A stretch of DNA of 64,000 nucleotides, from the NCBI RefSeq assembly GCF_020740795.1, contig NC_067286.1, forward strand, positions 16,992,350 to 17,056,349, in the 5' to 3' direction. The DNA comes from Apus apus (Eukaryota > Chordata > Aves > Apodiformes > Apodidae). This document shows, piece by piece, positions 1 through 64,000 of the stretch; position 1 is the first letter of the stretch, and every line of letters begins with the position of its first letter. The notes beneath the pieces are model-generated. The model had not been told where the DNA came from. It searched no databases and saw only the letters and a list, made by a program, of their open reading frames with translations. Position numbers and translations under genes: made by a program.

Positions 1-1532
1 CAGAGAAGGGAAGAGACTTGTGCTGTCTCTCAGATAACAGCTCTCACAACATCATCCTTCTTTACTGCTGTCATCTAGCTCAATTAAGATTTCAGTATTC
101 CCCTCTGTAAAGTGCTGACAAAGCTGTCATCACTGTGCCATTCAACTAGGTGGAAAACAAACACCTTCACACTGAATAGTTAAGGTTAATTATTATTTTA
201 ATCTATATTTCATTCCCTATAAAGAATAAAGTTCAGAAATTTAAGACCAGGACACTGCCAAGCCTCACTGTGTGCCACAGACCCCTGTGCTGGGTTCAGA
301 TGTCCCCTCCACAGGGTCACTGTAGAGACATTTCTGAGCTATGTCAGTGCAAGCAAAAGAACGTGTCCAACTCTCACATGAAGTATAACAACTTCAGGGA
401 CTCATGGCAAACTTGCTGTGTTTCAGACAAAACATTAGCTTCCTATTTGATGCCCAGTTTCTGATGCTCAACTGCAGTAAAACAGGAACGACGTAACAAA
501 ATTACCTACTTCTTATGCTGCACTTTTAACAGTGATCCCCAAAGCTCTTTGCAAATGAATTGCTGCTGCCTTCCTCAGCTCCCTTATGTCTGCAGTGGTA
601 AGAAAGGTGAGCTGCTCACTGCTACACAGCAGGCAAAGCCAAAGCCAGACCATACAATCCCAGCCTAACCCTGTTTTCACCATCCTACGCAGAGGCCCTA
701 AGCAGAGAGAAACAACTTGTTACACTGCCTTAATGCACAACAGTGTAGATCAGGAGCCCTACATGAATATGAGCTCATGAGGGCTCCCATAAAGTGATTT
801 GAGGTCTCAGTCAGACATCAAAATGTAACACAGTCCTAAAAATGGCTTTTCCCTAATGCAAAGTATCCCTAATGTACGTAGCTGAAATACATTCCCCAAT
901 ACATTCTTGCACCTAATTGTGAGCAGCATAATTGAATAAACTGTATCAGAACCATGGAAGTAATTTGCTTCAGACAGGAGAGAAATCACTATTCTACTGT
1001 ACTATTTCTATAAATAGCAGCACTTGACTGAGCCAATTGTCACCAACAACGTAATCCTGGAATCTAATTTCAGGTAACTCCAGCATGCACACCCTGCTAT
1101 TGAGTCAGGAGTGCCTTGTTTCAGCTTAGTTTTATCCATTCTGAAACATGATTTTACTTTGAGAACAAGGATGCCCCACAGCATAACTACCCAGTGACAG
1201 TCACTGCAATGTGAAGCCATCGTCTCAGTCTGAATACTTTTCAAGAATATGAGACTTTACTGTAAACATAGCTGCTTTTTCTGACAGTTTATAGCTGGAA
1301 GTACTTCCTATACCAAGGCTTCCTACTACCCTAGACCAACCTGTTTCCCTTCTATTCTGGACAACACAGAGAGAAACGTGCCACACTATCAGGACTGGAC
1401 TAGTATTGCTTTCTATTCCCAGGTATGTCCACACAGAGATAACACTCAGCAGAAGCAAAAAAGCCAGAAGAAAGAGCAGGTCAGTGAGAAGCTGAGGAGC
1501 AGAGAAATAAATTCACCTTCTCTCCCCAGCAA

Positions 1533-1672
1533 CTGTTTCTGGAGCAGGCTGTCCAGAGAAGTTGTGTAGCGTCCACCTCAGAGACATTGATAACCCAAGT
1601 GGAGCAGTGAACAACCTGTTTTGAGCAGGTCTCCAAAGGTCACTTCCAACCTCATTGTTCTGTGATCCACAT
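1533..1672 (+). mobile_element. CR1 LINE 3'-end fragment
   Basis: Short, diverged CR1 3' terminus in plus orientation. It shows the terminal coding remnant CTGGAGCAGGCTGTCCAGAG, the typical AACCTGTTTTGAGCAGGTCT segment, and CACTTCCAACCTCATTGTTC ending TGTGATC. It is 5'-truncated, as is usual for CR1. It lies outside BRSK2. Confidence 0.8.
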
Positions 1673-4662
1673 ATAGACCCTCTGCCCAGACAGACATCCC
1701 TGACTACACCAGCTACAGATATATTCATCCTGTCTGCAAGCAAACTCTTCTTTCTGCTAATGTTTCTGATGAAAGCTTGTGTCTTCCCTGACCTTGAAGC
1801 TGTGTTATCTGCTTTGGCTGCAAGAAGGCGATAATAGCTCCCGACAATGGCAAGAGTCAGCTCTGAGCGGGTGGAACAGGAAATCCCATTTCTTAAGCCC
1901 TTCAAAGCCTGCCAGCCTGCCTGGCACAGTTTCTCTCAGCAGCACGCAGTGAGATTAGCGCACTAAAAATAACCCACACAATAAATTGTGCATTTAGAAG
2001 AAGAAAGGACTTGCCCTCAATGTGGGTTTCCCTTCCACTTGTGGCCTCAAGTATCCCCAGACAGTTGGACTTGCTAGGGTTTTGTTCTCCAAAATTAAAC
2101 AGGAGCTGCAGCTGTTTAAGTGGTTTTAAATAAAATAAGAAGATTAAAGGGTACAACAAAGAGCTGATACTTTCCAGTTTTTAAACAAGTCTCTCTCTCC
2201 CTCCTTTTTGATTTCTATAATAGGAAACTCAGAGCTAAATCTGCTTCCTTACCAAAACACTCTGCCCTTCTATCACAAGCTCACATACAGTTGGTTGCAT
2301 ACAGCTGCAAAGGAAGCAAAGGTAGGAGGACCAGTACTGCAGACAATCCCTGTGGCATTCTGCTGCAGTATTTAAGAAGATGTCCAAGCCTGTTGGGCAT
2401 AAATGCATTGTCTGAATCAGCAGGAAAAAAGCCTTACCTTGCAACAGTAGGTACCAGAATTAGCACTATCTAGAGGCCTTATGCAAGTTTCCATGTCTTT
2501 ACAAACATTGGTTTGTAGACCAGATTTATCCTGAGCACGCACCATTAAAACTGAGCTGTATTTATCAGGTGATTTTCATTAAAGCCAACCTGACCACTGA
2601 TGCAGCACTTGCAAGGCTTAAACAATTTGCATTAGTGCTCCCAAACACAACTGACTTCTTTCTGAGCCCCAATCAAGACTGTTCACTGACATGTGGCAGT
2701 GAGGATTACCTTCATGACTATGGGCTCAGCTGCTCATTTGATGCATACAATTTATTGCTTCTATAGCACATCATGTACTGGCTCAATTAATAACAGTTCA
2801 TCTTGAGCACAAGTACTTTTTTCATGTATGCACGTATCTAAACACAGGTAATATCCACGTGTGCAGACAAACTACAGTCTTACACTCTTGCCTTCAACTG
2901 ACACTCAGAAGGTCATATGCTGTGTTGTTCTACCCGAAAGGAAATCAGACAACTGCACACTAAATGTAGTATACTTTTTAGGTACTGAGTCTGAGGAGCT
3001 GGGCTCTCCAAGAGAATCAGAGCACCACAGAGGTCAGAACCACAGCAAATGAAGAACAGGTGTCACAGGTGACAGCATCTCAGGAGCTATCAGCTGCTAG
3101 GAGGTTTGGACAAGCCACCACCTGAGAGCAGAGATAACCCAGCTACCTCAATGACAGAGGCATACCAAAATCCTCTGCTGCATTTACTACTTTCCTTTGG
3201 ATTTAAGCTACAAAATAGAGAGGGTGTTTTGCAGAGAACAGTTTAAATATAAACTCAACTCAGAAGCACAGTCCTTCTTATGCACTACATCTATTAGTGT
3301 AACATCAGGTAGATAGAGACTGTGTTATAACATGGTCAAACAAGAAGGCAGAAAAAAGTGGGTAAGTCATAAGCATGAGGTCCTTCACTTTGCAAACCCA
3401 TTCTCTTTTTCTTATAGCTTTTGGAGGACATAATTAGCAATAGTGGGAACCCTACTTGTGAATACCACTACAGACATAAAAAGATCATATAAGTTTATGA
3501 ATTAATGTTTCTGAAAACATGGGAAGAGAGAAACAGATATAGAAGTAAACACCCACTGCCACATTGCTGTTAAATCCAATTCCCATGTATTACACTTCAG
3601 CCCAGCACACCCTTTCACTTTCAGAGCTCCAAATGATACACAGCTAGTTCCCTGCTCAGGGTATCCAGTGTTACAGAGACAAAATCCTGCAACACTTTTG
3701 ATTCTCCTCATCTTTGGTCTTTGTCAGCTTCTCCACTCCCCCCATATTTCTGCACCGCCCTCACCTTTGGTTTTAGCAGATCTTCAAAACCACTGGCTTT
3801 TCTCCTAGATAGTAGTGTATTTTGTATTAGTAGCGTGCATGTCACAGAAGAAATTGCACTCCTGTCCCGTTTTGCCCCTCCAGCACAAACAACTTCGGGA
3901 CCTGCAGTGCACCTGTGTCCCTCCTGTAACCACAGGGCAATCACATCTGCACTGCAAGCCTTCAGACCCTACCACTGCCGCAGGTGCCAACAAGAACACC
4001 AACCCCCAGAGACAGGCCCCAGAGGCCTGCCAGAGCCATAACCTCCCACAAGACAGTCTGCTACAGCCGCAAGTCTCGCGCCCTGCTGAGATATTAGTGC
4101 AGCAGGGATGTTCTTGAGGCACCTCCTCTTTCACCCCTACTTAGAAAGCTTCAGAGCTTTGTCAAAATCTGTACTATTCCAATACAGAGCTCCAGAGGCT
4201 GATGAACACACCTGTGGAAGATGCCACAGGCCACAGCCACCCCCACGACACCCCTGAAAGACGATCGCTACTGCGATGCTCCTAGTACCCTTTTCCTACC
4301 AGTGTACACACCCTTCCTGCACACCACTATTCAAAAGACTGCCCCGTGGGAGAGGCTGCTGTCTGCAGGCCTGGGAAACAAGCCCTTGGGAGCAACTCCA
4401 GCTGCACCTCGTGGAGACGGGTGACAGCCTCGAACCGTGCCGCTGCAACGAAGAGGTGGTCGGGTGGTGACTATTCCTCTTGTGCACTCTAACAGGGCCT
4501 GCAAAGAGACACCACACCTTGCCCTCGTTTGCTGGCAGCCGCCGGGGACCCACCTGTGACAACGGGGAAGCTTCACTGGCCGTGCCTTCCATCTCCCCGG
4601 CCCAGCACGCTCCCCTGGCAGTAGCTCCCTGCGGCCGGGCAGCACCTGACGGAAGGTGCCTC

Positions 4663-4732
4663 GGTGTGAAGCCCTGCCCGCTCCCCGGGGAGCGACAGAA
4701 GGTGTGAAGCCCTGCCCGCTCCCCGGGGAGCG
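4663..4732. repeat. Two tandem copies of a 38-bp GC-rich unit
   Basis: The 32-bp block that starts GGTGTGAAGCCCTGCCCGCT and ends CCCCGGGGAGCG occurs at 4663-4694 and again at 4701-4732, separated by ACAGAA. The copies are identical by eye, so the duplication is recent or maintained. It lies inside the CpG island. Confidence 0.9.
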
Positions 4733-4823
4733 CTGCTCTGGCCCGGCCCCGCCGGCTGCCCCGCGGCTCTCCCCCGCAGGCCCCACCTGCCGCACTCCAC
4801 AGCCCGGAGCAGCGGCCCTGCCC

Positions 4824-4851
4824 GCTCCCCGCTCCCCGCTCCCCGCTCCCC
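4824..4851. repeat. (GCTCCCC)n minisatellite
   Basis: Four tandem GCTCCCC heptamers within the CpG island, followed by GCCGCCGG. On the opposite strand this is a GGGGAGC run with four G-tracts, a possible G-quadruplex former. Confidence 0.85.
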
Positions 4852-5799
4852 GCCGCCGGCCCCGCGGCTGCGCGAGGGGGACGCGCCAGTGGCCGCCCCG
4901 GCGGCTGCCTCAGGCGCCGAGGCCCCGTTCCTGCCCCCTGGCAGCGCCCGCCGCTGCAGGTGGGACAGCCCCATATCGGGGCAGCTCTGCTGGGGCCTTC
5001 CATGGTGTGACGGAGCGGGGCCGCTGCTGTAGGTGGCGGGGACACCGCGGGGCTGGGGGCCCAGATGCCCGCAGGGGAGGCTCCGCAAGCCTGCCTGGGC
5101 CTGCCACCTTTACCTGGCCCTGCAGGGAATCTGCCACGCAGGTCCCGGGATGTGCACCAGCCAAAAAACTCCGAGCCCAAGGGGCAAATTGCCAGGCTCT
5201 TGTGCGATATAGAGGTTACAAATCCAGCATAAAGGTGAACACCCAAAAGCTGAGAGATGTGTGACCGGCTGCAATCAGTCAACTGACAAAAACCCCTCTA
5301 AACCAACGCAAGCCAGTGAACGTGACTAAGGGTGTTGCAGGTGGTGAAATTCTTCCTGTGCTGAATCTGGAAGCAACGCGAGAAGCTCAGGTTAGAGGTG
5401 AGAAGGATCACAAGCAGCAGCAGTTTTCGATAGTGATTTCCATCCAGGTGAGATCTAGGGGGTGTGTGTGTGATTGCTTTGCTATTTGAATGTTTTTCAA
5501 TGCTTACTGTGGAAAACCAGGCCTACAGGGTTGAGCTCTCCTTGCTCTTTGCCTGCAGGTGTCACATCTGCGCCGTGAGGCTGGAGCACGCTGGGCAAAG
5601 TGCTGCAGACCCCCGTGCTGTGAGCAGAACGTGTTGGTTCCATGGCCGGGAGGACACTGCCCCATGTGCTGGCCACCTTCAGCTCCTTTGGCTTAGAAAG
5701 CTGGGATACGGTGCGTACTGGGTCTGGCACTGGCAAGAAGTAGTTCCTTTCCATGGACATAAACAGGACACTCAACAGCTAGTATCTTTACTGAATGAA

Positions 5800-5805
5800 T
5801 TTATT
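5800..5805 (-). terminator. BRSK2: Candidate BRSK2 poly(A) signal AATAAA
   Basis: The plus-strand TTTATT reads AATAAA on the minus strand, followed by TTCATTCAGTAAAGATAC and then GCTGTTGAGTGTCCTGTTTA, which resembles a downstream GU/U-rich element. This is the last canonical signal before the sequence turns GC-rich toward the CpG island. Confidence 0.4.
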
Positions 5806-5900
5806 GGTTTTTGAACTAAAGTTGCTCACAGTTATTTAACAAGGGATACATCAGATTTTTCTGTCCATTTTAAACCATTTAATAATGTCAGTTTGTGTCT

Positions 5901-5928
5901 GTATATGTGTGTGTGCGCGCGTGTGTGT
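5901..5928. repeat. Imperfect (GT)n microsatellite
   Basis: Alternating GT/GC dinucleotides (GTATATGTGTGTGTGCGCGC then GTGTGTGT) just inside the inferred 3' UTR end. Confidence 0.85.
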
Positions 5929-6367
5929 CTTCAAAGTACAAAATAGGAAGGATAACAAGAGGTATTGCTTTCATTTATTCTTATATCTTGTGTAAGTCAT
6001 CCCCTTCCTGCTTGTACCAGATGGGTTTTGCTGATATAGGTATTTTTAAATTATTATTATTATTTTGTATTGAAATCCCAGCCTTTTGTAGAGGTACAAT
6101 GTAACAGAAGCATCAAAATCTATACACAAGGGAAGAGAAAAGAGGGAAAAGAAGGACGGGGGTGATGGGAGGGGAGCTCAGAGGAGAAGCAGAGAGAGGG
6201 CGGAGGCAGGAAAGACAACAAAAGCAAAAGAGACTAATTTACAGCAATGTCATGCAATTAAAACTGCCCCCCTCTCCTGCACCCTTGCCTCCCCCCCTCC
6301 CCAGCCATCACCCCCTGGTGTCTGACATGCACACAGCAATACAAGAGAGAAAAGTTTAAGACCAGGG

Positions 6368-6400
6368 AAAATAAATAAATAAATAAATAAATAAATAAAA
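6368..6400. repeat. (ATAA)n tetranucleotide repeat
   Basis: About eight AAAT/ATAA units in a row in the inferred 3' UTR; on the transcript strand this reads (UUUA)n, which resembles overlapping AU-rich-element pentamers. Confidence 0.9.
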
Positions 6401-7002
6401 CAATAAAATACAAGAAATCCCTCCCATTTTGGGGAATGGGGAAATGAGGCAAAAGTCAAAGGTCTTTGCCCCAGTTGTGTCTTTAAAAATTCTTTTTTAA
6501 TCTTCAAACCTATGTACAAGTAAAACTGGTCCAAGAAGGGGAAAATGCTTAAAAAAACCCAAAACCCACCACCACCACCAACAAAAAAGAACTCATCCAA
6601 CATTATAATTTAAAAAAAATAACCTTGCGATACAACATACACCCATAGGAACCCAACGAGCAGCAATTGAAGGTCATAAAAGAGCTGAACACTAATGCTA
6701 AGCCTACATTCTTAAAATCTCAGTCAAGAAGTACTCCTCACTGGGTTTTGTCTTCCATGGGTAAAACCACGTTTTGTTTTGTTTGTTTAACCTTTGAACT
6801 TGGGCCAGAATAAGTTACACTTGGTCACATAACTCTTGAGGAGGAGGAAAAAAGGCAGCAATTCTTCTTTCTCAAAGTCACAAGATGAACACCTACAGGG
6901 TTTCTGTGTCATTTTTCCCCCTCCTCCCCAAAATAAATAAGAATCAATGTTGCCTCTACACAGTTATTAAACAGAAGATATATCTAACAGCTTATTTTTT
7001 AA

Positions 7003-7016
7003 ATATATATATATAT
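7003..7016. repeat. (AT)n run
   Basis: Short AT dinucleotide repeat in the inferred BRSK2 3' UTR. Confidence 0.8.
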
Positions 7017-7228
7017 AAATAACCAAGACCTAGTAACTGAAACACACACAAAAAAATAAGGTCCCCATCCACCCAATCCCACCCTCCTCCCCTTCAAAAA
7101 CAAAAAACAAAAAATTTATAAAAATATCTTGCAGTAATTTTTAAAGTTTACAGTAGCTTCGTGATTAAGTCTCCCATTGCCCTGACTCCACCTTTTCTTG
7201 CTCTGATGAACTAAGTGCCAGTGATTTG

Positions 7229-7244
7229 CACACACACACACACA
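7229..7244. repeat. (CA)n run
   Basis: Eight CA units on the plus strand in the inferred 3' UTR; reads (UG)n in the transcript. T-rich runs follow at 7290-7330. Confidence 0.85.
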
Positions 7245-7766
7245 GGAAATAAAACCCAAGATAAGTCTCTTTTCTTCCTCTGCTTAATCTTCTTTTTTTT
7301 TTTTCCTTTTTTTTTCCTTTTTTTTTCCTTAGAAAAAAATCATCCAAGCCAACAAATGAAACTGATAACTTAAATAAATAATAATACTGATATCAATGCA
7401 GCACTAGCAACACAACAATTGCCTCTAAATGCAGGGTGTGGTGGAGGATCCAGCTGGCTGAAGAAGGTCCCAGCGTGGTGGCACATTGGCAGGGAGTTGA
7501 CAGGGAGGTGGGGAGGAAGATGTCAAAGGAGGAGCAGCAGTAGCAGCAGCAGCAACTGTGCCTGGTGGTGGGAAAGACAGTCCTTGGCAGAGTCTTGTCC
7601 CTCTTCTTTGCTACCAGAAGTTGCCTTTTCCCTAAGTTTTAATGTTTTGTTTGTATGTGTTTATTCACTGAACCCCCTCTCCCTCCTAAGTTTATTCCTT
7701 TCCCCTTCCAGCAGGTCAAAAAACAAAATGATACAGTACAAAAAAAAAAAAACAACCAATTATTTT

Positions 7767-7797
7767 GTATATATATATATGTATGTATGTATGTATA
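7767..7797. repeat. (TA)n/(TATG)n compound microsatellite
   Basis: TA dinucleotides pass into GTAT tetranucleotides (GTATATATATATATGTATGT) in the inferred 3' UTR, preceded by an A12 run. Confidence 0.85.
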
Positions 7798-8675
7798 TTT
7801 ATAGAGAAATATACACTCACATATACATGTATATATATTTAAAAAAGGCGGCAAAAGAAAAGGAAAAGGTGGCGGGGAGAAAAAGAAGGTTAAGAAAATC
7901 CCATGATGAAGCTCCCCAATATTGTCTTGGTTCAATGCTTAGTTTTTGAGTTGCTCCTGGCTGGTTTCTCATGAGAACGTGCTCTGGATTCATGGAACAC
8001 CGCGCTCCTGCTACACCCTTCTCCTTCCCCACACCCTCCCCTTCTGGGCTGAGTTCACCTGCACGGACAGAGGTTGCCAAGGGTAGAGGTTTCACTCCAA
8101 CAATCTGCAACCTCCTTTCAGCCCAGACTCTGCAATCCCGTGACTGAGCGGATCTCTCTTGTGGAGCACCAAAAAAGAAAAAGAGAGGGGGAAAAAAAAT
8201 ATGGCGTGCATTAGGGAGGTGTTTAGGGAGAAGTGGGGGAGAATCCCACTTCCTGAAGGGAGAGGGGAGGCTGGGAACCTCAAACAGGACTGGTCCTTGG
8301 ACAGTCTACATCGGTTGCCTTCCGTCAACAAGTGTCCGCAGAGCACAGAAGGTGAAGCCGTGGCTGACATGTTAACTTTTCGGGATAATTCCTGGTAGCA
8401 GAGCGGAAACAAGTGGTGTTGTCAGAAACACAGAGAGAGCATGAACAGAACAAGAAACAAAACAAAAGAAAACAAAAAATAATACTACTACTACTAATAA
8501 AAAACCCAAAAAATCAGAAAGGAGAAAAAAAGCAAAGCATTTGAAAAAGGGAGGGAAAAAAACCAATTGAAAAAAACACAACCCAAGATCTGGTGAACTG
8601 GGTTTGTCAACTGTGCTACCTTTTCTTTCTTTTATTTTCATTCTTTCATTTGTTTGTTTTTGTGTTTGTTTCTGA

Positions 8676-8722
8676 GATATATATTATATATCATATATAA
8701 ATATATATATGTATATATATAC
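8676..8722. repeat. (TA)n-rich tract
   Basis: Imperfect TA repeats (AGATATATATTATATATCAT onward) that can pair with themselves. They lie about 180 nt after the BRSK2 stop codon. The neighbouring 8723-8830 sequence is non-repetitive. Confidence 0.8.
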
Positions 8723-8900
8723 AGTCATTCCTTCATACAAAATTTGTCTATAGACATTTTTGTACTGTTGTGGCAAGGTATATACATCCTTCTAGTTTAG
8801 AGGCTAGCTTGCTAAGGAATATTCTTTAATTCTTTCTTGCTTTTTTGTTGGTTTTTTTTTTTGTGTTTTTTCTAAGTTATTTAATTTTTTATGTGTTTAT

Positions 8901-9124
8901 TTAAGGTTGGTCTTGTAGGCCGACTGATGAGACCATCTTTGCCTTGTCTTTGCCAGCAGGGTACTTATTTTCTCCTCTAGACCCATAGTCATTAGAACCG
9001 GAATCGCTCCGCTTGCTGTTTGCGCTATGCTTGGTTGGCGTGCCGGGGGGATGGCTCACCTGCCCGTTCTTCTCGTCTGAAAAAAGTTGTTTAATTACGT
9101 CAAAGAAGTTACTCAATGGGCTGC
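8901..9124 (-). CDS. BRSK2: BRSK2 terminal coding exon with stop codon
   Basis: Terminal coding exon, 224 nt to the TAA at 8901-8903. Acceptor TACCCAG|GCAGCCC. It encodes (G)SPLSNFFDVIKQLFSDEKNG, then QVSHPPGTPTKHSANSKRSD, then SGSNDYGSRGENKYPAGKDK and AKMVSSVGLQDQP. The first 20 residues are identical to mammalian BRSK2; the tail diverges but keeps the landmarks DEKNGQ, TP.K.SA, the YP.GKD.AKM block and a final QP. Inside the exon the codons for LFS form TTTTTTCAG at 9077-9085, a second usable acceptor that would start the exon at DEKNGQ (separate entry). Upstream lies a remarkable pyrimidine tract on the RNA sense. Confidence 0.96.
9077..9124 (-). promoter_or_regulatory. BRSK2: Exonic alternative 3' splice site (CTTTTTTCAG|ACGAG)
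   Basis: The coding sequence CAA CTT TTT TCA GAC doubles as a pyrimidine tract and AG acceptor, CTTTTTTCAG|AC. Its use would start the exon at 9076 and drop exactly 48 nt (SPLSNFFDVIKQLFS), joining the phase-1 G directly to give D-E-K-N-G. Human BRSK-family isoforms ending QQLS-DEKNG or the like exist as I recall, which supports real use. Frame is kept whichever of the two acceptors and whichever form of the 48-nt cassette is chosen. Confidence 0.6.
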
Positions 9125-9148
9125 CTGGGTACACAAAACAGAGGAGAC

Positions 9149-9415
9149 AAAAAAAGAAGAAAGAGAAAGAAAGAGAGAGAGAAGAGAAAGAAAGAGAGAA
9201 AGAGAGAGAAAGAGAGTGAGAGAGAAAGAGAGCGAAAGAGAGAGAGAGAAAGAGAGAAAGGAAGAGAGAAAGAGAGAAAGAGAGAGAAAGAGAGAGAAAG
9301 AGAAAGAAAGAGAAAGGGAGGAAGGAGGGAAGGAGGGAAGAAAGGAAGGAGGGAAGGAAGGAAAGGAAGGAAAGAAGGAAGGAAGGAAGAGAGAGAGAGA
9401 GAGAAAGAGAGAGAA
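9149..9415. repeat. 267-nt homopurine GA/GAAA/GGAA tract
   Basis: On the plus strand only two of the 267 bases are pyrimidines (T at 9217, C at 9233); 9234-9415 is pure purine. It is a mosaic of GAAA, GAGA and, at about 9315-9390, GGAA/GGGA units. In BRSK2 RNA sense this is a giant polypyrimidine tract that ends about 25 nt before the terminal-exon acceptor. The 100-220 residue open frames here (rich in Lys/Arg/Glu or Ser/Leu/Phe) are artefacts of the repeat. Confidence 0.97.
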
Positions 9416-9874
9416 CAAACAAACAAATGAACAATGGGGTTTTTAACGAGAAGAACATGATGAGGAGATCCAGAGCCACGTGCGTGGGGGTGTGTGGGGG
9501 ATGGAGACAATGCGCAGGAAGAGGAAGAGTGTTTGGGATGGAACACCTACAGAAATAAAGAGGGAGCATAAAGCCCGAAGGTCCTAGTTTCCTCCTGGCG
9601 GGGGAGCACTACTGTCTCACCTAGCAGGACACAGTAGTGTGTGGCCGAATTGTTCAATCTGTCACTTGGTGTCACTTGGCCACTCCACTCTGAAACATCA
9701 TTGAACGCAATGCTGGATACAAACAAATCCCATTTTACTGCTGCTGTCACAAACATGGGGTATGGGTATGTGGTGGCCAGTTGATGTTTTGCAGCCTTGC
9801 CAAGCTCTCTGGCTACACTGGGCATTAAAATCTTAGCTTGCATTTTATTTCTTCCTGAGTATCTCCTTACTCAC

Positions 9875-9898
9875 CTTCAGTCCCTAATTCTGAAGCAC
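9875..9898 (-). CDS. BRSK2: Weak candidate 24-nt BRSK2 microexon (GASELGTE)
   Basis: A second possible microexon, about 750 nt upstream of the terminal acceptor. On the minus strand, TTTGTTTCTCTTGGAGCACTCAG precedes 24 nt that end in CTGAAG|GTGAGTAAGG, a near-perfect donor. Spliced phase 1 to phase 1 between the 48-nt exon and the terminal exon, it is open and would insert ASELGTEG between SKCG and SPLSNFF. I recognise no homologous peptide. Splice-like pairs 24 nt apart with an open frame can arise by chance in about 12 kb of intron, so this is a low-confidence candidate. Confidence 0.25.
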
Positions 9899-12800
9899 CT
9901 GAGTGCTCCAAGAGAAACAAATTTAGAAAAATGAATGATGGCTGACATGAGTATTGCCATCTGCATGTGTGGTTTGTGGCTTGTACTTGCAAGCTTCTAA
10001 ACATCTTCAGATCCTTCTTACAAGACATACCTGGAAATGAATATGCCAAATGCATTGTGGAAGCTGGGTGTTATGCACCTAGCTATTTCTGGAACCTACC
10101 AGAGTCAAGAACTACTTCCTTGTTGTCCTGAGTTTATGTTCTCTCTACAATTCAGCTTTCAGGACACTGACATTCACTCTAGTGGAGTTAGGAGCCAGAG
10201 AGGCGTGTAGGGTTGCATCCTAGTAGGACAGGAAACTCATGAAGCCAGCCACTAGAGCAGGCTGCAGTATTAACATGGGTTGGGCACTATACATAATTAA
10301 AACAATTATACAATTTAATGCTGTTTGGACTTCCAGGTGTATGCTCAACCTAGTTCTGTGTCAGAGGATGTGTGGAAGCACACCTGAGGAAAGGCTCTCG
10401 GGTGCTACAGAGGGAAAGGGACCAGCTACTACTTAAAAGGTAGCCTTTTGGGGGCATTTCTAGTTCGTTTTAATTTTCTTGGATTAGGGGATTAATCCTG
10501 ATCAGACATAGGAGGGTCACACTAAATTCTCTGAACATGAATATTGAAGGTGTTTTTTATCATACACCATGGAGGTGATGCCTGTTCATGATCATTAAAA
10601 CCCCATTGTGCTTTTCTCAATATTGGGACTGTTTTCTCCATTCTTCTAACAAATTCAAATAATTTATATTCCACATAAGTAATTTAATTCTATAGCTCCC
10701 AGGAGGAAATAAGCTCCTTGTGTCTGCCTTCCAGTGCTGTGGAACCGTTGTTCCCTGAGATGGGAACATTCAGTCAGGAGGAAAGAGGTTTATTCATAGC
10801 AGAGATTGACATTCGTCCACAGTTGGTGGCTTGGCGATATTATATTTCCCTTCACTTAATTACAAATGTAAGCAAAGCAGTTGCTACAGCAGGCAAGTAC
10901 TTTCTGGGCATGGTAACTTGTCTGTAGAGCTTGTTGAGTACTTTCTTATTCTCTAATGGTAAATGCTAGTCAGGCATCAACTGCTTTTATACAAAGAAAG
11001 AGGAAATATATAGTATTTGTGCCCTGCAAAACTGTATTACGTTACTATTTTTCCTCCTGCCCTGTGATAACCAGGTAGTTATGCTTTCCTCTTGATGTTA
11101 ACAGGCACTGAGAAAAATAAACTGGCTGGCATGTACAGTGAAGGATGATTTCAATCTTATTAATTCCTTTTCTTCATCTACTGGCTGCTTTGTGGTTAAC
11201 TTACTACTAACCCTGGTTCTGTCTTTGCATTCAGTTACACCAGTCCTACAAGCAAATGTCTGTTAGTTTCTGGAAGGGCATAATTCACCTAACTGACTGA
11301 AGCCTTAGAGATGCATCCAAAAAGCCAGGCAAAGCACGTATCTCCATTTCTGGCTAAGAAGAGAGGGGCTATTAAACTCTAGGTCAGTTTGGAGTCAGAC
11401 CTCCATAAGCTCCACCTGCTTACTTCCACATGCATTCAATGCTTTGGAAAGGGAGTATCTGCTCCACATCTATGACTTCTATTTCAGAGACTTCCCTTAG
11501 GTTTGTGGGCACATGCTCTGCTCAGACTAATTTCTATCTGCACAGACTCATTTCTGTTTATTTTTAGGAGATTCTTTTTCAATGGAAAGAAAGAAAAAAA
11601 GAAAGCAAACACTCAGCCTTGAATGCAGGAGTGTGGACAGATCTGGTTCTTATGTGGCTTTGGACCTCTCATCTTCATAAGCAAATGGAGTCAGCAGAGA
11701 GAATGAGAAAGAGCACTAAAAAAAATGCGGGAGAGGAAAAGACTGCTCGGTTGGAAGAAAAGGGCAGGGGGAATATCTCTAGTTATTCAGCTGAGCAGTT
11801 TATTCAACAAGCTTACAGGGAAAGAAGAGGGCAGAGCAAGCAGGGCTCTGCAGGAATTGGGGAATATTTTTTTTTCATGTAGGCAGGGACAATAGACAAA
11901 AGTACAACTTGCAAGAATGGAGCAATAAAACATTTTGAAAGTTGTATTTATATATCTTGTATTTGCTGCATCATGATGCAGGATTTTTAATTGTTCTATT
12001 AAAATATACAACCCCTGTTTCATCCACCCTTTCTCCTCCCCATGCCCTACTGGCTTTCAAATGCCTGGAGATTTACTGCAGCAAAAGTATTTAGCAGTCT
12101 GCTTTTCTTTCCCTGTATCACTACTGGATTCCTTACAATCAGCATTTGCAGGTAAAATTTTTAAGGAACATAAGAAATCCGTAGGGATGTTTAAAGACAG
12201 CTACTGAAAAATAAAATGGGCCACTTCACTAACCCTTTCTTTCCTTTGCCTTTTATAGTATCTGGAGTTGTAATTAAATACTAGGCAATAATGCTGTAAT
12301 ATCCTGGAGTCAAAACAGAATTTGTCCTACACCAAATACAGACAATCTCTGCATTGATGTTGTCTACATGACAGCTTGTTAGCCCACTCCTGGGCTGGTC
12401 TAGATATTGGTCTTTGGGTAGACAAAAAATCCTCATGTTTTCCTCTGGAGATACATAAACATGGGTCAGTTATGCTGGAAGCATGAAAATGGTGGGCAGC
12501 ATTGTTCCTCTTAGTTCTCAGTTCCCTTTGGGCTTATATATCCAGTAAAACAAGAGTTGAAAATGCAAGTGATGATGGATTAGAGTAGCTTTTTCAGCAA
12601 TCTTCCACTCCTAGCATTCAGTGCAAGATGTGTTACAGGCTCTTAGACCTGTAAGTCCATCTGGGAGCCTCAGAAAGGTTGCCTCTCTTACTTCCCAAAG
12701 TGAGATGACATCCCATTTCCTGTGGACAGGGATGAAGGTTTAGCTCACTGAGTCTTCACATTTTCCTGGTATTTCATGCATCTGTAACTTAGGTTTTCTT

Positions 12801-14087
12801 TCCATTTGAGAGCAAATGTTCATCAAGACAGAGCAAAGAAGATGTGAAGGGTAGCAAGGGTGAGAAAAAATGAAGAGAAGGCTCAGAGAGGCAAGAAGGG
12901 GAGGTTCAGAGCTTTAGGTTTACATCTGTTAGGAGGAGATGGATTTGTGCATGTTTGAGTTAGACCAAGAAGCTGTATGTTGCAAGATGGAGAAGGGGAA
13001 TGGGTTTGAAAACAAGCACTGGAACTTATGGAAGGGTCATGCTTCTGTGCAGCACTGTCACAGCCAAGTATCACAAAAGAAGTCAGGAAGAAACAGGGCT
13101 GGAGAGAGACAAAGAAATGTAAGGGAAGCTGGGTAAAGGTGGCTTTTATCAACCCTCACAGTATTTCATCTGCTGTTCTTAGGAAGTCTGGCTGACATTG
13201 ACCTAGCCCCACTGGTGTTTGAGAACCAAAGTGGAAGTGGATCACCCAGGTAAGAGAGGAAAGAGAAAACAAGGTGATTCAGCCCAGGCACCAGAAGTGA
13301 CACCAGAAGAGGATGCACATTGCAAAGACCCTTATCTAACCTTACAAAAATTCTCCCCTAACCTTTCAAAGGCCCTCAGAGTCCTCCACGGAAAATGACA
13401 GGTGGTGAACAAGCAGCTTCAGGACAAGCCTGGAGTCTTCAGTCACTGATTAGAGCCTGCTGTTCTGTAACATTTTAAGACAGTCAGGTAAAGACTTGGT
13501 CCTCTTTTCATTAAAGCAAATAGCAACATTCCCATTGACTTATTTAATGGAAGGAAATGCTGAGGCACCACTTCTCCTGTGAAACTGTGTCTCTCAAGTC
13601 TATGTATTTTTAATGCACTAATCTTTGTGGTTCTGAACACAGTTGCACAAAACAAATACGCCATCTGTGGGATTATCCTTTGCCTTTCCTTTCCATATAG
13701 CCTGAGAAATTTTGAGTTTCTGCATTTTTAGCTTAGGGTTTAGGAGAAAGTGAATAGGAAAAGATAGGTCTCTACTGGAAACAGACACACCCTTTGTCAA
13801 CCTGACTGCATATATGCCTTCCCTTGTTGCTTTTGCATCCCGTCTGACTTCCGCCTGCCTCTCCAAATGAAATTTTCTTCCTATACTCATTCCTGTTTTT
13901 ACCCCTTGTCTTTTTCATCTTTGCCTTGCTCTGTATTTCAACAGCAGCTGTGGCTTCATTGATTCATGTAACAAAAACCCAACTAACACAAAGCTTTGAA
14001 ACACTGTCTTGATGAGTGATAATCCATTCATTTTAAAAAGAATTTGCTATTCTGACAGAGTTCTAGCCCTTTTTGTTAAGACTATGC

Positions 14088-14105
14088 TTTTTTTTTTTTT
14101 TTTTT
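14088..14105. repeat. Poly-T run
   Basis: Eighteen T in a row on the plus strand within the large BRSK2 intron. Confidence 0.9.
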
Positions 14106-16385
14106 GCCTGTTTGCTGTGTTTCTGTTGCCACAGTCCCCTCTGCCTTTGAAAGCAGAAGACTTAAAATATAGAACCTACTCCAAGAGTACATACAGTGCA
14201 AGGGATGTCAGAAAGATAGAAGTGGCCTATTCCTCTTTGTTTAGTTGTAATATCATATTGGGGTCTTTCTCCAAACTACAAGTCCTAGCCTAGGCATTGT
14301 ACAAATACAATTCAGGGAGATGCCTCAGTAACCTCACTGACTACTCAAGGAGGCTAGAAATTTATTTTTTTTTTCTTCTTTAATGGTTAGATGTATGAGG
14401 CTTCCCTCTAGACTGGAGAAGGGTGACAGAAAGGCCAGTGCAATGTCTTGCTGGAGGCCATCACACAGAACTTCCTCCTGGTCTACGGACCCATCCTAGG
14501 CCACTTTAAATGAGCTGAAGAAACTGCAAAAGTCCCAAGATGGGTACCTGTCTAAAAACACAGGAAGTCAGGACAGCATTTCAAGAGACATGGCTGAGGT
14601 TTTTAGTGGATTTATGAATTGGCACAACACATTTTCCCATTAACTTTTTTCCCCAGTTAGTTACCTAATGGAACAGTTGTTTTGGTTTCATTTCCGTTTA
14701 GGACTAGAAAATGCAGACAGGGAGTCCATAAAACAACTCCAGTTTCTTTGCAGAATACCTGAACTGCAACTGCATAAAGTGACTTCCAAAGGTAACCATA
14801 GTTTATTTTCCAAGTCCACAGACTCTGCCAGTAAAAATGCCAACTGAAAACAGTGTTTGCAGAAGGAGACTGATGGTAGGAATTACTCAGATTATCACAC
14901 ACTGTGAGCACAGGTGTCTGTGCTACCAGCAGAAGGTGGGAACTTTCAATTGCTACACACCTGGGTAGATCTGAACAACCAACCTGACATTTAAAACCTC
15001 TGTAACCCACCCTTGTTCTTACTCCCCTAAAACATCCTGTTTCCTCTCCAGGAGAGTGGCCCATTATTTGTGACTAGAAAGGTGCATCCAGATGGCCATT
15101 CTGCCTCTATCTTGCACGTTTTCTCTCCCTCTCTCTCCCTCTCATACTCACACAGAGAAGCTGAGATGACAGCCTCTCTGGTCACAGACAATGTAAATGA
15201 GACAGGTAGCTATTGGGTAATGAGTAGAGAATGGTGAACAAAGGCACCAAAGACCCAAATAAATGAGGTGTATTTCCTCGCTGCTACCTTCTGCAGAGCT
15301 AAATAATTGATTAGAAAGCAAGTGTCCATTACTGGCCAATCCAGCACCAACACACAACATTCAAAAAGAAGAGACATGATGACAGGAAAAAAGGGCATCA
15401 TGCATTTGTTTGGACAGCTGGTGGCACTGAAAGAGCAGGCAAGGATAGTGGTGGAATGAAGAGATGACAGATTCTGTTGTGGAATCATGCTGTTCCAGCA
15501 AATTCCTGGTAAAGGACCAACCCCGGAATTCTTTGTATCTGCCTGTCCTTTTATGAAGATCTGCCTGCACAAGTGTGTGCTGAGATGGGAAGCTGTTGAC
15601 CTACATTCATAAAGCCACAGCAGATGATAGTATTGCTGCTCCACATTCTCTCAGAGACTTCTGCTGCTTCATTCCAATTTTCTGTCTATAAAAATGTCAG
15701 AAGAAAGGTTTTGGCAGTTAATAATATGATTTTGTCCTTTCCTGCCAGATGGATGTTCAAGTATGATCTTAAGGGTTTTAAGTTCTCTGACCTGTTACTA
15801 AGGAGAGAAACAACCTGTGTATGCTGGTGAAATGTTGCCTCCTCATTTCCTCTGAATCAATCCCTTCAAAATGTAGTTTAATATTCTGCAGAGTCCATCT
15901 CAAATTTAGCTTAATACTGCAAGCAAACATTCACTTGGAGTATCCTGAAGCACTGCCTACCATAAATAAAGTTCTGTGATCTTAAGAGAGAGATATCTGT
16001 GTTATCTGCAGTAGATATTATCACAGAGAAAGAGGGAAAGATCTTGTATTGGACAGTAAAAATCTAGTCATAGGTGTCAAAACAGGATCAGACAAGAACC
16101 AAATATTTAATATATCTGAATTAATCTTTAGTGCCATGTTGCCATTTTTGTTGCTACCTCTTTCTACAGTACAAAAACACGAGTCATGAATTGGAAAAAA
16201 AAAGTGTCCCCAACACTAGAATGAAGAGATCTGACCATAGTGTAGGGGGAGTCAGCCATCCTTTTGGACAGCAAAGCATACCAGTAGAATGGGCAACCAT
16301 AACAGAAATGTGGTCTGAACTCTGAAAAATCTAACTTATCTTACCACGATCCACCAATTATGAATGAATATGTGATCTTCCAGGT

Positions 16386-17267
16386 GGATCTTGCAAACGA
16401 CACTAAAATGGGTGAGTGTGTCAATCTGCTTGAGGGCAGGGAGGCTCTGCAGAGGGATCTGGACAGGCTGTATCGATGAGCCAGGGCTATTTGTGTGAGA
16501 TTCAATCAGGCCAAATGTCATGTCCTGCACTTTGGCCACAACAACCCCCAGCAGGGCTGCAAGCTTGGGGAGGAGTAGCTGGAGAGCTGCTCAGTAGAAA
16601 GGGACCTGGGGTGTTGATTGACAGCCAGCTGAACATGAGCCAGCAGTGTGGCCAAGAAGGCCAAGAGTGTCCTGGCCTGCATCAGGAATAGTGTGACCAG
16701 CAGGACCAAGGAGGTGATCCTGCCCCTGTACTTGGCCTTGGTGAGGCCGCACCTCGAGCACTGTGTGCAGTTCTGGGCACTGCAGTACAGGAAGGACATT
16801 GAGGTGCTGGAGAGGGTGCAGAGAAGGGCAGCTAGGCTGATTAGGGGTCTGGAGAACAGGTCTTATGAGGAGAGGCTGAGGGAGCTCGGGCTGTTCAGCC
16901 TGGAGAAGAGGAGGCGGATGGGAGACCTCACTGCTCTCTACAACTACCTGAGAGGAGGTTGTAGTGAGGCGGGTGTTGGCCTCTTCTCCCTGGTGACCAG
17001 CGATAGGGCAAGAGAAAATGGGGTCAAGTTGCACAAAGGGAAGTTCAGATGGGATATTAGGAAAAAATTCTTCACGGAAAGAGTGGTGAGGCATTGGAAC
17101 AGGCTGCCCAGGGAGGTGATGGAAGCACTGTTCCCGGAGGTGTTAAAAAAAACAGGCGAACTTGATGTTTTGGAAGATGGTTTAGTGGTTAGGGGTTGTA
17201 GGGTGGACGGTGGGACTTGATGATCTTGAAGGTCTTTTCCAACCTTGATGATTCTGATTCTATGATT
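16386..17267 (+). mobile_element. CR1 LINE, 3' part of ORF2 and 3' end
   Basis: Five-prime-truncated CR1 retrotransposon in plus orientation, antisense to BRSK2. It begins inside the reverse transcriptase near the catalytic motif (LANDTKMG for the usual FADDTKLGG), passes LLEGREALQRDLDRL, and then has an open 190-codon stretch at 16648-17220 with the diagnostic [50 protein letters not shown] and [10 protein letters not shown] blocks of the CR1 ORF2 C-terminus. The 3' end reads TTGATGATCTTGAAGGTCTT...GATTCTGATTCTATGATTT. The upstream part is frame-shifted at about 16480-16650, so it is inactive. It is one of the better preserved copies here. Confidence 0.95.
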
Positions 17268-20200
17268 TCCTTTTATCTCTCCTTTGGGTCACAATTTAGA
17301 CTGAAGAATCAGCCACGCTCAGAAAGACCAGCAGGCAGCATATTTTTCAGAAATGCCAATTCAAAACCTATTGTTCTTACTGCCTCCCAGTGGTGGCAAG
17401 AGCCTTTCGGCTGGGAGGGCAGCACGTTTTTTTTTCTGCAGGTTTCAGCATCAGTGCCATCAGTTATGACTTTATTAATACAAATCACCAATCTCCTCTT
17501 CCATCAAATAGCTAGTTCATGAGAAGAAGGATTGCTCTAATTAAGGCAAATATGGATCAGGATCACTTCCAAGAGCACTAAATCCAGATATTTGCTGCTG
17601 CTAGTAACACCAACAGTCTCTAAATAAGCACTCACAAAGCTACATGCTACAGTTGCAAACCTAATGATATGTAATCTGTCTTAAACTACAAAATGTCTCC
17701 TAAATTCTCAAATAGCTCGGGATGCTATTGACATGGGCTTGCATCTGTATGAATCAAACTGTGATTGCAAGGACCTATGAAGAGAAATCTTTACTGCAAT
17801 GCAATTGCTGTCTTTGCACAGAGAATGACTGACCACAGGGGACAAGGCTAGATGGCTCTGGATAGGAAGCTATGTCCAGTCCTAAACACTGGAAGCAATG
17901 AGATATTTACTGAGATACATTGGAAAGATATGAAAGGCAAATTGATTTGTTGGGCTTCTGCTTTAATCAGATAATTTTGGAGACAGCCACTGGAACTCAG
18001 AAGGATACATAAAGCTTTTTGTTTAACTCCGGTGCCAGGAATCAAGGTTTAGATTATATGTGGCAAGACAGGATGTTTAAGAATAAACACAAGATCTTCT
18101 GGCCAGCCTGTTGTCACAGGGTTATGGTCTAGGACTTTGCAGAAATGTCTGCCTAACACGACAGCATGATTTGACTGGAGCTGTACTTGTTATACATACT
18201 AATCTTTCCTTTCTCGTACTGAGTGATGACTCAGTTCCGTGGAAGTGCCACTGATTACTTAAAGCCATTCAAGTTTGTAAAGACATTATTTTCTGAACAA
18301 GGATTACTGAAATTGTACTGTGGGCTTCTGTGTGGTGTATAAAAATGGCTCCAGATCCAATATGCTCAATCAGCTTGCTTTCTAGTGATGCTTCCTAATT
18401 CCCAGCTTTGTGGTTGAAGCTGGGTGGCTTTCCAGTTCGTGTATCATCTTGATTTTTATTTTTAATGTAAAGGCTCTGCAGAACCTATTAGAACCTCATT
18501 GTCAATTATATAATTTATTCTTCAGTAAGAAAGACATAAATACCAGATTAGATGGTAGTAAACAGTTCTCTCAATCCTGCCTCAAAAGAAACAGAATCCA
18601 GCTCAGTCTTTTACAGCTGTGTTGATCTTATAAGGCTTAACGGCAGTTTTATCATGAAGTAGTAAAGCTTATTTGTCACTAAACTGATTTGGCTTTATAT
18701 GTAGAAAAGGTATAAATAGATTGGGGAAGTCAGAAGGTATTACTTCTATAGGCAGTTTTCAGATTACAGCTGCATTTTAGATGTAAAGGTTTTAATTTCT
18801 ACAAGGTAAATTTAATCTTATGAACAGATATGAAAAACTTAATGGAAACCAGTTTAGTCTGGCAAGAAAAATGAAAAATGCTCATTCCCCTGCTGAAATG
18901 AGTGGGAACATAAACAAAATATTCCACCCCAATGTGCATTTCAAGTTCAAATTATTTTCTTCTATTGTTAACTACTAAGAGTTGGCAGTGGTCTTCTAGT
19001 GTGCACAGGTAGAGTTGATAAAGCAGCTGTTGTCATTTGGATTTGAGCAGCTCCTATGACATACCTCTGCTCTTCAACATAAACTTCTTTTTCAATACCA
19101 ATGGCTGTATGCAAAATCACTCAGATTTATGACAACTGCTAGCAGAACATGAGATAATATTTAAAGGACTAAATAAATTTGCCTTGCGGTTAATTACAAC
19201 ATTCAATGGTTTCTAGTGGGTGAAAAGATATTCCCACCAGAGTTTTCACATGACTCAGCCAGGCAAAAAGCATCTGATTAGCTCTTCCTCCTCCATTGTT
19301 AACTCTTTGGCAAAAATTACCCCCTGTGCTCACTCTCAGAATATAGAACAATTACAAGGTGAAAAAAATCACATAGTATAGCTTTTCTTACCCTTTGTTA
19401 CTAAATAAACGTGTGTCAACTTCACAGAGGGTTCCCTGTCCTCAAAGTCTCAGAGGACAGCTTGCCAATAATATGCTAAAAGCTGGCATCATTCCCTTTT
19501 GATCCCCGGTCTAAACTGTGGGTGAACTCTCCTGCACACATAATAGCTCTTCACTCATCTCAGAGGGTGGAATTCTGCATGGTGCAGTCACTACTGTTTA
19601 TGTTGTGTGTGAGCCCACCAACAGAATACGATTTAAAGGAAGAAGCTCCATGAAACCCCTATAACCCATCCTTTCTCTTCTCTGGATATATATTTGTGCT
19701 CGGTCTGTGTGGTAACTTATAAACATAATTTCCCTGCTGGCCTTTACCTTGTCTTCTTTGTCCCTTGTTGGATTAATGCTGACACTGTGGCAGGGCCTGC
19801 TCTCTCTATTCCTACAGAATGCAGAGTACTGGCTGGTTATCCATGTAGCTCCATTAACTTTCAGGCAATCAGTAGATACAGCATTTCAATATTTTTGAAT
19901 TATGAGAATGCAGGATCCAGGCAAGAAAAAAAGGCTTGAGGGAGAAGAGGGATTTGCTGTCTGATGCCTTCAAGAAGAAGCTGGAGGTCTGCCTAAAACT
20001 TAAATGAGTCTTCAAGAAGAGATCAGAAATAGCGTAACTCATAAAACTCCAATAAGAAATCAAACGAGCTCGTTTAAGGGTAAAGGAAAAATCTCCCACC
20101 AGCAAAGCTGCAAGTGAAGTTAGAGAGAACTTCTGAAACACAAGAAATGGGCTAAATTCTGCCTCAGTCACACACATATAAAGCTAGTATTATTTCCACA

Positions 20201-21316
20201 GTGACAATTTTCTCTTGCTACAGATTACACAGCAACTTCACAACAACTTCCTCAGTTTACCAAGAAATGACACAGGAGTCCCAGGTCCAGCTGGAGAGCA
20301 GTACTAGCTGATCAGTGATCACTTCCTCAACAGCTTGTATTCCCTTTCACATAGATATCTGAATTCAACCTAGATACCAGAATGGAAATCTATAGAGAAC
20401 GGAGTTCTCTTGTACAGAACCTTTCTATATAAGATAAAAGTAGTAAGTGAAAAATATCTCTTCTAGGATTTGGATATTTTCACTATTGTATTAGGAGGAC
20501 TCAGTGGGGGCACAGGTAGTGAAAGGAAGAATACAGTCCTTGTGTGCATAGAGGAGAGGGAAGGCAAGGGACAAGTTAAACAAAATTCATGGAACCCCAA
20601 GCTAACTGAGCTGCAAGTTTTGCAGGAAACTCTCTTTATTCTCACTCCTAGCAACATTCTGAATCTCTAGTAGGTTCACTACTTCTCCAGCTGGAGAGAC
20701 AACATCCTTCCCCAAGACCAGAGTGGAACTATGACAATTGACATTAGCTAAGTGTCTGACATAATATGCAGTATGTCTTATGGAAGATTTAAATGGTTCT
20801 TACCCCAAGAACATCTGGGGAAGAAGGGAGTGGATGCAAAAGGGAATAAATAACTTAACAATCCTGTCTCAATCACTAGCAGAAAACCAAGGGACACAGC
20901 AGCTAGCAGGGGAGCATTCAGCTTCACTGCAGAAAAGGGACTGAAGAATCATGAATCAAAGGCAGCAAGTAAACAAAAGAGGGGAAAAAAACCAACAGGA
21001 AAGAAAACCACTGGCCTGGGTAACAGTGAGGGAGGCAATCTGAAGTGCAACACCACACACTTGTGCTATGAAGGGGAAAGCTGTGGCAGAGCCTGTGCAT
21101 CTGTGCATGGATGGGGAGGAACAGAATAAGGGGTATGTGCTTGTGTCCACCAGGTAAGTGACATAGTGGGCTGTTACGGGGTGGGTAGTCTTTAAAAGAG
21201 CGTGAGAGAGCAGGGATAGGGAAGGGGAACAGGTGGAAGGGACGGGACGGCGCATTATTATGTTGCTCAGCACGGGCTGGGGAAGGAGAAAAGGCAGAAG
21301 GGAAGGAAGTTCTTAC

Positions 21317-21364
21317 CACATTTGGAAAGTCTGCCAGTCATCAACTCCATACAGTTAGTGGTGT
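21317..21364 (-). CDS. BRSK2: BRSK2 48-nt cassette exon DTTNCMELMTGRLSKCG
   Basis: Short exon of 48 nt, found from conservation rather than from an open frame. Acceptor GATCCAG|ACACC, donor ATGTG|GTAAGAA. With the flanking G it encodes DTTNCMELMTGRLSKCG, matching mammalian DTTNCMEMMTGRLSKCG at all but one residue. Phase 1 on both sides and a length divisible by three make it a frame-neutral cassette. It lies about 8.1 kb from the upstream exon and 12.2 kb from the terminal exon, the longest spacing downstream of the Pro-rich region. Human isoforms with and without this peptide are known, so alternative use is likely here too. Confidence 0.95.
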
Positions 21365-24300
21365 CTGGATCACAGAACGGAAAGAGGAGGGAGGGAGGGA
21401 AAAACATAAAAAAAGGTTTCCATAGCTCTGTGCATAAAGTAGTAACTTAGCACATTATTACCTGAAGCAGGAAACATATACATATCTTGGCCTTTACACA
21501 ACCCCAGCCAAATTCTGTAACCCACTGTATGCCAGTGCAAACCTGGTTCTGTGACTGTGAGTGGATGCTGCTTCAGTCCCACTGCTTTCACACACTGCTT
21601 TATCATAGTTACAGGTATTTATGAGATGTGGGAAATATTCTGCTACCTCATAGCCAACTAAAAGCCTTGGGTACACTGTTTCACCTGGCCAGCTTTGCAA
21701 GTTAGCCTGCAAGTTAGGAAATGCCCAGCCAGCTGATCCATGTACATCAAAAACCTGGAGAGAAGGAGGAAGTGCAGCGCTGTGCATATTGGACATGGCA
21801 TGAGAAGGCTACTTACATACCTCAAAAATAACTGTTAGACCCCCAAAGGATAACGTCCAAGTCCTCAACATAACTCTACCTCTCATTCAAGTGTAGTGTC
21901 TTGCTCCTCTTGGTTTTAATGTCACTATTCACAGGCAACAGAATTACCAATAGAAAGGGTGGCAGAATCTGGCCATAAGACATTGCTGTCCACTTTGCGT
22001 ATAGCTCCCATTACCACAGCCTCTGAGTGTTTCTTACTTAGGTGCGATAAGCAGAAGGAGCTCTACATATCAACTCTAAAGCAGAAAGGACCAGTCCTGC
22101 TGGATGCTTCCATCTGCAACCTGCTGGCAAGCCGGGTCTGTTGCTGTCAGCCAGGATTCCCTTGCCTTTGAGATCTAAATCATTGCATAATTGAGTGCCG
22201 GGCAATGTGGAACACCCACTCGATGTGGAGCAAGTGGCTAACAGTTAAAGCACTCAGTTCACTCTCAGATCTCCTCTTGCCTGGCATCTCGATGAATGCT
22301 CAGGTGTTCAAGTAATAGGCATATTAGAAACATGCACATATATGCTGAAAATCCCTAACTAGAGCTAGGAAGCTCTAATTGCTCCCTATCTGCTGAAGAG
22401 TCTGCAGGAGAGAGGGAAGAATAATTTCTCAGCATTCCTCCTCTTAAATACAAAGAAAAATAATTTCAAAAAAGGGGGTGAGCATGCTGGATAAGCTTAG
22501 GTAAGCTGGACCCATGGTAGAAGAGCATCGATATGGATGTTTTCTGATGCAGCCAGGCCTGTGCTGCATGCATTATCTGGAAAGGCATAGAAAGGGCAGG
22601 CTCTTGGTCCAGTGACACTGGTCAAAGCATCTAAACAGCAGTTTTATGTTCTCCATCCTTAAAGCCAGAGGTGGGCTGGCAGAGGTCAATGGGAGATGAT
22701 ACCTGTGGAAAGTCTCTCGGGAAGGCTCAAGATTGAGAGAAAGAGGGGAATAAGAAGGGAGGGGAAGGAGAAGAGAGGAGTTCAAGAACTATAACAAGGC
22801 ATAAGAGGTATCAAAGAGCCCAGGAGTTTGACTTTTGGCTCATCTGACTGAGTGAAGGCAGATTAAGCTCACCAAATACATTTCCCCCGATGATGAATAA
22901 CAGGTTTAAGAACTGCTGCTGATTGAGCCAACAACCAGAAGTCACAGTCATGAGTTTGTATAATTTTTTTCTTTAACAACTTAGAGAAGTTTGTTGTCTC
23001 ATTCCTACTAGTGATTCCTGTCCAGCCCCCTCAGAGTCAAGTACATCTCGTTGTACTGCAGAGTAATACAGATCTATGGTGGTAGGGTTCAGAGCATTTA
23101 CCCAATTATTAGCAGAATTTATTGTTTGAAAAAACACATAGAGCAAGGAAAGTCTCAAATATGACTGCAAGATTGTTACTGACTTCCACCTCTAACAGCG
23201 GGAACTTTTCCCTGAACTTTTCCAGACTGGCTGGCCACACAGTAACTAGCAGGCTGGAAACAAAAAAGGTAGTTTTTGGCTCATGTCAGAGTAGGTAAAC
23301 TGGCTGGTCTCCTAAGAGTCCCCTGAAATTGGTATTTCTGTCTCCTTGTTAATTTTAACAAATAATAAAAAGTCTCCTTAAATTAATACTTCAGAATGCT
23401 GTCTTTTTTCGAAGTCACTTGCAGTCAACAAAGCTCTTTTAGTATTTAATGTACAGCTAATTTTGTAACAGGTCTTCATACCTTAATCATGTGATTAGAA
23501 TATAAACTGGTAGATCTTCAACAGGAAAAAAGGATTGTAACAGGCTTTTTGAGAGTGTAACATCTTGGGGTAAAAAACTAAATTTGCAGGTTATAGAATT
23601 GGTTTTGATGGATAAGGAAAAACATAACCCTTTTTAAAAAAAAAATAAGACCATGAAAAATATCAAAGGAATGCTAATAAAACCTCTAATTTGTCTTTCT
23701 TAAAACTTCTATGCATAACTACAATTTGCATTGTATCACCATAGCCAGTCCCAGGAACTGCACAGAACTCCTTTTTTATTTTTAATGTTTATCCAAGACA
23801 TGATTAGGTTCTTCTTCCCCCAATCCTAAGGAATAGCAAACATGAGCACACCAGAAACAGCAGCTCATACTGCATCTGTTGAAGGACTAACAGAATTAAT
23901 ATGCCTTCAGCTTATCTGTTATAATAATTAGTTTTATACTTTAATTTCCATCATATTGTAGCATCTGCTTTAGTAAATACTCTATATGATAAAATATGTA
24001 ATAATTTTAAAGTAGATTTTTCATTCTAATTAGAAAGCTTTAGATTCTTGGCAGTCAGCTTCTGCTTATGGATCATCCATAACCCAGTGATTGTGGGAAC
24101 CAGGTGTTATATGAGGTGAATAAATCCAAGGTCCAAGGGCCTTTAGCTGTCTAAGAAGCGCTGATGGATCACATAACTGTATTTTTAATGTGTGCTGTTT
24201 ATTCTTTTACTTAAAGCATAGTGGCAGTGTCAGATTTCAATCCTTCTGATGATAAAGCAGTTCCTTATTTCCTAGAGACTGCTGGTGGTCACTAGTGCTT

Positions 24301-25229
24301 TGGATTTGACCAAGACATTTTCATAAATGACACCCAGTTCAGTTCATGAACAGATGGCAAATGGTTTGGTTAAAATAAGACCTTCCTTCAAAAAGCCAAA
24401 CAAGCTCTGAATTCATTGAAAAATGCTAGTGTTCTGCTGAATTTTCTTTCCTGGTTTTCTTTTTTCTTTAATTTCTATGTTTCCATCCTATATAAATTTC
24501 ACAGTCAAACTGCCTGTTTAGGATCCTCCTGATATCTCTGACACTGAGACTTGTCCCAGCCCAGGAAATTTCACCCTAGCAGCTACACCTCTGAGATCTC
24601 CAAATCCAGGGCTAGATCCCAGAGAGCACTGAACATCTCCTGCCAGATGATCACAGTCCCCAGTAAACATTTCCATTAAGGGAGATGATGTCAAGGGAGT
24701 CACCAGTTCCTCTGCCTCAAGGCAGTTATCATTTAGATTGGAATTCCTCAGTGTTTGGGTGCTTATTTGAAATGCACTGTTCTACCAAAACTCTGGAGAG
24801 CTTGTACTTTTTTTCTATATGCTTCATTTCAGGACTACTCAGTTAATTTTTCTTACATCTGTTCACTATTAATACTAGAGCTGTTTAGCCAAAAAACAGT
24901 GCTCTGCCAATCCAATCAGGCATTATATGGCACCTTTTGTAGGCGGGAGCCATGACAGAAGATGAAGTGATTGCTTCAGACACTACAAGAGAAGTAAGAC
25001 ATAAAGGCTCACACAAGAATGCAGGAAAAAAGATAAAGCTGAGACCTGGGTGAGCCCCAGATAAAACTGACTTGAAGTCCAATTCCAAACTGGCATTTGT
25101 ATAGCCCTGTTTTGAGTCTGCAGACAGTTTACCTTGCAAAGCACTTCATTTGCTCCTTACTCCCTTGTCTGTCTTGAAGATAAAATCCTTTGCACATTTG
25201 GAAATCATAAGTTTCCTACTATTTTTTTT

Positions 25230-25995
25230 TTATTCAACAAGGCTAAATTCCGGGTCCTGAACTTGTGTCACAACAACCTGGTGCAATGCTACAGCCTTGG
25301 GGAAGAATGGCTGAAAAGCTGCCCAGAGGAAAAGGATCTGGGGGAGCTGGTCACCTATGAGCCAACAGTGTGCCTAGGTGGCCAAGAAGGCCAATGGTAC
25401 CCTGGTTTGTATCAGAAACAGTGTGGCCAGCAGGACTAGGGAAGTGATTGCCCTCCTGTACCCAGCACTGGTGAGGTCGCACCTTGAGTACTGTGTTCAG
25501 TTCTGGGCCCCTCACTACAAGAAGGTTATTGAGGTGCTGGAGTGTGTCCAAAGAAGGACAACAAAGCTGGTGAAGGGTCTGAAGAACAAGTCTCACAAGG
25601 AGCATCTGATGGAATTGGGGTTGTTTAGTCTGGAGAAAAGGAGGCTGAGGGGAGACCTTATCACTCTCTACAACTACGTGAGAGGAGGTTGGAGCAAGGG
25701 GGGGGCTGGTTTCTTCTCCCAGGTAGTGTGATAAAACAAGAGGAAACAGCCTTACGTTGTGCCAGGGGAGCTTTAGATTGAATATTAGGAAAAATTTCTT
25801 TATTGACAGGGTAAAAAGTTCTTTACTACAACAGGCTGTCCAGGGAAGTGATGGAGTCACCATGCCTGGAGGTATTTGAAAGACATGTAGATATACTTCA
25901 GGACATGATTTACTGGTGGTCTTGGCAGTGTGCTAGGTTAACAGTTGGACTTGATCTTAAAGGTCTTTTCCAACCTAAACAATTACATGATTCAA
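25230..25995 (+). mobile_element. CR1 LINE, degraded 3' part
   Basis: CR1 in plus orientation, truncated at its 5' side at ...FNKAKFRVLNLCHNN. It keeps GEEWLKSC.EEKDLGEL and, over 25378-25731, [40 protein letters not shown] and [16 protein letters not shown]. After 25731 a TGA and small indels break the frame. The 3' end reads CAGTTGGACTTGATCTTAAA GGTCTTTTCCAACC and ends ATGATTC. It is older than the copy near 17 kb. Confidence 0.93.
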
Positions 25996-26184
25996 TGGAG
26001 AGAGATCCTTTTATCCCACCAAAAGGCAAAGATTCTGAGTATAAGGCTCCTGGACAGAGCAACATATGGATGAGAGACAAGACCAGCTCCTCTCATAGAC
26101 AACAGTACTCATTCTTGGATCAAAGAGGGACTTGTCCTTTCATGGCTTCACCGGGTTTACTGGGTTTTGTGATACCAGTAATAA

Positions 26185-26590
26185 GAACACATGGATAGCC
26201 ATTCTGGTTCAGATGAAAGGCCAAAACCATCCAGTGCTCTGTCCCCATCAGCAGCCACACATAGATATGCAGGAGTGCACCTGCAGGCCAAGCATACAGA
26301 ACACCTCCTCCTAACACTACCTCACTCTGTCACCACTTTCAGGTCAGAGATTTCCTGAGACTGCTATGGTTTCTCTGTTTAGTAATCCTCATGAATATTT
26401 CTGTTCCAGGGAGTTGTCCAGCTTCAGCAAGGAGTTCCACAGATCTTACATTACATGAAGACACACCTTGCAGTATTTTTTTGGTACATGGCTTCCACTA
26501 GTTTCATATCATGGCCTCTAGTTCTTTCACTGGGAAGAGCACAGCTAGCTACTTGTTCTATGCCAGTCATGAGCCTGTAGACCTAGTGTT
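26185..26590 (+). mobile_element. Ancient CR1-like (amniote CR1-L type) 3' remnant
   Basis: Recognisable by a series of short matches to the old CR1-like element common in turtles and birds: GCCATTCTGGTTCAGATGAA (for GCCATACTGGGTCAGACCAA), CATGAATATTTCTGTTCCAG, AAGGAGTTCCACAG, ATTACATGAAGACACACCTT and CATGAGCCTGTAGACC near the end. It is highly diverged with no open frame. I made the assignment from memory of the consensus, so the boundaries are approximate. Confidence 0.6.
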
Positions 26591-26913
26591 GTCTCAGCAG
26601 TTATACCACAGAGGATTTAATGTCCTGAAACATTAAGGCAGAAGGTCGATATGTTGCACTAAAATTTGGCCAACTACGGAGTGGATTTTAGAAGTATTAC
26701 ATTAGCTTTTGGGATAGATCTCATTTATTTACACACTTATTCAGGTAAGGGGGAGGAAGATATTTTCCTGCTTCATATGTCAGAAGAAATTGGCACGGCC
26801 AGTATTAGGAAGGAAAAATGGCAGTGAATTGAGGGATATTCAGGGGAAAGGGAGATAAGGTGCTCAAGTGTGACACAGAAACACATCTGCCTAGATCAGG
26901 TAGATATCAGGCT

Positions 26914-26938
26914 CACATACATACACACACACACACAG
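26914..26938. repeat. (AC)n microsatellite
   Basis: ACATAC passing into eight or more AC units on the plus strand, in BRSK2 intron. Confidence 0.85.
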
Positions 26939-29511
26939 ATACATGGGCAACATGACATCTACAAACACTGTTGTGAGCTGGAGGGAAAGAGAAAGAGGAT
27001 AGTGTGTTCTGAAACCCAGGCAAGCTTGCTTAATGGGCTGGCATGCTGCATAACAGATCAAAGAGAAGCAGGAGAAAGACTATCAGTGCCATGTGCTTAT
27101 TAGGTCTTGCTGTTTTGCTTTACAAAATGATAACTGAATCTTTCTCTTATGTGGGTCTCATTTTACACGCATGCATCTTTCACAGATGGCTTTAATCATC
27201 CCACCTGTAATGGCATCTGAACTAAAAGACAGGGGAGACAATCACACTGAGGATATGTCTGTACACAGTGAGTTAGAAAATCTCCAGTGCTGGGCCAGTA
27301 TTGCAGGTCAGACCCAGCAGAAGCCTCAGAGCCATGGTGGAGGAGAGTCAAAGTGAACTGTGTGTTCTGTTGCAGCAATGTGCTGCCTACAGAGTATCTG
27401 CAAACCATACCCTGAATAGGAGTAAACCACCACAATTCCCGTGAGGTCTTCAGAGCTTAGAATATGGGAAAAAAAGAGAAAGAAAAAATAATTTGCCTTG
27501 TTTCTCATAAGAAATGCTGAGCAATTCTGTGCCAATTTCAAGGAAGCTCTTGCACACATCTTGCCAACCACAGCTACCTAGCTAAGCAAGGTGCTGAATA
27601 TGACTTCTTGCTGTCCTTTCATCCCTTTATTTTCCCTTATTTTTTTGCTTGTTGGGGTTGTGAACCACAGAGCCTCCCTACTTTGATGCTCAGGTTGTCT
27701 CTTCTTGGCAACAATTTAGTTTCCCCTTCCTTTTATCTATTTCTTGTACTCTGCTCCAAACTATTTTTTTCAGGTTGAATTCTTTGTCTCTTTTTCAAGA
27801 GACTTGCATATTCCTGATCAGATCAGGTGATATGATACAGGGCAGTTTGGCATTCAGTGTCTCATAAGCTGTCTTGTCTAGATAACTCCCTGGGCATGGG
27901 AATTATCATTTTTAAGTTTCAAGAGACCATTCATTTTCATTTTGCTTCATGTAGAGTTATCCATTCCACTTTGGCATTAAAGATCAGGCTGGGTTTTCCC
28001 TAATATGCTCTCATGTAGCTTTAGGCAGTAGAAAGAGATCTATTTCTCACAGCACAGTTTGCACTAAACACCTGTCTGAGCCTTAGTCAGATGAATGTTT
28101 TTTATTCCTGCTCTCATGGAGATATTCAGCTTCAAATGCAAGTATGCAAGAGGGTCCAAGTCCTTCTAGAGTGCTCACTAGCTAAAACATGCCAGGGTGA
28201 AGAAGTTAAGAGAGATCACCATGATATTTACTTTTTAAACAGTTTTTTCCTCACTAGAAAATAAGGATACATTTCTTTCCCTAAGAAACAAGGAATCTAT
28301 TTGCACATTGTTCATGCAGCAGGGGTAACATGTTCTAGACTCAAAGGATGCCTTTCTGTCTAATACCACTCACTCCTGCTTAGCCCTAGCATTCACCAAG
28401 AGGGGAAGGGCTGGCAGAAAATTCTGGTTGCTTCTTTGAGTTTTACTTCATTTCAAAAGTACAGACAGCAAAAAACCTGAAACCTCACTTTTCCTGTTTC
28501 CTAGCAGAATAACCCATGTGCTGGGCATCCTTGAAGTCCAGCATGCAGAAGGGCAGGCACCAACAGAGGGAAAAAGCAAAGTAGAAAATAGTATTTCCTG
28601 AACTGAGCATATTTCTCTGTTATGTAGTGACTGGAGAAAGAAGAACGGATTCTTCCCAATCCTCCTGCCTCTTTGTCTTCTTCCTGCAGCCTCTGCTCTC
28701 TGCCTTGCTCCTGTTTCTCCCCTGTATCTGTACATTCTTTCTGCTTCACCCTATTTGTCCTTCCCTGAAGCACTCCCAATAGCTAAGATGATTTATTTTT
28801 TGTTTGTGTCACCACTAGTGTTCAGAGTGAACATCTGCTACATAATGATGGGATGAAGCTAGTTACAATACTCAGGATGCCTGCAGATTCAGACTGATGT
28901 CATTGCACAGGGTCACACATGTAAGGCATTCTTTACTATCATGAGGAATTGAAATTTTCTTTAAAAATAGATAAAATATAGCTTCTGCAGAACCTTAGTA
29001 CATGATTTGTGCTACTGCAGTATTAGGCCAAGAATTTTACCACACTATTGGAAACTCTTAGCCACCTTCTGACCATCTGAAAATGCTGCTCTTAATGGCT
29101 AAGTTAAAAGTAGCTCTCAACTTTGTGCTGGGACCCTTTGAAGTTTGATATTTCTAAAGCATGCCTGAAAGGTTTGAAAATCAGGTATTTTCTAGACCTT
29201 GTGTCTATTCTGGGAGATTCTGGAGCCAGAGAAATCTGGAAGACCTATTAATGATGCAGCTTTTGATGGGGAAGTGAGCAAATGGCTCTTTGGGTGGGAG
29301 AAGGGCAGAAGCTGTTCAACTGGGGAATGTGTTGGAGTGGGAATGAGAGAGGGAGCAGTAGGGTGGGTGTAGGGAATTACTGCTCTGTCTGAATGGAGCT
29401 TGTTTTTTGCTATAATCAGAGGGATGGCCTCCCTCAGCCTCCTGGTACTGAGAGGCAGTTCACCTTCCTGTCCCTGCTAAAGCAAGGTGCTCAACAGTAG
29501 AAAATACTTAC

Positions 29512-29601
29512 CTGATAACTGCTGCACTGAAGGCTGGTCATGTGTGCTTAACAACTGTGCCTGAATGGTTTCTACTACCCTCTTAAAACGACGGCTTGGA
29601 C
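29512..29601 (-). CDS. BRSK2: BRSK2 exon: basic amphipathic helix [18 protein letters not shown]
   Basis: Coding exon of 90 nt, phase 1 to phase 1. Acceptor CCTCACAG|GTCC and donor TCAG|GTAAGT. It encodes [20 protein letters not shown] followed by [10 protein letters not shown]. The [15 protein letters not shown] segment is the final amphipathic helix of the KA1-like domain and is identical in BRSK1 and BRSK2. The QPSVQQLS end is closer to BRSK1 (QPSVQ) than to the human BRSK2 version I recall (PPAAQHLS). From this exon the transcript can join the 48-nt exon at 21317 or, by skipping, the terminal exon; all routes keep frame. Confidence 0.97.
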
Positions 29602-32408
<2,807 letters not shown>

Positions 32409-32532
32409 CGAGAGAAAAGCATGGACAATATCAGCTTTAATGGAGCTTAGTGGTTTGTCCTTAATGACCACAAAAATCTGTTCTTCTTTCTCCAGGTTGA
32501 TGAAGTTACCAAACCAGGATTTTTTTGCAAGC
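32409..32532 (-). CDS. BRSK2: BRSK2 exon: start of the C-terminal KA1-like domain
   Basis: Coding exon of 124 nt. Acceptor CATCAG|GCTTGC, donor TCTCG|GTAAGT. The first G completes Glu; 41 codons follow: [20 protein letters not shown], then [20 protein letters not shown] and S. This is the WFGNF...[22 protein letters not shown] start of the C-terminal autoinhibitory KA1-like domain of SAD kinases, which folds back on the kinase/UBA unit in the family. One visible difference from the human protein as I recall it is FINLEK where human has FISLEK. Confidence 0.97.
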
Positions 32533-34149
32533 CTGATGTGATGAAAAGAAATAATATTTAGAATTTTGAGCAGTATTTCTTACACCCTCCCAGATAGAAA
32601 AACACTAAAAAATACAGAAGGAAGTTTTGCTAACACTCAGTGGCATGAAGAACAACGTTTCCCTTAGTGAAAATTGTTAAAATGGTGGACCACCTAGTCT
32701 TAGTCTGGCAACACCTGTGGCCAACAATGAAAAATCAGGAGCAATGGTAACTCCTTCGACTTAGCCAATATACCACTTAATACTGCATAGATACAGTGCA
32801 TATAAGACAGAGGACATAGTCCTGGCTTGCCTCCAGAGATCTCTCAATTTCATGTGACACTATGTGGATGCTGGTAACATGGAGATTTAAGTTCCTTTGC
32901 AACCAATTTCAACCTCTTTGGTGTTCTAGGACTTGGAAAGCTCATTTTTCTGAAGGTCTCCTGTTGGGCTGACAGTACAATCACAGGATCTTGCTTTTTA
33001 AAGCAAGCTGTAGGTTTTCATTGGACCTCCAACCTGTCAGTGAGTAAAATCCACTCCTACACAGAGGCCCAGAACAAAGACTGTCCTATTCATTAGTCCC
33101 ATTCAGCATGACTATGTAATGAGTGCACTCTAGCCATTGTATGAAGGCATGAATTTTCAGCACTAATAGAGAAGGTATCAACACCATGCAAAACACATTC
33201 AGGCTTTCCACTGACAGCACAACTTTGCAGTTCCTTTCAGCATCAGATGGTGATTTCATCACAAAATGAAACTGCTGTTTTCTCACACTGATCATCTCAG
33301 CAAATGTTCAGTTTTGCTTATTGTTTCACCATTTCAATGCATCTTGTTGACATTCCCTTTTAATTCAAACAGGCTAAGGGAAAAATGCAGGGACATGAAT
33401 GTTATTGGGAGACACTACCCAGAACCTGAAGGTAGCACCTCTGACAGGAGTAGTTTTGAGGGGAGAGAAGATGCTGTCAGCTGTGAGATACAGTGAAATA
33501 ATTACTGGACCAACCTAAACCCCAGGGAAATTCCACTGAAATTAGCCATATTCACATAAGGAAGAATTTAGCATGAAGATGTCAGAAATAAAAAGACCTG
33601 CCACCATGTGACTGCAGGTTTTTTCCTCCACAAGATACTTCGTAATGCCCTGATAAGTCCGTTTTGCACTGTGGCAACCAAGAGGCTTTCATTTATTTTG
33701 GTGGACATACACCACTCAATGGAAGAAGACAACCTCTCCAGACAAGGAAACCCATCTGCAAAGAGGATCAGTATATATCAGTTTTCCAGCAAAGCCAGCT
33801 GGAATTCTCCACAGCTGGAGAGTTATTAGTAGATCCACTTTCCATTTCACTTTCCAGACTCGGACTGAGGTGGAATGAGGAAGGGCAGAGATGAGGACGG
33901 AGTAAAGCAAACTAGGAAACTAATTTGAAGACTAGACCTTTGGGATGAAGACTAAAGCTTGACCTCAGCAGCACACAGCAATCTGCACTCACTCCCCATT
34001 CCAGAGTGTTCCATGAATCACAGAACTGTCATCTCACTGCCCACTTCATGCACAAAGTAGGAAAGAGCACAACTGTAGGACAGCTTGGCTGTGCAAATAA
34101 TCATTTGCTTCTACTTACTGCAGGCAACAAAAAACAAAAATACAGAAAG

Positions 34150-35250
34150 ATTCACTCACAATTTGGTAAACTAGTGCCCCCCACTCAATTAAGTGGGCTG
34201 GAAAACTGAAACTCCCTAAAATATTCATAGGCAGCTGTAAGTAAGCCAGAGAGCCAGAGATTAGCATAGGGAGCCTTAAAGCGAAAGGGCCTCTCATTTA
34301 AATGGGTTGTTAAGGAGCCAGGGTTAGAGTGTGAAAGGAAATTACATGCTAATTAGCTCATGTGTCTTGCACACACCATAACAACTCCGCAAGTCCCTGG
34401 AGAGCTGGGGCAATAGCTTCCTGCATGTAAAGGGTCTGTGCTCATTAGTAAATTAGCACCTGGTTATCCATCTAAAATGGCTCGTTGCTTTAGACTTGTA
34501 TGTATTAAAATCAGAACTGGGGTTGCCTTTTTAGACTCCAGGGGCCCAAGCTTCCACACATGGAAGCTGGATCTGGAAGACGTGTGCATACTTAATTACA
34601 GGTCTGCCATATGAAAATGGAAGATTCACTGATAGCCTGCTTGGGCTATGTTCCAGCTTGTAAATCACTGCAATTCACTAAATAATTTTGCTTGTGTTGC
34701 ATAAGATGGAAGAGATGTCACTGGCCTCTCCTGTTTCTGGAACGAATAGGATTAAGATATAGCAGACAGTCACTGGCTTTTCTCTCCAAGATTAGCAGAA
34801 CTAGCTGTGCTCATACACCTGGGGAACACGCTTACTGAAGAAGAGGGGGAAGCTTTGGTGTAAAATGACACAATAAAGGCTTCCCTCCTCTTAGAGGGTG
34901 TTAAGTGCTACTAACTTGGGTTAAAAATGGGTATAAATCCAGGATTCTCAGCACCCTGAATAAGATGGTGTAGATCTCACAAGATCATGCTGTAAGCAGT
35001 AAAAAAATGAACTTAAAATTAACAATCTTCCCTTGTCATGGAAAACTCCTAAGGGGCAGGGACACTGGAGATATGTGTAGGAGGCTGGGTATGTAAATTA
35101 CTCTAGGGAATCTAATCAGGTGTCAGTTGATGAAAAAGCAAATAGATTAGCATGAAAATGGAGGCTGGAGCTTTATTGATTCACACTGAATTTCTCTCTG
35201 CTATAATGTTGATCCTGTTCCTACTTTGGAGTGTCTGACTGCATTGTCTT
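34150..35250. promoter_or_regulatory. Candidate conserved non-coding stretch
   Basis: Repeat-free sequence with dense homeodomain-type TAAT cores (GCTAATTAGC, AAATTAGCAC, TTAATTACAG, ATTAGCATG), CATTTAAATG and E-boxes (CACCTG, CAGGTG). This composition recalls developmental enhancers, but without an alignment it is only a suspicion. Confidence 0.25.
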
Positions 35251-36781
35251 CTAAAGAGGTGTCACTGTCTACCCTATCTGTCCCTAAGTGCACGGAGCTG
35301 TAATCTCCAGAGGTTTACCTGCTTGGCCTAAATAACAGCATTTCTACTAAAGCAAATGAAGTTTTGGAGATTTAAAGCAGCTGGAGGTATGTCTCTCTAT
35401 ATAACACCCCTAACACATTTTCTAGGACTTTTTCATATGAGAAAGAATAGCATTACCCAGACATGTCAAAATGCATTACCTAATCATCAGGTTTGTTAAA
35501 TGAATCATAGTCTTAAAGAATGCTGTACCAGAGCAAGGACATATATTTTTATTGCTCAACCCACGAGGTCAACACAGCTCTTCATAAGAATATATTATTT
35601 CTTAAAGAAAGGAAGAAAATACTAGAAAAAGATGTGGAAGTGGGCACTGAGCAACAAGAAATCTATGGTTAAAATATAATCCAGTTAATTTTTTTTTATG
35701 GCTTTTATTATGTTTACTGCAGGGTGCAGCCCAACTGAATTCATTAATTTGGCAATTATAGAGAAAGAGAAAAAAAGGGCCTTAAGGCTTTGACTTGCAT
35801 GCAAACTGCCTCAAATGACGGGCACTACTTTTCTATACTAGGTTTGAAAGAGTGAGTTGGAAGCAGAGAAGACAATAAATTAACAGAAGAAATTCCACTA
35901 ACATATATACATGAAGGGGAGGGAAGGGGATAAATTTATTTCTGAAGCTCTTCTGCTTTAATGGCTTTAAAAAAATTGAGGTGAGAGTATAATGTATTTA
36001 TTTGATAAGGATGTGTGCATTGTATGAAATACTCTCATGCCTCTCTATTAGTAAATGCTCCAAATTGTTGAAAACACAATTTATTCCACTTTTCTTCCTG
36101 GACTTATTTTACTAACCTTTGTTATTCCCTGCTTTTCCCTCTCCTGAAGCCTTTATCCCTCTCCATTCTGCAGCATTAGATATAGAATGCCCATCTTACA
36201 GCAGATGAATGGCAGGTCTGGGGAAAGTTGTGAAGGCAGTACCATTATCACCAATTACAAAAGTTTGGGCCCAAAATTTCCATCTACGACTCATGAATAT
36301 TTCACACTAGTATCTTGACAAAAGACCAAATTGCTTTGGTTGGCAGGGCAAGTCTATGGGCACTGGGTGCACAAACACAAGCTGTGAAAATAAAAAGAAA
36401 TAACTTGGCATTTGTTGCATATATTAGGAAGTGCTTGGAGCAGCACTCTCTGGCAGGGTCTTCCAAACCTGCCATGCAGTGACGCATATTTGTGCAATGA
36501 GATGGTTGAAATGCACCCTAACTTTTAGGAATGAGTCTGGTGAATATGAAACAGATTCTGCATGTCCCAGTGCAGCTACCCAGAATTAACACTGCATTTA
36601 ATATTGCAGCCAGTTATCCTGAAGACGAAACTCTCCTATATTAAGAGGAAGACTTTTTAGTGCATAGTTAGGGACAGTATAAGCCATTGATTATCATATC
36701 CACTCCCCAAGATTGATGATCTGCTTGACAACTAAATGAAAGAAGAGAGAAAGAACATGTTACAAATCCAGTAAATTCAGC

Positions 36782-37607
36782 AAGCCATGAGAAAATCAAG
36801 AAGTGGGCCCATGTGAAGTCCATGAGGGTCAACAAGGCCAAATGCAAGGTCCTGTACTGGGCTGGGGAAACCTGCTGTATCAGTCCAGGCTGGGGATGAA
36901 TGGATCGAGAGCAGTCCCGTGGAAAAGGACTTACGGCTTCTGGTACATGAAAAGCTGGACACGAGCTGGCAATGTGTATTTATAGACTGGAAGGTCAACC
37001 ACCTCCTGGGCTGCATCAAGAGAAGTGTGACCAGCAGGCTGAGGGAGGTGATTCTGCCCCACTACTCTGTTCTCGTGAGACTTCACCTGTAGTACTGTGC
37101 CCAGTTCTGGAGTCTTCAACACAGGAAAAACATGAACATGTTGAAGCAAGTCCAGAGTAGGGCCACAGGAACAACCAAAGGGCTGGAGCACATTTCCTAT
37201 GAAGACAGTCTGAGAGTTGGGGTTGTTCAGTGTGGGGAAGAGAAGGCTTTGGGGAGACCTCACAGCAGCCTTCCAGTACTTTAAGGGGGCCTATAAGAAA
37301 GATGGGGACAGACATCTTAGCAGGGTCTCTTCTGATAGGACAAGGGGTAATGGTTTTAATATAAAAGAGGGCAGACTTAGACTAGATTTAAGGAGGAATT
37401 TTTTTACAATGAGCGTGGTGAAACACTGGAAGAGGTTGCCCAAAGAAGTGGTAGATTCCCTGTCCCTGGCAACATTCAAGGCCAGGCCGGACAGGGCTCT
37501 GAGCAACATGATGTAGTTGAAAATGTCCCTGCTCAATCCAGGGGGGTTGGACTAGATGATCTTTTAAGGTCCATTCTAACCCAAACTATTCTACGATTCT
37601 ATGTTTC
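36782..37607 (+). mobile_element. CR1 LINE, degraded 3' part (different subfamily)
   Basis: CR1 in plus orientation with broken frames. It keeps SMRVNKAKCKVLYW at the start, the region equivalent to CIKRSVTSRL..VILPHYSVL, and at 37217-37516 GLFSVGKRRLWGDLTAAFQY, LSRVSSDRTRGNGFN, LDLRRNFFTMSVVKHWKRLP. The end reads GGGGGGTTGGACTAGATGAT CTTTTAAGGTCC then CCAAACTATTCTACGATTCT ATG. The F..F.Y.KG and TRGNGFN variants suggest a different CR1 lineage from the copies at 17 and 25 kb. It lies about 240 nt upstream of the 49-nt exon donor. Confidence 0.93.
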
Positions 37608-37851
37608 TAAAATGACGTGGTTACTGGGAGACTGTTTCATCACCTTCTGAGCCCACTGCCATTACTGAAGTATAGATTTTATCCAGGATGCTTAGTAGAA
37701 GAACCACTTCACATCTTTATCACACTCACAGGATAACAGGTTACAATCACACACTGATCCAGAACATGAATATGTCACCCTGTGACATTCAGGCAAGGAA
37801 ATTACACTGGTATGTCGTGGAAAAAAAGTAGTGTACCGGAAAATTACTTAC

Positions 37852-37900
37852 TCTGGGGATGATTCTGGGGTTAAATTAGACATCTCCTCTGGTGTAGGTA
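37852..37900 (-). CDS. BRSK2: BRSK2 exon: VPTPEEMSNLTPESSPE
   Basis: Small coding exon of 49 nt, too short to appear as an independent open frame. Acceptor CGGCAG|TAC and donor CCCAGA|GTAAGT. The upstream G completes Val, and the exon gives VPTPEEMSNLTPESSPE, with the last Glu split after GA. The peptide is identical to that in mammalian BRSK2, where it links the basic RFHRRKLQ segment to the C-terminal KA1-like domain and carries TP and SP sites. Skipping would shift frame, so it is expected to be constitutive. Confidence 0.96.
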
Positions 37901-39021
37901 CTGCCGGTGCACACAGCCAAAGAGAGGGAAGGAAAAAAGAAATGGATAATTCAGTACATCTTTCATTTTCTACTTGTATACCAGTGAAGTCCTTGAATTT
38001 GTCCACTGCCTCTGCAGACTAGTTCTGACATTTGAATATTGTCTCTAGATCACTGGATCTAATCAAGTGGTGCATTTCAAGGCTCACCCTACCCTTTCTT
38101 AAATCATGTAATCTTGCAATGGCTTCAAGGGTTTCTGGTTCAGACCCAAATACTGCATCAATTTGATTGCCTTACAGTTGCTTCAAAGCCCAGTTGTATG
38201 CAGCTCAGTCACTGCTGCAATTCCCCACAGCTCTCTGACCATCTCAGAGACAATGTCTCTGACCATCACAGTTCAGAACCTAACTCTTCTATGGCTGTAA
38301 TTCTCCCAATAATTCTCTGTAATCACATCCTAGTTCCCTGGAAAACCACAGGGTGTTGGGATAGCTGCTGATGACATCTGAGGTTAATGCATGCGACTTT
38401 GGGTGCCCTTTGCTTAAATGCAAAAAGCCACCTGGAGTTTGAAGAAGAAATTTTTGCACATCTCAACACTCTACAGACTCTGAAAATTGAAAGAGGCTAG
38501 CAGATAAGAAACCATCGATAGTATTAAAGAGATTTTTACACCAGTTACCAAAGAAAGTAAAACATCATTAACTGAGATGAAACAAGCTGTGATTCAGAAG
38601 GACAATTTCAGCCTACTGCCACTAGCTCCCTTTTTTCAGCAGAAAAGCTCAGCCTGTGGCCAAGGAGAGGCAGTGGAGTACAGCCAGAGCGGAATGGCAG
38701 AGCTCTAGGTTCCCTGACAAAGTAAGTGGAGAAGCTGAAGATAAACTATTCTTATGTTCTAGAGACACAACAGGGATAGTAAGAGCTGTATGGCTAGAGC
38801 GTGAATAGGGCTCAGGATATGCTGTTGAAGCAGGTACAGTGGCACAGCGAACCTACTCACACCTTCCTTGGGCTAGGGCTGCCTGACACTATTGCTTGCA
38901 TTTTCAGTACCAATATTCACTAGTCAGTACATGAAATTTGGAGACTCACAAACAGGTATCAATTTGCCACTGAATATCTGCCCAAATCAGAACCACACTG
39001 TATGACTGGGTGAGTACTCAC
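37901..39021 (-). other. BRSK2: BRSK2 intron
   Basis: 1.1 kb between the Pro-rich exon and the 49-nt exon. Unique sequence; nothing recognisable beyond splice signals. Confidence 0.9.
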
Positions 39022-39229
39022 CTTGCAATTTCCGGCGATGGAAGCGAGGAGACCCCAGGAAACTATTCTTGATGGAGTTGAGCCTTGTCCTCCATGGCAT
39101 TCCTCCAATGCTGGGGCTGGATGGTGGTGTTGGGTTGGGTGTGCCTGCTGGGCTCTCCTTTGGCGTATGGACAGGTGTCCCCTTGGGGGTAGGGAGGGGA
39201 CTTCCCCTTGGAGAGGGGTGAGGGGTGAC
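39022..39229 (-). CDS. BRSK2: BRSK2 exon: Pro/Thr-rich repeats to [13 protein letters not shown] (core form)
   Basis: Core coding exon of 208 nt. It starts at a CATACAG|GTCACC acceptor and encodes [20 protein letters not shown], then [20 protein letters not shown], then [20 protein letters not shown] and HRRKLQ, ending with the G of a Val codon at CAAG|GTGAGT. The first half is a run of SP/TP sites typical of proline-directed kinase targets. The second half ([19 protein letters not shown]) is the highly conserved basic segment leading into the C-terminal domain. The same exon can start 375 nt further upstream (separate entry). Opposite-strand and other-frame open frames here are shadows caused by GC/Pro-rich coding sequence. 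Confidence 0.97.
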
Positions 39230-39604
39230 CTGTATGATGGGGATAGATTTGGTGCTTGGGTCAGTACTAGAAGGGAGCAATCTAACAGGAGACATAGGGT
39301 TGGTCTGCATTTTAGGAACAGCCAGCTGTGGGTTAAAGCTGGCAGCAGGCAAACGGCCCTGAGCATTCTGCACAGGAGTGTTGTGGGAAGAGGAGGCGCT
39401 GGTATTGCTGGTAGGGAGTGGGTTGGATTTAGTAGACTGGAGTGGTTTTTCGGCCAATTTGCTCTTGGATGGCAAAGTCTGCGTCTTTGGGTTGGGCTGA
39501 AGTGCTGGCTTTGGTTGGAGTACATGTCCAGGCCTGGAGGCGTTCCTACAAGCATCAGGGTCCAAGGAGACTTGGGGTCGGGGAGAGAAAGGGAGGTCGG
39601 AGGT
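39230..39604 (-). CDS. BRSK2: BRSK2 alternative 5' extension of the Pro-rich exon (125 codons)
   Basis: Open-frame extension contiguous with the core exon. A second acceptor, TTCATCCCCCCTCAG|ACC, lies at its upstream end. From there to the core acceptor is exactly 375 nt (125 codons) with no stop and in the same frame as SSPR. It encodes a Ser/Pro/Asn-rich low-complexity segment beginning [20 protein letters not shown] and containing [10 protein letters not shown] and ending [16 protein letters not shown] is also found, as I recall, in the equivalent part of BRSK1, between its SSPR block and its TP-rich repeats. The usual mammalian BRSK2 form jumps straight to VTPHPSP. I infer an alternative 3' splice site giving a long isoform; retention as real coding sequence is likely but unproven. 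Confidence 0.7.
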
Positions 39605-39881
39605 CTGAGGGGGGATGAAGAACTTTCTGATAGGCTACGAGACAGACACAAAGTGTCCATGCACATCAAAAACAGTGAAATACGCATAGAGCGGGCGAGC
39701 AGAGAAAGGAAAGTCAGAATAAAATCCATCCAAGTCACAAAGATGCACCATGTCACAAGGAGACACAAGAGATGGAGGTGGAGGGATAGTGGAGGGGAGG
39801 GATTTTGCAAAGAAACAAAAAAGAACAAACAAACAAAAAACAAAAAAAGACATGCAGTTAGCTGGGAACACAGCATAATCA

Positions 39882-39914
39882 ACAACAGCAGCAGCGGCAG
39901 CAGCAAGAACAACA
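39882..39914. repeat. CAG/AAC trinucleotide-rich run
   Basis: ACAACAGCAGCAGCGGCAGC followed by AGCAAGAACAAC; reads (CTG/GTT)n in BRSK2 RNA. It lies about 280 nt before the distal acceptor of the Pro-rich exon. Confidence 0.8.
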
Positions 39915-41137
39915 GTGTCATAACAGGCTTCATCATATTAACCAACCACGTGTCAGCAAAGGAAACTAACACAAACAGAAGTAAACCAAAGGAAATGTAA
40001 AAACAAAAAAAAAAAACAAACCAACAAACAAAACCAAACAAAAAACAACCAAAATGCAAGTAACCAAGAAAAAAGAAGAGAGAAATGCCATCTCTCTGGG
40101 ATTGTTCTGATTGCCCTGCACTGTGAGAAGCACAATGCTGTAGGGAGGTGAAGAAGGGGAAGAAGAACCACTCAAGCCACAGACAAATTGAGATGTGCCA
40201 AGAATGGGACCACCTCTTTCAGTTCCAAGTGCCCATATGCAAACCCAGCCGAGAAATTAAACTCAAAACAGGTGTGTGATACATACGGAGTGGTAGGTGA
40301 TGCACACAAGTTACTGCACACACCAGTCAGAACCTCTTTCCTTCCTCTTTAGCCCTGACTGTGGCTAATGCACACCCCATCTGCAGCCACCCATTGCAGA
40401 AAGGGGGAAAAGGGAGAGTGATGCCATGTGGGCCTCTGGTCTCATCCCCTGGCCTCGAAGGTTAAACCACACAGCATTCACTTGGAAGCATCAGAGCACA
40501 CACCACCAGAAGAAAAATATCAACTCAGGTTGGTGTCTGATTTGTAAACATCTACAGCAAAAACTTCAGAGGCCTGGCAAATCTATTTATCTGGGAAGAG
40601 ATGACACTTTCCATCAGACTTTATGCTCCTCCTGCAACCTACATCACTGCATCAAAGGACAGCTCAGTATTCAGAATTTCTGTCATAAAGTCTCAGCAAT
40701 ATTTGCCATTAAGTCCCAGTTCTGTGGACAGGGTGGGTTGAGCCATTGTTTTGTAAGACACAGTTTAAAAAGAAAAAGACAACCAAAGATCATAATCCAT
40801 CACTGAGTTATCAGAAGGGATTATGAATGTTTTTTTTCCCAAACAAAAACTTTTACACGTGTGAGAGGCATTTTGGGAAACTATTTATACATCAACAGAA
40901 AACATCAATACACAGACTTGGGAGGATAGAAGCCTTTTAAAGGGATACTAACAAGCCAAAAATCACATTTAAAACAAAACTTATGTCCTTACAAAACATT
41001 GCTGTTGACACCTTAGATTACAAGTACTGGCAGAATTGTAAAAAATGAAGTTACTACTCAAGATCTTTAGCTTTGATCTGCACTCAGATTCTGATTTCTA
41101 TAAATTATTAACTATGATACATTATTTATCACCATTA

Positions 41138-41205
41138 GTATTATTTTTATTATTATTATTGTTCTTGTTGCTATTATTGCTATTATTATTATTATTATCA
41201 TCATC
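41138..41205. repeat. (TTA)n imperfect trinucleotide repeat
   Basis: TTATTATTATT interrupted by GTTCTTGTTGC, then more TAT units ending ATCATCATCC. Confidence 0.9.
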
Positions 41206-41439
41206 CATCCTTGACACCTAAAAGCTGTTATCAAACACTGTCCAGATATACCATTTACATGTAACCATGCCTCAAATCTCAGTCCCAGGTAAGCACACTT
41301 GCTAGTGAGCTTACCTCCTGTGTTTGATGGATTAGCACAATGTTGCCATTTTTTTAAAATGCAGAAATGTATTTCAGACTTAATTCCTAAAATTATTTGC
41401 ATCCAAGTTTTGTAATTAATTTAAAGAATGTAGGGTTTG

Positions 41440-41910
41440 GTTAGGTCACCAAAATTAAAAGAAAACCACGACATCAAAAGGATTGTAAAGTTAAACTGAA
41501 GTGTGCCATGCTGGTAAATTCTGATTGCCCATTAGAAAGAAAGGGGAAAAAGATTAGGAAAGTGATTAATTTATGGACGTCACTATCAGCATCTGAATAT
41601 TAGCCATTTGCAAATTACACCAATGGTTATAAGCCAAAGATTGTTGATTACAAATGTTTCCTTGCAATTTTTGTATCTTACGATGGTTTGAGAATCAAAT
41701 TTAAAAGAAACTAAGTCAAATTCAACTCCCACTTAAGCCATTAAGAATCTGAAGGGGCACCATTAATTACCACTTTTTTGGTACTGAAATAAAAGTGCAA
41801 GATTAGATCTGCATTTCAGCTGTGCAATGGGGAACACCATTAGCCAGATCTCATGAGATTGAAGAACTCTTAGTTACTGTCCAGTTCAGTTCCTCATAGA
41901 ACTGAACTTA
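41440..41910. promoter_or_regulatory. Candidate conserved non-coding stretch with CRE- and POU-like sites
   Basis: Repeat-free sequence carrying GGACGTCA (one mismatch to a CRE) at 41575-41582, the palindrome ATTTGCAAAT (POU/CEBP-like) at 41606-41615, CCAAT immediately after, and ATTAATTA cores. Such clustering suggests a neural enhancer but is not proof. Confidence 0.3.
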
Positions 41911-43603
41911 AGCAGCACAAAGAATGAAATAAGTATTTAATTTTTCAAGTATGTTTTCTTCCAATAATCTAAGGTGCTATTAGAAGCTTAGGTAAGGAAG
42001 GTAAAAGAAATATTATTTTTATTCCAACATGTTTTTTTAAGCCTCAAATGTGACCCATCTTAACATTGTTATGATCTGCTGAAAATGCCATCTGATTGCT
42101 AACTTCCTTTGAAGACTATTTCATTAATGGCCTATTCAGTAAAAATTATAAGATACACCAACCATGCAACAGATCTTGTCATCCTTATTCTTTGATATGG
42201 TCCCACTGAAACTGATCTCAAGAGATGAATTAATTAGATAAAGATTTACGTTTCTGCACTGGATGTTTTGGGCACAAAACTGTTTCCATGCTCTTTTTCA
42301 GTGCATTTTTCAGTGGCATGAGAGTTCTCAGACCTCTGTTTTTTTTCACTGACATCCAGGAGTCCCAGAGCAGAAAAAAGGGAATGGATCTTCATTGATT
42401 CCTAGCACCTTAAAGATGCAGAGGAGACCACAAACATGTTTATGTCAGTTGCAAAACAGGGTAACAATCAATAGGAACCCAGAATATGTTTCAGAAAATA
42501 GTTCAATCAAGCAGGGATTTAGTAGCTTATAGCTTTAGTAGTATATAAACTTACACCTGATAGTGTGTCTTTATGCATAAGAATTACACGCAGAGTTACT
42601 GCAGGGTTACAATTTTAAATATTTGGAATACTGATGTCATCTTCATATACCTAAGAGTAGATCCATTGGTGCATCCATACCCCAACACATGGAATATAGA
42701 AATTTCTAATGGAAGATAGAGTTTTCTCATGAAATAAGGAAAAGTATGTAGAAATTCTTCGAAGACTGAGCCAGATAAGTAGGTAACATGGATTGCCACA
42801 GTCCTACACACTTCTTGATAAGGTCTAGACTTCTGTAAGGATTGAAGTCTTGAAGTGACTAAACTGATCTTTTCACACATTAGGAATACTCACTCTTATC
42901 CCTAAAGAAGTCATCAAGGAGAGGGAGGCCTCTGTCATTGCACTCAAGAAGTGTAATAACTTTGCAACAGAGGTACTATCAGGCATGTTTTGTACTAGCT
43001 GAGTGACAGTATTAGTTGAGTACTGGCATTTAGTTGACTATATATTTAATAAGAGCATGTGAATGTACCTTATTTATACAAGGTTAAGTGTTGTTTTCTC
43101 TTCTTCATTAGTCAACTTCTTTCCTTTTAAATTTTCTAGAGCTCAAATTTATATCTTTTATTTTCTCAGACTCCTAACACAAGCTATTCTGAGGCAAACT
43201 GAATCAAGCTGGTTGTAACTGGCATGGTTTGGTGCTCTACTGTGACCTGATTGAAGGTAGCTGTGAAATGGTTCCTGACATTTGGTCTTAAGCCACGCCA
43301 TATACAGACCTCAGCTAGGTATGGCAGTGTTTAGTCCTAGCTACATTATTCTATGTGCTTATGAGACTGAAAAAGGGCAGGGGCACAGTGAGATCCCTGC
43401 TAACAGTGCAGGGAACATGTATGAGAAATTCTTGGCTTGCATTTGTAAATAGCATTTCCCTCAGCACCCATGAAAATTTACAAGCTGCCAAGAAAAAACA
43501 AAACATCCCAGCTAAGAGCCTTGCTCTACAGCAACAGATGTTGAAAAGCATCCAGCACATATGAGTGAATTCGACCAACAGATCTTGAAGCAGCACCACT
43601 TAC

Positions 43604-43664
43604 CCTTGGACTGCTGAGAGGACTGGTGGAGAGCCCAGACGACGCTCCGCTGATTGACCGAGAC
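43604..43664 (-). CDS. BRSK2: BRSK2 exon: SRSISGASSGLSTSPLSSPR
   Basis: Coding exon of 61 nt. The first base G completes the Arg codon of the upstream exon; then 20 complete codons give the Ser-rich block SRSISGASSGLSTSPLSSPR. The acceptor is ATTCAG|G and the donor AGG|GTAAGT, so the exon ends at phase 0. The block is a phosphorylation-rich disordered stretch shared by BRSK1 and BRSK2. Because it ends on a whole codon, it can join either to the GTC at 39229 (short form) or to the ACC at 39604 (long form) without losing frame. Confidence 0.97.
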
Positions 43665-46600
43665 CTGAATGGACACAATAAGGAAAACACCCCTCAGAAA
43701 ACTTGGCCAAGCAAGAACCCTGAAAACCAGCCACCACAGGCACAGGCATGAACTGAAGAGGAGGAGGGAGGCTGTCACTGTAAAGGAACATGACTCCTTC
43801 CTTTCACTACTGTCTCATTTTCCAGTTGTCCTATCATCAGAACAAAGAAATGCTGTTGCTCAGTGAGGACACTATAATCTCTTTTTGTTACAGGAGTTGC
43901 TACCTTCTTTTTGGGCATCAAGGATATGGAAGCTACTACGTCTGACCTCTGCAAGCTGAACTGCTGAATTCAAAAAGGACTGTCAAGACATTCACATTGG
44001 TGCTGAGAATTATCTTCTACACAGCGGTGGTGGAGACAGAATGAGATGTTCTCTGTCACAAGCAACATGGAAAAGCACCATGTATACAAGGCACAAAGGT
44101 AGGGGATTTTTCCAGTTATTAAGAAATAACCAAAATCTCTTTGACCCAGGCACACAATCATTTCCTATGTGATGACTTCCTACTGAAATCAAAGCTCACA
44201 TTGGCATAACTCTTACCAGCTTCTCACTGTTGGTTTTCACATATCTGCTCTCCAGTAAGACCTGCTGCTGTTGCATTAAAGAAGCCAGGTCTTCTCTATG
44301 GATAACGAGCTCTGCTGTTGTTGATGACCTTACTAATATCAAGGTAATACCCCAGGTGCCCTCAAAAATAGGCCAGTCAAGGGATAATAGACTGTCCTTC
44401 TATTTGCTGACAAGGTCAGCTATACTGTAATGCTCTTACGCTCTCCAGCAAAGAGAGAAGAATGAAAATGTCAGCTGTAGACAGTAAAATGTACAAACGT
44501 GGTATGCTAAATGTGCTGAAAGGGCAGACAGGCCAAATGCACAAACATTTCAGCAGCAGAAGTTTCCAGGAAGAGGGCTGCCAGTAGGAAAAAAAATACC
44601 AACCATCAGTGTGACTCAGTGAGTAAGTCCCAAAAGCAGCTGCTTTGTATCCTTTTTAAATAGAAAGTTGAGTTGATTACTGAAACTTTCTACAGGAGAG
44701 GACTTGACTAAGAATGTAGCTGTTCAACCACCACCATGCAACATGTCAATATAGGAAAACGTACCAATGCTTCACTTATAACAAATGCCATGAAAGCAAT
44801 TCCTTGCCTTCAGGTAACAAACATGAAAAGATGAAATCCTATAGAGGCTTGGCAAACAGAGTGCATGTGTTTATGTGGGTACATACATGTACAGGTCAGA
44901 CAGTTAATGTGAGCTTATACAAAAAAAGAATATAAACCAAATTTAGACTATAAACTGTCTCTCTTTACTCTCTTCTACTGTTATAGAAGAATAAAACAAG
45001 AATATCAGTTTCTAGAATGGTTTTGCAGACATATACTACTAAATAAATGTGAGTAGTAGAATTACTTTAAAAAATGTGAACTGCAAAAGAGGAAGTATTT
45101 CCAAGGAAAGATTAAGCTATAACTGCACACAACTGCAGGCCCTGTTCTCTGTATTTGTATCCTCTGCAGAAACTACTGGTTTTCTTTGTATCTCATTGCA
45201 GTTTGTCCATTAGAGTAAGTAGGTGAAACCCAGGAGCCAAGTTTCAGCATGCTCTTGTAAATGTCAATTTCCACCATGAAAATCTATTGCATTCTATGCA
45301 GAAATTCCCCACTTAGATTCTTCCTCATACCCTGCTGCATTCTGCCCATCATTGTCCAGCAGTATGAATCTAGAAACTTGGTGTCATCATTCTTTTGCAC
45401 TAGATTAAATCTAAACTTGTACCATCAAGATCTGGGGCACTCATAAAGGTTTATGCAAAGTATTTTTAAGGGGAAAACTGTCTTTTCTGCTTTTGAAAAG
45501 CTATTTTATATGCCTCTCCTATAACTGAAGTGCAACTGAGTGCAACACAGACGTGTCATGTATAGGGGAAGTTCATTTAGTTAAAATCTCCCTTGTATAA
45601 GTCACCAGGAAAAGCTTCTTCAAAACCATAAATTAAATGAGGAGCCTATAGATTATCTTGGACAAATGTGGAAGGCATTTAGGTGCCCAGAGAAGCAGTT
45701 AAACATCTGCTTAGGAGTTAAACTCCCACCAGGAGCTGTTCCCACCAACTCTTAATCGTGGTGGGAAACTCCTCTCTGACACTCACCTGAATTCCAGGAT
45801 ACTTGATTTTAAGTTCCAATCTGCTATTTCCTCTTTGCAATCAGTTGTTTCCAACAGTCCTCAGTTCTCCCCTCCCTAACCCATTGCCTCCTATGTTTTT
45901 TTTTTACAAAAACAATCACATGCACAGCAGGCCCCACCTCCCAACTCCCAGTTCCTTATTGGAAGCAATATTTGAAAAAGAGGTGTTGTGTACTGTATTT
46001 TCATCCAGCCTAGGAGCCTGAGGTAGGGGACAGAAGAGAGAGTTAGTGTGAAATCCTCCTCGAAATGCATTCGGTATCCACGATTGCTATTGAGTTAGCT
46101 TTATTTCTGCTGCTGATTTGCATGCAAAATATGTAGAAGTAGGCCCTAGAGCAAGTTTTAGTTTGTCCACTCTGGAAATCGTATACAGGAACAGTGGGAA
46201 GAGTTCAAAGAATCCTGGGATAATTTTAAATGTTGGGATGAAAAGAGAGCTGTGCATTTTCAAACCTTTTCCTGTTTACAAGAGAGTGCTGGTATGGGAT
46301 ATGACACCCAGAATGAGGAGATCTTCCTTACATCTCGTTCAATTCAACAAATCTTTCATAGCATACCTTTACAAATGGGACACAGTTCCCAAGGTGGCCA
46401 TAAAAACTCAGTACAATGGCAGGTTCTGTACTTCAGTAGAAAAATGCTAACAAGCAAAAATGACAGATTTGTCTCTCCCATAAAGATTACCCGAGCTGGG
46501 AAATGCTAGAGTTCAGGTTTTTTTTTTAAAAAAACAACAAACCCCACATGCACTAATACACTGCTCCTGTATCTCAGAGTTAGGTGGACAGAACTGGGAC

Positions 46601-49433
46601 AAGGCCAAAAGAAAGTAATGAAAATGTTGCATTATGTTGAAATGCTGCAATGAAAGAACAAAGAGAATTAAAATGTTTATCCCCCTCACCAGAAACTGGA
46701 AGTGTCTGGTGTTGCAGGCAGCACATTAGTATGGCAGACTATGGCTGATCTTAAGTGTGGAAAAAGGAAAAAAATATTGCATAATCTTATCTATGGCTAT
46801 GTATTAAATTTATTTAGTGGGAAATACCTATTAGTGAGTAACCATCTAAGAGTCTCTTAAGGCATTAAAATAAATGTCATTGGAAGTCTGAAGTACGTAA
46901 TTATTCCAATAACTTTATACTAAATGCAACAATCTAGGAAACTACGAACATTGTGTGTGACTCATTTTGCTCTGTGTTTTGCTTTGCTACATGCTTGGGC
47001 ACTAATTCAATGGAAGCCAGCAAAAAGTTGTTGAAAATACAAGCAGAAAAGTTAATGCAGTTACTCAGATAAAGAGCATTCCCTCAAACACAATTGCCAG
47101 ATTTGGAGACACAAGAAGAGATTCTTCAGTCCCTTCCAAAGTGACCTAGCTGTTTTGCCAAGTCTTGAAGGAGGAATTAGGAAAAAAAACATGTAAGGGA
47201 GCTAGACCCAAGGTTTAGGAGGGGAAAGATGTAGAGGGCACTCTGAACAGAAGGTGGGCACTGAGACCATTGCAGGCTATTCCTCCCATCTCACAGATTG
47301 ACAATAACCTGGAGACATCTGAGCTATGAAAGAGGTCAAGGACTGAAACAATATGTGCATGTGGGGGCTGCAGTTTGTAAATGTGATGATTTTATGCCTT
47401 ATTCAATCTCTTTGATATTTCAAAGTATCAAAGTTACAAGGTCATTTGTTTTAACTTTTTACTCATTTTAGCCAGCTGCTGTCAAAGGGGAAGCATGTGA
47501 GGCCAATTTCATGTTAGGTAAGTGGTCTTTCACTGGTGAAATTGAGGAGCTGGAATCCAGTTTCCATCTGGTTTCAGAGAACTGCAGAATTTCTTGGGAG
47601 CTGTAAGAGGTGAAAGGCTGAAGCCTCACATTGCTGAGGTACAGGCAGAGAGAAGTACAAGAAGGAAAAGCACATCTGACCTGGTAACTGTACTACACAT
47701 ATATCACATGTGCAGAGCACCTCTGTATAGCCCTTCCCCCAGATTAATTTTCAAGTGCTTTAAGCACTGCAGCTACCAGTACCACTGGTAGAGTATAAAG
47801 GCTTCACAACCAGCATTAAACATCTGGCTTGAATTTGGCATTTGTTTCTTCTTGGAATAACCATCTCACAGAAATTTTTCTGACAATGGGGCATGTGGTA
47901 ACTTGTTGCAGTCCCAGCAGAACTTGCTTTCATCGCACAGTTTTACCAGGATGCTGAACACATTTTAGCTGGTCAAGCAGGAGCCATGCGTCCAAGATGG
48001 GGAGCCTGCAGCATGCATGCAGCGTGCAGTAATGCATCAGACTTGTGTCCCTGGGTGAAATGCCTTAGAAATTTTAAATTGTCTTGATTCTATGTGTTGT
48101 TTTGAAAGTAATTCCCAAAATTTCTAGCCAACCTCTTTATTTGCTTCAAGCATAAATCGGGTGGAATTTGATACTCCTCTTTGCTTGCTCACTCAAATAA
48201 AGCAAAAAAAATTCTAAACTGTATTTCAGGGTATGAGTGGCCTCAAAAATGACTTGAATTAACATAGAATAGGTGAGCAGTAAGGCATCGTGTGTTACAA
48301 CATTTCATTACTATTACTCTTGGGTGTCCAAAAGATACAAACGTGCTTCCTTGCTCCTTGACACAGGCAATATGAATAGAGTAACTTTGATGTTCCATTG
48401 TCTTACAGTCCCAACTGTGCAAATGATACTAACTATAACTCTTCTTGCTGGGAATGCTTATGCTTCAGTCAGAAGGTCTACTCATGGTAATAACTGCTTG
48501 TAAGATGAAGTCTTAGAAAGAGTCTAGAGAAAGGACCACAGGTGTTGGTAACACACCTCTTCTTCCTTTCAGCACACATAAAGGGTGATATTAAACAGCA
48601 CCACTTTCCATAACTAGTCAGTTATACTGAAGTTCCATGTATAAATGATTCAGAGATAATTAATAAATAGTAATACATGCTACAAACATGAGAAATAAAT
48701 GTTATTGGTGCTTTCTCAATATGTACCCTCTCAATATTTTGCTGCAGTCTGTAGTGATCTATTAAAATGTTTTTGTTAAATAATTTATAAATAAAACATT
48801 CTCTTTCTGTTAAGTATTTATAAATGGAACTTTAATTTGAAGCATAACTACATTCCTAGTTGTACCTATATCCTCTATAGAAAAAGAAGATCTTTGAGTA
48901 TTTGTCTCTAGGGCCATCTGTTCACCTGTTAAGAAAACATACACTAAAGAGAGAGGGAATATCCAGCATTTTTTTAATAACACGGATGGGATTCAGTTTC
49001 ATCCTAAAAAAAGCCAAACCAAAACAATAAAAAAAAGATAAATTAGGATAAAAAATAACTGGAGGATACCAAATAGATACAAAAAGCAGTCAACAGAGAA
49101 GGGGGTTTCATTCTCAGATGTCCTGGTACCTGCACAGTGTCTGAGGATAGTTCTCTGTGCCCACAGACATTGAAATATAGAGACAAACAAGAGAACAAAA
49201 AAGAACCCCAAAATAAATCACATGGAGTGAGACTACAACATAAAACCACACAAACACGCACAAAAAGCACCAAAAATGCTTCTTCCCACATCTCTCTTTC
49301 TCTCTCTCCCTACTGTGAATCCTCATTCACTGAAGTATCTCAGCCTGGATTGTATTTATAAAGTGCAAATGATAAGTTTCTCTACAAGATACAACAGGTA
49401 CTGCAACAGGAATAATCCAAAACTAGAGCTTAC

Positions 49434-49457
49434 CCCAACGGATCAGCACTCGCCATC
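49434..49457 (-). CDS. BRSK2: Candidate 24-nt BRSK2 microexon
   Basis: Unannotated candidate exon of 24 nt between the HGQR and SRSISG exons. On the minus strand, a pyrimidine tract of about 50 nt (CTCTCTTTTTCTTTCTCTC continuing to TTTTCCCATTCCAAG) runs up to an AAG acceptor. The 24 nt are followed by GGG|GTAAGC. Joined to the AG of the upstream exon and the G TCT of the downstream exon, the frame stays open and inserts MASADPLG after HGQR. The exon holds two CpGs in AT-rich intron, as expected for constrained coding DNA. Short in-frame exons of this kind are typical of neuronal microexons. I do not recall this insertion in mammalian BRSK2, so it remains a prediction from sequence. Confidence 0.55.
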
Positions 49458-52400
49458 CTTGGAATGGGAAAATGAAGAGAAAAGGAGAGAGAGAAAGAAA
49501 AAGAGAGGGATGTGGAGGCAGGTGGAAAGAAGAGTAGGAAAAGCAGAGTGAAATACTGTTCGGAGGACTAAACGGTCATAATTATTGCCACCAGTGCCTA
49601 TGTCTTCTGAGACCAGGAACACTAGGGGGACAGTTTCATTCACCAGAAAATAACTTTTGTCCTGCTCACAATCTTGCAGACACATCCAACTTTGGCACTG
49701 GGGATTATGGAGAGGGACATACTAAGGTTGTACAAAAATTTCCCAGCCAAATCCCAAATAAAGCAGTCAGCAGAGCAAAGGGGTTCATACTTCATTTCTT
49801 TTTTGCCTCTTGCATAAGGCGCAGTTATGCCAGACTGTTATCAAGGACATTTTTTCCTTTTTGTCCCCAGTTTGCTCAGTGTAGTGTCCCTCTGTCCCCC
49901 AAGCTGGCCTGGTAAGAAGTACTTTTTTTGTCACGAATGAACTGTGAAACATATTGGTTATTAAAGCATGCATTTCTGAGCCAGCTTGGGAGCCCAGGGT
50001 ACAAGATTGTAGCTCAAGCTGTGAATCTGTTTGGTACTGGCTTATTAGTCATGATGGACTTCTAGTCAGGAATTCAGATCAGCTAGAACATACTGCCTCA
50101 GCAACCTGGCACTTATCTCTGTGGAAGCCATCTTGTGCTGCAGGATCTCATTTTTCATTTAAAATAAATTCAGTCGCTGGGTCTTAAAGGTTGCAAAGAA
50201 AATTTTTCAAATGTGAATGGAGAATAAATCAATGCTGTGCCAAAAAGAGCCTGAAATAGCAGCTCTAAAAGCAGAATGAATCTCTGGCATGCTGACTTTG
50301 AAGCCTAGCAACAATAAAAAACTTCAGTATTCTGAATTTTTCACTACTAACCAAAGCATTCAAGTTTTAAAAGAATAGTCAGGTTACTAAGTTTTCTGGG
50401 GTGCAGGTAAGCAAATTCAGGAAAGTATCACCACCTTTTCACATTAACAAAGATTAGATTAGAAATAAAATAATAAAAATGGTGTGTTACTAATCCAAAT
50501 TATTTTCAAGTCAGGTGGAGTGCTTTTTTCCCTCTCTGTCTCTTTCTCTCTCTTATTTTCTCAATTTTCAGTAACAGGCTCCCAAGCTGCCAGAGTTACC
50601 TCCGGCTGGGTGAGGAAAATTCATTCTCCACAAGATGGTCACCAGCAGAAATGCCAAATTTAATATATGCCCCATAGATTTCACAGTTTACTGCTCAGTG
50701 CAACTAGCCATGCTTCCAGTTACATCAACATTGCAAATGCTGGGCTGGGCAACACAAGGCAGTATTGAGAAAAGTTAAAATTAAACATAGTTAGAACAGA
50801 AAGAAAAAGCTGTTGTGCTACACATTGATAGAGAAGTGGAAAGAAGCATTACAGTCAGTTCTTTTTCATGTGTTTGAGTGACACTCCATTTGTATTTTTG
50901 CCTGGAGTGAAAATTTGGGTAAGATCTAATTCATATACATACACACATATGTATATATTTAGGGACAAGCACTGTCCTCAATTGTACCCATACAAATCTA
51001 TCTACAGTGATGTAACTGAGAAGACAAATTGACACCCATTGTATATTGGAACTTTTGTGTATATTTATATAGAAAATACACTCATATGCACACATGCAGA
51101 ATATTAACATGTAAATAGAATGGGTGCAAGAAGGCTGATTAATTTTTCTTTCAAGTCATTTTCCCAACAGGGAAGGCACTGAAGAGGTAAACAAAAGAGA
51201 ATGGAAAGCAAATTGACAACAGGGGAAAGGAAAAGGGAAATGAGGTTTAAAAAAAATGAACAATCCCAGGATACCCAGAAGCGCAGACATGTGCATTCCC
51301 TACAATACTGAAGCAAGTGAACTACGGAGCTGCAGCAACCCAGATACAGAAGAAGAGAAGCACTGAAAGAGGGGGTGAAATAGAAAGTCAGAAAGAAAGA
51401 AAAAGAAAGGGACAGTGGCCTCAGCTACTAAGACAACCATGTGCATCTAGAGGGAAGGGACCCTTAAAGATGCAGTATTCCTTTAAAAAAGACATCATAA
51501 AGTTGGATAATTAAACACTGGGCAAAAATTTAATGGCGACCATGATTAGTTGGCCCCATTTTGCTGGGGTTCTCTTTGCTGCCTGTCCATTCCTTTCATG
51601 TGGCTGTGTGCTGATCCAGGATCCCGATCCTCTCACCTTCCCATCCACTGAGGTCCTTCATCCTAACTCTTAGAGGTGGGAGTGAGGCAAGACCTCAGTG
51701 AATGTGATCCTTTAAAAATCAGCCTGGTCCTTCAATGAGAAGGACCCTGTGTGATCCTCATGCAGTGCTCTAACTTCCTCCTCCTGTATTCTGAAAAATA
51801 TAACCTTTGAGAGAGGACAAGAAATGCCCATCTGCATTTAAGAAATTCCCCCAGTGGTTGCTGAACGGTCATTTCCTTTGCTACTAACACAGCTGGAGCA
51901 GTTGCTAGAGAGGGACAGAGGCACAAGAGTGCTGGGAATGTCTGCTGAAAGATCCTTCTGTGACAGATAAAATTTCTGCACTTCTCTTAGTGAGCGTCAC
52001 TTTTGATTACTGTGGAACAGCTTCTCTTCAGAGTAGTTTCAGACTAACTTTTAAGGCACACACCACGTGTTCAAGAACAAGATTTATGTAGAGGAGGAAT
52101 CAGAGAAAGGAACAGGAATTTCCATGTCTACAGTAACAGTCCAGGAAAGTCCATCCACTGTATAACCACTACTTCCTCATGGATGTGAAACTTTCTAGTA
52201 TTTCAGGTCCAATGCTTGCTCCTATCTTGGCATCTTAAAGAAGTTGCTTTACATACCATGTGAGGCACAATCTCTCCTACAGATGCACAATGTTCTTCAT
52301 TGTGCCAAGTTCCAGACTTGAAACACTGCCCAAAAAGGACTGCCTCAGCCTGCAAAAGGCTAAACCAGGGGCTGTCCCTCACACATCCTACAAGACTCTT

Positions 52401-55400
52401 GAGGCTTAAAGGCTACATTTACCTTCAAATATAAAGGTTTCTATTAAAAAAGGAAATGGAAAGAAGAGTGGCTTCCCAGGTCCATAGGTTCCTTTAAGGA
52501 ACACAATGCTTCCCTGCATCCCTCTTTTATAATCATATGGAACACTCTTAACCTTTGGGTAAGCTAATTGTTTGTCCAAAATGTATAAGAATTACATTTT
52601 GATGAAGAATTATCCCTTGGGATGCCAGCTTCTAACATTAGAGAAAAAAATACTATCCTCTGAGATTGAAATTTTAGGAACAACATGTGCACTAAAAACT
52701 TTCCCCCCCTATGATATTATTTTGTTTTGTTCACGGACAGATATGAGTCCACTTAAACTTCCAAAAGCTGGTGGCCTGCAGGTCTTCTATTTTGCCTCTA
52801 CTCACATTTGGGAGTTACCCTTTTCGTTATTCACCATCTGTCACTTGAACTGCTAGATTGAAAACACCCTCTAAAAACTCAATCTTTGATCATCTTTTCC
52901 TCTTGTGCTGCCTGGTGCATCCAGGGTAGTCTGAAGGAGTTTGGTTATAACCTACAAGCACATAGCATTTAGCTCTGTCAGACAGGATTACCAAAGTTTC
53001 CTACTGTTGTTGTCAATGACTCAGTTGTCAGTGTTGTTCTTAGTGCTGTGATTGGAGCAGTCTGGGATTTCCTTGTGTTTTGTGTTTCAATACTTTCCAA
53101 ACCAGACTTAACAAATATGTTTTCTACCCTGGGCAACCTCACTCATGGCAGAACAGAACCAGAAGTAGCAATAGGATGAAATTTTAGTGGGGAAAACAGT
53201 TTGATCACAAGCTGCATTGGGGATAGCCTCAAATGAATGGCACTGTCCAAAAATACAGGTCATGTGGGGCTGTAAATATCCCACCCTCTTTGTTTCTCTC
53301 TAAAGAGACAATAGCTGTGTCCCCACACGGAGAAGGTTAAGTACTGCATCTTTAAGGTCTCAGCAGTGAGGTAGAGGAGAGGAACATATTTTCAGTGTTT
53401 ATACCTTTCTTCTTTGTTGAATTTGGGATTGGCTTCAGAGATATCCAGGCTTTTACTGAACATTGTTTTACTATGGCAGGAACAAAGCGAGAAAACAGAG
53501 TTACTAGTGTGGACATTTATAAAAGAGAGTCACCTGAAGCAATTCTGGACACCCAGACCCCCAACCCACCCTCCCCTTTTTAAGCAATGCTCTGAAAAAC
53601 CTTTCTTTTGCTTTCCAACTATGGCTGAAGACTACACAGTGCTGAATTTCATTATATTCCCATGATTTCTGAGGTCTAGGACAACTCCCCCATACATACT
53701 TGTAAAACCTGCTCTCCTTTATCCAACTGAAAACTCAGGTACCATCTAATTTGTCACATTGTCCAGGGAAAATAGAACATGCCTGAGGGCGACAATTGCA
53801 AAGACCTCATTACTCAGACTTCTCCAGAAGACCTCAATACTAAGCAGAAACTGGGAAAAGGTTAAAATCCGGCCATAAAGCCTCTTAGAGGAATAGTAAT
53901 CCATTTTGCATTCTAATTTTTAGGGTCCATTACCACTTACTCCCAACTCTCTTCCCTATATTCAATGTATAGAGAAATGGCCTTCTTTACCATCTTGGGT
54001 CTGAATCCCTGAAACTTAGAAGCAAAATTCCCTGTGCTTTCCTAAAGGGGAAACTCTTTGCAATATGTTTCACTGGTAATATGCTTCATTGATTCACAGA
54101 ACACTGCTTCCTTGTGTTAGCTCATCTTTCATGCAAGCTATCTACTTTAATAACCAGAAGAAAATGAATAGTTAATGAAGCCCATTTTAGAACAGGTTTT
54201 GGATTCTTACAGCAGAGCTGCAGAAAATTTCTGGCATACCCCTGAGGGATTCTAGCTCCCAAGAAATTATTCCTAGTCTATGTGATTTTGGCACAGGGGA
54301 CAAATTAGCTGGTGTTGAACTAAGCTCAGATTCTACCTCTTCTGCTTTGACATTTCAATGAAATATCAGATAGTCTAAGTAGTGTGGATACCTCAACAGC
54401 AGAAGCAATTATGATGTAATTATGAGCCTGTTTAGTTAACAACTAGTAGGGCAAACCAAGAATTAACCAAACTTAGTCACCAGTTTTAGGGTGGCTGGTC
54501 TTCATGCATCATACTAACTTTGCCATATATAGACCCATTGAAGAACATTTGGAGAGGTCATATGAAGTATTTCCAGGAGTCTGTAAGTTCAACAAGCAGC
54601 CTTTGTGCTGATTTCCCCTCCTCCAGTATTCAAAACTAAGTCACTGAAGGACTATGTTTTTCACTTAATATTATCTCAGCCTGTAGGGTTGAAGGCTTCC
54701 CAGTTTCAAATCTTGATGGAAAGATATGCCCTTAAACAAGTCAAAACCAGACACTTGTAGGGTCCCCACATGGTTCCCAAAAGCACAGTTTATCACACAC
54801 ACATCAACCAGAGGTTATAACACAAATTGCCTTTATGCAAGCAGACATCTGTTTACTACCAGGAAAGAGGACAACAGGACTAAATCACAAGACACATGTG
54901 TGTTCTGCCCATTGGTTAGAAGAGTATCTCTGCCAGCTCAAGAAAGAAGCAATGGCTGAGTATGTCCAAATGTTTACACAGGTCATCTGCGCCTAAGCAG
55001 AAGATCTGTTTCCCTGGTCCACCTCCCTGTCTTCCTAGGATAAAAAGCACAGAATAGTCATCTGTTGAGACAAAAAAATGTTGTTCATAAAAAAGTATCC
55101 ACCTCTGGGATCTAATTCCTACTGCTGTATCCACTCTCAGTGGTCATTTCATGGGATATAATATGTGACTAGCCATTAAAAATCCCTCACTCTTGGTGGA
55201 AACACTTGTCATTTTTTTACTGACTGTTCTGACAGATGGTGCCCCATCAGAAATACATCATCCCCAGATAATCCCCATGCAGTGGTGTTCATTTATGAAG
55301 CCAGTTCATGTTATAAATGACTGTGCTGCCAGCAACACAAAATGTGCTGTTGTCATCTGTGAATGTGGATGGTATGACTTATGGAAGCTCACACATGGAG

Positions 55401-56693
55401 TAAAATTACATCTTCCCTTTAATCCCTTCCAAAACAAACACTACTAAGCCCACCATCCATCATGGTGTTATTACATCCCCTTTTCCACCCTTAATCACAC
55501 CTTTATGTCCAGCTTTGAGTTGTGGTATGCATTGTCCCGTATCTCTTTTGTACCTGGCAGGTTTCACTTCCTCCTTAAGCCAAAGCCCTTCTTTACTGAT
55601 ATGTAAGTCTGGATATGGCTCTGTTCTAAACTCACCTCAGACCATTTGACTTCAATCATTTCCTCATGTGCAGAACCGAATGAGACATTTAAAAGCAAAA
55701 GAAATGCTATGGATAGCAAGAGACAGCTTTGCCTCTTCAGACTTTTTAATCTGAAGTCAAAGCTGAGAGCTGGAAGAGAAGATTTCAGCTCTCAGAAAAC
55801 TCCAGGATGAATCAAACACCTCCTATTTGTCCTGCCAAGTTGGATGCTTACTGTAAATAGCTGCAGAGTACAGCAACTCACAGGCAGCCTTGGGGTGAGG
55901 GAACGTGTTTCACCTCTGGCTCTGAGAGCTTCGTGGCCCATGCATCTATTGGGTACCAGATTAACCACTGCAAGCTGAATAGTTAGCACCTGTTTGTCAG
56001 TGTTGTGTTCATCCTTATCACTTTGAAGCCTATGAGGAACACTGAGCACACCCTGTTCTGAACACTTTCTTTGCCCAGACCTCACATCAAAGCAAATCAT
56101 ACACTCAAGACAGGTTTCCAACCTACAATACAGTGAAAAATGTTTATGGCAGTGCATCTCAAGGCCACATATCCAGTCTGAAATAATTCCTAGCAGATTC
56201 TGGAAATTACCAAGTTTTGTTCGCTGCAGACAGAACCATAACAATTGCCAGTAAAACTTTCCAGCAATTCTAGGGGCCTCTGGACATTAAATTATTTCAC
56301 GTTCTTCACTCAGTTCTCTATCAGCAATGGGAGTTTCTGAGCACAGCAGGCTCTTTTTGAGCAGATCTTAACAGCTGAACAATAAAATAATGTCATAAAG
56401 CTGAAACAGAAGTTACAGCATCATCAGCATACATATATCTGAAGTGTTTTTTAATATTGATTGATTTCTGCAGGAGTGAATCCAAATGCATGTGCTTCTC
56501 TTAGGCTAGTTGTAGGGACTGAGGAAATAACTTCCCTGTTTCATGTAAATGTCCTTTCACCATTCACTTACTGTCCCAGAACCTGCCTTGAGGAGACACC
56601 ATTTTGCTCTGCTGTTTCTCCATAAGACTGACACTTTCTTTGATAGAAAAGAGGCAAAATTAGACATATTCCATCACTTTACAGGCACGTGGT

Positions 56694-56798
56694 AGGTGGG
56701 ACATAGTTTAGTGCTCGACTCAGTGAAGTTGGGTTAATGGCTGGACTCAATGATCTTCAAGGTCTTTCCAACCAAAATTACTCTGTGATTCTGTGGTA
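56694..56798 (+). mobile_element. CR1 LINE 3' tail
   Basis: GGGACATAGTTTAGTGCTCG, then GGTTAATGGCTGGACTCAAT GATCTTCAAGGTC TTTCCAACC and ATTACTCTGTGATTCTGTGG: the 3'-most 105 nt of a CR1, plus orientation, antisense to BRSK2. Confidence 0.9.
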
Positions 56799-57276
56799 AT
56801 TTATGTGGGTCAGATGCCTGCTGGCTCTGACAGTATATTTTAGGGCATCTACAGATGGACAGAGCTTTCCAGACTCAAGCTGTTCTGATTACATGGAAGG
56901 TGGGGTCCATCTCATTTAACTTTGGGTGCCCAGAAGCTAGGCCCCTAACCCAAGATAGTAATCTAGATTCCTGTTGTAGGCTATGGAGACAGAGAGGAAC
57001 AACGAGAGGGTAATTATCCTATCCAAGACTGTTGGAACAGAGGTCATATATACCTGAGACCTTCCAAAGCACTTGTCTGTCCCCATTACCTAGAGTGAGA
57101 GGCTGTATCACAAGCTTAGACTGAATACCTATGCTCTTGACAATTAAAAAGAGGTGAGATGAATCTTGCCCAGAGGACATGGCATTTTCCTGAGCAATAG
57201 CTGCAAGCATGCAGAACCTTAACCCCTGGCAAGCCTTCTGGTCCTGTGTGCATAAGTGCTGCTGGCTGCCAAATCA

Positions 57277-57753
<477 letters not shown>

Positions 57754-60700
57754 CTACAGAGGGAAGGAGCACTGCTACTGCTGTGAATGTAGGAGGACTG
57801 TAAAAGAAAGGTATAACTATAGCATAGCTTGCAGAAATTACCTTACAAAGCTGGTAATAGTAATAACCAGATGTCAGCATGGGCTATAAGCACAAGCTGT
57901 TAGCCAGAGTATAAGCCATTGAGGGATCCTGTGTATATACTCAGGTTGCTAAAGCTTGTCTTTGATGTCCCCACTACCTAGATTAAATGTGACATAGGGA
58001 TATGTGTGCACTTTGAACTCAGAATTGCATTATTCTCTGAAAACATACCCTTTTTTGCATCTCTAAGATTACATTTCATATTTTCCCCACTGCTTTATAG
58101 TTTTTCTCCTTCAGCACTACAAATTAAAAGATACTTGTCTACCTGAGATGAATCTCCAATGAAAGCTACTGAAGTTTATCACAGAGGTCATCAGACAGCT
58201 TTTACTATGATAGCAACTGAAGTGCTTTGCACTTTTTATTGTAACATTTCTATGAGGCATTGAAGTGCTACTTTAACTTTGCAGAAAAACTGAATTATAA
58301 GAATGAGCTACATAAAGGCAATTAATTGCTAAAGGTCCTGACAAACCTTAACTGAGGTTCAGAGGAACATCTAAATTGGAAAGTCTTTAGATAGATACCA
58401 AACTACATTTCAAGAAGGTTACTTGGCCAAACCACCCATAATGTCATGGTGAGGCACAGAACCAAATGCAAACCTGCTGAGCTGTTTCATCACTAGTGTC
58501 TCTCCTGGCATCAAAACAGAAAAAAGGAGAAAAGCAGAAAAAAATATAGAAGGATTTTCTTTCCTTTCTTTTCTTTGTTTGGGCTACTTCAGTTCTCTTG
58601 TCTCTGTACAGACAAGTTTTTTATTTATTTTAGTAGACAGTGACCACATGTAAAAAAAGGCATCCTTCACCCCTGATTTTAGAAAGCAGCTCTCAGTGCC
58701 CAGCCCCTAAGGCTTCTTCCTCTGCCAGGATTCCACTGTAACACCAGAAATAACACATTTGACAATTCTATCTCTATTGCCTAGTCTGATGGTATTATTT
58801 TTACTATTCTGCCCTGCTCACACCCCCTATCTACGTGCTTGTTAATTCTCTCTCTCATGTAATATTTTAAGACCCCTTTAAGGCAGGGCTTATTCTTGAA
58901 ACAACAAGCATGAGCAAAGACGGCTCAAATGGAAATGGGATAGTGATAACAACTGACCCCTCTAATGTATAACCCAAGTATTGTTTGCATTACTAGTAAT
59001 AATGTTCCTGTTAAAAATTCATTAGAACAAATGCAGTTGTAGCTCACTCCATTTCAAACTATGTCCAGTAATAAAAAGGTATCAGAAAATACTAACAGGG
59101 GCAATGATCTGCGGTTTAGGAAAAATATATAGGGCATAAAGTTCAGGGAAAAACAAAGGGACATAAACCTAATAAAGCAGTTATACAGAGTGACTTTAGC
59201 TGCACGCATGTACGTGGTCAAAAGTAAGGTGGGACAAGGTTTACACATTCCAAACTCCTACTTCTTCAAACAAGTTAAAAGAACAAGAAAAGATTCATCT
59301 CACAGGACTACTGCTGGTATCAAGACATATGAATAGAGCCAAGACACATAATGACAATGTAATTATATTTGGTATCTACAACAGAGAGTGGATACAAATT
59401 TTGCAGAGAAATATTAGACATTAGAAAGGAAGGTGGAAGAGAGCAGTTTAAAATAAAGGAGAAAGAAGGAATAAAGAAGATGAAGAAGGCAGCTAATGTC
59501 AAAATAGTGGAGATCAGTAAGCTCAGACTGCATTAATGTTAGTTAGGAATAAAAATCTAAACAAGAAAGATGGAAAAAGGCAAGAAAAACATTTTATGAA
59601 CAGATCTTTTAAAAGGCAATTTGATTCAAGCATGTTGAAAACTGAAGACTAGCAAATGGAAATTCAGCTGAGTGACACAAAAGTTACAGGCCAAATATAA
59701 AGTGGACGTTAAAAGATAACAAAGAAGAAATTTGAACAGGAATTAGCTAAAAACTTGAATAACGGTGTTTTGCGCAGCCATCAGAAAGAATTCTTGAGAG
59801 GACAGTAGCCAGTTTATGGCTGCTGGCTTGTTAAGAAACTCCACCCCACAAAATATTTTTCATTAAGGACACACTAGTTGACACTCATTAATTTTACTGA
59901 GAAGTTTAACATTTCTCTTTACAGGTTAAGAAAATGGGGCTGGATTCAAATGTGGTAAAGGTGGCCCTTCCCTGGCCCTTTAAGAGTCGTATAGCAGAAA
60001 CAGACAAAAGGGACACCAGAAGAGAATGTTAGTCTGAGCTGGCCATACTTTTACCTGCATCCATCCTTTTGGAGACCTAACATGCAAAGGAAGAGGCTAT
60101 ATCAAAATACTCTGAGATGCAACTTTGCAGGGTTTTTTTTGGCAAGAGTTCAGGCAATGCACAACTCTCATTAATGGGGCTTCTTCAAGTTGCTGTTATT
60201 AAATCTGTTACTTTTTCTCTGCTCTTCTTTGTGCTAAGCCATTGGTAATGCTTAATGATGAGATATTAATCAGAAGCATGACTGCTCTTAATTAAACCTT
60301 GCCCCATGTCCTCAGAGATACTGCTGTGAACAGGGGAGGTGGAAACCCCCTGTGGAAGATGAAATGCAATCTGCAAACAATACCGAAAATATACTGCTCA
60401 ACCAATCTTCTGTGTGCCAACGAGGCACAAGGAAACATTCAGAGTAGTGCTGCCCTGTTGAGGAACTTTTTCTCTCCTTGTACCAAAAAATACACAAGAG
60501 TGGAGAATACCATTTCAGTTCAAACCATGAAAATATTTTGGCATGCGGAATAGAGATGTATAATATATTCAAGGTGTATTTCTGTATGGATTTACATGCT
60601 GGATATGAAGATTCTGAAGTCACCTTGCTTCTTATGACAAAATTTTTTTCTAAAGCAAGATGATGGTATTCTTACACAGCAGGATAATCTTTTTGAGTCA

Positions 60701-61737
60701 AAAGCTGATTAGTAAAGTGCTAGATGACAAACCGCACTGAGCAAGGGCCTTTTCACCACAGGACCTGCAGTTGGCAAATATACTGATGTTCATTTGGACC
60801 TCTGATACCATACTCTCTGGAGCTCCATCCAGGTAAGAGTTTAAAAATTACCATGTTGACTAAGAATTTCCACCTCTTCTCCCAAAAAAGATATTTCCTT
60901 CCAAAATTATGGATGTGGAGCCTGGAACTTGGATAAGGTAATAATTCAACAGAGTATTAACAAACTTACAGTTCAGTATTCCACTACCCTGTAGGTTTGG
61001 GAGATTTCTGGCTTTCCAGTGAAAGCCAGTCTTCAAAGTGCTGGAGTACAATACCTAAAAACTACACTTCTACTATGTAACAATGCTATTTCAGGTCATT
61101 TATAGAAACGACTGATCCTTATTAGTTAAACTTTTGCCACTTTGCACAGCAAGGGTCACTTCCACAGTAAGCTCCTCAGGAAACATTTTTCCTGTAGTCT
61201 AGATTGGTGAGGTCCTTGGCAATTAGTAGTACCCTAAAAAGACTAATGACCAATTCTGCAGGAATAAAGTGGTATCACAAGAGCTTTATAAGGTATATAA
61301 TCTTACTGCATATTAAGCTTTCTAAATCTTTCTAAGATAGTCTAAAAACATAGAAGTTTGATGTAGGTACTATAAACAGGCAAGTGATATTATTTATACT
61401 TTCAAGAGTTTATGTATTTGCCTGCAGAAAAGAGACTGTAAATATAGAACTTCATAGGGATGCAACCCTACAGTCTTACTTGCTCAAGTCCAGAAGCAGC
61501 ATTTCTGCAAAACTGCATGTAGATTAGTAAATAGAAAACTCTGCCACTAGACTCCACTGCTTTTAAACCTCATCTGCTTGCACAGAGCCAGCTTGTGGGT
61601 CCACATAATATTTTTAAGATTGAGTTCAAGACCAAAGTGGATGTTTCTGAACTGTGAGACAGACATGTCCCGAAAAAGGAATAATTCGAGTTTAACCATG
61701 GAACAGACTTGCCTGTTTCAGGCTGAGAATTCTCACC

Positions 61738-64000
<2,263 letters not shown>

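Follow-up and report, generated by a model that had tools for sequence, protein, structure and literature searches.

A probably neural microexon of tetrapods in the BRSK2 linker that may add an R-x-x-S site

Vertebrate neural microexons are SRRM3/4- and eMIC-dependent exons of 3-27 nt, and according to the available part of one study, eMIC-dependent exons are marked by long AG-exclusion zones, UCUC-rich tracts, a nearby UGC and strong CUAAY branch points (PMC8797185). The BRSK kinases are laid out, in the excerpt available, as a kinase domain, a UBA domain, a C-terminal spacer containing a proline-rich region, and a KA1 domain (PMC11964447), and BRSK2 variants have been reported in autism (PMC9231588, likewise an excerpt). 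What is described of BRSK2 splicing, as far as the accessible portions of the sources go, is a tandem donor of exon 19 (PMC1779574), and the mere presence of Brsk2 in a gene-ontology table for Qki-regulated splicing targets (PMC6429586). In the full-text literature no paper was found that treats BRSK2 or BRSK1 together with a microexon, and SAD kinase together with microexon led only to a paper on translation in the neocortex, itself available in part. Here we analyse a 24-nt element in the BRSK2 gene of Apus apus, which is very probably a real and conserved microexon, another representative of a familiar class of exons.

The coding exons found in the window (the whole stretch of 64,000 nucleotides that was analysed) match BRSK2 on the minus strand; their positions come from a tblastn search with a human query protein together with splice-site scoring (Table 1). 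In the intervening DNA the minus strand reads CCAAG/GATGGCGAGTGCTGATCCGTTGGG/GTAAGC, with slashes at the splice boundaries: an element of 24 nt, within the 3-27 nt range of microexons, with AG before it and GTAAGC after it, exactly as a preliminary description of this DNA had reported. It contains no stop codon and its phase 2-2 preserves the frame. As the exon upstream ends in CAG AG/gtgggt (hereafter the HGQ exon) and the exon downstream starts ttcag/G TCT CGG (the SRSISG exon), the 24 nt lie in frame and add MASADPLG, in agreement with the in-phase insertion first proposed. The pyrimidine tract of about 50 nt noted at that stage was also recovered, pyrimidines making up 94% of the 50 nt that precede the final AG. 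The predicted junctions into the microexon are GAAAG/GATGGCGAG from a 66-nt exon that we call SKTMF and CAGAG/GATGGCGAG from the HGQ exon, and the predicted junction out of it, to the SRSISG exon, is TTGGG/GTCTCGG. The 24-nt stretch occurs once in the window, and a 144-bp query spanning it has a single place in the 1.10-Gb genome; an origin from a high-copy repeat was set aside on account of this one place, which is not proof, given that the search skips very common words. When the whole genome was queried with the BRSK2 linker protein, BRSK2 exons were found at this locus alone (3 places); the BRSK1 paralogue was not found in the assembly with this BRSK2 query.

Table 1. Positions of the BRSK2 exons and splicing signals in the window
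Feature	Position	Strand	Basis or score
BRSK2 exon	63327-63230	-	tblastn/splice-site scoring
Upstream BRSK2 exon, ends ...EMAQHGQ(AG)	57410..57560	-	tblastn/splice-site scoring
66-nt in-frame cassette exon SKTMFSKSLDISEANPKFNKEE (SKTMF)	53405..53470	-	tblastn, splice-site scoring, bird models
Pyrimidine-rich 3' splice-site region, UCUC repeats, AG-free until final CCAAG	49458..49555	-	
24-nt BRSK2 microexon, phase 2-2, predicted to add MASADPLG	49434..49457	-	sequence and 75 bird BRSK2 models
5' splice site GTAAGC	49428..49433	-	donor score 9.1
Downstream BRSK2 exon, (G)SRSISG...SPR	43604..43664	-	tblastn/splice-site scoring
BRSK2 exon VTPHPSP...	39229-39022	-	tblastn/splice-site scoring

Taken by itself, the splice-site score of the microexon is ordinary and within the range of chance. 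With simple splice-site matrices, nine of the 6390 minus-strand AG..GT pairs of 3-27 nt in the window (the microexon included) and four of the 6293 plus-strand pairs reached its summed score, and these eight other coding-strand pairs and four opposite-strand pairs are what favours regarding the element as a chance intronic AG..GT pair that is never spliced in. The AG-free, 94%-pyrimidine tract is suggestive. The two CpGs of the microexon, at 49439 and 49451, had been put forward as a sign of constraint; they are present, and such pairs are uncommon in the intron, but as evidence they are weak, at least two CpGs being found in 51 of the 9711 26-nt windows of this 9.7-kb intron. An argument for significance from the sequence by itself was therefore abandoned, since the splice-site scan fails to single the microexon out, and the argument made in the preliminary description is best seen as a good guess, not a demonstration. 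Because the scan does not discriminate, we relied on protein evidence instead.

Three protein searches were conducted: one with 42 residues around the insertion (496 matches above cut-off, best 120 listed), a second with a mammal-like query (196 matches above cut-off, best 120 listed) and a third with an axolotl query (112 matches above cut-off, all listed). They gave 158 different proteins in all, each row being the representative of a cluster at 90% identity, so that the status of human or mouse could be concealed within clusters (P0141, for instance, stands for 944 members). Among the best 120 of the 496 matches of the first search, KEERMASADPLGSRSISG was found exactly in 75, which belong, by a hand count of the listed names, to 35 bird species, including ostrich, chicken, quail, ducks, falcon, owls, cuckoo, hummingbird, barbet and many songbirds; isoforms from one and the same species account for many of these 75, all of which are predicted gene models, between which homology can spread. 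Of the 36 bird species among the matches listed, only Corvus kubaryi departs from MASADPLG, by one residue (MTSADPLG); the other 35 share all eight residues. The conservation among birds on which the candidate had been staked thus held at the protein level, as an identical peptide in 35 species.

As a control, three-frame translation of the eight other minus-strand pairs that score at least as high as the microexon yielded peptides of at least 4 residues for four of them, two of which overlap, and these four gave no match in the 158 proteins, in which MASADPL is found 75 times; the remaining four were too short for a peptide test, one of them lying inside the SRSISG exon. The reading as a chance pair is largely contradicted by the protein matches: the exact peptide lies at the junction in 75 proteins from 35 bird species, diverged versions are found at the same place in other tetrapods, and the four testable control pairs are absent from the proteins. 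We regard it as highly improbable that the element is never spliced in.

Comparison of the models shows counterparts of the microexon in squamates, a turtle, the axolotl, marsupials and cetartiodactyls. At the same junction, geckos and the lizard Phrynosoma have MTSADALG, the rattlesnake Crotalus MTSADTLG, the turtle Caretta MASADALG and the axolotl TASADTFG. Among the mammals there are MASASALG in the Tasmanian devil and MASALG in koala, MAGAGAQG in whales and bovids and MAGAQG in deer, besides an irregular MGGAGAQG in pig, where SPL stands ahead of its R. The versions of koala and deer differ from those of their relatives by residues worth 6 nt, in frame, a property that the building of gene models itself imposes. 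The third search, within its 112 matches, gave no further amphibian and no lungfish, coelacanth or shark; it added three proteins, all lacking the insert, from Sceloporus, Lerista and koala.

Small inserts are also found at this place in fish BRSK2 proteins (among P0086-P0120), such as YAWR (12 nt) and YTNTQEQR (24 nt), with longer ones in goby and clingfish. Like the microexon, they are small, in frame and located between HGQ and SRSISG, but their residues are unrelated, their lengths range from 4 to 15 residues, and no SKTMF exon precedes them in the models seen.

The microexon is already contained in predicted isoforms in NCBI, UniRef and nr, so that the word undescribed does not apply to the databases; among the listed matches in the full-text literature, supplementary catalogues and most subscription journals aside, no paper describing a BRSK2 microexon was found. 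Predicted NCBI models with X-numbers usually draw on RNA-seq.

Several of these models suggest that the microexon is used alternatively. Proteins with and without it were found within one species both in koala (with, P0140 and P0141; without, P0158) and in pig (with, P0143; without, P0153), and in each of the lizards Sceloporus and Lerista one model skips the microexon after SKTMF. The twelve lowest of the best 120 of the 196 matches of the second search also lack it, namely those of squirrel monkey, capuchin, dog, a cat, meerkat, marmot, ground squirrel, rhino, pig, oryx, porpoise and narwhal. Bird models without the microexon were not seen among the matches listed, where skipping forms would rank lower, so constant inclusion in birds does not follow from this absence. 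Taken together, the models make it likely that the 24-nt element is a genuine, alternatively used coding microexon of BRSK2.

The HGQ and SRSISG exons had been named as the flanks of the microexon, and both are real, but they are not its immediate neighbours, because the 66-nt SKTMF exon, overlooked at first, lies in between. In each of the 75 bird models that share the exact peptide, the microexon is joined to SKTMF and not to HGQ, so the HGQ-microexon splice originally proposed is absent from them. The tetrapod versions fetched show this junction in no more than two models, both from whales (P0001 and P0003), which makes it possible, though it is not the junction of the bird models seen. In mammal models the 66-nt exon occurs as SKAMF or SKALF. 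This exon has the same flanking exons and the same phase as the microexon and lies in the same linker, but it is a separate upstream exon, which twelve mammal models among the matches listed have without the microexon. Elsewhere in the gene, an open frame of about 405 nt (...IIQ) extends directly upstream of the VTPHPSP exon, at 39230-39634 on the minus strand, with TCGTAG as alternative acceptor; this frame is used by squamate, axolotl and koala models and, among the 75 bird models that share the exact microexon, by two. In a linker extension, 101 of 106 residues encoded here are shared with owl and falcon models.

With the vertebrate neural microexons the element shares its 24-nt length, its preservation of the frame and its alternative use, as well as its location in a brain kinase gene and a long AG-free, UC-rich tract. 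Two marks of the SRRM3/4 type are present, an AG-exclusion zone (previous AG at -100) and a UCUC-rich tract; the microexon differs from eMIC-dependent exons in that a UGC is missing near the 3' splice site, the nearest one lying at -63, and in that the 300 nt upstream contain no CURAY branch-point motif, with looser YUNAY matches at -95 and -19. RBFOX (GCATG) and QKI (ACUAAY) motifs were not found within 300 nt on either side. Judging from these signals, it is somewhat probable that the microexon would be included mainly in neurons by way of its long UC-rich, AG-free tract, with PTBP1 repressing it outside neurons and SRRM3/4 promoting its inclusion within them. The missing UGC and CURAY branch point, and the pairing of the microexon with SKTMF in all 75 identical bird models, would also suit a real cassette exon that is not neuron-specific but broadly or weakly included, perhaps tied to the 66-nt exon; the long AG-exclusion zone and the UC-rich tract speak against this, as does the designation of BRSK2 as a brain-selective kinase in a title (PMC11964447, available in part), and we consider it possible but rather unlikely. 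Our best reading of the element is as a probably neural microexon of the tetrapod BRSK2 linker that would add an R-x-x-S site.

Given its position before a 14-residue stretch, we infer that the microexon lies in the C-terminal spacer of BRSK2. Its inclusion would put eight residues into a serine-rich linker just before SRSISG, converting R-S-R-S into G-S-R-S ahead of I-S-G and making a new R-M-A-S site for a basophilic kinase and, possibly, for 14-3-3. The loss of R-S-R-S together with the gain of R-M-A-S leads us to propose that the microexon would retune how the linker is phosphorylated, not the fold of the kinase. These motif-based effects, from the insertion to the retuning, are put forward tentatively. 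Of the 111 fetched proteins with a tetrapod version, 89 gain an R-x-x-S motif, and in the 22 cetartiodactyl carriers its serine is missing.

The same exon could be spliced and in frame while its eight residues remain idle and are tolerated in the linker, which would be compatible with a genuine microexon; such neutrality would fit the varying residues and length in mammals and the twelve mammal models without it among the matches listed in the second search. The identity of all eight residues in 35 of the 36 listed bird species, ostrich included, with Corvus kubaryi one residue off, weighs against neutrality, which we find doubtful. Extended across lineages, the phosphorylation proposal would describe a tetrapod microexon that dates back at least to the amphibians, is fixed at eight identical residues across birds and decays or has been dropped in several mammal lines, and that works as a phospho-switch dependent on lineage, gaining R-x-x-S and losing R-S-R-S, a speculative view to which we give little credence at present.

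If true, it would place a phospho-switch in an autism-tied kinase, and the brains of birds and of many mammals would run differently tuned forms of BRSK2. An eight-residue insert that hardly changes among the birds seen, and that varies or is absent in many mammal models, would offer a testable case of linker tuning in a brain kinase, and the mammalian reference isoform of BRSK2 may not represent other tetrapods.
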